Of a DNA stretch of 64,000 nt, positions 1-64,000 are shown in pieces. The translations under genes and the position numbers were made by a program. The notes beneath the pieces were generated by a model, which saw only the letters and a list, made by a program, of their open reading frames with translations, searched no databases and was not told where the DNA came from. Position 1 is the stretch's first letter. The number at the start of each line of letters is the position of its first letter. The DNA is from Sipunculus nudus (lineage: Eukaryota; Annelida; Sipuncula; Golfingiida; Sipunculidae), in NCBI GenBank assembly GCA_026874595.1, contig CM049317.1:17035382-17099381 (forward strand), read 5' to 3'.

Positions 1-74
1 GAATAAATGAGAGTACTAAAACTTTTAATAAATGTAACAAATGCCTAGTCAACCATTTGAATAACGACACCTAC

Positions 75-228
75 TTTCCCCTTACTCTCTCCGAACCGTT
101 TTCTCTGTATTCCCTGAAACGCAGAATTTGGATGCCGACGTGATCACCAAATTCTTCAAATTTGATTCTTGTCATTTGAAGGCGGCCAATGTCCAGTTCT
201 AGCCGATTGTGGAAATATTTCTTCGTAT
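75..228 (-). CDS. Exon 3 of a secreted NTF2-like paralogue (partial gene, left edge)
   Basis: This minus-strand exon is open throughout and exactly 154 nt long, the same length as exon 3 of the complete paralogue at 8886-9039. It starts after an AG acceptor (rc of 229-230) in phase 1 and ends at GTAGGT in phase 2, as in the paralogue. The translation keeps the paralogue's spacing: D/E-x-KKY at the start, KFEE-x-GD in the middle and EYR-x-x-GSERV-x-GK at the end. These residues fit the central helix and beta strands of an NTF2-like fold. Exon 4 would lie left of the window. No convincing exon 2 or exon 1 was found between 229 and 1500, so the gene may be broken upstream or those exons may have diverged. 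Whether the copy is functional cannot be told. Confidence 0.6.
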
Positions 229-1497
229 CTTGAATCAAAGTCGGAATAGACTTTGACCATATTTAAGATATCGTTGAGGATAATGAAGCACAGGCACATA
301 AGGAAAAGTGAAGGTATAACCTTTGCACCTGCAGCATGCCGTCATAAAGTTCTAACTTTGCAAACTCGGTGGAACATTGCACTGAAAAACCTGTAGGCTC
401 TGCAGGTAAACTTATATCAAACATGTGAGGATAGTAAAGTATTATAAAGGGAAGCATATTTTTTCCGTTTCATTGTTTCATTGGCTTGATGTAAGGAAGA
501 AGGTTCCTTTCATTAATAATTAAAATATTTAATTTTCAATAAAAACAGAGCAAATGATTTCGAAAGCCACAACATTTCTCAAGGAAAACAAGCATGCAGG
601 CGATTTTACATTGTGCCAAATCATGCATTATGAGCAGTGATGTAATAAAGAGCGTTTTATATTTCATGATAAAAGGATATTATTAGGCTATGCAGGATAT
701 CTGCGCCGCAGTAATATGTCAGTAACAAAATGGAATGTAAATTTGTGAAGTGTGTCTCAAAGAATGTCAATTAAAAACCCTCCAAAAAACAGGGGTATTT
801 TAAAAGAAAAATAATTGGCTCTTTTTGAAAGCACATCGGAGCACATGATGATATTAACCCGCTGTATACATACTGCTGTTTTACAAACAAGTATTCATGT
901 GATTTTTTTCTCTTCTTCCTTGGTATGTACATTGATAGGGATGACACTGATACATCCAAGCCATGTTTGGAAGTTCCCTGATCAGCCCGACATGATTCGA
1001 TTAATTGTGTTCCGGTTTATTCCAGCAAACGTTAGTTCCACAACTGTTCAAAGTTCCAATAGATCAAACTCTCCTTTATGACCACCATATACAAAGCCAT
1101 CTACTTTGAAATAATTATAGAATTACTCCTTTTTTCATAGTAATAAGTAAACTGACTACATGTAACGATATTGCATTCTTTCAACATCACGACTGATCAG
1201 CAAATATTTTTTGTTAAGCTCTGTCTTTAAATAAATATATAATATTTTTGTATTGTGTCTACAGATGAGGGTTAAGGAAACAATACAACTGAAACGCCAG
1301 GTTAATTTTAAGGCTTCCAAAGTCATGTAAGAATAACCAAATAGTTAAATATTTTATTTACAGATATCTTCCTTTGTCTTTGGTTTCAGATGGCATTATC
1401 TGTTGAAAAGACGGGAGATGCGCATTTGCCTTTATTTCAACACGTTTTAAATATAACGGCAACTTTTCAATTGAAACAAAGAAGGCTTGTTGAGAGA
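229..1497. other. Gene-free stretch, AT-rich
   Basis: This should hold the upstream exons of the 75-228 copy if that gene were intact. I found no signal-peptide exon and no exon with the exon 2 pattern on the minus strand. The short open frames here have no recognisable domain. Confidence 0.4.
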
Positions 1498-2680
1498 AGC
1501 ATTAAATATCGAGATTTCATGTTTTCTCATTTGATTCAGATATGCTATCTTCAGTCAGGCATAAATATTTGTTTATCATTCAAATAAAAGTATAATTCCG
1601 ACAAGTAAGGGACAGGGCGTTGCTCAGGCCTTGAGGCTTTGGAAAAGGCTGTTTCTAAAAGTGAGAAAAGTACAAGCTTCTCAGGGCCTTGCAGGTTCGC
1701 TCTGCCTTAACGACAGGTTTTGATTTCTTTTTATAATAAAATCATCTGGCATTTTTTTCACAGCTGCTCATACGCCATTTTGCTGCAGAGCCTAAGCTAC
1801 CGACGAGACATGCTAGTCATAAGTGTTATACCCTCCAGTTGTATATAAACAACCTCATTGAAGGTTATCACAGTAAACGGGTTATTTTCTTCAAATCTAA
1901 ATTTTTCTACGTAGATATTTATTATTTTACATGGTTAAATAAGACCAAAGGTGAGAGAAATACTAGATACGTTATCTTCTATTCCGCGTGTGACGCAGAT
2001 GAACTGCTGTTATCAATATGACGGACAGGAGCTTCCACATTTCTGAGATAATAGGGTATTAGGTTTGTGCCTTGATGAAGTCAATATTATTAAGCTTGAA
2101 TGTTAAGTGAAATAGAAATTATGAGGATTATTCGTCTAAATAAAGCTATCAATGTGATGTTCTTTTAGTAAAATTACCAATTTAATTAATATTTCACCAT
2201 TCCTTTTTTGGCGAAAATTTAATTACAATCGGAATAATTAGACAATTCTCGAGAATCACAATTATTTCTCGTTTGGTAGAGATATGTCCTTCTTTACTCT
2301 TGATTGCTGGAGGGATCTTACGATTCTATGCGACAAATTTTCTTCCATGATGAGTCAGAAGGTCCGTTTTCCCAGATGAATAGCATACTACAAGTGGATT
2401 AAAATGGCAACTCAATACTGGAGTTAAAGTTTATGTGCTTAGTTATGCAGGAATTGCATACTACATATTTGATTAAAAATTGTTCTTTACAAATGTTCTT
2501 TTAACCACATTTTTGTTTTGGATATTTATTCTGTTCGTTTCAACAGTTATAATCATGACCATTTTTTCTGATCCGTTCGTACACTCCATTTATTAAGTTT
2601 CAACAGTGACAGAATATTCATAATCCACGATGGTACGATTCATCTGTGGAGGAATACAGACAAGCGTGATACAGAGTATC
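1498..2680 (-). repeat. Duplicated block, copy 1 (downstream flank of the NTF2-like family)
   Basis: This block aligns by eye with 7858-8850 and 19668-20400. Shared landmarks are a stretch near 1500-1600, the 'ccgacgaga/tat/catgctagtcat' stretch near 1801-1820 (8110-8131 in copy 2), and the last-exon region near 2290-2390. The block is the 3' part and downstream flank of the minus-strand NTF2-like genes. It loses similarity after about 2680, where a microsatellite and hairpin follow. Confidence 0.65.
2318..2387 (-). pseudogene. Last exon of an NTF2-like paralogue, frameshifted relic
   Basis: On the minus strand, after an AG acceptor, the reading T-ATG-CTA-TTC-ATC-TGG matches the start of exon 4 in the complete gene (MLLIW there, MLFIW here). 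It runs on through a P-S-D-S-S-W segment. After the Trp-Lys codons about one base is missing relative to the paralogue. This changes frame, turns the conserved C-terminal WN segment into an unrelated tail, and stops at TAA (2318-2320). The codon matching the paralogue's second Trp reads TAG in the original frame. No exon 3 is found upstream, where a microsatellite and hairpin now sit, so this copy is dead. Confidence 0.6.
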
Positions 2681-2865
2681 AGTTACGGTGGTACAGCAGT
2701 TGAGAAGACGTCCATCTCTTACGATATCGGCAAGACGCACAAATGGATATCGACTTCACAACAGGCATGGTCGCTTACACGCGAAACCAAAATACAATGG
2801 GTGTTCCGGCGTGAGTTAATTCAATAGAGACGAAAGGCAGTGATATATAGAAGTCTGTTTATTCG

Positions 2866-2868
<3 letters not shown>

Positions 2869-2900
<32 letters not shown>
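2869..2900. repeat. (AT)n microsatellite
   Basis: Simple AT dinucleotide run directly before the 2904-3001 hairpin. Confidence 0.95.
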
Positions 2901-2903
<3 letters not shown>

Positions 2904-2904
<1 letters not shown>

Positions 2905-3001
2905 TTAAGATAAACAGCGACGCCTTTTAGATAGACTAACTAGTTTATTAACTAGTTTATTATTGATTTGTCTATCTAAAAGGCGTCACTGTTTATCTAA
3001 C
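2904..3001. repeat. Near-perfect inverted repeat (hairpin, MITE-like)
   Basis: The arms 2904-2937 and 2970-3001 are reverse complements with one mismatch and one indel over about 32 bp. The loop holds a direct repeat of AACTAGTTTATT. The hairpin abuts an (AT)n run on the left. It could be a tiny foldback element or an extruding palindrome. No coding content. Confidence 0.85.
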
Positions 3002-3290
3002 TTTAGCTTCAACTACAGACTAACACGGCTATACCATATATTTAGGTATGCTCCAATCTAGCTTTCATTGAAGCACAAATAAACAACTGATCCTTTTTCT
3101 GTGTCACGTGACTGATCCTCTGCAGTAGTTATGGCCGGTTCGTGTCATTATCCGAATAGAAACAACAGAAGCAACAAAAACCCGGTAGTCCGAGTAGAAA
3201 GCAAAATGGAACCAAACAACCATGGTAACTACGAGACAATATATTATTATAATATTATAATCCTGTTCTTTCAGCCGTTACACCTCTCTG

Positions 3291-3357
<67 letters not shown>

Positions 3358-4440
3358 AATCCTTTCATTGCCAGATATAATTACCCGCATTTGACTTGCT
3401 AATTAGTCATGCATTTTTAGATCCGGGCACCAGATGAATTCAGACCACTTGTTAGCTTTTCAAATATGCCACTCAAAGCACCTAGGACTGTAGAGCACTG
3501 GTCTTCATCAGCCAATTCGTACCGAGTGTATACAACAACATGAGTGATCGTAGGGGGGCTGTAATCTTGACCTATATACTTATATTCTTGTTGTGTCATT
3601 ACACTTTTCAGGTACAGGCATATGGTATGTAGATTTATAGCTCTGTAATGTTACCTTTTTTTAGAGTATTAAGGCACATTATCATGAAAAATGTATTACC
3701 CTTGAATAATCGAAGGTAATCACAATGAAATTTATGAAATAGTCATTATCTGATCTCAAATATGAAACTCAGGCAGGGTTTTAAACCGAATTCAACGCAA
3801 TGATCTGAACTATCGTGGAGCGCATAGAACATATAAGTTTATCCATAAAGGAACAGGTTTTCTGTTCATAATTTGCGATAGACACAGTAGGTTCTGATCC
3901 CAGCATACGCGAAATCAGGTTAAGCGTCCCCACAAGACCAGTGAAAAAGAACAGTTTTCACATTACAACAAATGTGACATAGGTCTCGAAAGACAAAATT
4001 GGTCCATTACTTTCAGCCAACAAAATATCGGCGTTGGTTCACAGACTGATGGTATCTGTTAAGCATTATTGTCGTACCACACCGGGGACTGTTAGACACG
4101 TCCTGCACTGAAGCTCAGACTAAACAGCACATCCACACCATAATTAAGGAAGACTTAACTATAGCTACGCAACGCAAATAACAAAAGCACGGTACAATGA
4201 AACTGTAGACCACCTAAATTTCTTCCGTCAAGGCTGTGGCTCAAGTTTAGCTAAAAGTATTATAGGGTTGACTTCAGGGCAAATCCGGACACACAAACCT
4301 CTTAGTTTTTGAGCGTTATTTACCTACCGCCGTGAACTGAGCTAAAATAATCTTTACTAAAGACCCACTTGTGAATCTAGCTTTCACTCAATATTTGATT
4401 CCTCTAATGGATATGTATAAACGATAAATACCTAGGCCTG
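3002..4440. other. Gene-free stretch with microsatellite
   Basis: Contains an (AT)n run at about 3293-3356. A 60-codon minus-strand frame at 3417-3599 has no recognisable domain and no splice-site support. Nothing else was recognised. Confidence 0.5.
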
Positions 4441-5540
4441 ATTGGCATCTAGCTTTCCCAGGTGTAAACTGTGTATATAACATAAAACACTATGCTCTTC
4501 TCGTAGGAAAAGGTACAAAAATTCCATGGGCCAAATCAAAACCCTTTGATTAGCATGGTCTCTCTGCTATCAAAATATGTTTGTTTGCCATTAAATTGGC
4601 CGTTGATGTAAGTGCCAAAGAAGTTGCGATGGTAAAGCGCTTGTGAAAGTCAGGAATATCAGAAAACCTATGCATTTCTTACTTAAACATCATAAAATCA
4701 TAACCTAAATTACCATAAATGTGTATTTAGAGATGCCAAGTCACCTAACATCCAGACTTGATTCATATAATGGTGATGTAAATAAGCGTCGTTGCCTTGG
4801 CAACATATTAACAAGGAACCATTAACATTTGAGAAAATATAGTTGCATTGTTACTAACAACATCATAGTACAAACTATGTGCCTATTTATATATGCTTAA
4901 GGTTGTGTGGTTCATAGCCAACATTAAAGATTACCTTCATGCAAAACCAAAGCCGTTGCTATGGCAACACATACATGGTCAACAAAGACATGATAGACTT
5001 ACAACATTCTGATAGTCCATAGAGCCTCCTGGGGCAGAATGGACCTCCTCCTGTTTTTGCATTAATTAAAACCACGTTTTCTCGTAAGCCAAGAACCTGA
5101 CCCTACTGGAATCTGCCTTTTTAACCATTGATCTGGGGTTGTTTTGATCATCTGACGCATAACCATTACAACGTTATTATAAAAAAAAATCAAATTGAAA
5201 AAGGTCATAGATTTGTTACTTAACAAAATAATAAACTCTGTGTCACATAATCATTTAACATCATTTAACCTCTGGCCAAGTATTGACCCACTCCCCTTCA
5301 TTCATACAAGAAAACCTAATTTTCTAGTTAGCCAAGATAATGAGTTAGTAGGATCTGCTTGTTTGCCATTGATCCATGTTGCCACGTAATTGCAGAAAAT
5401 CATCATAGATATGATAGACACGCAAAATAGTTGTAGACCAGATTCTCGGCAGGCATGGACTCCCTTTATTTTAAGGTCATAATTTATACTTATATGCTGG
5501 TGGGTTGGTTCTGGCTTGTAACTATGATCACACACTGATG
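4440..5540 (-). repeat. Diverged interspersed repeat units, minus orientation
   Basis: At least two units here, near 5040-5140 and 5300-5400, read on the minus strand, match units at 6985-7100 and 7338-7435 on the plus strand. Shared strings include TGGATCAATGGCAAA and AACTAGAAAATTAG. Short palindromic GTTGCCATGGCAAC-like motifs recur near 4790, 4950 and 7340. No protein can be assigned. Confidence 0.5.
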
Positions 5541-6479
5541 AAAACTTTGAAAATTGAAAAAAAAATCTATATTAGGTAAAAAAAAAAGAAAACAATATTC
5601 GCGTCAAAGAATACACATTCGAAGCTGCCTGGTCAAGTACAGTCGAAATCTAGGTCATATAATGTCATGGAAAATCGACGTAATCGCAGAAAATGAAATT
5701 AGACTTGATAGACCTGAAACAATTGATGATCAATTTAGGACCCAGAATCTGCTCGTTACGACTTCGTCCGAAGGGAGGACACTTAAAGGGTTTGCTTAGG
5801 TTTAAAAAAAAAATATGTCAATTGTCAGTTTTGGTATATTGTAGAGAGATTTTCGAATGCAGAGACTTTTAAAATTTAAAACCTTTCGAAGCCGAAATTG
5901 CTTTAAACTTATACCAGAGGCACCTGTAAAAACTTATATTACAAGCATTTGTATTATTTCGTTAAATACATTTTTTTATATGTTGTCAGTTATATATAGT
6001 AGTGATATTGTAGTTTAGTGATAGATTGATATTCTAATCTATTATATTTTTATAATGCTTGTATTAATTTATGTTTATATAATATAAAACATATCAAGTA
6101 CATGTCTATTGATATTTTATAATTTTATAACTGGTATTCCCATAATATAAATTGATCCGATTCTGTTAAAAATGCAAGTACAAGATTTAATCAAATATGT
6201 ATTAGAGACATTCTCCTGATTATTTTATACATGGGATTCTTAGTTTCCGGGAAGGAAACTTAATCAATTGCGTTTTTTTTCCTTTTGTCCTTGCCTCCAC
6301 AAGAATTCTAGCCAGGGAGCGCCCTGTTTAAATATAGAGTTGAGGATATATGATAGCCTGATAATGAAAAAAAAACAAAATCAAAGTGTTTGCAAAGTTA
6401 CATCTTGATTTATAAGGGCAACTTATTATGTTTGGACCAAACTCTAATCATGTCAAATAAATAAAAGTATGCTCCCTTC

Positions 6480-6925
6480 TACCATACATACTAAATGTTA
6501 GAAAGACATACTCTTTGCCCCTCCTGTCATGATCTCTTAGCTGTTCCATTCACAAGGTCATCGACTGTAAGCATGAGAGCTTTTGGTGTAGCTGGTCAAA
6601 AACTTTGGAATGAATTACCTCAGTACCTGCGAACACATTCCAGTCTGTCCGCTTTTAACTCTCAACTTCCAACCCATTTGTTAAAATAGTTTTACGGATA
6701 TTGAAGTCAAGGACTCTGTGATTTTAATTCTTGGATAATTTTTTTAGTTTGAAACTTTATTTTGTAATGTTTTTATTGATTCATTTTATTTATTGCTAAT
6801 TTAACAAATATCTTTCAATTTATCATTTTTAGTCCTGTACAGCGTTTAGGGTATCATGTCTTTAGGATTTTACGCTTTATATAATAAAATATTTACTATT
6901 ATTATTATTACTACTACTATTTTTA
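6480..6925 (+). mobile_element. 3' end of a non-LTR retrotransposon (LINE) with TTA-rich tail
   Basis: The 64-codon frame at 6495-6689 ends a LINE ORF2. It has the pattern MRAFGVAGQKLWNELP, then SLSAFNSQL and THLLK just before the stop. This is the C-terminal signature common at the end of reverse-transcriptase ORFs of CR1/L2/Jockey-type elements (R-A-F-x-V-A-x-x-x-L-W-N-x-L-P ... F-x-x-x-L-x-T-H-L). The 3' UTR ends with a GTACAGCGTTTAGGG-like stretch and a (TTA)n tail at 6896-6920, as in such elements. Everything 5' of this is missing, as expected for a 5'-truncated insertion. The exact clade is not resolved. Confidence 0.8.
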
Positions 6926-6975
6926 TTTGTTTTGTTAAGTAACAAGTAAGACCTTTTTAATTATAAATTTTTCTC

Positions 6976-7510
6976 TACCCTATTGCCAAGGTAGCGGGTC
7001 AGATGGCCAAAACCACCACTGATCATTAGCAAACAAGCAAATATTGATAGCTGAGGTAGATGGTTAACAAGAAGACGTGATTTCAATTACTGCCTTGAGG
7101 GGACGGGGTCCATGCCGGGTAAAAGGCTATATGGTCTACATCTTTTTTGTAAGTGAATTATGTCTTAACTGTTTTTTCCGTTGCCTTGCAATGATCATGA
7201 TTTTGCAAGACTATAACATTAAATGACCGAGATCATGCATGTCATAGACCAGACAGCTTAAAATATGTATACTTTGGCCCATGTCATATTTTATTTTGTT
7301 CATTAATAAATACATGACTTTAAATTTTTTTTAATATGTTGCCATGGTAACGGGACCACAACCATCAATGGATCAATGGCAAATACGAATATGCTAATAA
7401 CAGAAGTTCTTGGCGAACTAGAAAATTAGTCATTACAAAATATGCCTAAAGGGGAATTGGTCCATGCTGTACCAGAAAACCATGGTCTTCCCATATATGG
7501 TAGGTCTATC
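6976..7510 (+). repeat. Diverged interspersed repeat units, plus orientation
   Basis: Two units start near 6985 and 7338, about 350 bp apart. Each has a 'ttgcca-gta-cggg' start, a gatcat/atcaatggcaaa segment, and a later 'ggtccatgc' segment. They match the minus-orientation units at 4440-5540, so the LINE fragment sits inside an inverted arrangement. Confidence 0.5.
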
Positions 7511-8405
7511 GTGAATAAAAAGGAATAAGACTCAGGTAAATGGTTCAGGGGTAAGTTTGAGCTTTGTAAGCTCAAAACATCGTGTAAAAATATATGTGAT
7601 TCCTGTCATTTTCTGTCACTTAGTGTGATTGGTATTATCATGATTTCGGAGAATACATATATTCTGTTTTTCAGGACTGTTGTGTTCCTATGATCATGGA
7701 TAGTATATCGGCTGAACAACAATAATTGTGCTCAAATTAATCCAATTTGAAGATGTAAGAATTCATTAATTTTATATAAAAAAAAATTACCCACCAGCAT
7801 TAGCTTTTTTTTTCAAATATCCTCATTCATTTTTTAAATATCCACGGCTTTTTAAGATGAGCTTCAAATGTCGAAATTTTCATTATTTCTTCGTTTCATA
7901 CAGGTACGTCTTTCTACAGTCAAGCATACTTTTATATTTTTCTTCTTATAGAATAGTCAATTCAGACGAGTAGGAGATTGTTTAGTGATCCAGGCGTTAA
8001 AATAGTGTTTAACAGTAAGAAAAGTAAACAATCTCGTCAGATTCTTCGCTCTGTCTTAACGATATTTAATAAGTTCTATTTATAATAAAAAATGCCATCT
8101 TTGTTGTGTACAGTAAGCCACCGACGAGTTATGCTTGTCATCAGATTTCTACTCTCTGGGTATAAACAAAGACATTTGACGGTTATCAGGATGACCGGTA
8201 TACTTTAATAAATTGTTTTATTGTTTCTACTTAGATATTTATTAGTCGCATATTTATTAGTCGCATTAATATTTAGCTCGCAGTTTTAGCGAAGTAGATA
8301 TTATATATTAAAGTACCTCTAAAAAGTTTGCAATGTGACGTAATCTTAATGACAAAATCAAATACTTTAAACATATAAACCAATACTGTCATATATTTTG
8401 TTGTT

Positions 8406-8411
8406 TTTATT
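8406..8411 (-). promoter_or_regulatory. Polyadenylation signal of the NTF2-like gene
   Basis: AATAAA on the minus strand about 80 nt after the stop codon. The paralogue block near 19895 keeps the hexamer, while the block at 1498-2680 has lost the exact form. Confidence 0.5.
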
Positions 8412-8489
8412 TAATTGCATTGGAAGAATCAGACGATTCTGGAGAGCCCCAGTTGCTTTTTCTTTGGTCTAGATATGTCCCGCCCCTGA

Positions 8490-8580
8490 CTAGCTTGCTG
8501 GAGGGTTGTTACGATTCCATGCGGCATATTTGATTTTCCAAATTGAGTCTGAACGATCTTTCACCCAGATCAGAAGCATA
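8490..8580 (-). CDS. NTF2-like gene, exon 4 (last)
   Basis: Starts with T-ATG after a CAAG acceptor and ends in TAG. It encodes the last two beta strands, with MLLIW and WKIKYAAWN, then NRNNPPAS. The copy at 19979-20069 has the same 91-nt length and nearly the same tail. Confidence 0.8.
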
Positions 8581-9828
8581 CTTGAAGTCGAATGAAATGA
8601 CATGCCAAAGTTAAAGTAAACGTTGGTGTGCTTTGTTATGCAGGATTAATACTAAATTCATGCTGATTAAGTTATACCATTATCAACAGATCTACCAATC
8701 GCAAATTATCTTAAAATATTCGCTCTGTGCATTCAGCATTTAAAACTATGACAACTTTCTCTGGTTCATTTCGCACACTTCTTATTTAAAGGTTTCAAAA
8801 AGGACAACATACCCATGCATGATTATACGCTTTAACTGTTTAGGAATACGGAAAATATGGTTAAACACCTTGAGAGAATGCTTACTTCCCGTTTACCCTT
8901 TCCGACCCATCTTTCCGGTACTCTTCCATATGTACAGTTTCTACAACAACACCATCGCCACATTCTTCAAATTTACTTTGATTTAATTTGGCAGATCCAA
9001 CTGCCTTCTGACGCCGGATCTGCATATATTTCTTAAACTCTGTAATCGGAAAATAAGTTATCTTAGATCCCATTCGGACATTACACGTTAAGGATTTTTA
9101 CTCTATCAAAACGGTTTGCTATCAACCATAATCAAATAAATTGTTTCTAATTAAATCAATATGTTTCATAAGTAGAAGGAGTTTTAGCAACGAGATCGGT
9201 GAGAGAGGATTAATTTATCTTTTTCTACTCAAGGAATTAGAGACAACACAAATTCCATTCTTATATCTACATTTTTATCTCTAAAACGATTATAATAATG
9301 AAAGCGAAACTAAACATTACATTTTTAATGAGACATAACTGTTTTTTCCTGACCGGAATGTTAATATATTTTCTTTAATTTTAAAGAATAAATTTTATGC
9401 AAAGACAAAAGAAAAATAATTGTGAAAGTTATTTTGCTTCCTTACCTTCTCCTTTTAAAATTTGGTTATCCGGACGAAGCAAAATCACGTCTGGTGAATA
9501 GTATTTGCGTTCATGTAAGGGCAACTGCTTGTCGTTGAATAATTTTAAGTGCTGGTTCTGAATAAGTTGTATTCTTTTTACAGTTGGGTCTGTCTTACCT
9601 AGTGACAAAATGATTTATATTTACAATGAAAAAATTGAAATTCTTATTGTGTCCTTTGTATTGTTTTCTTTCTCGAAATACGTATATACGTGAATGCTAC
9701 TACAGTGTAAATAGAATAATAATGTCTCTAGATATTTAACCAGATTGGCACATACCTTTATCATCTCCGAGATTCCCACGAACACCTATCAGGAATAGAA
9801 CAATGCTGAGCTTCCGCAGGTGGTTCAT
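8490..9828 (-). CDS. Secreted NTF2-like (SnoaL/DUF4440-type) protein, complete four-exon gene
   Basis: Four minus-strand exons join in frame: 9756-9828, 9446-9598, 8886-9039 and 8490-8580 (471 nt, 156 aa plus stop). Introns are GT-AG, with phases 1, 1 and 2. Residues 1-18 form a signal peptide (MNHLRKLSIVLFLIGVRG). The rest reads as one NTF2-like domain. A first helix carries QLIQNQHLKLF. Then come the typical KYYSPDVILLRP turn, a 'LKGEEFKKYM' helix start, KFEECGD-VVVET and EYRKDGSERVNG strands, and the closing MLLIWVKD and WKIKYAAWN strands. This order and spacing matches the SnoaL-like/DUF4440 families, which include small enzymes and ligand-binding folds. A catalytic role cannot be assigned. 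The gene belongs to a local family with one partial and two dead copies. Export from the cell is inferred from the signal peptide. A stop codon read directly after GK in exon 3 is an alternative, but exon 4, conserved in two more copies, argues for splicing. Confidence 0.8.
8886..9039 (-). CDS. NTF2-like gene, exon 3
   Basis: 154 nt, after a GATTACAG acceptor and before the donor GTAAGC. It encodes EFKKYMQIRR to SERVNG. The last two bases (AA) complete a codon with the first base of exon 4. Confidence 0.8.
9446..9598 (-). CDS. NTF2-like gene, exon 2
   Basis: 153 nt, phase 1 to phase 1, with acceptor GTCACTAG and donor GTAAGG. It encodes GKTDPTVKRI through LLRPDNQILKGE, the part with the YY-x-PD turn diagnostic of NTF2-like folds. 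Only this copy of exon 2 was found in the window. Confidence 0.8.
9756..9828 (-). CDS. NTF2-like gene, exon 1 (signal peptide)
   Basis: The ATG at 9828-9826 opens a hydrophobic leader and the exon ends AAAG before the donor GTATGT. A TATA-like stretch (about 9869-9875) and an octamer-type ATGCAAAT (rc of 9907-9914) lie upstream on the minus strand. Their use is unproven. Confidence 0.75.
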
Positions 9829-10199
9829 GTTGATATTGCAAGATCACGAGTGAATTTAGTCAAAACCGTGTATAGTGGGGAACATAAAGAGCCAAACAAG
9901 CAGTCAATTTGCATATCTGTTATGTTAGAGCAATAACCAAGATCCAGTAGTGAAATATCCCACAAACTTGTTTAATCTATTAATGCATAATTGAAAGGAA
10001 CAGCCGTGCTTGTCACAGCTGGATGACATGCATGGCAATCAATATAGTTTGAAAAATAATAATAATAAAATATAATATATATAATATATATATATATAAT
10101 AAATTTCATTTCAGGAGTATTCACAACATACATTCACGGAGTTTAGTCTCCGTTTACGGAACGGATGCATGAGAGAATTTATTTTATAATTTGTTCAAA

Positions 10200-10311
<112 letters not shown>

Positions 10312-10319
10312 AGATCATG

Positions 10320-11770
10320 ATATAGCAGGCATCCTTCACTCTGGAAAGACTTTAGTATGGCGTTGCGCCCTGGATAGATGTTTTAGAACAGCCCTTTGTA
10401 CGGCTAACCAGGCCAATGCAGGAGTGACCATCTGTCCCACATCGAGTACACAGGAACTCTGATGCTTTTCTGTATGTATGGCTTATGGTTTGACTCTCTT
10501 GCCTCTTGGCTTTTCATTGCGGCGATACGGTCTCTTCGGACTTAGTGGGGCCTTTCTTTACTGTCTGTCTCCAGGATGTTCACACTGAAGCGGTGGCTTG
10601 GTTGTTGTTTAGTTCGAAGCCCATAGCCTTCAGGCCATTCTTGCAGTTATCTCTATGGCAGAGTTGGGGTCTACCTATTGGTCGTGCTCCCTGAGACAGC
10701 ACACCGTTAAGGAAATCCTTGGGGATACGACCTTCGTCCATTCCCTCGACGTGTCTGAGCCAGGAGGCGTCTATGTTTGAGTATGGTGAACCTGCTTGGA
10801 ATTCCTGCTCTGTTTATGACAGCAGTGTTTGGTAATTTATTCTGCAGCTAATGTCCAGGATGTGGCGGAGACTAATAATGTGGAAAGCAATCAGCTTGTG
10901 TTCCAGTCGGGGGCGTATAGGCCAAGCCTCACGGTCAAACATCAAGCAGAGTACTCACAACACAGGTCCTGTAGACCTGGATCTCGGTGTGTTCTGTCAG
11001 CTTGCTGCGATTCAAAACTCTCTTGGCCAGCCTAGACATGGAAGTAACTGCCTTGCTAATACACTTGTTCAGCTCAGTCTTAAGAAAGTAGGAGTCGGAG
11101 ATCGCTGAGCTCATCACTTGTGTTTTCTTGAGGTTGATCGTGAGTCCGAATGCCTGGTAGGCTGCGCATAAATGGGACCTGCAGTTGCAGGTCTTTAGCA
11201 GAGTGCGTTGTGGCTGCTGTATCGTCTGCAAAGAGGAAATCCCGCACACACTTCAACTAAACTTTGATCTTTGCTCTTAGCAAGGAAAGGTTGAAGAGTT
11301 TCCTGTCTGGTCTGGTTCGAAGGTACTTACCATGCTTCAGCAGGGCAGCAAAAAAGATGACGAACATGGTCGGTGCAAGGACGCAGACTTGTTGTTACAC
11401 CGCTTCGGAGTAGCAAAGACTTCTGATGTCTTGCCGTCAAGGACCAGGGTACCTTTCATGTCGTCATGGAATTACTGACCAGCTTGGGAGATCCTCCGAT
11501 TTTATGGAGGATCTCTTGATCGGGCGTCCCTACCCACTAATTCAATCGCCCTCGTCAGGTGTATGAAGATCATGAACAGTGGTTATTTTGTTCCCTGAAT
11601 TTCTCCTGCAGTTGTCTGATGGAAGAGACGAGTCGACTGTGGACCTATTCGCGCTGTAACCACACTGGATTCTGGGTAGACTCGTTCTGCTTAAATCTGG
11701 AGCCTCTTCCAGTGATGCAAAGAAGGAAAATGCCGAAATAGTTGTTACAATTGCTCTAGTCAACATGTTC
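10320..11770 (-). mobile_element. Decayed non-LTR retrotransposon, reverse transcriptase 3' half
   Basis: Read on the minus strand from about 11640 to 10400, broken frames give successive pieces of a LINE ORF2. First comes LREKFREQNNHCS, then CVLAPTMFVIFFAALL, then the RT active-site motif LFADDTA near 11234-11214. Next are AYQAFGLTINLKKTQVMSS, then SRLAKRVLNRSKLTEHTEIQ with VYRTCVVSTLL, then a GRIPKDFLNGVL and GRPQL segment. A terminal CTRCGTDGHSCIGL zinc-finger-like motif closes the series. The longest open piece is 10935-11249. Many frameshifts and stops show it is dead. Order and motifs are those of RTE-like or related LINEs; the clade is not settled. The AAT/AT run at 10200-10308 lies at its 3' end. 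Confidence 0.85.
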
Positions 11771-14700
11771 CTTATGGCCGGTGCTCGAAAATAGGCGTGT
11801 TTTCGTGCATCCAGTACAACCTGTAAATTTAATGTGCGTATAGAGATTTATCGATACAGATTAATTTTTCCATTCCCCCAGTCTTACTTGACACAGAGAT
11901 CCGCTTCTATTTTAAGCATTCTAGTTTCTTACAGTATATTTGCCTAAAACACAGACCGCGGATTCATGCAGAGACGCAACCTGAGAGCTCTAATTATATA
12001 CTAATGGGTAGAAAGATTATCCTTCGACATTTTGATTTGAGGGATTTTACTTTTAGAGCACGACGTTTACACCGATATTCACTGACGATATGTTGACTAA
12101 TGAACACATGATTTCACGCCATCACAATCATCAAGCGAGATAGAAAAATAAAGGTGAGTAAGATCTGCCAAAGCTGGTAAGAAAACATTACACTTGCGAA
12201 ATGAATGTGATACAATCTTGCCACTTATCGACGGATACTAATACCGAATGTTCGGGAAATGTGTATGGGCGGAGAAATACATGATTTGCTATATCTATAA
12301 GCATCACACTAATCTTATCCCCTTGGTCTGGATATATAAATTTATCTCACAAAAAATAAGAAGCCCTGGGGGCAGAACACAAAAGAGAAAAAAACACACC
12401 CGTGAGAAAGTTGCATTTTATACAATTAATAGATATGTTATTATCGTTGTGGCGTTATGTGCTTTATAACGTTTGAGCTTAAATATCCATCTTGTCTTCG
12501 TTTACTTTCCTACACAATATCTCAACAAGGGGGTTTAAAAATGAAGTCACAACTCCGAGAAGCACTACCAGCACAGGCGTGTTGGTCGAGCGCTAATTGC
12601 AATTTAGACACGATACGCCCATTATTCCTATTGTGCGTCTATTGCACCGCGGTGTCAAGATCGGCCGCGACACGATATTTGATATTTCGAGGCTGTCGGA
12701 TCTTTTGGATGCAGTTCGCTGAAGCTTGTGGGGCCAAGAGCGATATATCCAATAACTGAGCAGTAAATCACAGAAATAGCATTGGCCAAACATATGAATG
12801 ATCGTTTGTTTTCTAAAGAATTATTATATAGGATATATTATAGGAAATAAAAGAAAATAATTAAAAGAAATATTAAAGAAATATTATAAAGGATACATTT
12901 AGAGAGGTCTCATGTTCAAGAATCAATTAATCGAGTGATTTTGGGACAGATGTGGTGACTCTGCATCAATATCTGCCGTGATACATGACTAACCACAGGT
13001 AAGTATCAACCTTTTTGTCCTTGAAAAGTTTTGATTTCTATTAGTTTCCATCGGTCATGACACTTCTGACACATATTAATATAATAATCAGCTTTGTTTT
13101 ATACTTTTCTTGTTTTATACGTGGATAGCAACATTTTATGTCGCTCATGTTTCTGTGAATTTTATTTTCATTGGAAACTGTGAGCCTTCGCCCGCTGGCG
13201 TCATTGTGCTGTTATTCTCGTATTATCGAACATGTTTACCGCTGCCTAGCGATAGCTCATGCGTCTTTAGCAACGATAGCTTCATATATGTTCGCACGCT
13301 ACACGATGTTTATATGAAAATATATTGTGTTAATTACGAATTTTCCAGGAGTTACATTTAATACTCCAGAAACTAATTAAATTGAGAAAAATATGTCAGT
13401 TTACGCTTGGGTCGCTGGAATTGATCGGGAAACTAACGAGCCGTTCAGAAGTAACGGCGAACGGAGCTGTATCAATTAGCGCCTGGTTCATCAGAGGCAT
13501 CTCTTCATGCCTTTGACCAGCGATTTTTATGACCCCCGCCAGGAATAATCGACACGGCCAGGCTTGGAGTTGTGTTTCCATTTGTGTGACCTCCATGATC
13601 TTAGGAAGTCCTTTAGTAAGATTTTTTTTTAAACAGAATAAATTAATAAATATTAAATTTCATGGTGAATTTAATATAAATTTCTTTCCCTTATATATAA
13701 CTACTGAATAGCGTCCGTAAAGTTGCATCGGAATTATACATACAATATATAATTAAATCATCTATATCGTTAAATCATGTAATCATCATCTAATCCAGCA
13801 TTATTGACACATTAATCACATTATTATCACTTTTATGACATTATAGAAACATTATTAACATTAATATGATAACTTCCCCTTTGATTCTTATTATAATCTC
13901 TTTAGGAACATGTATCCTTCTACTAGTATTCACCACCACAGTCACGCTGTTCTTCAAGCTTCAGTAACATTATCATCATCATCAATATAAATAGATTATC
14001 ATTACCGTAGCGCGTCATAAACATCACTATAGTTCACCTCATGACCATCATCACAACTGGAAATTATCTAACCCTGTTTTTAGTTTTTTAGTGTAGATAC
14101 TCCATCTTCACACAAGTTTGAATGATCTGATGGAAACACAGGTCTTTTTATTAATGGTTTAATAAAATGTTTAATGATTTTTTATTTACTTTCCATCTTT
14201 TTTTTTTTTGCTTTAAAAATGGCGTATGTTATGATGATGATGTATATGTTTATGAAAATCAAACCAAACACTATATACTAATACTATATACTTCCATTTA
14301 ACGTTCACCTTAGTAAACTATTAATATTTGTCCAAATTGCTTTCACCATTTTATAGTAAAACTGCATATGACATAAGGCGTCGAATATATTACAAATATG
14401 AAAACATGGGTTCCCCCAGTGTCCCATTTTTCAAACTTTGAGCTATACGGGATAACTTTGTGCGACAGTCTATAATTATTCAAAAGTTTTCATGTATGAA
14501 AATAATTTTACCTTTAAATTGTTTTCATCTTCGCATGAGATTTTATTTCAAATATTACTTTTTTTTCTTCCACATTTCATGTATTGCTCGAAATGTTATT
14601 CGGAAACTTATTTCTCTACTAATATATCGTAGAAGATTTTCATTTTCTGTTCTTTCGAAGAATTGAAAGAAGATTTGATTTTGTACGGTTTATCAAATAT

Positions 14701-15351
14701 GAATAAAAGTTCACAGGTCCGCTCTTCAAAAAGATCCCTAACTACAATCTGGAAAATTTCAAACTGAGAGGATAAGAATAATGTTTCAGTCAATCATGAT
14801 ATTATTCATATTTATTTACACCCAATAACTGCATTTTCCGTATACAGTGGGAAAATAGGAAAATAATGTTCAGTTTCCTCTGCCAACTTTGTTCGTTGCG
14901 TTAACGGGGGAAAATACATGTAAAAGACAGGTTGAAGGATTGTGTTTAATAGCAAGGACATTTAAATAGTATATTCTTCCACAAATATTTCTTACGTTCT
15001 AGGCTATGTGTGTGATCTTAGTAATGGTGGAACCTTTTGGTGTATAAGATATATCAAATATCAAATTGTGAAAGACTCATCTTCTATTGAGCAGATTCAA
15101 TATATATTATTACTAAATGTTGTAAGAACTCCGGCAAATATGGCCATAACCTCAAGGGAATCAGTCAAGCAGTCACATGTGTAAAATGAGAGCAACCTAT
15201 ATGCTGTGAAATATGACACGTACATGATTTCGAGTTTCATTGCAAGCTTTTTGCTGAACATGGTTAGACGGAACAAACGGAACAGGTAACAGCTTGATTC
15301 AATGTATGATTTTTGTCCTTTCGGACCATGCGAAGAACTTATGAATATATT

Positions 15352-15400
<49 letters not shown>
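15352..15400. repeat. (AT)n microsatellite
   Basis: Simple AT dinucleotide run. Confidence 0.95.
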
Positions 15401-15402
<2 letters not shown>

Positions 15403-18400
15403 CTTACATAAATTTTGTATTTCAATTCAGGTGTTTTCACACATTTTCCATGAACTATGAATTGAGCTATGCCTAGTTTTACGGCATAGGACACACTGGT
15501 CAATGGTCGGAGGACACACTGCAACTTTTTTTCAATTGTTTTGCAATTTAGTTAGAAAACATATAGCGATATAGGAAAGATAAATAATTTACTGTATGTA
15601 TGGAAGGTGTGTTGGGAAGGATACTTATTTTGTTATATAAACCAACGTTATTCCCTGATAATATTCCAACATATTTGATTGAAGTATGTAAAGTCTTCTT
15701 GTGCACCTACTCCTTTTGATGAAGGATCCAAGAGACTTATAAATGAGTCTTAAATATTTCGCCTCGAATCGCAACGATCCCGTAGCAGAATAAGTTGAAG
15801 CTAGTCTTACCTGAGAAAGACACCTATGCTAAGGACCAGCCAAATTCTTATGTTGGCAATAACGTTTCCATCTAATGAACAATATCATTTATTATATTTT
15901 AAGTACAATCAATGTAATGGATTTATGATTTTAGAAAACACTTTTTTAACATGAAACACTGATAACAATGAAAATGATATTAAAAAATCAAAGCAAGGGA
16001 GAGAACATATTATATTTAGGTTACATGTATATTAAACCCAAATATGAATCAGTGTGAAATAAATATGTAAGTACCAAGGACATCCAAACCTAAAAAGAAA
16101 ATACTTGTGATGTATTATGGTGATGAGACGGTCATATTAACGTGAGTATAACGTTTTGTAAGGAAATACATTATATTTTTGAAATGTCCAAATAGTCAGC
16201 TAACTCAACGGAATTATCGTTAGATATCGAACAAAAACAACAAATATTGTATGAAGTATATTCAAGTCAGTCCTTCAGGTGCCCGTTCAGCAGGCCAGAG
16301 TCCACAATAACAGGATAACAAAACATCAGACCCTTACAGCAATGAAGGGGACGCGGTAAGTCGGTTAAATCTATATTTTATTTTCATTTAATCAATATAC
16401 ATGTTAAGAAAACTTTGAAACATTTCAAACGTATTTTGCAGTAAATATGACCAAAACCGATTTATAGTTTAAATGTAGCCAGCTTCAGGTCAGAAAGTCA
16501 TGTCATTTGTTAATACTTTACTTGGCCCCGCGTTTTAAAGTTAAAATATTGGAGCTCAACTTTTAAGAAATTTAATATATATTTGAATATAAATTAAAAC
16601 AGCATAATTATTTGGATAATAGAGATCATACTAGTATAGGTGCGACCTGGACAGCTCAGTGTATGATTGGAATTTACATTCGCAGTCTACATGGTCTGGA
16701 CCATTAATTTTACTGGAATACTCCTGCATAGATAGTAATTTTGGCGGCTGCACAATTTTATTTAAGAATTTAATGTGTATCATATCATACACTCGTTTAT
16801 TCCGCCAAGACCATCTGTTTTAAAGCAGTGAATACATAGTTCCAAAGAAAACAGGTTATTGAACCAATTTTTTAACTGCCTAAATATTTGATCAATGAAG
16901 GATTGTACATTAATGCATCTCAGTCACGATAAATGATATACGGGTAAATGAGACAATTCCTAGAATTGTAACATGAAGCAGCATTTCTTTACACTTATCC
17001 TAGATAATATTTAACTGAAATGGCAAAGTGAGCTTGTGGCTTTGTTCAAATCTATGCACTCTGAGACTGTGGATACCTTTTGAGAACGGATTAAGTTAAT
17101 GAGGACTTTAGAATATCAGCTGGGTGTTTTATTCTTTTAGAAAAAAATATGTCTGTATAAAAATAAAAGTCAGTAATATTATCACTTTCTCACTTTGCGT
17201 TGTTTAGACCATGTTTTACATTCTAAATTGTTAAGAACTAGAAGGAAATGTCCAATTGAGTTAACTTTAACTGTTTGGGATGATAAAGTTATGATAGTGA
17301 ATATGAATATGCTAAAGTTGTATTATGATGCGGAGACTGCCATTTTAGTGTGTCTAAAGTTCTTTAGAAACAAAAGCTACATATCTGACAAGACAAGGGG
17401 GCTTTTACTTAAGTTTACCTACACATCTTGTTGTTAAGAGGCGTTTGTCAATGTTGGATTTCTAAACATAAGAATCTTCAGGGTGATTTTCAGGGAATGT
17501 TTGGAGATACAGGTAACACATATATTGGATTTGGATTATATTTGGTCAACTTTTTATTCAGAAATAAATTAAACTTTCAAGCTTTCATTTATTTTAGACA
17601 ACTTGTTTTTAAACAAATCATTTCATTAAGATATTTGTTTACTAATACGGCAAAAAGAATGGCCTGTGACATTGATTAAAATAAAAAAAATAATAATAAA
17701 TTGACTATCAATGGTATTTATTTTTACATTTCAACAAGAAAAAAAGAAAATATGTCTGAAGATAAAGAGTAAGGATATGCAGGAATAAGAATTGAATAAG
17801 AAATGTAGGCTTATATTCTACAGCACATGGTCTCTAGATTGATTAATGAATATCTAAGTAAAACCATATTTATTTAGCCACTGTAGGAAACTACTCTATA
17901 AACAAGACAGTTTGCTACATAACAAAAAGTGCAGGACAGATTTAAAAAGTATTACAATATACAAAGAAGACTAAAAGAGAGGAAATATTGAATCATCTGC
18001 AGTTAAATCTTGGAAATTCAGAACGCATACTTTCCGGCTCACTAAAAACATGACGGGATATTTGTAAACTGATCACGTTTATATTTTGCTATGCATATAA
18101 GCGTATAACATGACTGTATGCTAAGTCAGAATCCCAAATAAAATGCAACTCCAGTAACCGCAAAGACAGTTATCAATTATTCTTAATAGACAATGCTGTC
18201 TAACATAGACAAAAGATGTAAGGAATTATTAAACAAACGAGCTGTGTTTATAAATGTTCCTCTTCACTAAAATAGTTTGTGTCACTTTTTCATGGTTGAT
18301 GAACGCCATTTTTAGATCTGTCATGAACACGTCCCATTTGATCTAATGTGGGCTTTTTGCGCACTTTAAAAAAAATAAACATATTAGACTGAAATGTATT

Positions 18401-18519
18401 TTTCTATGTCTTTATTCGGTATATGATTTGAAATATTCTATCCAAATAAAGCGAATCTCAAAAGTTTTATTTTATTCAGTTCCATGATTTATCATATTTT
18501 TATTTTGGTGAGCAAGGGC

Positions 18520-18625
18520 CAAATAGGTTTTAGGCTAGTATGTACTTCACTAGAGGACCCCCTCTGAAATCAATCCCCTGGATGTGTCCACCTACAAAGT
18601 TTGGTGCTTTTATAATTTGTCAACA
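18520..18625 (+). repeat. Dispersed repeat, copy a
   Basis: Shares 'ccccctctgaaatca', a following 'ggtg', and 'ggccaaata/ggcccagat-ggtttta' with 19228-19360. The two copies lie about 700 bp apart in the same orientation. Confidence 0.6.
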
Positions 18626-19227
18626 TATTATCAGGAATTTGCTCTCACTCTTGTAACATGGCGACTGTGATAGTAAATTTAATTAACAAATTCTGATAAA
18701 AATTCATTGTGCTGGCCCAGGAGTTTACCTTTTGAATTTGCAACGATTAACAGAGATAAGTTGCAATAAATAACAAGAACAATTAAACTTATGAACGTTA
18801 GGTTGATCTTCTTTGGAAATATGGTTTATCGGTCATACTTAGTTCAAACACCAGTAGCCGCTTCGGCAGATTTCCTTTCTTATAAACATTAATACTTTCC
18901 CAAAGCTGAATCAAAAAGCCAATAATAGTAAACAAGTATAATATTTGCACATTTTTTCGTTTATACACTAAATATTTTGGTTTAATGTTTGCATGTAGCT
19001 TCCTCTGTCCCAAATTTGAGAATAGGTATGGTCACGTGACCATACTACATTTTTTTTAATACAGATGTATCATATAACCAAGTTAATGGCAATGATAAAA
19101 AAAAACATTTTATTGGCTTCTTTTGATACATAATTTATTATTTTTCATTAAACCGTAGTGGATCTAAGGTTATTTTTCCTTCCCTACCCCTCTTCATTTT
19201 CATGTGAAAAGAGGATTCTGTGATACA

Positions 19228-19360
19228 CAGGGCCCAGATGGTTTTATGGCTCTGATACCTATCTCGTGTGTATTCAATGAGGGCACCCCCTCTGAAATCA
19301 TCCGATTTGGTGTACTCTTCCCATGTACATGTATAAACTATGGTGCATTTATCAGGTCCA
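19228..19360 (+). repeat. Dispersed repeat, copy b
   Basis: Second copy of the 18520-18625 segment, with 'caccccctctgaaatcat' and a 'tatggtgcattta' end that matches 'tttggtgctttta' in copy a. Confidence 0.6.
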
Positions 19361-19667
19361 TAAAGATATGGAAAAAAATCTGACCCTAAGCCATCTGACT
19401 ATCACGATGATGTGTTCAAAATATGACGCGGCTATGCAAAATGTTTTAAATTTCTTGGTCATCATTGTAAGAGATAAAAAAATAGGAATACAAATTAACA
19501 AATGATCAAATATAAACAACTGCAATTGTATACCGTTTTCAAAACAAAATCATATTTAATCACTAATCGCGGATAGAGAGAAGCATTTTTTCTTTCACAC
19601 AAATGAGCTAACAACTCCTCTGGCAGAAACCTGCCCGTACATTAGGATAATCGATTTCCGGAAATTT

Positions 19668-20400
19668 TGAAGCTTCAAATGTAGATATTTCTTCCTAATT
19701 TTATACATATATGCCTTTCTCCGCTAAAACACATAGACGCTTATATTTATAGAATAAGCCAGTTATTAGGTCACATGAGGTAGAAATTACGAAAAATATC
19801 CGGGATTATATCTCCAAATAAAATTTGCAATATTGCCTGATCTCAGTGAGAGTGCCGTTCGAACAAATAATTTCATAATTATTTTTAATATTTTAATTTT
19901 TATTACAATGGGAAGAATTAGACGATTCTCGAGAGTCGTAATTATCTCGCGATTGGAACAGATGTTATCCTGTCCACTCTAGCTGGCCGAAGGGTTGTTA
20001 CGATTCCGTGCGGCATATTTGGCCTTCCATAAAGAACCTGAAGGATATTTTACAAATATAAGAAGCATTCTGTAAATATAATAAAAGGATAACTCTATTT
20101 TTTAGTCCACACGTACACAGTGGAGTACTTAGTTCTGTAGGATTGACACACTACATATGTGGCAAAAAGTTTGAAAATTATGAATAGATCTTCTAAATCT
20201 TATTTATACAATATTCGCTGTTCATTAGAAGAATTACAACTATTACAATGTTTTACTGGCCCGTTTAGCATACTTTATCAATTAAGTCTCGATCATTAAA
20301 ACACTCCATACTGTACGATTATACATTTCTTCTAAGGAACACAGAAAAAAATGATATAGAGAATTAGACAGAAAAGTTGCCTACTTCCCGTTTACCCTGT
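19668..20400 (-). repeat. Duplicated block, copy 3
   Basis: Aligns with 7858-8850 from 'gaagcttcaaatgt' onward and includes the last-exon region with the 'ttgttacgattcc-tgcggcatattt' landmark. It is shorter than copy 2. Confidence 0.65.
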
Positions 20401-20496
20401 TCGAGCTATTTTTTTCTATTCTCTATAATACTTATGGTCTCTATAACAACATCCTCACCAACATACTTAAATTTACTTTGATTAAATTTGTCCCAT
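19979..20496 (-). pseudogene. NTF2-like paralogue: intact exon 4, broken exon 3
   Basis: Exon 4 (19979-20069, 91 nt) is fully open after a TTTACAG acceptor. It encodes MLLIFVKYPSGSLWK and then KYAARNRNNPSAS before TAG, closely matching the complete gene. Exon 3 survives from about 20496 down to 20385. It keeps KFNQSKF and VNGK-like ends, but carries one extra A in an A7 run near 20409-20415. This shifts frame and brings in TAG. A TGA also lies in frame just upstream of the preserved part. The 5' third of exon 3 and exons 1-2 were not found. The copy is most likely dead, although the A7 slip could be a sequencing error. Confidence 0.65.
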
Positions 20497-20699
20497 GTTC
20501 AAAAGTTGAATATCTAAGAATCCAAACATCTGTATGACTGCTATATGGGAGCAGTTACATCGATGCCGAAATGAAATATGAACCATGCATGATGTCAAGT
20601 TTATTTTCATGCTTCAATTCAGTACAATTAGTAGTTACAACCGAAACAAGCAGCAGCTGGGTTTCATTATTATTATAAGTAACTGCTCTGTATATGGCT

Positions 20700-22720
20700 C
20701 ATTCTGTGTGTCTTTTTCTTCATGTTTTCATTAGTACTGATGCAATTACGATACAGGCCAAAAACCCGCAGTATATGGATATAGGACGCTGTCAGTTTTG
20801 TTCTGTGGATAGGATATGCATTATTTCTTCCTACAAATTTGGGTAAAACATAGCAAGCTACCGCTGCATTTCACATCTATATTTCATTACCGTTTAACTA
20901 TGGAGGCCACAGGTATCATAGTGGTTACATGACGGATTGTACGGATATCGTTTTTTTTAATCTGGCGTAGCATGTATTTCGAAGAATAATTAATCCAGCT
21001 GACACCTATTGAGATGGGAAACATGGTTGTTGTACATCGTCCGTCGTTGAACGTATGTTCATTCTAGATCCTTTCACCTATATGACTAACATTTGCAATC
21101 CAGATAACTTTCTCTCTATCTCTCTCTCTCTGTCTCTCTCTCTCTGTTTGTCTGTCTCTCTGTCTCTCTGTCTCTCTCTCTCTCTCGATATATATATATG
21201 TCACCCCGAAACTCACCACCCTACTACTCGAAAATAATCCCCAAATGATTTTTCAGTATTTGGGCACGACTGCTAGAGACTCTATTGCTTACTCTCATAT
21301 AGCAGGAGGCATGCACAACTCTCCCTGCAAAAAGCCACCAAATTATCGTAGGTACAATAGTTTTAATATTGACATCATCCAGATTACTACAACCATGACC
21401 CACGCAATTTGGTTTTCTCCTAATTAAAAGCTTGCAGGAAATCACACATTTTTTATCCGGAAACCTATCAGATTATTATATTGCTAGATTTGCAAAATTA
21501 CAATTACCTACCCTAGCTGATGGAACATGTTACCTTTTATAACTATTAGACCTTTTCGTCCTGATTGTCTGGAACTTTTTTATTAATTGAACACGCTATG
21601 AAGGACCTTCTTTAACAATGCAGGTGTCAGACCATGTTTAGTTTCTGATGCTGTCTTTGATACATCCTCTTCACAACTTGTATACCCGGGAATATTAATT
21701 GAATAGTAATATTTAATCATTGTCGCGAGCTCTTAAATCGTTTTTCCTTATTTCAGTTGCGTTATATGACATCTATGTCAAAATTTCCAATAAGAACGAC
21801 ACAACAATGATTCATGAAAAATATACAGAATACATAGTTATCATGATAAACCGCAAAGTTATTTCTCCGATTCCACTGGTCGCATGACGCGAAGTCTTTG
21901 AGTTTCAAAAGCTTATGCAAATAATAAACAATCTACAGAATTACCATTTTCTTACCTCACTTTTCTGCACAAACACACAGATATGTAAACCAATTGCTTC
22001 ATCGTTCATCATTGAACATAAATAACAATACAATGCCTTTTCGGATATTATCTTGGTCATGAATTTAAGCCCTCTTAGACACTGTGCATGAACTGCGATT
22101 TGTTTGTTCTTGTATTTTTACGCCTATCAAATGTGCAACCATGTTAAGAATTACCACGAAAAACATATCGCTTTAGCCCTGTGTGAACTACCAGGAACTG
22201 CACAAATACAATATCCGCAAATGCATAGAAAATATGATTGTGGCATTGATTTCCACTGACAATTGTAAATACGTGAATTTGACTATATTTTGATCCCCGT
22301 TATTCCGATTTAACATATGACAAAGTTTTGAGTTCCAATTAAAAATGTATGTTCTCGCATTTCTTTGTTGAAAATAACCAGCTTTATTATGAAATTTGCA
22401 TGGTGCCATTTTTCACTGGTGGCGTTAAATAGACAGTTCCGATCAGATGCAGATAGGTCGTGGGTAACAGGAAAAAAAAGCTCCAAATTGAAATGTTACC
22501 AAATTGAAGTATAATTAACTTTATTAGATTTATTACAGCTAATAATATAGTTAACATAAAATGCAAAACGAAACGCAAAGTAAACCAGCATATTGTAACA
22601 GTTATTCAAACGAGATAACAGTCTTTACGACCAGAGAGGTGACGTAATTAGATATTTCAGAGCAGACGAAGACGTACCATGTTTTCTTAGCTGAATAACT
22701 GATATAGTGCCTAATTGCTT
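20700..22720. other. Gene-free stretch before the lectin gene
   Basis: Apart from the CT-rich run I saw no supported exon. A TTTATAAG stretch near 22720-22728, about 160 bp before the lectin ATG, could serve as a TATA box, but this is unproven. Confidence 0.4.
21111..21200. repeat. (TC)n-rich microsatellite
   Basis: CT-rich run with interspersed TG steps, ending in a short (AT)n. Confidence 0.9.
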
Positions 22721-22882
22721 TTTATAAGTGAGTGAGCTGTTTATGGCATAGAAGCTCATACCCGGATAGGCATTTTAACGCAAATGTGCAGCAGAAAAAA
22801 ATCAATACTTCCTTGGGCCTCCCAATGGTAAAACGGGCGCTCGGTTAGAAACATAATTCTAAATAAGGACGTAGGAAGCAGA

Positions 22883-22949
22883 ATGTTCGTCTTAAAATCC
22901 TGGATCTCGGTTTATGCTTTACTGATGATATCTTTCTGCACTTTGCCAG
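22883..22949 (+). CDS. Lectin gene, exon 1 (signal peptide)
   Basis: Encodes MFVLKSWISVYALLMISFC and TLP, then a split codon, with donor CAG/GTATAT. The hydrophobic leader and the phase-1 donor that fits exon 2 set the start. Confidence 0.8.
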
Positions 22950-25496
22950 GTATATCAACTTATCATTATGGTCATAAACCAAAGAGCGATTATAATTAAA
23001 TTATTTGATCAATCACTTGTATTTATCGGGGCCATTGTGAGATAGGGTCCTGTGTTCGTCTTCACATATTTTTATTCGCTTTTGGCCTTCCATTTATAAT
23101 TTTCCATCTCATACATTACGGAACAAAACGAAACGTGTACCTCTCACGTGATTTTCCAATATTTCATTTCATAAGTCTGCTTCTAGATATAGGTGGTAAA
23201 AAGTACCAATATAAAGCTGTGTTAAAAAAATGTATTTAGCCGAAAGGTATATTACTAAGATCGGAGGTGAAATTGGTGATATTGGACTAATGTGGTTATC
23301 AAGATTTTAAAATTATATGATTCTAAAACAAAACTTCGATGTATGCAGCATGTATATTTTAAATACGCGAAAGGTCAAACATATATCTCCGAACATTTTC
23401 CGCAAAAACCAAGGAACATTTTTTCCTATGAAACATCCGTTTGAAATCGATCACCATTCACATAAATCGTCAAATTTGAACAAAAAGCTGTTGTGTTTGT
23501 TTACCTTGACAGATAGCGCTGGGTGTCCGATTGGCTGGCTAGAGTTTGGAAGTTCTTACTATTTGCTGGAGGAAACCGTTGCATCATGGGAAGATGCAGG
23601 CAAAACGTGTACACAATACCAAGCCCGACTTGTCACGATAGAAACAGAGGAAGAAAATATGTTTCTAGCAACATCCGTCGAGTGGGAATATGCATGGCTT
23701 GGGGGTAACGACCTACGTAATGGTAAGCATTTTAAATTATTTTCTATATAATAACATCTTATAACATTGATTTTGTTAAGGATTATATTTGAATGTTTAA
23801 GAGATTGTTGGGATGTCACGTCATATTTTATTCAAGAGACATCAGCGAATACTTCCTAACGTCAAGCATTCCAATAATTAAAATACTTTTACTATAACAT
23901 GAAATTAGTTTAATTTAAGAAACATTGATTTCAGAGGGGTTCTGGGAATGGCAGGATGGAAGTAAAATTAATTGGACCAACTGGGCTAAAGGCGAACCAA
24001 ATAATATATTTACCCTGGGTTTTCCCCAAAATTGTCTTCAATTCATGCCGCCGAAACAAGGCCTTTGGGATGACGGACGATGTCGTAATCCTCGTCCCTA
24101 CATTTGTGAGATGAATAAAGGTAAAATGCTATCACGGTTTTATTGGTTTTTATGGTCTATATTATGGGCACTAGCAGGTTTTCTTTGGTTTACACACCCT
24201 TTATCGGCTTCTGTGCTCTATGGATAGATAACATAGCCCAAATCTTGAAATCATGAGCTTAAATCTCAGCCCAGAAGCGCTGAGCTTAATCACGATTAGC
24301 TCCCATCCAGGGTGAGCTCTCTGATGGCTTAATGCATTGTCTGTTTCCAAATGCCGTTTTTCACTCAAAAAACTAGTGCACCTCTTCGGGTAACATTGTG
24401 TTACAAACCAAGCACTTTTAGATGCGGTACAAAGAGCCTTGTTGACGGTAGGATAAATATGAGTTCCAGCCCTGACACAGATTCCATGATGGAATTCTAC
24501 AATTCTACATCTTACCAGGATAACACCAGCGTTAAACAACGAAGGCGGATACCCCCAACAACCAAAAATTATAAATAAAAATTGTGAAAATGCCTTTTCA
24601 ATTATTTTCTGCAAGTCCCCTTTAGACCCTGATACAGATCCATCAAAACGATAGATTCACCTGGACTGTGAGCATACCTTCCATTGTTTGCTACGTTTTC
24701 TCCAAAAGAGAACCACGTGAACGTACTTCGTTTAAGCTTCCATTATTATAAGGTCTTTGCGGTATGGTGATGGCTGTCCCATTCCTCCATTGAGACTGCG
24801 TCTTCAAGGCCACGTTAATTTATGACAGGCGGGCTCTGATGGTATACATGTACCTTGCCCAGCCAAACATAAACATCTAAGATTTTAAAATTATTGTTAA
24901 TGAAACTTTGTGAGAAAAGCACGCAGGCGAAATGAAAAGGAATGTATGCTAGTGCGGACCAATGTATATTTATTGAGATACATTACAGAGAAACACTGTA
25001 CAAAAAACAGTGGGGCGAATATGGTAAGATTCTGATCTAGAACTAGATCACACATTGGAACCACGAACATCACATAAACAGTGATTTATTAGTTACACAA
25101 CATTACCCAACGATAGATTTGGTCATGTCATAATTGTAAAGAATATTTTAGTTTGTGTAAACACTTTATTAAACTAAATAAATTTGTCTGAAGGTTTTTG
25201 TAATATGTATAATTTTGTTGAATTTAGATGAATGGACATATTCACATGGACTTCGAGCAAACTTCATCGGATTCAACGGTTTATTCTTGGAATCGGCCTC
25301 CTTCTTTTCAGGAAGTACACGCTCTACAATCACCTGCGGGATCCTCTGTGCCCAGACACCTCATTGTCTCTCCGTCAACATAATTTCAAAGCAAGCTGGG
25401 AAAACGTGCTTAATGATGAATCATACAACAGAAGAAGACGAGGACACGTTCAAATCATGTAAAAATTGTAAATTGATAATAAAAAGCGTGATTTAA
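22883..25496 (+). CDS. Secreted C-type lectin with C-terminal PAN/apple-like domain, complete four-exon gene
   Basis: Exons 22883-22949, 23513-23722, 23935-24120 and 25228-25496 join in frame, all in phase 1, giving 243 aa. Residues 1-22 are a signal peptide. Residues 23-153 are a C-type lectin domain: GCPIGW start, WEDAGKTC helix, LVTIETEEEN, WLGG strand, W-x-W-x-DG, GEPNN (EPN at 113-115) and LWDDGRC (WDD at 137-139) with the closing YIC. In this family EPN goes with Ca2+-dependent mannose-type sugar binding, and WDD stands where WND is usual. The Cys that normally pairs with GCP is Tyr here (GSSYYL), so that bridge is missing. Residues 155-243 hold a short cysteine-rich domain (TCGILCAQTPHC, KTCLMMN, SCKNC) of PAN/apple type. 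The protein is probably secreted and may act in sugar recognition. A decayed copy of the last exon lies at 31006. Confidence 0.85.
23513..23722 (+). CDS. Lectin gene, exon 2 (first half of the CTLD)
   Basis: Acceptor TTGACAG, donor ATG/GTAAGC, 210 nt. Covers DSAGCPIGW to NDLRN, including the WLGG core strand. The upstream open frame from 23317 is intron read-through. Confidence 0.85.
23935..24120 (+). CDS. Lectin gene, exon 3 (second half of the CTLD)
   Basis: Acceptor ATTTCAG, donor AAG/GTAAAA, 186 nt. Contains the sugar-binding EPN and WDD motifs and the two C-terminal cysteines of the domain. Confidence 0.85.
24236..24345 (+). repeat. SINE fragment
   Basis: The 'tcatgagcttaaatctcagc' and 'tccatccagggtgagctct' stretches match the reverse complement of the SINE at 48690-48965. 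It sits in intron 3 of the lectin gene. Confidence 0.6.
25228..25496 (+). CDS. Lectin gene, exon 4 (PAN/apple-like domain, stop)
   Basis: Acceptor AATTTAG, TAA stop at 25494-25496. Encodes DEWTYSHGLRANFIGFNG and a six-to-seven-cysteine C-terminal domain. Confidence 0.8.
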
Positions 25497-25587
25497 GATG
25501 TGATGGAACTACTGGAACTGACTTTTAAAAAAACACATTTCATTCCTATATTTATTTTATCGTTCATCGTAATGGGTGTTTAATTTT

Positions 25588-25593
25588 ATTAAA
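25588..25593 (+). promoter_or_regulatory. Candidate polyadenylation signal of the lectin gene
   Basis: ATTAAA about 90 nt after the stop. It is a common variant hexamer and no canonical one is nearer after the stop. Confidence 0.35.
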
Positions 25594-25599
25594 ATTGTA

Positions 25600-28500
25600 T
25601 GTATGGCTTCATTGTAACATAAATATCAAGCCTTTGTTGGTTCAGCTAGTCAACCATCAGCGTGTTTATCTACTGTGCTGACATGCTAGGAGTCGTAGAT
25701 TCAGCCCATTTTATCGCAGGTTTCTGCCCGTGCAGTTATTTGATCCAAAGTCATGAAATATGTGAAGACATATAAGACGGCATTTCCTAGACCGGCACGT
25801 GGGGCTCATCATTTGGCGACTATATATGAACCGGCATCAGTCTTCAAAGAAAGAACTGTTGACATTTAGATGTGGACCAATCAGTTATATGATCATATGA
25901 AACGGATTTAATTTTCAACTGTATAAGGTGCATATTCTTTCCTCTGGATTATTTTTGCCTGTGTTTATGCCCTGAATATTTTCAAACAAGCTACCTACAC
26001 TTTCTAACAAAAAGCAAAGATTACAAATGGTGTATTTAAATCAATGCCCCCACCCCGTAACACATGCTAAAAGGCTCATCATATACATTAGTTTATGAAA
26101 GAAAATGTAGGTCAGGGACTTAAAATCATCATTTTAAACATTACAGTATCCTTTCACTGTAGCGAAAAAAAATATTTTGTAAATGTCTCTAGAGTACTTG
26201 CTTTTTGTGGTGTAAAAATAAAATGATATTGCAAGATTTTGGTCTACGTTTCACGAGGAAAGTTTTCCGCATTCATTTATTTTTTAGCAATTATTTTCCT
26301 TAATATATGATGCATTTGTGCACTTTATTTGCACACCCATTAAGTATTTATAGGCATAAAACGATTCAACACAAAACATGATTTTTTAAGCAGTTTGTTA
26401 CAGGTACAACAGAGGCCATTGGCAATTTTGACCGACTCGAAAAACGAATCACATATGGCACAGGTTTTGTTTTTTTATATGCAACCTCCGTTTTACATGA
26501 ATTAATTTCTACCCTTTGTTTCTGTAACAACCATTACTTTCTTTCTACGGCTTGCTGGAAGGATACCATAATAACCATCATATTAACAAGTACATTTGAA
26601 CTGAATATAATGTCAATTATGGTTGCAAAACTGGGCAACATTCTTTTGACTCTTTAATACGTTTTTATGTGGTGCTGTGCATACTATGTAGTTTTACCGA
26701 AATGCGCACTGGTGTGGCAATCGTTGTCTCTTGTAATTGCCGTAATGGACTATTTCTTTGTTGTTTCCGTGATGATAAGCGGGCAATGTTTGCAAGGCTA
26801 TTGCATAGCAGGTTAATATTAAACTACATTACAATATCTCAAAAGCGGTTTTTTTCCCCTCTACCATGTTTCTATCTAGCCTCAAACTGAAATTTTAAAC
26901 TTTTATTCAATAATTTTTGCTACTGCTTCTGTTGAGATCAGCGGTAATAAACATGTACCGTACAAGGCCCTCTAATTCAATTATAAGGGAGACAACTTTA
27001 AGAGTCGGGTTCAAACATTAAATGTATCATTAAAATCTTTTTTTAAAAGCCATGCACGTGACCTGACATTTCGGAAACATTAACCGAACATGCATGAAAA
27101 ACACAAGTATAACAAATTTAACTTTATTAAGTGATAATTACAGATCAGGCTAACGTATAATTTAGCTGTGTTAAATTAGGGATCAATGCTAAATAGTCGC
27201 CAATGCTAACGTATCCACACAAGTTTATCAGGTTCTTGGATTCTATGTACATAGTTCATGTTCTAGGTATCAAAAGAATGTCACCTGTTATAAACTTATG
27301 CAGCATGATTATGTAAAATTATACTAGTCTTGGAATTTCCATAAAACAAATTATCTGTTTTGCTATTTTTCTGTCTTATCTGCCCTCTGACTACCCAGGA
27401 ATTACACCCCAGTAAGTACTTCACATCTTCCATAAATTGTTTTTATAGTTTGATCCTTTAATTCTGATGCAACAACATCTCATAAGATTTTATCAATTTT
27501 TAAAGGGTCAAATTATATGATATTCAAGATATGTCTGATATTATAGTTTTCTTAATTTGTCAAGTTTCATTCTAATTAAGATATGTTTAATTTGACATTA
27601 TGTCAAGAGACCTATGCATGAGGTAATTGCGATGAGCATTATATTTTAAATACTGTCATAGATAATTCCATGTGAAACTCCAGGCTCATTAAGAACTCCA
27701 CTGTATTTTGATTCACGTGGTTCCTCACATCAAGCAAGCTCACAGAAATATGTGACGCTGTGGGTTTCTTCAAAACAATACATAAAAAACATGAATAAAG
27801 TATTTTAAATGATCCCTAGGTCTTGACCATTCTTCAAGCATGTGTATAACAACCCATGCACAATTGATTAAATGACTCCCCAAAGTACACCAAACTGAAA
27901 GAGTTCATTGTGGCTGTGTCCGATACTTAATATAAACTCACAGTTCTTCTCATTCTTCTCACGACATAAGTACTGGTTTACCCGAATCGCTTATTTTTCA
28001 ACTTTCAACCAATTATTTCCAGGGAACAATTGTTGTCTTGAACTCGTCAATCACATGAGTTTACTAAAGTAACTGTTTAGTACCAATCACGAGAGATACT
28101 CTGTTGTGGCTTCAAGAATCACTCGCTGGAGAGGTCTCTCTCTTATAAGGGTAAAAAATAGGGGTACACTTTATCAATTTCTTCCTGTGAACGACTCTCT
28201 TAGGGGAAACGCATCGCTTTGATATCTCTCAATGGAAACGAATATTTGGGCAGTGTCAGTTAGTGTCCGTTGCTTAGAGCTATATTTTGAGAAAAAAATT
28301 ACATTTCAGGAACTAAAACTGAAACAAAAACAATACACGGCTGTGCTGCACTTGGTATTGACTCATTTTTCTCTGCCCAAACTTTTCTCATCTCTCCTTA
28401 TGAAAACTCCTGAATTAACATAAATCCTAATACACATGCTTCATTTATCCTCCCCAGTTTAGTAATGCTTTCAGTCAACGTACAAAAATGGACGCTTTCA

Positions 28501-31005
28501 ACAAATGTGAGAAATCTTGGTTTTGTGTGACCTACAACTATTGATAACTTGAAAATTTGAATGAAATTAACAGACTTGCCTATCCACCGTTGGCGGAAAA
28601 CGTATACAGATGTTTATAAAATTAACATTAGCAAAGAATAAGCCAAAAGAAAATTCAGGGACAGGAACAGGAAAATGAAACACGTAAAGCTTTTGTGGAC
28701 AAGTAAACTCAAATATGGAGTGACATTGTCTTATGGAGACTGAGCAAGAGAAATATGAATGACATGAAAATGGTTAAGTCATGTTTTTAAAATTGACATA
28801 ATAAGAAAAAGAAAAACAAAAAAGAAAGAAGGTGAAACATATTGCGATGACCTGGAGCAACATAGAAACATTCACAGAACATTCACAGAGTCTGATAGAT
28901 GAACAAACTGTCAATTAAAAAAAAAAATATGGAACTGTTCCTAAATTTCCTAACCATAATTTTCCAAAATGGGCTTTAAATGATTTAAAGGAACCGTGGA
29001 GTTGCCAAACCAAATAAAAATACACCTACAGCACATTTAAATTTCAATAGGTTTCACGATTGATAGAATGTCATAAAAACAGATGCCGTTAAAAGGGAAC
29101 TGACTAATGCATTGTGGAAGAGTAGACAGGGAATATTTGCTGTAAATGGCAGCAAATTAAAGTAAAATTATGATATAAATGCTTGTTTTCTAAATTTTCG
29201 TTTTCTTTTTCAACATAAAGGAACACATAATGCATGTATGCTGTTAGTTTGTGACGAGTTAGAATGGGTTTTTCAATTTGTCACTTAAATGTTACCATGC
29301 AGTAAAACAGGTCAAACGAAGAGTGCATACTTTTTGTTAAACTAAAAAAATATAATCTTCAGTAAAAAATGTCGAAACTGCTATAGAAGGAATGCCTTAG
29401 TAATGGAAGTCTATGACTGTACATAAATGCAAGGTAAAGACATGCTCCCATAGGAAGGATAATAGTAAGCCACAAGATACGTTCTATTGTTATAATTTTG
29501 AAGTGGTATTGAAATGGCTGACATTCTTTTGTCATAAGATATTTTTCCAACCTACAATAGAAGAGATTAGGCTTTGGAGTTTACAGCAAGCCATTAACTG
29601 GTATGACAACTTCACACTAGATAGATGTTTCTTTGATTGTGCCAAGAATAAGCTTTTTTCATTTTACCGAAATACCCCACGAAGCCATTAGTCACTGTCC
29701 GACACATTATGTCCATTGTATAAAAATAACAAAAAAGTATTCGATTTCCTAAAAAAAATGTGTATTAGGAAAAAAGAGGGATTAGGACTCCAGTCTGAGT
29801 GTCCATGTTCTCTGTCCCTCGTATAGTGGAACCTGTCTGAAAGACTACTTTTCAATACGACCATCTTTCTATTAAGACCACCCTTGAGTGAAACGAAAAC
29901 ATTAACAGTTATAGATAGTTACTATTAATTTATATTAATTTACTTCACTCATGATTTTTACTCATTTGAATTCCAATTAATCTTCGAAACCTTTCCATTA
30001 TAAAGTTTCACAAGCAAAAGCAGTTGAGAAACATGTAACGTGCAGACAACCCCTCTTATCTTAATAAGAGTGCTTGATGTATCTAGAGTATAAAGGACAA
30101 CACCTGGAGATACTGCGTTAACAAACACAAAAAGAAAGATTGCGTTTTTCCAGGGGAGGCACCGTCCCATTAAACATCACACAGGTTGCTGAGGAACACT
30201 GTATGAATTAAAGAATAAAGGGTTATATGTTTCTTCTATGAATAAACTGTATAAACAAAGTAAGGGACGGTATGCGATTCAACTGCAGACCCTCTGCCTA
30301 TTGAACAAATAATTGACGGAATATATCTCTCCCATAGAAACTATTAGCAAGTAAACCAGACGATATCGTAAAGCTTTCGGGACAGGCATTTTTTCCTGCA
30401 TCTGAGCAGAGTTCAATGTAAGTCAACAGATATAAGAAAGAACAATATTCATCACAATACAAAAATACAATATAAATCTGCCGCGAAACATTAAAATTCA
30501 ACTGTGGTTGGGACACTTGGAGCCCAGTGAGAATAGAATTATGATCTTCCGCGACCAGCGAACAACAAACATCTTTCGCAAAGACACTGTTATAGAATTA
30601 TCAAAGAGTAGCATGCAGCGTCCTAAATGAGATTGTATGGACCGTTATAATTCTTAACATGTCCTGTATGTTTATTATATGTTTCATATAACTATTGAAG
30701 TGAGACCATTTTTTTTAAATTTATCTATTTTGTTTAAAGCAGGTTCTTAATGAAAATATCTTTCATTCACCAGCTTGATAAGGTTAAGTATCTTTCCAAA
30801 ACAGATATTTTTGATTGTTCAAGCTAAAAGACACTGTTCCAAATTACAGACAGAGAAGACAGAGAAGTCAGAGCCACCATCGGGATTTTTTTATACGTAA
30901 TTTATCCGTATGATTGATTAGACAGAACTCCCATTAAACATGTTTAAGCGGACATTTAAACATTTTTGGCTTTTAGTGTTTATTTCTTCATTTATGGTAT
31001 ATTTG
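25600..31005. other. Gene-free stretch
   Basis: No lectin-type exon was recognised between the lectin gene and its decayed last-exon copy. A MITE fragment lies at 29822-29895. The 92-codon frame at 29413-29691 lacks any known domain or convincing splice sites. Confidence 0.5.
29822..29895 (+). mobile_element. MITE fragment (pogo/mariner-like end)
   Basis: TATAGTGGAACCTGTCTGAA and the 'attaagaccaccc' repeats match the left end of the element at 54952-55209. The right end is missing. Confidence 0.5.
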
Positions 31006-31240
31006 GATTGATGGACTTATTCCAATTGCAATATGGCACACTTCATCGCTTATCAGAGGAAATTAATTGATGCCACCGCATTCCTCTCCGGTTATGTACG
31101 CTCTACTACAGTGTGTGTAAGCAAGGACACCCAAATGCCGTTTAGATAATTTCGAAGCAATCATGTAAAACATGCAAGATGATAAACGATGCAGGAGAAG
31201 CGGACCGGGAAACAGCCCGTACATGTTAAAATTGTGAATA
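31006..31240 (+). pseudogene. Decayed copy of the lectin PAN/apple exon
   Basis: Conceptual reading gives D-stop-WTYS, then AHFIAYQ, then ATAFLSGYVRSTTVC, then RMINDAGEADRETARTC. These align with DEWTYS, ANFIGFN, SASFFSGSTRSTITC and LMMNHTTEEDEDTFKSC of exon 4 at 25228-25496. The first Glu codon has become TGA, the AG acceptor has become GG, and further frameshifts and stops follow (for instance TAG near 31144). No matching CTLD exons were found upstream. It is a relic of a second lectin gene or of a single duplicated exon. Confidence 0.75.
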
Positions 31241-33639
31241 AATATTGACAAAGTCTGAACTAAACGTTTAGAAATGACTTTTTAATGCTTCTTGATGTAA
31301 TTCACTCTTTATCGTTTATCTTTGTAACTGTTCAGTTGCCTCAAAATATAATAGATAGCATAGATGTAGCACGATTGTAAAATGTTCACGCATTTCAATC
31401 ATACATAGACAGTGGTAAACGTTTGTAATATCTTCAAACTGTATGGTTCACATTGTATGTATGTACACATACGTATAATGCTTCTTGGGTAAACCTTTGA
31501 ATACTTTATCATGAAAAGCGTTTTTCTTGCTAATGTTGGTTGTATCTTATCTATCAGCCAAACAAACATTTTTTTTTCAGTGAAGGTTTTATTGCTTTGG
31601 TTGAGTTTTATGGACATGGCCTTTTTAATCTGTGTACAACTGCCATATGCACGTGTCTGCGTGTACTAATTAAAACTCTCTATACAATGACAAGCACGTC
31701 AAAACGAACATTTGCACATTATAACTCCTAAGAATAATAGAAATTCGGTATGTGTCCTGAAGAATAGTCTTTAAAGTACTGTTGAAAACATATGATTGAA
31801 TACATAAAATGCGCGGCAATTCATTTTATTCTAATTCATATGGTTTTATGTTTGTATGCGTTAATACTAAATTGGTACATGTTAGTGAAAGAGGGCGTAA
31901 TGTTTTGTCGATCATTTGTGTCTCCCTTTTTATTCCTTACGGTACACATATAATGCTATTAAATTCCGAAACCAACTATATTATTTAGCCGTTGTTCACA
32001 CAAGCAACTGCTTTTTAAGTTGTCTAAAACACTCTGGGTAAAAAATATACAGTGCAAAATTAAAGTAATGTAATATATTTGTCTTTATACATTTATTGTT
32101 CTTTTGAGTTTTTTAACAATATCAATTCTCCAATCATATTATTATTATTATTATTATATTTATTTATTAAGCGCCAACGTACTTCAAGTTTCTATGTGTT
32201 TAACATAAAAAAATACCATTTGAGGTTTTATAAAAATACACATAAAAGACTCTTAATTTGATACTCCATCAAAATATTACATCATTTAAAAAAATACATC
32301 GAAACCGATATAAAACCAGGGCAGTGAGAATAAATAGTACCAGATGTCACTGTGACTCTGTGTCGGGCACTTATCTTTATCATAAAAACTCAATCAGTGC
32401 AATAAAACAATCGGTTTTATTCAATATATCTTCAGGCCAGCATGCGATTGATTGGATGAAGATGATCTTTTGAATATATATCAGTTAACATACGTTTTAA
32501 AATTAGATCTCAAGTCTCTTTTTTTATATGATAGTATATTTTCTCCTCATCCATTTAAACCACTCCCCCCCCCCGGCCTTCGGGACGGAGAATTATAGGG
32601 CGGATAATTTTATTTTAACCATATTCGCATAAAATATTTTGTGATTGGACGTTATTAGCGACTCTGGAGGCGCGATAGGCCTGTAATAGAGGAGCAGTCA
32701 TCGGGTTAAAGTATAAAACAGTGTTATTGTGACAAACCACTGTTTTATTACGGCAGCCAATATTACACATGGAAAGGAGTGGAAGATGATACATTTTGAT
32801 ATGTCTATATGACGATATGGGAGGATTTTTTTAATCATTTTGTAAACGGACACATTTCTATTTTTCCTGTGAGACCAAATAATAAACGGGGCGGGGGCAA
32901 AAACTGTAATGTTGGCCCTCAACTGTTATATTAGAGGGTAATCTCCCCGGTAATCAATGGTTTTGCAAAGGGGGGGGGAGGAATAAAGGCCCATCTCTAC
33001 CGAAGGCTGAGCTCCTGCAAAAAATGTACATGCAAATACACTGGAGTGTCCCCACAAGGGAAGCTGATAAAGTTAAACTTTCTCTGTTCTGCAGCGCCGC
33101 AAAATGCCCAGCTTTTTATTACGTATAGTATATGCAGCGCAGCAGAGCGCTGGTGTGACAATGCCTGAAGAATAAAAGTCTATCCAAAGAAATGATTTGA
33201 TCCAAATAATAATATAGAAACAAACTCATCATCTGATGAAGTGTGACTTTCCCACAAATATCATTATAGTTCATGATCAGAGACCATAATGATTCTCTAG
33301 TTTCTGTCATTATTGTATTCAGGTCTTAGTCGTTATTGTTCCCTGCTATGTTTTTATTGCAGCGATCTTCTCTGACGGACGCGCACACACTGATCAAGAA
33401 GCAAAACGATATTTTCAGAGTAAGGGAATGGCACTGCCTTGGAAGTCGCTGCCAGATCACATTACCCGGCCTTACTAGCTTGTTAAACGGCCGGGTATCT
33501 CAAAAGAGAGAGAACTGGAAACGTCACAATGAAGGCGATTTTGTTTTATTCAATGATATATATATTCAACTAATATCAGCAGAAATCCATTCTGGTTAAG
33601 GAATACGTGACTGGGAAGTATCACACGTGTCCGCTCATT

Positions 33640-33905
33640 TTATATCCTGGTGTATTCAGGTTAGTCATTACTGCACCTGCGGCTCCTTGGTGTTATCATC
33701 CTCATTTGTGATTCGCACCCATAAAAACACACTCTTTTATCAGTAAAACACTGTCGTGGGGCACGGCCTCCATATTAAGCTTGAGCTCACTTGGTGGTTA
33801 CAGACCCTGAAAAATCTTACTACCCCATTTGAGATTTGAACTCACGATCTCCCGGTTTTCAGTCCTGTGCTCTACCCCTAGCCCACAGAAGCCGGTGAGT
33901 CTTTT
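33640..33905 (-). mobile_element. tRNA-derived SINE, copy in pseudogene intron 2
   Basis: Reverse-strand tRNA-like head near 33833-33893, with a B-box-like GATTTGAACTC-type string and an A-box-like region, and a body matching 48690-48965. It occupies the same intron position as that copy. Confidence 0.65.
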
Positions 33906-34489
33906 TTTCCTTTTATGAAATACGTTTAGGAAATTCAGTCGTGTATGAATGTTCTGAAAATAAGTTCTTATGCATCTTCTCTGGTGGAAAATAGTGACGT
34001 TTTAATAAATGCACTGTAGAGGTGTGATGTTGCCATGATTTCATCTTCCAACAATTTATTTTTTTACGGCAGATGGGCACGTTTAAATACCAGTACATTA
34101 ACAGGAATGTAAGCGTCTGAATGTAACATTTTTTTCATGGGATTTTTCTTAATTTCTTTGAATATTTTTTTTATACGCATGTCTTTGATTAAAGATAAGC
34201 ACGCAATGAACTAGCTTTTGAAAACTGTACAATATCATTATTTTTCCTTTTGGATGCATGTCTTAAAGGTGCAAATATCTATGCAACCGCTGAAAGCCTA
34301 AGAGGTGCAAGATATGCTTGCATTTGGTCACCGTGAGCATTTCTTTGAAGGAAAAATGTAAATCTGTATGACCTGACCTAACTGCCAGTGAATCAGGAGA
34401 TAAACGGTTAAAACCTCTAACAAAGTATCACAAGGAACAAAATGGTGAATCTCCAAACGAACCTTATGAAGTCCCAGGATTATGACTCC

Positions 34490-34610
34490 CGGGAAACTAT
34501 TTCGATGGTCCTAGACATTTCAGGGGTAAAAGGCTTGGCCCTATGCGCTGGAGAGCCGGGCTCGATCCCCGGTGTGTCAAGGTGAGTAATTGTCATGCAA
34601 AAGTTATTAA
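34490..34610 (+). repeat. tRNA-like SINE head, second type
   Basis: A 'gccgggctcgatccccgg' B-box-like segment after 'cgggaaactatttcgatgg'. The same arrangement occurs at 49560-49640 in the matching intron. Confidence 0.45.
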
Positions 34611-34696
34611 GACCAGTTGTACAATCCGTGTAAAATAAATAAAGTGTTTAAAAATATAATTCCATTCATTTACATTCACTGCAAATCACCATGGAG

Positions 34697-34740
<44 letters not shown>
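34697..34740. repeat. (AT)n microsatellite
   Basis: Simple AT dinucleotide run. Confidence 0.95.
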
Positions 34741-34742
<2 letters not shown>

Positions 34743-35144
34743 TCAAGTTCATCAACCAGTCTTTTAACTCTTTGAGACTAATATTTTGTTGCTGATAATG
34801 ACCACTTTCTAATTTCCTTAGAATTGAAATAAAATATGAAAGAGCCATATTCTGTTTGTTTATTCAATTCCGTTTGATTAAAAAGAAAAACTATACTGTG
34901 TGTTATTCAAAAAATTATTATTCCTTCTTACTCACTCAGTCAGGAATTTAAAATGCTGCAATTACTTCTGCATCTTGGATTTATTACATGTGAATGCCGT
35001 TTTTAAAACAGGAACCTATACAGAAGAATGTTCAACTCTCGAATGATATAATGATGGCCCAAGTGTCTGCGAATTAGCTGTTCACCTTTGACACCAGTCA
35101 ATTAAGCAACATACTAAGTTATCAGTCACGAATATCCATGAATA

Positions 35145-35324
35145 TACAGTGGAACCCCACAATTACGACCACCTTGGGAACTGACCAAAGTGGTTGTAAT
35201 TAGGGGGTGGTCGTATTTGTGAAACTCTAAATTACCTGGATCGTTTATTCAGGACCAAGAAAAGTGGTCGTAATTGTGGGGTGGTCGCGATTGCGGAGTG
35301 GCCGCAAGGCGGGGTTCCAGTGTA
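35145..35324. mobile_element. MITE with pogo/mariner-type ends
   Basis: Terminal inverted repeats CAGTGGAACCCC and GGGGTTCCAGTG (one mismatch) are bounded by TA on both sides, the target duplication of Tc1/mariner/pogo elements. The inner part is a run of diverged 'gtggtcgtaatt' repeats in both orientations. About 180 bp, non-coding. It lies in pseudogene intron 3-4 sequence and is absent from the matching place in the intact gene. Confidence 0.75.
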
Positions 35325-36164
35325 TTTGAATATTGCATATAGTTGCGAACGCGTCCCCACCGGTTACGATTTACTGAGAAATGTTATGTACAGGAGTTTG
35401 ATGGTTCTGTATGCATATTTTACATAGTTATTATTTGGTGATAAATAACTGCAAACCCAAACTTCTTCATCTAAGATAAAAAAACATCGTGTGTTTCCAA
35501 GCTGAATTTGATGGTGCGGAAAATAACAAGAGTTGTCGTGTGAAGGAGTCCCGCAGAAACAGAACAGGCGATTACTACTCTTTACAATTTGGAGTTTTTT
35601 GTAAAACTTCAAGTAAATGTTATTAATTATTGTCACGTGTTTTATCAATTATAGTACCAGACAATGTTTTTCTCCTTTAAATTTATATTATAAATCAATC
35701 TTTAATTTTTAATCCTACGAGCTTATCTACTTTTCCTTCTTTATATAATTTTAATAGTTTCCTTTATTTAGATGTCAAGGTTAACTTCTTTCAGAGCCAT
35801 TTATTGCTTTCTTCGTCTGATGAAAAATGAATGAAATAGCATGATCACGCAAACGTCAAACAAAATGTTTTCTTTGAGTAAATAAAACAGTTCATGACGC
35901 CTCTCTTGTAGACAGGGCTGATACAAATTGGTTTCCGCGTCCCACCTACAGTCCCACCTTTCAATTACAGGTTGAAACCAAAACCTGATTTAAACTTACA
36001 GACATGAAAATATTTCCATTCCATTGAGACATCTTTTTCTTATTTTTGTAAGCCTTCGTATGCTGTCTTATCTTATTCTTAAACTAAAAATGGACATCTA
36101 CAGCATTTCATTTCGGTTTTGGACTACGTGAAAAGGCGTTAGCATTCGCTTCCTGCCATGTTAT

Positions 36165-36415
36165 TTTGTTCAGGTGTATATGTACCTTGGGTCCTGACTG
36201 TGTAATCAACCCCATTGCTGGATCATAACATAGAGGAACCCTAAAAGGCGGACCGTTTGTAAGTGACACACACGTTAAGCTAGCATAGCGCTCGCTTGGG
36301 AAGGGTTTATTGTGAAAAAAAAACCTTTCGCTCCTAGGCTGACATTTGAACTCAACACCTGGCTTTGAATCTTATGTACTACTCTTAGACCTCAAAAACA
36401 GGTTTAAGGAACACT
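36165..36415 (-). mobile_element. tRNA-derived SINE, copy in pseudogene intron 3
   Basis: Matches 50865-51115 in the same intron of the intact gene ('ctgtgtaatcaaccccattgctgg' versus the 50900 region). More decayed in its tRNA-like head. Confidence 0.6.
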
Positions 36416-38949
36416 TTGTCAGCTCGTAAACCGCAGTAGCTACAACAAGAGTTTAATCCTGAATCTTATTTATTTTTTTATAATTTATATGAGAATATCC
36501 ACTACTTTCTAATCAAGACATATAGCTAAAAGCGCACGTGCAAATTTACCAAACGCATAAAGTGTACACGTTGATTTTGATAACGGTATAATACTGAGTA
36601 AATTTTCATAAACTTTATTTGTAGATCTATAAAAATAGACAATAACAAAATATTAGTCACTTACCAAGTCAGTGTCAGAAAAATAGCATTTTTTCTTTAA
36701 AAATTCCAGGATCCAGATGTTGATGCAGATCACCCACAAAATTTATTCGTTTGATCCTTAAATCATGGCAAAGCTATCCTGAAAATGTCATCACACTCCG
36801 CGAATAGTTTTTAGTAATATTGCAAACAGTTAAACAGACGAATAAAAAAAACAATGCCGGCAAAACATAACCTCTTTTACGGAGGTATCCATTATTGGAG
36901 CGTGTCAGCCTTGTCGTTCCTGGTACTGCCGCCGTCCGGGTGACGGAACGTGTCTGCGCATACGCTGTTGGCTTCATAACTGGTTTCAAGGTAGGGAGGG
37001 GTGCTGGGAGATGGGTGGTCATCTGTTTGACGTGAAAAGTTAGAGTTGGGTTACCTTGACAACAATTAAGGAGCAAAAAGAGATGGGCACCTCAAATGAA
37101 TTCTTGCTAGCGCTGCATAGGTTGGAATGGATCATTGAAGGTGATTCCTAGTACCAATTAGAGATGATGACCCTAATGGTGTCGATAATCTGAAGATTTG
37201 CAACTCTGAAAATAATTACTTTTATTGAAGGGTTAATTTGGATAAAGGTTTGATATCTTTTATAGTTCTATTATAAGCGTAAGGGGGGCCCCTTTGGCTC
37301 GGGGGAGGGGTAGGAGGTCTGTGGTTGGTAGAGGGGGGGGGGTAGGCAGTTGATGGGTTCCAATGTAGGCAAGGCGGATACTTCAAAGAACAGGACCAAG
37401 ACCAGAAAGTCCGAGACTGAAACGGAGACCGAGACCGATACCTACAAAATATTCACATATTCATCGAATGATATATGAGTTCTCTCAGACCAAAATGAAA
37501 ATATGCGTATGAACAATGTCAACATGGACTTTAAAAAACATTGCGTTACCGTTTAAAACAAAGTGAATATATGGCCTATCTCAGCTGAGAAACGATTGAA
37601 GAGATTAAATCACACAATTTTTTGTATTGTATAGTGCATACCCCTTAACATGCAATATTTATATGTTTGTGTGTGGTATAGAAGTGTTGTATCAATTTAT
37701 ATTTAGGGTAGATATAGGTAAAAACATTTAAGGTCCGAGTGCAGTATTTCATTCAGTGTTTTGAAGAAGGGTTAATTGATTATAATGAATTTTAAAGAAA
37801 GCATTACGTTTAGGACATGGTTTAATCCCATAATCAGCTCTTCATTCTGAATGTTGAGTTACAACATATGCATACATTGGATCAAAATAAGTCTCAAAAG
37901 AAGGGGTCATTCATTACGATTAACAGCAGGGACCACGCCCACCTGTCTGTCTTTGCATGTAAGATTCAGGATAAACTTTCAAGAAATTCAAAGTATGAAT
38001 AAAAATTTCAACACAATGAAATATCATTTATATTAACGTCAATTTTCATTCACTTTTATATAAATTTTAAATATGGAATTTATCATGAGTTTGTAATCAT
38101 ATAAACTAACCTTTTTTTCAACCATTAAATGTCTCCTTATTTATCAACTGTAGTGGAAATGGTTTCTCTTCTTATGAATATGAAAATGCTACAATAATAT
38201 GGACATATTAGGCTGATTCTCTGTAGCAACTTGTTATCTTGACTATCTTACACTAAATACATATATCTGTGTGTGTTCCATTTGCCCTGTAGGTATGCCT
38301 GGAACCAACCACCTTCGCCTCAAATCACCCTCTTCCTGGCCACACCCAAGAATCATTGAATTTCCGTGTATTAAGTCCTTCAATTACTCAGATTAATGTA
38401 ACATGGTCCGGATAGGCAAATAAGGCGCACAGCTGTGTTGTACTGCAGCCTTCTTGCGTCACGAGTGTTTAAGAACTTGATAAATATTTGAGCATTTTAA
38501 AAGATGTACAACAGGGCAAACCGTTTGTTAATTCATTGCACAGCAAACCTTAACACAGGAATGGGAGTCCGATATTTACGGACCGAATAACATAAAGTAC
38601 ACTCCCTGCTACCGCATACGACACTGCGCTTAAAAAAAAAGTTTAGATGTCATAAATATCCAGACCTGTTATCCTGTATTTTACCAAAAAGATACCATTT
38701 TACTCTGTCTACAAGATGTAGGAAGTAAAAAGAAAATCATTTGCTAATGCAACTAAATACTTTTAATGAGCGAAACTCGGAGTGTTAATTGTATTTGTTT
38801 TGTAGAGTCTGCTTTGAAAACTTAAGTGGTCACCACTCCTGTATACTGTTTACCGCTCTTGCAAAGTGCAACTGATATTAGAGAGCAGAGAAAAGTATTG
38901 AATGGCTGCTTTTGCAAATATGTATCTGCATACGAGAACTTGTCAATAA

Positions 38950-38950
<1 letters not shown>

Positions 38951-39024
<74 letters not shown>
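38951..39024. repeat. (AT)n microsatellite
   Basis: About 36 AT dinucleotides without interruption. Open frames across it are artefacts of the run. Confidence 0.98.
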
Positions 39025-39029
<5 letters not shown>

Positions 39030-41325
39030 CGTGTGTGACAGTGTCCGGTGTCTGACGCAATATTTATACCTTGATAAAATATCATCAATAAAAGTGCCAC
39101 ATTTGAGGACCAGACAAAATGTTGGTTTCTCACGCGAGTTTTTGTATTATGTCACATGATATAACATTCCTGGAATTTCTAAAAATCTGACTTGTCCTTT
39201 AAAAGATATGATAGAAACAGCACCCATTGGCTTTTATACGAGGAGGCATTACAAAGTCTTTACTAAGTTTTATTACTAATTGTTTCACCTTCGAGGCCCG
39301 TCCTTTAAATTACTTTTCCTACAAGCTTTTCCAGTCAGCTACTAAAAAGTTCAAAATGTTTTTCTGGATCAATGTAGAAAACTCCCGAAGCAAGCAAATG
39401 GAGACAGATCAGAAAAACATGGGTATTATATGTGGTTGTGTATAAGGGATATACATAACATAATTATACAAGAGTACTGAGGCGATACAAACAGCATCTG
39501 TTAATGAAATAGATAACATTTCTCTTAGCGTTTGGCACATGAGTATAAGCATTTAGCGATTCAATTATTTTCTTATTATGAAGAAGGGAAGGTTATAGGG
39601 GTACACGAGTTAACTGTCCTGGTGTCACAATCAGGGCAGTGAGCTCTCATTTATACACAGGTCACCGGAATATTATCCCTAGATAATCCCATTTTAATCA
39701 TAATATTTCTGACATCATCTTAAATATTTGAATAGTCTTACTATGCATATGAAGATCTCACCAAAGTTCAGCTTCACCGTACAATATACCAAATGTACAA
39801 AACATCATTGCCTCCCTCTGATAAAACAAATCAACCGAAAAGCCAGTTTTTCCGTCGTACATATTAGTGTGATGGAAGAATTTGGAATACGTGGATACAT
39901 TTCAAACATGCATTCAAAGAAGGTCTTGCCGTGAAATCTATATAAAATGGTGTCATGGTGAGTTAACCACATCATTCCAAGAGTGATTCACTGTTCATCG
40001 TGTACATGGGCCCGTGGTTAATTCAACTGTATAAATGCAAGGCCTTTAACTGTTATTGAGTGTTTGTAATCGAGGGATTTAGTTGATGAGCAGAGTATCA
40101 CGAAACGACCGATGATATGTAAATATTTTTACTTGGTTATACAATTACTATATCTATACACTATTTATATACTATATATATTATGTTTATTTATGATATC
40201 TCAATGAATACTAGGCTTTAAATTATAAGGGCTCACGACCTCTTCAGGCAATGCATCTAAACACATAGGGCGAACCCTTCGACACTCATTATGTTATTTA
40301 ATTTCCCTATTTTAAATTTTCCGATACGGAAACGTTATTAAAAATATCTTCGTCAAAGGATGATGTCCATGCTTATTTTCAATGTGTCTTTGATGTCGGA
40401 AAGGAAAACGAGTATTGCTGGGAACATAACATGTGACTGCTACTTCCCCCTTTGCGGACCCTCCTGCAAAACCCTAGGTGAGATTAACTTAATCTTTTCA
40501 TGCAGTTTTATCAGGGTTACTCACAGAACAAATGATTAACCTTGATTTGTGATACAAGTTTTCTAACATCTAGCTGATTCATTTATAACATAGCAATCGG
40601 CTAACGTGGAAAACTTCTTATCTTTTAACATAAAATAAATGCCTTTCAGAACCTACCGTGAACACTGTAGTGGTGTCCGGAGACCCAGAAATAAAAGACA
40701 ATCGCACCAGCCCACAAGAGAACGAAAGTTCAGGCCGGGGCTTTTATATAATTAGATATATATTTTGAAATTATCTGGTCACAAGAAGTAATGTAATCTT
40801 GAAATCAACCAGCACTAGAATTATTAAAATGAATGCAGGTTTTAACGTGTAATCTTCATTTATCTATTCGGTCACTTGACACTCTGTGTTCTGTGTCCTT
40901 GTGTCCGCCATTATTGCCGTGCTGCCTTGTTAAAAATTATGAAAGTAATTAATCTTCCTTACTTAACAAGGTGAGCAGAATTCCTTATCTAGGTTCTTTT
41001 TGGTCAACAGGTCCTCCCAATTAACGTTTATTTAAAGTTTCATCATTGTTAATCTTGTTTTAGTTTGTATCCAACACCGAAGAATAAAATGCACGGACCA
41101 GATCAAAAATATCATTCATAGACCAGATTTTTGGGGAGTTTTATTAACACTTTGTTAATGCTGGTTAACATTTCATAGATATCCAGTAGGCATATTCAGT
41201 ATGATATCCCACACGTGTTTTTAGGCTCGGCACTTAAAATTTTGGTTTAATACCAAACGGAAAAATATCTTGAGACAGGACGCAGCCAATCGGTTAAGGC
41301 GTTGGACTTCGAAGCTTAAGGTCCC

Positions 41326-41463
41326 GCTTAGGTCCTCAATGTTTGTGTACTCGCTTTGAGCGTATGAGACGCTTAGGTCCTCAATGTTTGTGTACTCGCT
41401 TTGAGCGTATGAGACGCTTAGGTCCTCAATGTTTGTGTACTCGCTTTGAGCGTATGAGACAGA
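41326..41463 (+). repeat. 45-bp tandem triplication
   Basis: Three essentially identical 45-bp copies, each with 'ggtcctcaatgtttgtgtac' and 'tcgctttgagcgtatgagac'. Directly before them lies a tRNA-like stretch (41285-41335: 'gccaatcggttaaggcgttg', 'gacttcgaagcttaaggtcc'). The unit length is a multiple of three, so open frames on both strands are by-products. Confidence 0.95.
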
Positions 41464-43526
41464 TATTTGGAAATACAACTGATCCAGAGGAAGCACGTAT
41501 GTGTGATGTGTATTGTCCAGTTATTATATTAAACCCTAACACTTCTCATTAAATATCAAGGGCTTAAACAGCCTTCAAACACATCGGTCTTCAATTAATG
41601 CTTGTTGAGATGTTGGCGCAGGTACTTAGTCGCTACTGAGACACCAGATGAACAGAGACATACTATTAGGAATATAGATATGGGGAGGGGCTTTTACTTA
41701 AATTCATACAGACTTCTCAAAATTTGATGTCTTATAGTTTTGATGATGGTTTATTAAGCCAAACCGATGCCAGGGTAGGGAGTGAAAGAAAATATTAAAT
41801 GTTAAAATTTATATATATTTACTTAAATGTTTAATATAATGTTTCATGCTTCCTAAGCCAGTTCCAAAGTCCAACTGATTTATTACTATGGAGATCTAAG
41901 CTTAATATAAAATTTCTACCTCAAAGGTTAAAAAATCTGAGGAAAAAAAACTGTTTTTTTTTATATACGTATTAATTAGAACTCCGTCGACGCACCCAGC
42001 ACGGTATCAATGAATATCCTATTTACAGCTTGAGCTAATGACACCTTAGTTAGAAATAATTTCACTTACGATTTCTTGATATTACACTCTATCTTACACG
42101 GTATATATGCATTTCACATTGATAATCAGCAATCCGCAATTTTTTTTAACACAAACAGTCGATGCGACTAAAATAATAACTCAGGTACATTCTCCAAATA
42201 TTGCCCTTGGTAATATTTCTCTAAAATTTCTAACTGTTGGCAAATGATTGTACCTCTGATGTTTCGCCTAACTCTTGCTTCATTGTATGATTAACCAAAA
42301 ATGAGGTTACAACATCCTTTACTTCGTTTGATACCCCGAGTTTACAAATAACCACATCTCAATGGCCCATATTACCTCTAATATGATGAAGCTGACATAT
42401 CTGTACTGAAGATAAGATTTCGTATGATCTTTGCAAACAAACAATGTTTTCGTACCAGAGCCCACGCAAAAAAACACTGAGCTGTCCAAATACATCTGGA
42501 CCCTAAAAGACATGAATATCAATTAAAAGCGTTGCTTAGAAATCTCGGCCAGGACAGCACCTTACTTCTGTGGGACTAGAGAGTGTGATCTCTGTTTGCT
42601 ACTGAAAAGTTACTTATAGCAACTGCTTCCCCTAGATCATTGTTGAACTCAAGAGCTGAAATTCTCTCCAAGTGAAAAAAAAAAAACAAATTCATTTTGA
42701 AATGTTTCAAACATAGCATTCAAACAAATATTCAATGATACGCTCAATCATCCCTAACGAAGATCCGCTTGGCAGACTTACCTGTTCGGGTAGCTGCTCT
42801 CTCCCGGATGAAATACCTATGAAATAAAAAATAAAAATATTAAAAAAACAAAATACCTCTTTCCCCTGTTATGTTCCAGCATCGCACGCGTACCCTGATT
42901 AATCCTATTTTGCCCCCGAGGAAACTAGGATCAGTGCCAGTCATTCACTTGCTCTTCCCGATTGGCACAAAGCATAATCTCTTAATCTCGTATAGTCTCG
43001 GCTTTTTAAACCATGCCCTTAGCCTCATTGTAAAAACATTCATCTGAGGACCGGGTCTCATCCCGTGAAATAGTCTGTAGTGAATTATGTATTTATATAT
43101 ATATTTCTTCGTCATTATATATTTATATATACATACTATGGGGACTAAAATTAACAAAAACAACCCACCTAGGGATTCTACATAAGGTCCTTATGAAAAA
43201 CCAAATACTTATCAATATATTAAATAACCAAATTCGGGGAAATATTCATCTGCAGTTATCCAATATATTTCTTTTTGATTATATGTATAACGCCGTGTAC
43301 TTGCTTACATCTGATTAAATGTTACATTCTGTTTTCATTATGTTATTACTTTATTTGAGATATTTATCTACAATTGCTGAAGAATCCTTTTGTAATCATT
43401 TCTTTTTAAAAAGTTCCATGTAACCTGTGGATAACATTACAAACACATGCATTACGTGTCTATTGTCTCAGTTATATCGGCAGGAAGGGAAAAAAAAATC
43501 TGATTTCATAAATTATGTCAATATAT

Positions 43527-44282
43527 TGTTATAGGAGTCTCTTTTATTGTGCGCTGTTGACATTCTGAATCGTGTTAGGCAGGCCCTGGTTTATTGTGCA
43601 CAGGAGTCTTAAATGTGTCTTTTAGGCAGCATAGTTCGTTGCCATGTGAGACATGCGAGTTGTGCTGGCTTACGAGTGGGGTCTGAAGTGTAGAAACACA
43701 ACGTTCTTAGTTATGGATGTTTCAAGTCTGTTCCTGTAACGTGTGTATTGTTCAATTGAGTTTACCAGTTCTAGAATTTTCGGATGAAAAGGTTAAATAG
43801 CTGTGTTTAGAGCCGAAAGAGAGAAGGAGAGAGAAAAATTCCAGCGGACACGGAAAAGTGTGAGTCAGTTGGTTGATCTTTCCGAAAATTGCAGAATTTA
43901 TAGATATTCCTCGAAATTTGTAACGGATTTTATACAGTCTTCAGTTTGCCTTTAGGATTATCGCAAGAACTTCACTTTTTGGTTGCAACAGATTGATTTT
44001 GAGATTACATTTTCTGAGAAAATTAACGTGAACTGTTCATCTGGATTATATGATTCAAAGGACTTGTTGAGCTGTGACATTGGTGGTATCTAGAAAAGCC
44101 AAAGATCCGGACACTCTGGTACCGTACAGTTTTATTGTTTTTTACTGTGTAATTGTATTGATTTAGTGTATTGTAATGTTAGGAGTGCTTCAGGAATAAA
44201 TTATATAGATTTTATTTGTTATCAAAAATCCACTGACTTCTTTATTCATTCCCCTAGACATTTCACGCTGCCTAGTGTTACA
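43527..44282 (+). other. Possible solo LTR-like unit
   Basis: Starts TGTTATAGG and ends AGTGTTACA, with AATAAA near 44197 followed by a T-rich stretch. There are no coding frames and no matching flanking duplication was found. The call is weak. Confidence 0.2.
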
Positions 44283-47200
44283 GAATCTGATTTTTATTTG
44301 TCTCCATAACAAAATTTATGCTGGTCACGACTACGTGATCTACGTTGTTATAAGGTTCCGTAACAATATGCAAATAAATGTCTCCAATATAAATATAATT
44401 CATCAAGAATGTATACCCATGAGAAAGCATCATTCAAGTCGGAGTTAATTATAGATTACAATACGAATATTACTTTTCATCAAGGCTGTTTATGAAGCAA
44501 GGAAATCTTACCAAAGTTGTTTCTTTATTGAATGGCGTTTCAGATGCCCTGAAAACAATCAAAATATGATCAGGCGATGAAACCTCTGTTATTGGAGACC
44601 GATATTAGATTTTTCAACATTTAACACCATTAGCAACAGCTTTTTCTTTATCAACGACTGTTCAGTTATGGAACCTCACATTTCAGTCATACTATAATTT
44701 TGCCTGGCGAAAAGCTTAGAGAGACCTAATCAACTTCATTGCAGAAGCTATTAAGAAGACTCCAGTGTAGGTCTTGACAATAGATCTGCCAATGATTCAC
44801 TAATACTGTACAAAGTTAACAAAAGAATAGTACCTGATATTTCAATTAAAATCTGCTTATGAGTTTAGTTTTGAGAAAGTATAATGGAAGTCATTATACA
44901 ACGATGCAAATCATGAATCAAGACGATTCGTCGATTTAGTGAGCGCCGTAAAGTCTGATGGTTGACAACTCGAAGCTAAATAATTTTGGAAACATTATTT
45001 AAGGATAATTTTTAAAAATGTCAAGACTATAGATAGTATAATGCAAGCATCCTGCTCACAAGGAAGATTCAATGAAAGGATAAACTTGATTGGCATCGCC
45101 ACGGTAGATTCAAAACAATTTTTAGCTGTCCGCTTTCTAAGCAGGTATGGATGTTTTCTACATTGACATTGTAAAGACCTTCTTTACCTTCATTTTTGAT
45201 CATTGGCTTTTAAGGTGGAACGTGACAGTGCAAATCAAAAATTTTGATGGAATAATTATATTATGAGGCTACATATCAGTAGGGTCTAAAGTACAGCAAA
45301 CAAACCATTTTTGACAGTTGCAAATAGATCGCAAAATCCTACATATATTTGAACCTAATATTGTCAGTTTCTGTTGGTATAAATCTAAGGAGAAAATTAG
45401 AATATACTCTCACTATAATGTTTATTTAAGGAATTTCTTTCGATCTGGGCATTTTAAAAGCTTTTAAATAGCCGATTGCATGTTTTTGACGCCAAAATAT
45501 ACGGTGTGTCGACTAGGTCCCTGCGTCACAAATGCCAGCTCCTCTTTGAGGGTTTCAGTAGACTAGTAATTCTCAAAAATGTCCACTTTATTTCATGATA
45601 TTTCAAATTAAAGCCCTCTTATATACCCATAGTTGTCTTTAACATTAAATTCTGCATATTTTATGTGGAATATTATGAAAACTTATCGGTTAATATTCTA
45701 AATTGAGTAACTTTTGTTTTCCGCATAATTAAAATATATGAATTCCACCACAAGTATCTATTTTTGAATTCATACAGCACTGACCTCTAATTTATTTTTT
45801 AATTTAACAAAGAAAATTATGCAGATATAATGCAAACATATCTAAGAACTTCAATGGTGAAGTAGTTGTTAAATTTTCCCTTAAACGATACCTAGTCTGT
45901 TCCTTTTTGTGCAGATGATAGTAAATATGATTGGCAATTGTCGCTATATATCCATTTCTAAAGGAATTTCCATCCACAAAAAGAGCTTTCTGGGTCACAC
46001 CGACGTTTAATATTATATAGGTAGCATTTTCGGGAGGCAGACTGCTATAATACGACCAATTACATGTCACGAAACGTCCTGCAAGGTTCCCTTTAATTAG
46101 CATACATGAAAGATCTTAATGCTGAAATTATATATTGCTCACCGCCAACAAGAACATATTTAGTTTTTGCTTGACCGTTGGAATGAGAACAAATACACTG
46201 AAAAGTTACAGAGGTATATAACAGCATGGAGTCAAGTGGCAGTCCCACTAGACAACGAAAACATTTTTTACCATGGGTCAGTCAATGGTCTTATGCAGTT
46301 AATGTTAACTCCGTTCAATATGTTGGATAAATGTAACATAGGCCTTGTGAATTAAAAATTCAGGAGCTAAGCTTTGTAAAGATGATAACGATATTTATGA
46401 TGGTAGCATACCAATCAGTATTCCGGCTACGAGATAAATCGAAATGCTAGGTTTGACAAGATTATCGGCAGAAGTGTTCATCGGGGAAATATATGAGGGC
46501 ATGCACTGTAACATCAGATATATCCATTTATGTACAGAAGTTATATATAGAGAGGTGGAACACTGATACACAGAAAAGCCATTTCACTCCGATTTACCTC
46601 TGCATTTTCACATAAGAAAGAGTTACTCTACTCCTACGGTTTATAATCTACCAATATGACTTTAGCTGTGACCATTCATAGTAATCAAGGTCATAACTTA
46701 GATCAGATATCGTATGTATCGTATATAGAAACATTTGATTTTTTTTATATTTTCCTCTGATCTGGTAAACCTAAGTTGGGGGTAAGCACTACGGGGCCAT
46801 AGGGTTGCTTTGGATATAATAGGTCGATAATAACTTGAAAAATGAAACATTCCGGACACAGATCCACTCATATCCTTGACACAAAACTGCCATAGCCACC
46901 GTGTCCCTGGTATACCATCAGCCTTAAACCTATCTTCTATTTGTTATATATTACGAATTACTTGTTTAAACTGTATTTTATGATTTGTGTATTTTAAAGG
47001 AAGCAGTAACATTATTTTGCCTGAGAGCAGAAATCTTCTTTCAATGGAAAACGTTTGTATCTATATTGCGTATTTCTACACACCAAATAAATTGCACCGA
47101 GAGGAATATACCTATCCTAAAAGCATGGGAATTGTGCTATATGGTCGGGTGCTATTGATTAGTGAAAAAACATCGACCGAGTTTCTATACTGTATCGGTT

Positions 47201-47666
47201 AGCCATTTTATTACACTTTTTTATAATTTTAGATATGAGAAAATATGGTCTTTGTTGAAAAGTGTATCTGATCTAAAAAACAATTTCAAACATTGCCATA
47301 AGAGGTCACTAGTACTGCATCATAAGCTGCAAAAACAGAAAATGTGCCAATACCGGATTCCTCAACATGATAGCAGGACAGGCAGTATTATGTATGTTTC
47401 CCTAACTTCAACCCGGAACCACATTGGTATATCATAATTATCAAGATATCATCTACATGCTACAATTATGTTATCTCCGGTTTCTATTAAACAGTGTCTG
47501 GTAAGCGGGTAGTAAAACATATATAACAAAACACCAGGGGTTGAGAGATTATAACCTAGCGGGCGCGTTGAAGAAGTATCTTCAATTACCAGTAGTTCTA
47601 TGATGATTTATTGAATATTGGTCCAGTCCACGGATATAATACACTCTAATTTTCTTGTTATTAGAA

Positions 47667-47760
47667 ATGAAGCGAAGCCATTCTACGCTCGACGTGTTTG
47701 TCTATGCGGCTGTATTTTATGTGGTTGTCAGTTTACAGACTGTAAAATCATCACCCTCAG
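47667..47760 (+). CDS. Receptor exon 1 (signal peptide)
   Basis: ATG followed by KRSHSTLDVFVYAAVFYVV and VSLQTVKSSPS, with donor CAG/GTGAGT in phase 1. No alternative upstream in-frame start is needed. Confidence 0.75.
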
Positions 47761-50700
47761 GTGAGTATATTTAGCATTGTTTTGAGGTTAAATCATAAAT
47801 CTCCCCAGTGATTTTGAGGAGTGAAATGTTGCGATATTTGTTACAATCGCTCCTGTCACCTTTGTTCTTATACAGTGTGACTATGTTGGCGTCCCTTATG
47901 TCGTGTACTACTCCATTTGATGTGCTTTGTCCTGGATTAGTTCACCTGTAGCGGACATCAGTGTAGCGGTTGTCTTTTGTTATGGGCCCAGTGCCTTTTT
48001 ATTCTATGATAGATTCCCATGATGTTGCCTGTGTCAATCTGTTTCTTGGAGCAAGCCCTATCCGATACTCGATCGCACTGTCTAGCGTTCTGCTGAGCTT
48101 TACTGTGGGCAGCTAAAGATTTGTAGATTTGTCTGAAGGTTTTGTTTGGCTTTGTAAGCTATCAGCGCTTTCTTCTTCTCCTCAGTGAGATGACAAAAAT
48201 ATTGACACAAAAACAAACTCATCACCGACACAAACCTCTCTTTCCCATAGAGATCATTATAGTTGATCATTATATTAGATCATATTGTTCTCTAGTTCTA
48301 TATTGATCAAGTTCTCTGGTTTGAGTCATTTTTGTTCTGGAATGGTATGTTTCTGTTACAGCGATCTTCTCTGACGGACGTACCGTCACTTATCAAGATG
48401 CAAAACGATATTGCCAGAAAAAGGGAATGTCGATGCCTTGGTGGTCGCTACCTAAAGCAGAGCTGCCAGAGCACATTACCCAGTCTTACTGGCTGGGTGT
48501 TACGGCCAGGTACCTACAGAGAGAGAGAACTGGAAACGTGACAAGTAATGGTGAGTTCTTTTTATTCAATGTTTTGTTGGCGGTTACCGCGTCCATATGT
48601 TTAATACTAGTTTCATGGAGTAAGTACATCTGCAGAAATCCATTCTGGTTAAGGAGTACGTGACAAGGCAGTAACACACGCTTTATGTCACCTTATATCC
48701 TGGTGGAAACAGGCTCGGCCACTACTGCACCTGCGGGTCCTGGGCGTGTAATCGTTCCCGTCAGGTCATACTACCTACTGACCTCTGAAAGCCGTACTGT
48801 TTTTTATAAATTTAATAAATCGCTGCCGCGGGCTACCTATTTAGCTATAGCTCACCCTGGGTGGATGCAGACCCTGAAAAATCTTACAGCCTCAGCAGAG
48901 ATTCGAACTCACGACCTCCCTTCTGTGAGGCATGTGCTCAACCCGTAAACCAGAGAAGCCGGCGAGTTCTACCTATTATGACAAATGTTTGGGAATGTCA
49001 GTAGTATAATAAAGTTATGTAAATATGTTCTTATGCTTCTTCTTTGGCAAAAAAATTGTTGTTTTTTTTAATAATGCACTGTAAAGGTGCGATGTAGCCA
49101 TGATATTTCTGCTTGCGATAATTAATGGTTTCCTATGAGAGTAGCAGAAAATCCTTGTCACCAGTAAATGCCAATGTCTTCCACAGGGGTGTATGTGTTT
49201 CCTGTGAATATCTATACCCGATATCTGTGATTGTCCATAATTTCGCAATACATCAGCTATTCAACAAGTTCAAAACAGAAAATTTTCCTTGTTTTCACAT
49301 TAAATAAAGGTAAAAAAAAGAAGCTATACTCACTGAAAATATAAATGGATTTCTTAGAAAATTGCGAGATTTCCTTTAAACAGGTTACCGTAACACCCTC
49401 TTAGGAAAAAAATGTAAACCTGTATGACCTGGCCTAACTACCAGTGCATTCGGAGATAAATGTCATTGGTTTAAACCTTATACAAAGTTTCAAAGGAACC
49501 AAATGATTAATCTTCAGAAAAACCTTATGGAGTAGCTGTATCGTCGCTTAATGACACTCGCGGGAAACTATTTCGATGGCTGCAAAACGCTCGGCTATCT
49601 CCGATGGCGGACCGGATTCGATCCCCGGAGTGTATTGTAGCGGTCTATCCAAGTTCGATTGTTTCCTCGGGGTTCTCCAGTACTTCTACCTCAACAGACA
49701 GAGCCTTAATTCGTTTTTTGGTAAATCCCTTTGATTAAAAGTTAAACCATAATTTTAAGTGTTCTATTAAAAATTTCCATTTCCATGGCGACAATATCTT
49801 TATATTCTTTCTGAATCACCCTTTCATCAAAGTGACATACAGCAATTACCCCTGCAGCTTTCATATAGTTTTCTATGTGGAAGCCATTTAAATCGATTAA
49901 ACAATACACCAAGTTGCCAGTCATGGATATAAATGAATATCTTTGAATCTCCATTATAGTGGCGAAGGTGTCCCGATTGGTGAAGAATTACTAAAAAAAG
50001 TACAGGAATGTTGTTTTTGTGTATGCAATGTATTAACTTTTGAAATTCTACATATACACCGTAATCATGTTATGATAAAGGTCTTCATCTAAGAAAAAAT
50101 TATGTATTTTTAAGATGAATTTGGTGGTACGGAAAATAACAAGAGTTGCCGGGTGAAAGTATCACGTGGGAACAGAACAGTCGACTGCTATTCTTCACAT
50201 TTTGGGGCTTTCTGTAAAACTTCAGGTGAGTATTATTAAGTTCTATCATACGTGTTATTATTAATAGTACTACCAAGCAATGGATTTGATTTTCGCCTTT
50301 TAGAAAAGACTTGATAAATCAGGTTTAGTTATTTTCATCCTACTGGCTTACTTCCCCTTTGGTATTATATTTTCATTTTTCATAGTTTCCTTTATTTATG
50401 TGTCAAAAGCTACTCCTCTCAGGACCAATTATTATACCGTTGCTTTCTTCGTTTGCAAAAAAATGAAGTGAAACATTCTGATCATTTGTATATCAAACAA
50501 AATCAAGAATTCTTTGAGTTAAGAAATAGTCTTTGGCGACTCTATTGAAGCCACGTCTGATAAATTTGATTTCGGCGTCCAGTCAACCGTTACCAATGCA
50601 ATCTTAAGTTAGTATCCTTGCCTGATATGTACAACTGACACCCTTATATTCAGAATGGAACCCAAAACTAATTAAAACCTACTGGCATGACAATATTTAT

Positions 50701-53452
50701 TTTCCTGAGAGATACCTGTATCTTAATATTTTTTAAATAGATAATCGCCTCCATTTTTTAGCTGTTTTATCTAACCCTCAATCTAAGAATGTACGTCTGA
50801 AGTGTTCCATTTCATAATGGGAAGAGAGGACGGGTAACATTCGGTTCCTGTCATGCTATTTTGTATCCTGGTGTGTACGAAACCTGCGGTCCTGGGTGTG
50901 TAATTATACCCACTGCTGGGTCATATCACCAAGGAAATCCTGAAGGCGGACTCTTTTGTTAGTGATTAGGTTGTAGGACACAGCTTTCAAATTAAGCCAC
51001 CAAAGCGCTCCTCCCGGATGGGGCCCGATCGTGAGAAACCTCACCGCTCTTCGACTCAGATTTGAACTCATGACCTCCCATCTTTGTACTACCCTTAGTC
51101 CATAAAACTACTTTAAGATCAAGATACATATCTAACGGCGCATTTGCAAATTAACAAAAAGCATAAAATTCTTGTTGTTCCTACAAATATTTTGAGCAAT
51201 CTTCCGTACACTCTATCTATATTTATATAATAAACAAAAGATGATTAACTTGCCAATTCACAAGTTTATCAATATTTTTTTTAAAATATTACACTATGAA
51301 GTAATGAACACTAATCGCGCAGTGTGCTAAAATGTGGAATTCATATTGTTGTCTCATCTCATATATATTTTACTACGGTTTTTCATCTTTTCAGTCTCTT
51401 CTATTTGCTTTTAGTGTAAAGCGTTTATAGCAATTGGATTTTATACACTGTGTTAAAGATATGTATTATTCTTATTATTCTTCTTCTTATAATTACTATT
51501 ATTATTACTCTCTTTCAAACGCAGTGTGTCAGCCTTGTCGTTCCTGGGACTGCCATCGTCTGGATGGCGGAACTTGTCTGCGCATACGCTGTGGGCTTCA
51601 TAACTGGTTTCAAGCAAGAGAGGTGTGCTGGGAGATGGGTGGTCATCTGTTGGACGTAGAAAGCTGGAGTGGTGTTACCTTGACAACAATTAAGAACCAA
51701 CAACAGATCGGTCCCTGCAATGAATTCTGGCTTGCACAGCATAAGTTGGAATGGGTCATTGAAGGTGAGTCTTAGTACCATTTTGAGATGATGAGCTATT
51801 TATGTTAATAATCTGAAGATTTGCAACACCAAAAGAGAGGTCTTTATTGTATAGTTGACCTCCAATGAGGTTTTACTATTTACGTTGGGGGGAAGGGGTT
51901 CTAGCCCGGGACGGGGGGGGGGGGGGTAATGAGAAAATAGTCCAAGTCCAAAAAATTCTGAAACCGAAACCTGTAGAGGACACATGTTTATCGAACTGAC
52001 ATATTGTTTCATACCAAAGTGAAAATAGTTCCAACAACACGAAGAATCCTTCAAATGCAGTTATTTTAATGTTTACATAAGACGTATCTCTGAGAAATTT
52101 GAAGAGAATAAATCACACAAGTTTCTATTGTAATGTGCATACTCTTTTATCATTTTCCTCCGTTTAATTTTGTGATCCAAATTCTTATTAAATAAGCTTT
52201 AATTTCGTTCACCTGATTACACAGTGACTCTTGGTATGACTTCCAATATGGACGCTTTATAGGGCAATACCTTAATTTATAGGCATGTTGGTTATAGAAG
52301 TGATGTAGTATTGCTATGTCTGACTGGATCAGTTACTCAGTGTTCTGAGGAAAGGTTATTTGTTTATAGGGAATTTCAAAGGTATTCAGTTTGGGGTAAA
52401 CGTGGCCTAGTCGCCTGTTATAGATTTGTTTATTTTTTAACTTATTAGATGTATTGATTTATGTCATCAAGACTGACTAACCTTTTAACCCTTTCGATTG
52501 TTGTTTATGGTTTTAGGGTCCTCCAGCCATGCAGACGCCCGTATACCACCCATCACCAACTGGCACCCAACAACTAGGCAGGAACTGAAGAAAAACTGCG
52601 CGGTTGTCCAGAAATTTGAGAACGTGTGGTGGTGGGCTTTCAGCAACTGTTACGAAAAACATCACGTTGTCTGTGTGAACGGTAAGATTTGACACCTCGT
52701 CAGTACCGATACACATAAATTAAGAAAAACGCTCAAAAGTTTAATGTCAGTATTATATTTACAGTGCAGTAGTTACCATATGAAAAGCGCTTTGTCATTT
52801 AAGATAATATTATGCTTTTTCAAATAAGTTCACATCAGGAGAAAAATTACTGTTTTTTTTTTTATTTTTCGAATCTCAGCCTAAGCGGTGAGATTTTTCA
52901 CCGTCGGCCCCGGCCAAGGGTGGGCGTTCTGCAGGCTTAATGGGACGGCCGTGTTTCACTCATGAACGAGGGCGCCTTTCTGGGGTTCCTCGATGTAATG
53001 ACCAGTAATGCAGTAGTCACCGGGCCTGGTTGATGCCAGGATATAAAATCAGTGGATGCCTGTGATTCTCATAGTCCCAAAAATCAGTTGTAAACCTTAG
53101 TACTAGTGATGAGTGAAACTGTTAAGTGTTCATTTGTTTCTCAGAGTCTGCCTTCACGACAAAAGAGATCATCACAAGACCGGAAAACTCGGAGAAGAAA
53201 ACCGAAACAAGTTCAAAGCAGACAGGTCGGTATGTGCTCTATGTGTATGTTTGGGAGGGGAGGCATGTGCTGGACTCCAAAAAACTCTTTCACATTGTTG
53301 TGTGTACTTTGAACGCGTGGCACTTGTTGATCAATTAGAACTAGATGTGCCCATTCCATAGTGTGTGTGTGTGTGAGAACCTATGTCAACTGTAACAGTA
53401 TTGCCTCCGATTCTTCTCTAGACTAGCTCCTTATTTCCTTCATGTATAACTC

Positions 53453-53514
<62 letters not shown>

Positions 53515-54739
53515 TGTATATATATATACATATATATCCCTTTCCTAATGATGAATATTATTATAAAATTGTCAAAAAATCTGATATCTGATTACTTTAA
53601 AAAAAAATGAAACTGTCAACCAATTTTCATTTCTGTACACTTTATCTGAAACGATTTATACAGTCTAAATTCTGAATCTGCCATGTGATAATAAAGAAAC
53701 TTGAGATGAAAAAAATATCATGCATCTTTGACCTATGATTAATACATTGATTTTTAACTAACTCGTTTCTACACAATCCCATTTTTTATTAATGCTCTGA
53801 CAAATGTTTTTTTATGCTTTGTGCATTAACGATGTACTAAATAAAGAATTTCTCCGCTTATTCTTTGCAGAATCTGATATTATCTCGGATCACCTTCTCA
53901 ACTGTTTCATACAATAATATGTACACCCACATACCCACACATTTTTATATTTAATGTCTTGACACGTGAGCTTTTGCCATGCAGGTTTTCTTCCAGCCAA
54001 CCCCACACCATCTGTATATCCTGGCTACGTTTCTGTATGTAATGTAGTTTTCTTGACAGAGAATTATTGCATTTTACAAGGTCAAGTTTACTTGTCACAT
54101 ACAAAACAGCCTTAATTGGCAGCTACTGATTGGATGATGTCATGTAAACACTCTACAAATTATAACCAGCTTATATAAAGATAGCTACTCATGTAGGGAC
54201 ACATCATATCTGCCAGATAATTTTAAAGAGATTAAAAAGTTATGAAACATAAACAATGAGTCACATATAAAACAGTTTAAAGATACTTTTAGAGTTTAAA
54301 AAATTGAATAAATTCTTTAGCATCCCTCTAACACAACTCCAAATTCATGAAGAAACTGGCTTCCCGAAAATATAGGATGATATATTGTTAAATCACGTAA
54401 ATATCAATCTCGGAACCTGGGTACCCTGAAAACCACGCAAAAATCACACCTCTAACACTGGCAAATAAATAATTTTGCGGAATAGCGAACCGGACCTGGG
54501 TATTTTTATGCTATTTGCCAAATAGGATTTGCTTTAAATATTTGGCAGGTATGAGCGGTTTGTAATTCTGTTATTTAAAACCAATCGTTTGTATGACAGT
54601 CTGACCATGGTTACTTAGTTTGGCACCTGGTTGATACTGGCATTGATTAAAACCATGTGATTTCATAGTTAGATAACATGTTTGTTCAGTATAGGCGGGG
54701 CTGTTCATAACTTCGATTTACCTTGTTCAAAGATACATG

Positions 54740-54791
<52 letters not shown>

Positions 54792-57700
54792 CATAATGTT
54801 AGGAATGCATACATTGAATATATGTATTCATAATGTTAGAAATACGTTAGTATTCATGATGATAGCCATTTAATGATAATTATACTTATTACAGTGAAAT
54901 GTGCATAGTAACATTGTTAAAGTCATGCGGATTTCGATAATCATTTTGCCCATTAGTGGAACCTGCCTGAAAGACCATCTTACTAATGAGACCACCTGCC
55001 TATTGAGACCACCCTGGGGTGAACTGAAAGCATCCTCATTTGTCATAACTGAGCTGTCTAATGAAGACAACCTGGGAATTAAGACCACCCTTAATAGAAC
55101 CGAAATCATTCTCAATGGTCATGACTGACCTGTCTCATATGACCATGCGTGAATTAAGACCACATTTTGCCAGTCCCATGGGTGGTCTTATTACACAGGT
55201 TACACTGTATACGATTATATAATTACGACGGTTGTCCTGCGGTAATGTTAGTAGTCATAACAGTCTTGAGTTCATATTGAGAGATTAACCACTATACTCA
55301 TTACGATGATAGTGAGCAGATAATATATTTATGTAAGCATATGTTCCTGGTACTTTTCTTTAATATTGTTTAGAATTAAAGCAAAATTTAGATATTCATA
55401 TGTTCCCGGTGATTATATGAGGAAAGTGAAAGTCATATATTTATGAAAGCTTTCCTGTGATGATATACTGTTGTTATGTTGGTCAGATGCTTAATCATAA
55501 ATGTGTATCTTTGTCATGTTATTGTATGATCAGTCGCCTGTATGACTGGGATGGATGACATGCTGCCTTTACACAGTAATGATAACAACATAAATTGTCG
55601 TACCACGCAGTGATAGTATCAGTGACGGTATAAAGTAATGTTGATGGTTCTCATCTCACGCTTGTGATTATCTGCCATGGTTTTACATTTATAAATAGTC
55701 CCGTGTTTGATACATCACCAGATAGCCCCTGTCACACTTTCCTGGTTTTGCGTCCAGGTTTTCCCCGGCCCTTCCCGGTGCACTTCCGCTATGGTCGACC
55801 ACGTGTTTGATTCTAAACCGGGATGAATTCTGTACTGACGGTCCTTGTATGGCTTAAACATAAGTCACAACCGGGATACGGTCTCCGTACGGCGGATGTT
55901 GTGGGGTATACGACGTAGTCACAACCGTGCGTTTTTCCAAGGGCGCAGGGACTCCGCAACGTCGGAAACTGACATTAGCGCATCGTTAATTTGATGCGGC
56001 GGCCGCGCGTCAGGCAGCCACGTACGGGCTCCGTACGGGCACCGTACGGTAAACGTACGGATGTCGTTGTATGATCGTACGATTTTTACGTCTACATGGC
56101 CACCCGAGAGACGTAAGGTGTACCTGCGGGTATTTGCTTCTTCCGCAAGGTTAGCTGACTATATACCGTGCGAATTCCTTTGGTATGAGGAAGAAACCTT
56201 GCCGTTCCTGCACGTTGGCCGCATTATTCTGCGGTTTCAAGAACCGAACGGTGATCTACGGTGTGCGGTGACCGCAGCGGGTAGCTACGTTTTGCGACGT
56301 TTTATTAGGGTTCGGGAGAATTTAAGTTGGATGTCAGGATGGTCTCCTACGGTTAGAAAATCTGACGATGTGACATATTGAAAAAAATCGCAACTTTATA
56401 AATGCCAGCACCAGCAACCTTTTCTTCAATTCTTGATTAATAACAGGATAACTTCCATTGACCTGCTGAAGAGGTCATGAGGTCCCATTTCACCTTTGTC
56501 TCTTTTTTTCAGAGTATATTTAATCGCGCAGTTGACCTCCGTTTGTAGAGTTGTAAAAGGTAAATGCACTGTTGTAATTTTATAGATGCCGATCTAAAAT
56601 AAAAAGTGTTCTTCGTGTCACAGCACAGAAACTCCCTTCATGTCCATGAGTAAAAATTTAATTTTCATCGCCCATTCATATCAAGGCCAAGCACCATATT
56701 ATTGGTCTGGTGCAAGTTTATATATTGTTTTTCTGAATTAATTATATATACATAATTAATTATTGCTATATTTACATTCATAATACATTTTTATTATCCA
56801 TTTAATTAAGCCCTCTATGCAAATTCAAGATCAACTGGTAATGGTTCGAACTTCATATATTAAAAGAACTCCGTTCCTTTATACCCCGATCTCTTGACCA
56901 TCAATTACTTTATAAACAGGCCCTGTAGGCCTAATTTGATAAATTCTGACGTAAAAGAGACGCCGTTTTTAACTCTCAGCCTTGAGACACCGAACGCCTT
57001 TTCCTTTTGCTCTGTTCCTGCTGATAACCTGTTACACCTCGATTAACTGCCTGAGACGGGTTATTGGAGCTACATTCTTGGTTTTTCCATTAAAGGCTTG
57101 TAAAAATCTAGTTGAGTGTTTTAAACAGCTTAAACGTCGAACTGCACTGAAATGGCAAATGCTTGATTTCTCATAGGCGCCGTGCGGTCGTCGGGGTGAG
57201 CCGTGTGGGCGCCGGTAAGCACCGTAGTGGACCCGAGCAAACTGTGTAGTGGTTAAACCTATTGATGCCGCACTAGCACCCTGCCAGAGCCGGGATGACC
57301 GTACTAGCTACCTACTGGCGCGCTGTTTGGACCCAATTTAAACGGGGTTTAAATCGGCATAAAAGTACTATAACGCTATACTGGAACCTTAAATAGCTCA
57401 TAGGAGGACCCTAGTAAAGCCATAGAAGGACCGTAAGTGTACAGAATTCTTCCCGGTATTAGGGTCAACACCGTGGTCGACCGCAGGAGAAATGCATCGG
57501 GATGCGCCGGGGCAAACTTGGACGCAAAACCGGTTATGTGTGACAGGGTCCTATGGGAAAATAACACATCACAGGTACGCAGACCCCCGCCACACATAGA
57601 TAATGTGTTTTGGATGGATTGTGTACATACTGATAAAGCACTGCCGTTTTAGTGTATTGAAAAGTCGTACACACACATATACACCCACACATACAGAAGG

Positions 57701-59146
57701 GATGGGGATATACCCCCCCCCCCCACACACACACACACTTTTTTGAAAGGGGGAATGGTCAATGTAATTATCCTCCTGCTATTAAGAGAACAATATTTAT
57801 AAATTAGAAATAAACTATATTGATAAATAGAATTATAGCTTTTGGTTCAATTTCTGGGTTAAAAATGACACATTATACCTCTAAACCTTGTTTAGAATTA
57901 ACCTAAACTAGAAACGTGTTATCATATTTTTTAAAACCTTAAACTTAATTTCTGATATATATTAAATGAGTCACACAGACAGAAAAAGCTTTAATACGCT
58001 TAACACTGTTTTTTTTTCGTATATGTTGTTTTCTTTCCTATACTTTTGCACCACGCATGCAAGAGTTACGTGTGAAATTTACCAACACTTCCTGCATTCT
58101 TCCTAGCTGTGCCAGGGTGTGAAGCCCCCCCCCCTTATTTTTTCTTAAGATTCTATATCCACCCTTGAGTGAGATGTAGATTTATAGAGTGATATTTAAA
58201 ATCCACTGTGCTGCAATTAAAGATTACCCCCCCCCCCTACACACACACATGCACACACACACTATCACACACGCGCACCCACACACACACAAACACACCA
58301 GCATTAGTGTTCAGTGGTTACATACAAAAAAGGGGCAATTATTTAGCGTATATCATGATCTTCCATCATATATTTCGGAGAAGGGGACGGAGGGGTAATA
58401 TATTAAGAAGCATAGGACGCCTGCGAAGCACAGGCTACACATCGGTAAATACAAATATGGTAATTATTTATAATTAGAAGGGGATATATAGCTTATATAC
58501 AATCGTTTTTTATGAGCTTGTTGTTAGCATGCCAACCACAGTAGCAGTTTCTATTTTTTATCGTGTACGATGAATATAAAGAGGAATTAATGCTCCGCCT
58601 TCTTTAGGCTTCATGTTCCCGATGTTAAAATTTCGCGATGTTCACTTCTTCAGTGTTTTGCGGTTTCCCAATATAGTAACCTACACAGAGTATATCCATT
58701 TTTGTATGAATTAATTATATTAAAGGGGCCTAATCACCAACCTGACCTCTATAAACTAAAGGAACATTCAACAAGTATTTGATAGATTTAACATAATTAT
58801 TTTTAATAGAATAATTTTATTTACGGCTACCACACAAGATTTGTTATTATGTATATCTCAACCATTTGCTTTTCAACCTCCCTTCAAGGATTGGGCTTCT
58901 TATTTAAGAAGGTATTATGTTTGCCATAGTTTCCCTTTCGCGAATATTAATCTTGCCTTAGGAGAAATTACACACTATATCTGTCTATGTAATATAATAT
59001 GTTTTTCTCTTTTTCATGCAGATATACTTAAGAGCAGCACCCGGGTGATGACATTTGAACCTGGACGTGAAATGGCCAAGCAAGGTGAGATCAGGGATTT
59101 TGGATACATTCACACACACCCTACAAACACATCCTTATCACACCGA

Positions 59147-59205
<59 letters not shown>

Positions 59206-59249
59206 TGTGTATATGGTGTATTTAATTAAGGTTTCTAATAAATAAATAA

Positions 59250-59292
<43 letters not shown>

Positions 59293-60750
59293 GAGAGAGA
59301 GAGATCTGAGGTCTACAACTGATCTAAGAATAAACCTTGGAAACCCCAGTACATAATACAACAGGTTCAGGCAGAGATCTGTATTAGACGTAAACTTCTA
59401 AGGGTCAAAGGAATAAATTTTACACATTAAACTCCAGAGGGCGATGTTTAAGAGTTACAGCGATTTATGTGAACGTCACTAACGTGTGCAAAACCTGTGC
59501 ATTACCTGGAATAAAACAATATTTTCCAAATCTACATTAAAAAGCAAATTAAGGGCTTCCCAGTATTTTCTAAGCCGCACTGCATAACGTCAGCTTGTTT
59601 CTACTGTAATAGTTATTGGTAGCTACCCAGGAAGCTGAAAAAAATTTCCTTAGTTTCCATTATTGTATGAATATTAAAACGGATACTGTATCGGCAAAAT
59701 AAATTGCATCATCATTAACATTTTCTGGTACGTCGTAAAGTTATTATATGTAGTATAATTTTTCATAGGGAACGTATATTTTTTAATATAAATATCTACT
59801 TCCTTAATTCTAACACCATGGTGTACTCCTTAATTCTGTACTGCTATCATTGGGACTATTATTTTACTAGCTTGTTGAAACTTGGCAGATATTAACACGT
59901 CGACAAGAAAAGCGGCAGATGAGCTAGTAAACAAATTTGGAATACGGAAGTGTGGATACAGTAAACCGTATGTCACGAGTCTGAACATCAGCAAGACCAT
60001 GCTCTCAAGCCTTAGTTGAGCACGCCTTGATGGTAATCGAATCTTGGGGTTGGAGGGACAGTTTGTTTGATAAGCATAGTCAGCTATCTGTAGGCTAAAT
60101 CGGATTTAATTAAATTGGGCAATAAACTTGGTGGTTCAACATCATAAGCGGGTGAAAACAGGCCAAGGAAATTTGCATGAAAGCAGCCAAGACTTAATAC
60201 CATCGACCCACAAGCTGTTGTTTATGCTATATAATACTTTCGGTGTAATGGTGGCCCGTTCCGCCCCTGTAAAAAGTTCATTGATAATTTAAGGGGTTAT
60301 TAATTTCCAAAATTATTTAATCTGAGCTGTCTTACTTACGTGTATAGGGACAATAATATTTGTTCTTATATATTCATTTACATTAGTTTTAGTGTCTTTA
60401 AATGCGGAGCCAGGCAGGTCAGCAGTTGATTAACATACAACTAAACAACTAGGATCTCGACCTGTAAGATGTCTTTTTATGAATTATGCAATTCGATGTT
60501 TTATGGTAACAAAGTCCGGAGAAAACCAGCGACTAAATCCGTTCAACAAAGGAGTTCCTATGTGATTTAATGGTCAAACTGCCTTTTATAGCTGTGTTTG
60601 CGTCAGTCCTGCTTTGTTGGCCATATACACAAAACACTGAACGCCAGGGTCTGTGTGTCACTTCCCTAATTACTGTTGACGTAAACTTGTTAATGTCAGC
60701 CTTTTAGACAAGTGTATACCTTATAATTATACTCATCATTAGTTAATCAA

Positions 60751-60793
<43 letters not shown>

Positions 60794-62876
60794 CGTATTT
60801 CACCAAATAAGCGCCCTTATTATTTGCAGAAGCGAAAACTGATCATTTATAGCAATTTCAAACCGTGTTTGAGTCATCAATAATCATATCAGGTACATGA
60901 TCTTGAGCTCATGGTGATCATGAATAAAAGACTTGAATTCGAGAGGTCGTTGGATTCCTGCATCTATAACTAGTGTGTTGTCTTGTCGACTTGTTAGCGA
61001 CATATATCATCAATTTGGATTCCGAAATGTTATTTGAGGGGCTCCATGGAGGACACTCCCAAATTTATATCTCGTATAAAAACATACCCCTCATTAAACA
61101 TAACAATTCTTTTTAAAAACTTTAACAACAAACTAATTCAATTCAATTTTTTTTCAGTTTGAAAATACTCTAACAAGTAAATTCATATAACAAAGGAATT
61201 CATATAATAACCAGATTGAAACTAAGAAAGTTTGACATCCAAAGGGTAACAGATCAGTTACACATGACAGGTGCAAGTGAAATAAACATAAGTGATATAA
61301 TCCATAATATGCATAGATGTGAAATTCACTGCAGATTCGAAATGTAGTATTAACTACTGTAGCAGAGAAATACAAAAATAAGAATTTTTCTTTCATTTGA
61401 TATTAATATCATTTTCCAACAAGTATTGTCTTGAACTAGTTTAAAATGAGATGAGTGAAATTTTTTTTATATTTTATATTTTTATACTTAATGTTTGTGA
61501 TAGTAAATTTCATAACGTAATCACCTCTGTTACGCAAAAATCTGCTGACCGCAGCATATAATTTTGTCTTGTGTGCATGAAGTTGTGCCTGCTGCCGGGT
61601 GAAATATTAATACAAACCTTTGTTATTAATAAATAGCCTATCAAATATATCAGGAAGCTGTTAATTATAATATTTAAACAACATTTAAAGAACACTACAC
61701 ATACGTTTATTTAATTATCTCTAGAATCTAGTTAAAATAAAACCGTCCTTCAATAATTTATTATACATGTTCATTAGTGATCAGAAAAGCCACTTACTTG
61801 TACTATATATGTTATATATTATAACAGACAAGGAAATGCAGAACAGTACCCAGAGCAAAAATTACCTCTGGTGGTACATCGGCGGAGGTGCACTTGGGCT
61901 CCTTCTATTGGTGTCTGTCATCGCCAATGTAATCTGCATTCGACGAGGACGCTGTGTGATCAAGGCGTAAGTATTGATACTTATAAATGATCTTGTTTAA
62001 TTATTATTAAATGTGGAAATGGCAGGTCGTTATATGGGAATTAATTTTCATCCAAGATTTATTTACCTGGGGTGTGTTGCAATAAGGTGACTTAATTCAT
62101 GGCAGCTGCGTGTCACTATCGTAACCATTATGACATCACAATTGTAACAATGGTATTTAGGCCAGCTACTGTGCTTAAGTCCAGTATAATATTATTGTAA
62201 CAGGCCCCTTAAACTTATTACCGTTCTGGAACATACACCTGGTCAGGATAGCCTAATGACAAATATATATATATATATGTATGAATATATAAATACTCGA
62301 TTTTAGAAGTGCAGTTTTCTTTACAGAACATGAAAGGCTCTTTTAAAATTAAAGATTAAACTGTTTTAAACGTCAACACAAAAAAGTTCATATTTGGTGC
62401 AAGACCTTTTAAGATCAGAAAGAGTCTCAGGGACAGGAAACGACTCATTGATCAGTCCATGTAGATTATTGAAATGCGTGTTTTTATGCCTGCAGAATAT
62501 CCAGTATGCTATAAATGAGACGCATGACAGATAGCAATATTTTATCTAGATAACATGAATCGTTATTCTTGATAAATCAGTAATATACCACGACAGTGAT
62601 CCGTTGAACGTGATTAAGGAACTTTTTAATTTTCCCATTTGTATGTCTACTCTGTTTCATCAACCTTGTTCACCTAACCCTTCCATATATAATTTATTTC
62701 TTTAGCGAATAAAATGTAGCTGCTATCACATTAGATAATGTTGCAATTTAGGATAATTTAGTTAAATATTATATAAATGTATTTATTTTGCCATGCCTTG
62801 GTGTTATTGACCTGTCAAGTTAAGAGGTCATATCTGTTTATTCCTGTTGTTCAGGCGAGAAGGGTGTGTGACGTAA
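47667..62876 (+). CDS. Type I membrane receptor with two C-type lectin-like domains, ten-exon gene
   Basis: Ten exons join in frame: 47667-47760, 48362-48550, 50115-50225, 51525-51764, 52517-52681, 53145-53225, 59022-59084, 59889-59960, 61828-61966 and 62855-62876 (1176 nt, 391 aa). Every junction before the transmembrane exon is phase 1; the last is phase 2. Residues 1-28 are a signal peptide. Residues 32-131 form a divergent CTLD (TYQDAKRYCQKKGM, YWLGV, SCRVK, FGAFC). Residues 132-266 form a second CTLD (NWFQAREVCWEMGGHL, FWLAQH, NCAVV, HVVCVN). Neither has EPN/QPD or WND, so classical Ca2+-dependent sugar binding is unlikely. Residues 267-351 are a hydrophilic stalk rich in Ser, Thr, Lys and Glu. 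Residues 352-376 are the transmembrane helix (LWWYIGGGALGLLLLV), followed by IRRGRC and a tail of about 15 residues. Exons 6 and 8 to 10 are less certain than exons 1-5 and 9. A pseudogene copy lies upstream. Confidence 0.75.
48362..48550 (+). CDS. Receptor exon 2 (first half of CTLD1)
   Basis: Acceptor CTGTTACAG, donor ATG/GTGAGT, 189 nt. Encodes AIFSDGRTVTYQDAKRYC to TGNVTSN, with two Trp before the YWLGV core and a potential N-glycosylation site (NVT). Confidence 0.85.
48690..48970 (-). mobile_element. tRNA-derived SINE, best-preserved copy
   Basis: Read on the minus strand, the tRNA-like head starts near 48965 with 'ggcttctctggtttacgg', has 'gagttcgaatctc' as B box, and is followed by a body of about 200 bp ending near the 'ccaggatataaggtgaca' string. 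It lies in receptor intron 2 at the same place as the 33640-33905 copy. Further copies or fragments are at 24236, 36165, 50865 and 52868. Confidence 0.7.
49560..49640 (+). repeat. tRNA-like SINE head, second type
   Basis: 'cggaccggattcgatccccgg' resembles a tRNA T-arm with B box and matches 34490-34610 in the pseudogene intron. A true tRNA gene is unlikely because no full cloverleaf was seen. Confidence 0.45.
50115..50225 (+). CDS. Receptor exon 3 (second half of CTLD1)
   Basis: Acceptor TTTTTAAG, donor CAG/GTGAGT, 111 nt. Encodes DEFGGTENNKSCRVK to FGAFCKTS, a short half-domain lacking a WND motif. Confidence 0.85.
50865..51115 (-). mobile_element. tRNA-derived SINE in receptor intron 3
   Basis: Head on the minus strand with 'gatttgaactcatgacctcc' as the reversed T-arm. 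Body matches 48690-48970 and the 36165-36415 copy. Confidence 0.65.
51525..51764 (+). CDS. Receptor exon 4 (first half of CTLD2)
   Basis: Acceptor AAACGCAG, donor AAG/GTGAGT, 240 nt. Cysteine-rich start (VCQPCRSWDCHR), then GGTCLRIRCGLHNWFQ and CWEMGGHLLDVESW, ending NEFWLAQHKLEWVIE. Confidence 0.85.
52517..52681 (+). CDS. Receptor exon 5 (second half of CTLD2)
   Basis: Acceptor GGTTTTAG, donor ACG/GTAAGA, 165 nt. Encodes GSSSHADARIPPITNWHP to KHHVVCVN, with the closing NC, SNC and VC cysteines. Confidence 0.85.
52868..53055 (+). mobile_element. SINE, plus orientation, in receptor intron 5
   Basis: Contains 'tcggccccggccaagggtgg' in the middle and 'gatgccaggatataaaatc' at the end, matching the reverse complement of 48690-48970. 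The tRNA-like head is largely missing. Confidence 0.55.
53145..53225 (+). CDS. Receptor exon 6 (stalk)
   Basis: Acceptor TTTCTCAG, 81 nt, encoding ESAFTTKEIITRPENSEK and a Thr/Ser/Lys-rich end. The phase-1 donor is ACAG/GTCGGT, which is weak. A stronger GTATGT lies four bases on but would break the phase with the next exon. Confidence 0.6.
53452..53540. repeat. (TC)n and (AT)n microsatellite
   Basis: CT run followed by AT run. Confidence 0.95.
53871..53917 (+). CDS. Candidate alternative last exon of the receptor
   Basis: A strong acceptor (CTTATTCTTTGCAG) is followed in phase 1 by ESDIISDHLLNCFIQ and TAA. Spliced after exon 5 or exon 6 it would end the protein before the transmembrane helix and give a soluble two-CTLD form. 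No clear AATAAA follows closely. It may be a chance acceptor. Confidence 0.25.
54742..54789. repeat. (AT)n microsatellite
   Basis: Simple AT dinucleotide run. Confidence 0.95.
54952..55209. mobile_element. MITE with pogo/mariner-like ends
   Basis: Left end TTAGTGGAACCTGCCTGAA, right end GGTTACACTGTA, partly inverted. Inner part is a series of 'attaagaccaccc' repeats. Related to the fragment at 29822-29895 and more loosely to 35145-35324. Confidence 0.6.
55727..57548. mobile_element. 1.8 kb DNA transposon with long terminal inverted repeats
   Basis: The ends CCCTGTCACAC and GTGTGACAGGG open inverted repeats of about 130 bp (55727-55860 and 57412-57548). These share GGTTTTGCGTCCA, GGTCGACCACG, GAATTCTGTAC and ACGGTCCTT segments. 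Next to the left arm is a dense cluster of CGTACGG/CCGTACGG palindromes (about 55880-56080). The element is clearly GC-richer than its surroundings. The only longer frame inside (56061-56381, 106 codons) shows no transposase motif, so the copy looks non-autonomous. No clear target duplication was found, so the superfamily (for example MuDR-like, from the long repeats) stays open. It sits in the sixth intron of the receptor gene. Confidence 0.8.
57549..58840. other. Intronic low-complexity stretch
   Basis: C-runs near 57713-57723, 58126-58133 and 58228-58236 and CA-rich runs near 58240-58300. No exon recognised. Confidence 0.6.
59022..59084 (+). CDS. Receptor exon 7 (stalk)
   Basis: Acceptor CTTTTTCATGCAG, donor CAAG/GTGAGA, 63 nt. 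Encodes DILKSSTRVMTFEPGREM and AKQ. Splice sites and phase are good; no domain. Confidence 0.65.
59146..59303. repeat. (CA)n(TA)n and (TAAA)n(TA)n(GA)n microsatellites
   Basis: Two compound runs 60-90 bp after exon 7. Confidence 0.95.
59889..59960 (+). CDS. Receptor exon 8 (stalk), tentative
   Basis: Acceptor ACTTGGCAG, donor ACA/GTAAAC, 72 nt, phase 1 to phase 1. Encodes DINTSTRKAADELVNKFG and IRKCGY. The open frame ends in TGA after the donor, so splicing is needed. Skipping this exon keeps the frame. Confidence 0.5.
60748..60794. repeat. (AT)n microsatellite
   Basis: AT run, followed at about 60792 by TATCGTATTTCACCAAATAA, which resembles the end of a DNA-transposon MITE. No partner end was found. 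Confidence 0.85.
61828..61966 (+). CDS. Receptor exon 9 (transmembrane)
   Basis: Acceptor TATAACAG, donor GGC/GTAAGT, 139 nt. Encodes a short hydrophilic lead with NST (possible glycosylation), the helix starting WWYIGGGALGLLLLVSV, then IRRGRC as stop-transfer. It ends in phase 2. Confidence 0.8.
62855..62876 (+). CDS. Receptor exon 10 (short tail, stop), tentative
   Basis: A strong acceptor (TATTCCTGTTGTTCAG) is followed in the right phase by REGCVT and TAA. An AATAAA lies about 220 nt on. The tail has no ITIM or ITAM motif. A longer tail encoded beyond the window cannot be excluded. Confidence 0.45.
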
Positions 62877-63095
62877 CAAATGTAACATGTAACAAATACC
62901 ATTGTGACGTCATCTCAGTATATCGTAAAATGTATGTAGTTTCAAATCGTCAGCATAAGCATAAAATGTGATAGTGCGAGGTGTCTGTTATGTTTTGAAT
63001 TAATGCTTTTATGTTATTGGGTTTACAATTTGGTGGACTCTTAGTTGAAAAATGCAAACTTTTACAGGATTATACGCCCGTCCTTTGCAAACATA

Positions 63096-63101
63096 AATAA
63101 A
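63096..63101 (+). promoter_or_regulatory. Candidate polyadenylation signal of the receptor gene
   Basis: AATAAA in 'acataaataaaaaacg', about 220 nt after the tentative stop. Confidence 0.4.
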
Positions 63102-64000
63102 AAACGTTTATTATAAGAAACGTTTTTATCACATCCTAATTAACCTTCGCGATGATTAATGGTTATCTTGTTGAAATCATAACAGAAGGGACATGATCCT
63201 TGTTTCAGGATGGGACAGGGGAACTTGTCCCACTAATGATTTCAGGGGTGATGGAAAAAGTAACATTTGTAAAATGCATGATTTAGTTTCTTCATTTTTT
63301 ACCTCAATATTCTTACAATTATAAATCTCATAAAACGCAATTTCAATTAATAGCATGCTGTAATGACTTTGTTGAATCATCATAAATTTTAGCATATGAA
63401 TTATCTTGAATGTTCAGATGTTATTTAATGATATATATATATATATATATATCCATATTTTTTTGTGGAAAATGAAATCAAAGAGCAGTGCTTTTGCTCT
63501 GGATGAGGTGACGGGGGGGGGGGGGGGCACGTCTCCCTAACTTTTTCGCAGCAAAAAATGTCCATGAAAGAATACATATGTTCAGTTTATTCCAAGCAAA
63601 AGAACACATAGCCAGTCTTGCAGTTTTACCGGATATTTTGATTGATTTTTTTCTCTGCATCCATTTCAATATACAAAACAAATAGTCACGAGCGTATTCA
63701 ATAAAAAAATATTGTTAATTGTTAGTTTAAAAGGAAAGTTTATACATGAACCCATGTCAGATCGCCTCTGATTTCACAGTGACCCATGCACAAACTTAAT
63801 GACATGTTGATGGTTAACGAAAATGCAACTTTATACATTTATTGCACTCTATTAAAAAATACTTGATTAATATCTTTTCCGACCGGGAAATTTTGTTTTA
63901 CAAATGTCGCTTTAATACTATATATATTTAGAAGACAACATTGTGAAAAGTTCGGTTTAAAAGAACATTTGGAATGTGTATTTAGTTTACAACACATAAG
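63102..64000. other. Gene-free right edge
   Basis: Contains an (AT)n run at 63431-63453 and a G-run near 63512-63526. No exon recognised. Confidence 0.5.

Follow-up and report, generated by a model that had tools for sequence, protein, structure and literature searches.

The question raised by this locus is what a compact four-exon gene of Sipunculus nudus encodes, and whether its product could be an NTF2-like protein working outside the cell, as a preliminary description of the DNA had proposed. The gene lies on the minus strand of the analysed stretch of 64,000 nucleotides (the window, whose coordinates are used throughout; negative values lie to its left). Its parts are as follows.

9756..9828, minus strand: exon 1 of the target gene (copy I), 73 nt, with the start codon and a signal-peptide-like segment MNHLRKLSIVLFLIGVRGNLGDDK; GT donor, open frame
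9446..9598, minus strand: exon 2, 153 nt, encoding the N-terminal portion of the domain; AG/GT borders
8886..9039, minus strand: exon 3, 154 nt, encoding the middle of the domain; AG/GT borders
8490..8580, minus strand: exon 4, 91 nt with the stop codon, C-terminal part ending WKIKYAAWNRNNPPAS; AG acceptor
8406..8411, minus strand: polyadenylation signal AATAAA, 79 nt past the stop codon

When the exons were joined, they formed one open frame of 156 codons and a stop, which gives a protein of 156 amino acids. All six intron borders were GT or AG (three introns, each GT...AG), and from the exon lengths of 73, 153, 154 and 91 nt it follows that the introns are in phases 1, 1 and 2. The four-exon gene of the preliminary description was recovered in full, and every motif it had named (YYSPDVILLRP, KGEEF, GDGVVVET, GNMLLIW and WKIKYAAWN) was found in the target product.

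To see the gene among its relatives, tblastn with the exons was run over a 284-kb region made up of the window with 160 kb on its left and 60 kb on its right (rows with E > 0.01 were dropped). We found 11 copies from -33.2 kb to +20.5 kb. With copy L, at 2.3 kb, which was added from blastn, the copies in the cluster, whether full, partial or broken, number at least 12 in 54 kb; an extra fragment near -3.7 kb had a tblastn E value of 0.087. Besides the target, two copies are fully open, and both encode 160 amino acids on the plus strand: paralogue B (-21832 to -19606) and paralogue E (-8965 to -7035), about 28 and 16 kb left of the target. Their exons measure 85, 153, 154 and 91 nt, their intron phases are identical to those of the target, and AATAAA stands 80 nt (B) and 82 nt (E) past the stop. 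Since two further complete genes with this structure lie outside the window, the target gene is not a chance arrangement.

At least nine copies are partial or broken. Copy D has all four exons with a stop in exon 3, which is 154 nt long by a hand count of the printed borders, and the other copies have one to three exons each, several with stops. The copies inside the window are listed here.

75..228, minus strand: open exon 3 of 154 nt from paralogue H, whose exon 4 is located immediately left of the window
2305..2389, minus strand: broken exon 4 of copy L, with an in-frame stop
15707..15787, plus strand (opposite to the target): fragment K, broken and exon-4-like, tblastn E 0.002, with an in-frame stop
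19979..20489, minus strand: copy J; exon 3 is truncated and frame-broken, while the 91-nt exon 4 is open

An intact exon 2 of paralogue H was not found by tblastn. By blastn, the target has a near sister in copy L with its 5′ flank (67.5% over 456 columns against 8409-8855) and another in copy J (67.3% over 648 columns against 8378-8990). Meanwhile, positions 1793-1924 and 8114-8244, beside two copies, share a stretch of 71% identity that is perhaps part of a duplicated unit.

Copies I, B, E and H all have an exon 3 of 154 nt from border to border, and exon 4 runs 91 nt to the stop and is preceded by AG in all eight copies sliced, out of 11 with exon-4 sequence (the broken or fragmentary F, K and L were left out). 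The conserved lengths reported for paralogues were thereby borne out, but the paralogues in the window are partial or broken, and the intact ones lie outside it. Furthermore, two protein searches of the whole assembly (1.43 Gb in 153 contigs; exons scored singly, counts being lower bounds) found no convincing family copy beyond the cluster. The target as query gave at least 19 matches; 18 fell in C12:17002131-17055452 and one outside it (E 2.9). Paralogue E gave at least 24; 21 fell in the cluster and three outside it (E 0.68 to 3.0).

What family do these products belong to? The Pfam search gave a single family for each intact product, DUF4440 (PF14534 / IPR027843), with 24.3 bits for the target (E 4.6e-5), 21.7 for B (E 2.9e-4) and 26.7 for E (E 7.7e-6). 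Only E passes the curated cut-off of 25.2 bits; the target is just below it and B lower. Of the 107 profile positions, the match covers 3-106 in B and 2-107 in E, and it is shorter in the target (21-107). The InterPro columns of PMC7407331 assign DUF4440 to the NTF2-like superfamily (IPR032710), and the available text of PMC3924330 names it as an NTF2-like domain. The target product probably has an NTF2-like fold, because DUF4440 is NTF2-like. Of the NTF2-like single-domain claim, the single-domain product and the DUF4440 match stood, and the fold is predicted through DUF4440 only.

Other searches for relatives were negative or non-significant. NCBIfam gave no match for any of the three intact products. 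A PDB sequence search gave nothing for the target, and with a profile it gave three matches of E 0.25 or worse, apparently meaningless. An hhalign comparison of the family with the bacterial DUF4440 protein that contig C131 of this assembly encodes gave a probability of 0.4% (E 0.14). In addition, the sole match of paralogue E in tblastn against a plasmid collection was non-significant (E 0.7, 24.7% identity over 59%); it is annotated SgcJ/EcaC, which we take to be NTF2-like.

The start of the protein bears on where it would act. Each of the three intact products begins with one or two basic residues followed by a hydrophobic core (9-residue Kyte-Doolittle hydropathy 2.6-3.0, and 2.96 in exon 1 of the target). 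Random ATG frames with a basic start (1214 in all) reached or exceeded the score of the target in 1.5% of cases, that of B in 5.0% and that of E in 3.0%. Exon 1 differs in length (73 vs 85 nt), and the start pattern M-x-x-L-R is common to the intact copies. A second membrane-length hydrophobic stretch was absent from all three (beyond residue 30, no 19-residue segment exceeded a hydropathy of 0.56), and so was a KDEL-like C-terminal signal. The signal peptide claimed earlier is consistent with this start, as predicted from hydropathy, and the proteins of the family are probably secreted. Furthermore, past the signal segment there is one cysteine in the target and none in B or E, so disulphides within the chain are not expected.

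We give a probability of roughly 0.55 to the reading that the target is an intact member of a locally duplicated animal family, whose product would be a secreted single DUF4440 (NTF2-like) domain that binds a small molecule without catalysis. A secreted small-molecule-binding protein is the most likely product in our analysis. Exon 1 would encode a cleaved signal peptide and export one NTF2-like domain. Members of the NTF2-like superfamily are usually dimers, and the remainder of the chain would fold as an NTF2-like alpha+beta cone with a bent sheet and a pocket, probably dimeric. This cone may act extracellularly as a container for a small molecule, with no catalysis; the non-enzymatic part comes from a general statement in the available text of PMC3924330 that extracellular members tend to bind and not to catalyse. 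Copies would arise through local duplication and many would decay, and such turnover would fit a function that tolerates it, for example the sequestering or carrying of variable small ligands. DUF4440 is a domain of unknown function, and the cluster offers a tractable set of paralogues for asking what its pockets hold outside the cell. It would also show how a fold known chiefly from intracellular proteins gets exported and then undergoes birth and death of copies.

A secreted enzyme is an unlikely alternative in our view. In its favour, the three intact paralogues agree in many polar residues (such as D61, R66, K79, Y80, R84, E115, Y116, R117, E122, R123, D135, D138, K144, Y145 and N149). Acid/base residues of the pocket would then isomerise, cyclise, dehydrate or hydrolyse a small extracellular molecule, as in SnoaL, scytalone dehydratase or limonene epoxide hydrolase. 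Catalytic pocket residues of this acid/base kind mark NTF2-like enzymes, ketosteroid isomerase among them. However, three sequences are too few to separate catalytic from structural conservation, and enzymatic members tend to be intracellular according to the available text of PMC3924330.

The neighbourhood of the gene was examined as well. The Pfam scan covered ten frames, picked by eye from the 140 listed in the window. Two frames at 23311-24224 on the plus strand carry Lectin_C domains above the cut-off (E 2.6e-7 and 1.6e-6), and two frames at 51431-52689, also on the plus strand, carry weaker ones below it. The frame at 25182-25493, beside the lectin, gave a weak PAN_1 (PAN/apple) match (E 0.012). 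Meanwhile, the frame at 10938-11252 on the minus strand looks like a reverse-transcriptase fragment by eye and had no Pfam match. The region is probably a neighbourhood of secreted-protein genes, though not a shown unit. It is doubtful indeed that the target is a secreted immune or symbiosis factor acting with these C-type lectins. Their presence in the same window and the turnover of copies in the cluster would agree with it, but about 13.7 kb separate the target's start codon from the first lectin domain, and the paralogue cluster extends mostly the other way. For these two reasons the closeness is weak evidence of shared function: the preliminary description had placed the family near lectin genes, and the functional hint it drew from this is a weak one.

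The intact copies can also be compared with each other. Over the 132 codons of exons 2-4, there were 59 identities between I and B, 49 between I and E, and 73 between B and E. The NG86 dN/dS was below 1 in every pair, namely 0.32 for B/E (0.51 by YN00), 0.26 for I/B and 0.14 for I/E, the last two being rough because dS is high (I/E saturated and I/B close to saturation). The dS values were 1.6 (I/B), 3.8 (I/E) and 0.9 (B/E). Judged from these codon comparisons, the intact copies are old duplicates under constraint. We had also considered a 'young' family, and this was dropped because dS ranges from 0.9 to 3.8 among the intact copies.

That the target is a dying pseudogene, by chance still open, appears improbable to us. 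Both of its nearest sisters at the DNA level, at 2.3 kb and at 20.0-20.5 kb, are broken copies, and just three of the at least 12 copies (target, B and E) are fully open. However, the target has four open exons, all of its borders, a polyadenylation signal and the I/B dN/dS given above; that constraint may in turn predate a recent loss of function.

The assembly also contains several bacterial-looking contigs. A whole-genome search with PF14534 at E 0.001 matched only C131, whose contig looks bacterial from its frames by eye; its protein gave three matches of E 0.12 or worse in the PDB sequence search, including one SnoaL-like chain (E 0.48). Since the contig looks bacterial and the C131 protein does not align with the family, nothing marks the C131 gene as its source. 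A bacterial origin of the family was rejected, as no significant relative appeared in two scans of the genome contigs (queries: the three-paralogue alignment and the C131 protein) or in the plasmid-collection tblastn. In addition, nine near-equal COX1-family matches (418.8-420.4 bits, open under the standard code) lie on eight contigs within C60-C89 and were taken as bacterial, and C123 has a cbb3-type oxidase by eye and reads as bacterial. Together, the contigs C60-C89, C123 and C131 suggest bacteria associated with the host. It is quite unlikely, though the assembly holds such contigs, that this is a secreted NTF2-like family at the host-microbe interface, where it would bind or modify small molecules from bacteria or the diet.

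Secreted single-domain proteins that bind small molecules, as preferred here, can be set beside what is known of DUF4440. A cluster of genes for secreted single-domain DUF4440 proteins in an animal was not found described in the available text of the literature mentioning DUF4440, so the word 'unrecognised' used at first was fair within that literature. Within the same literature, the target family is an undescribed, putative member of the known DUF4440 family. The SXP/RAL-2 family is DUF148. A table in PMC7407331 assigns DUF4440 to two nematode SXP/RAL-2 allergens, an entry we consider doubtful. In their available text, this source and PMC7465371 include nematode proteins among the animal DUF4440 members, the domain is merely listed for human brain in PMC10035768, and animal DUF4440 proteins occur in proteomic lists, two for Anisakis and one each for Parascaris vesicles and a sponge skeleton.

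Compared with Pfam DUF4440, the sequence match extends over most of the domain in the target family, whereas the signal-peptide-like exon and the local cluster are features of the present genes, and the target and B score below the curated cut-off. Secreted bacterial DUF3828, DUF3887 and DUF4878 are likewise small extracellular NTF2-like domains proposed as non-catalytic binders of small molecules in the available text of PMC3924330. However, they are mainly bacterial, belong to other Pfam families (the three intact products had no Pfam match to them), and some are lipid-anchored or fused to other domains. An animal DUF4440 protein occurs in the extracellular fraction of Parascaris vesicles (PMC11468347), as proposed here for the target, with no signal peptide mentioned in the available text of that source. 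Furthermore, the skeleton of the sponge Vaceletia contains an animal DUF4440 protein in extracellular material, but that protein combines Ig and DUF4440 domains with a predicted membrane helix, according to the available text of PMC4633127.
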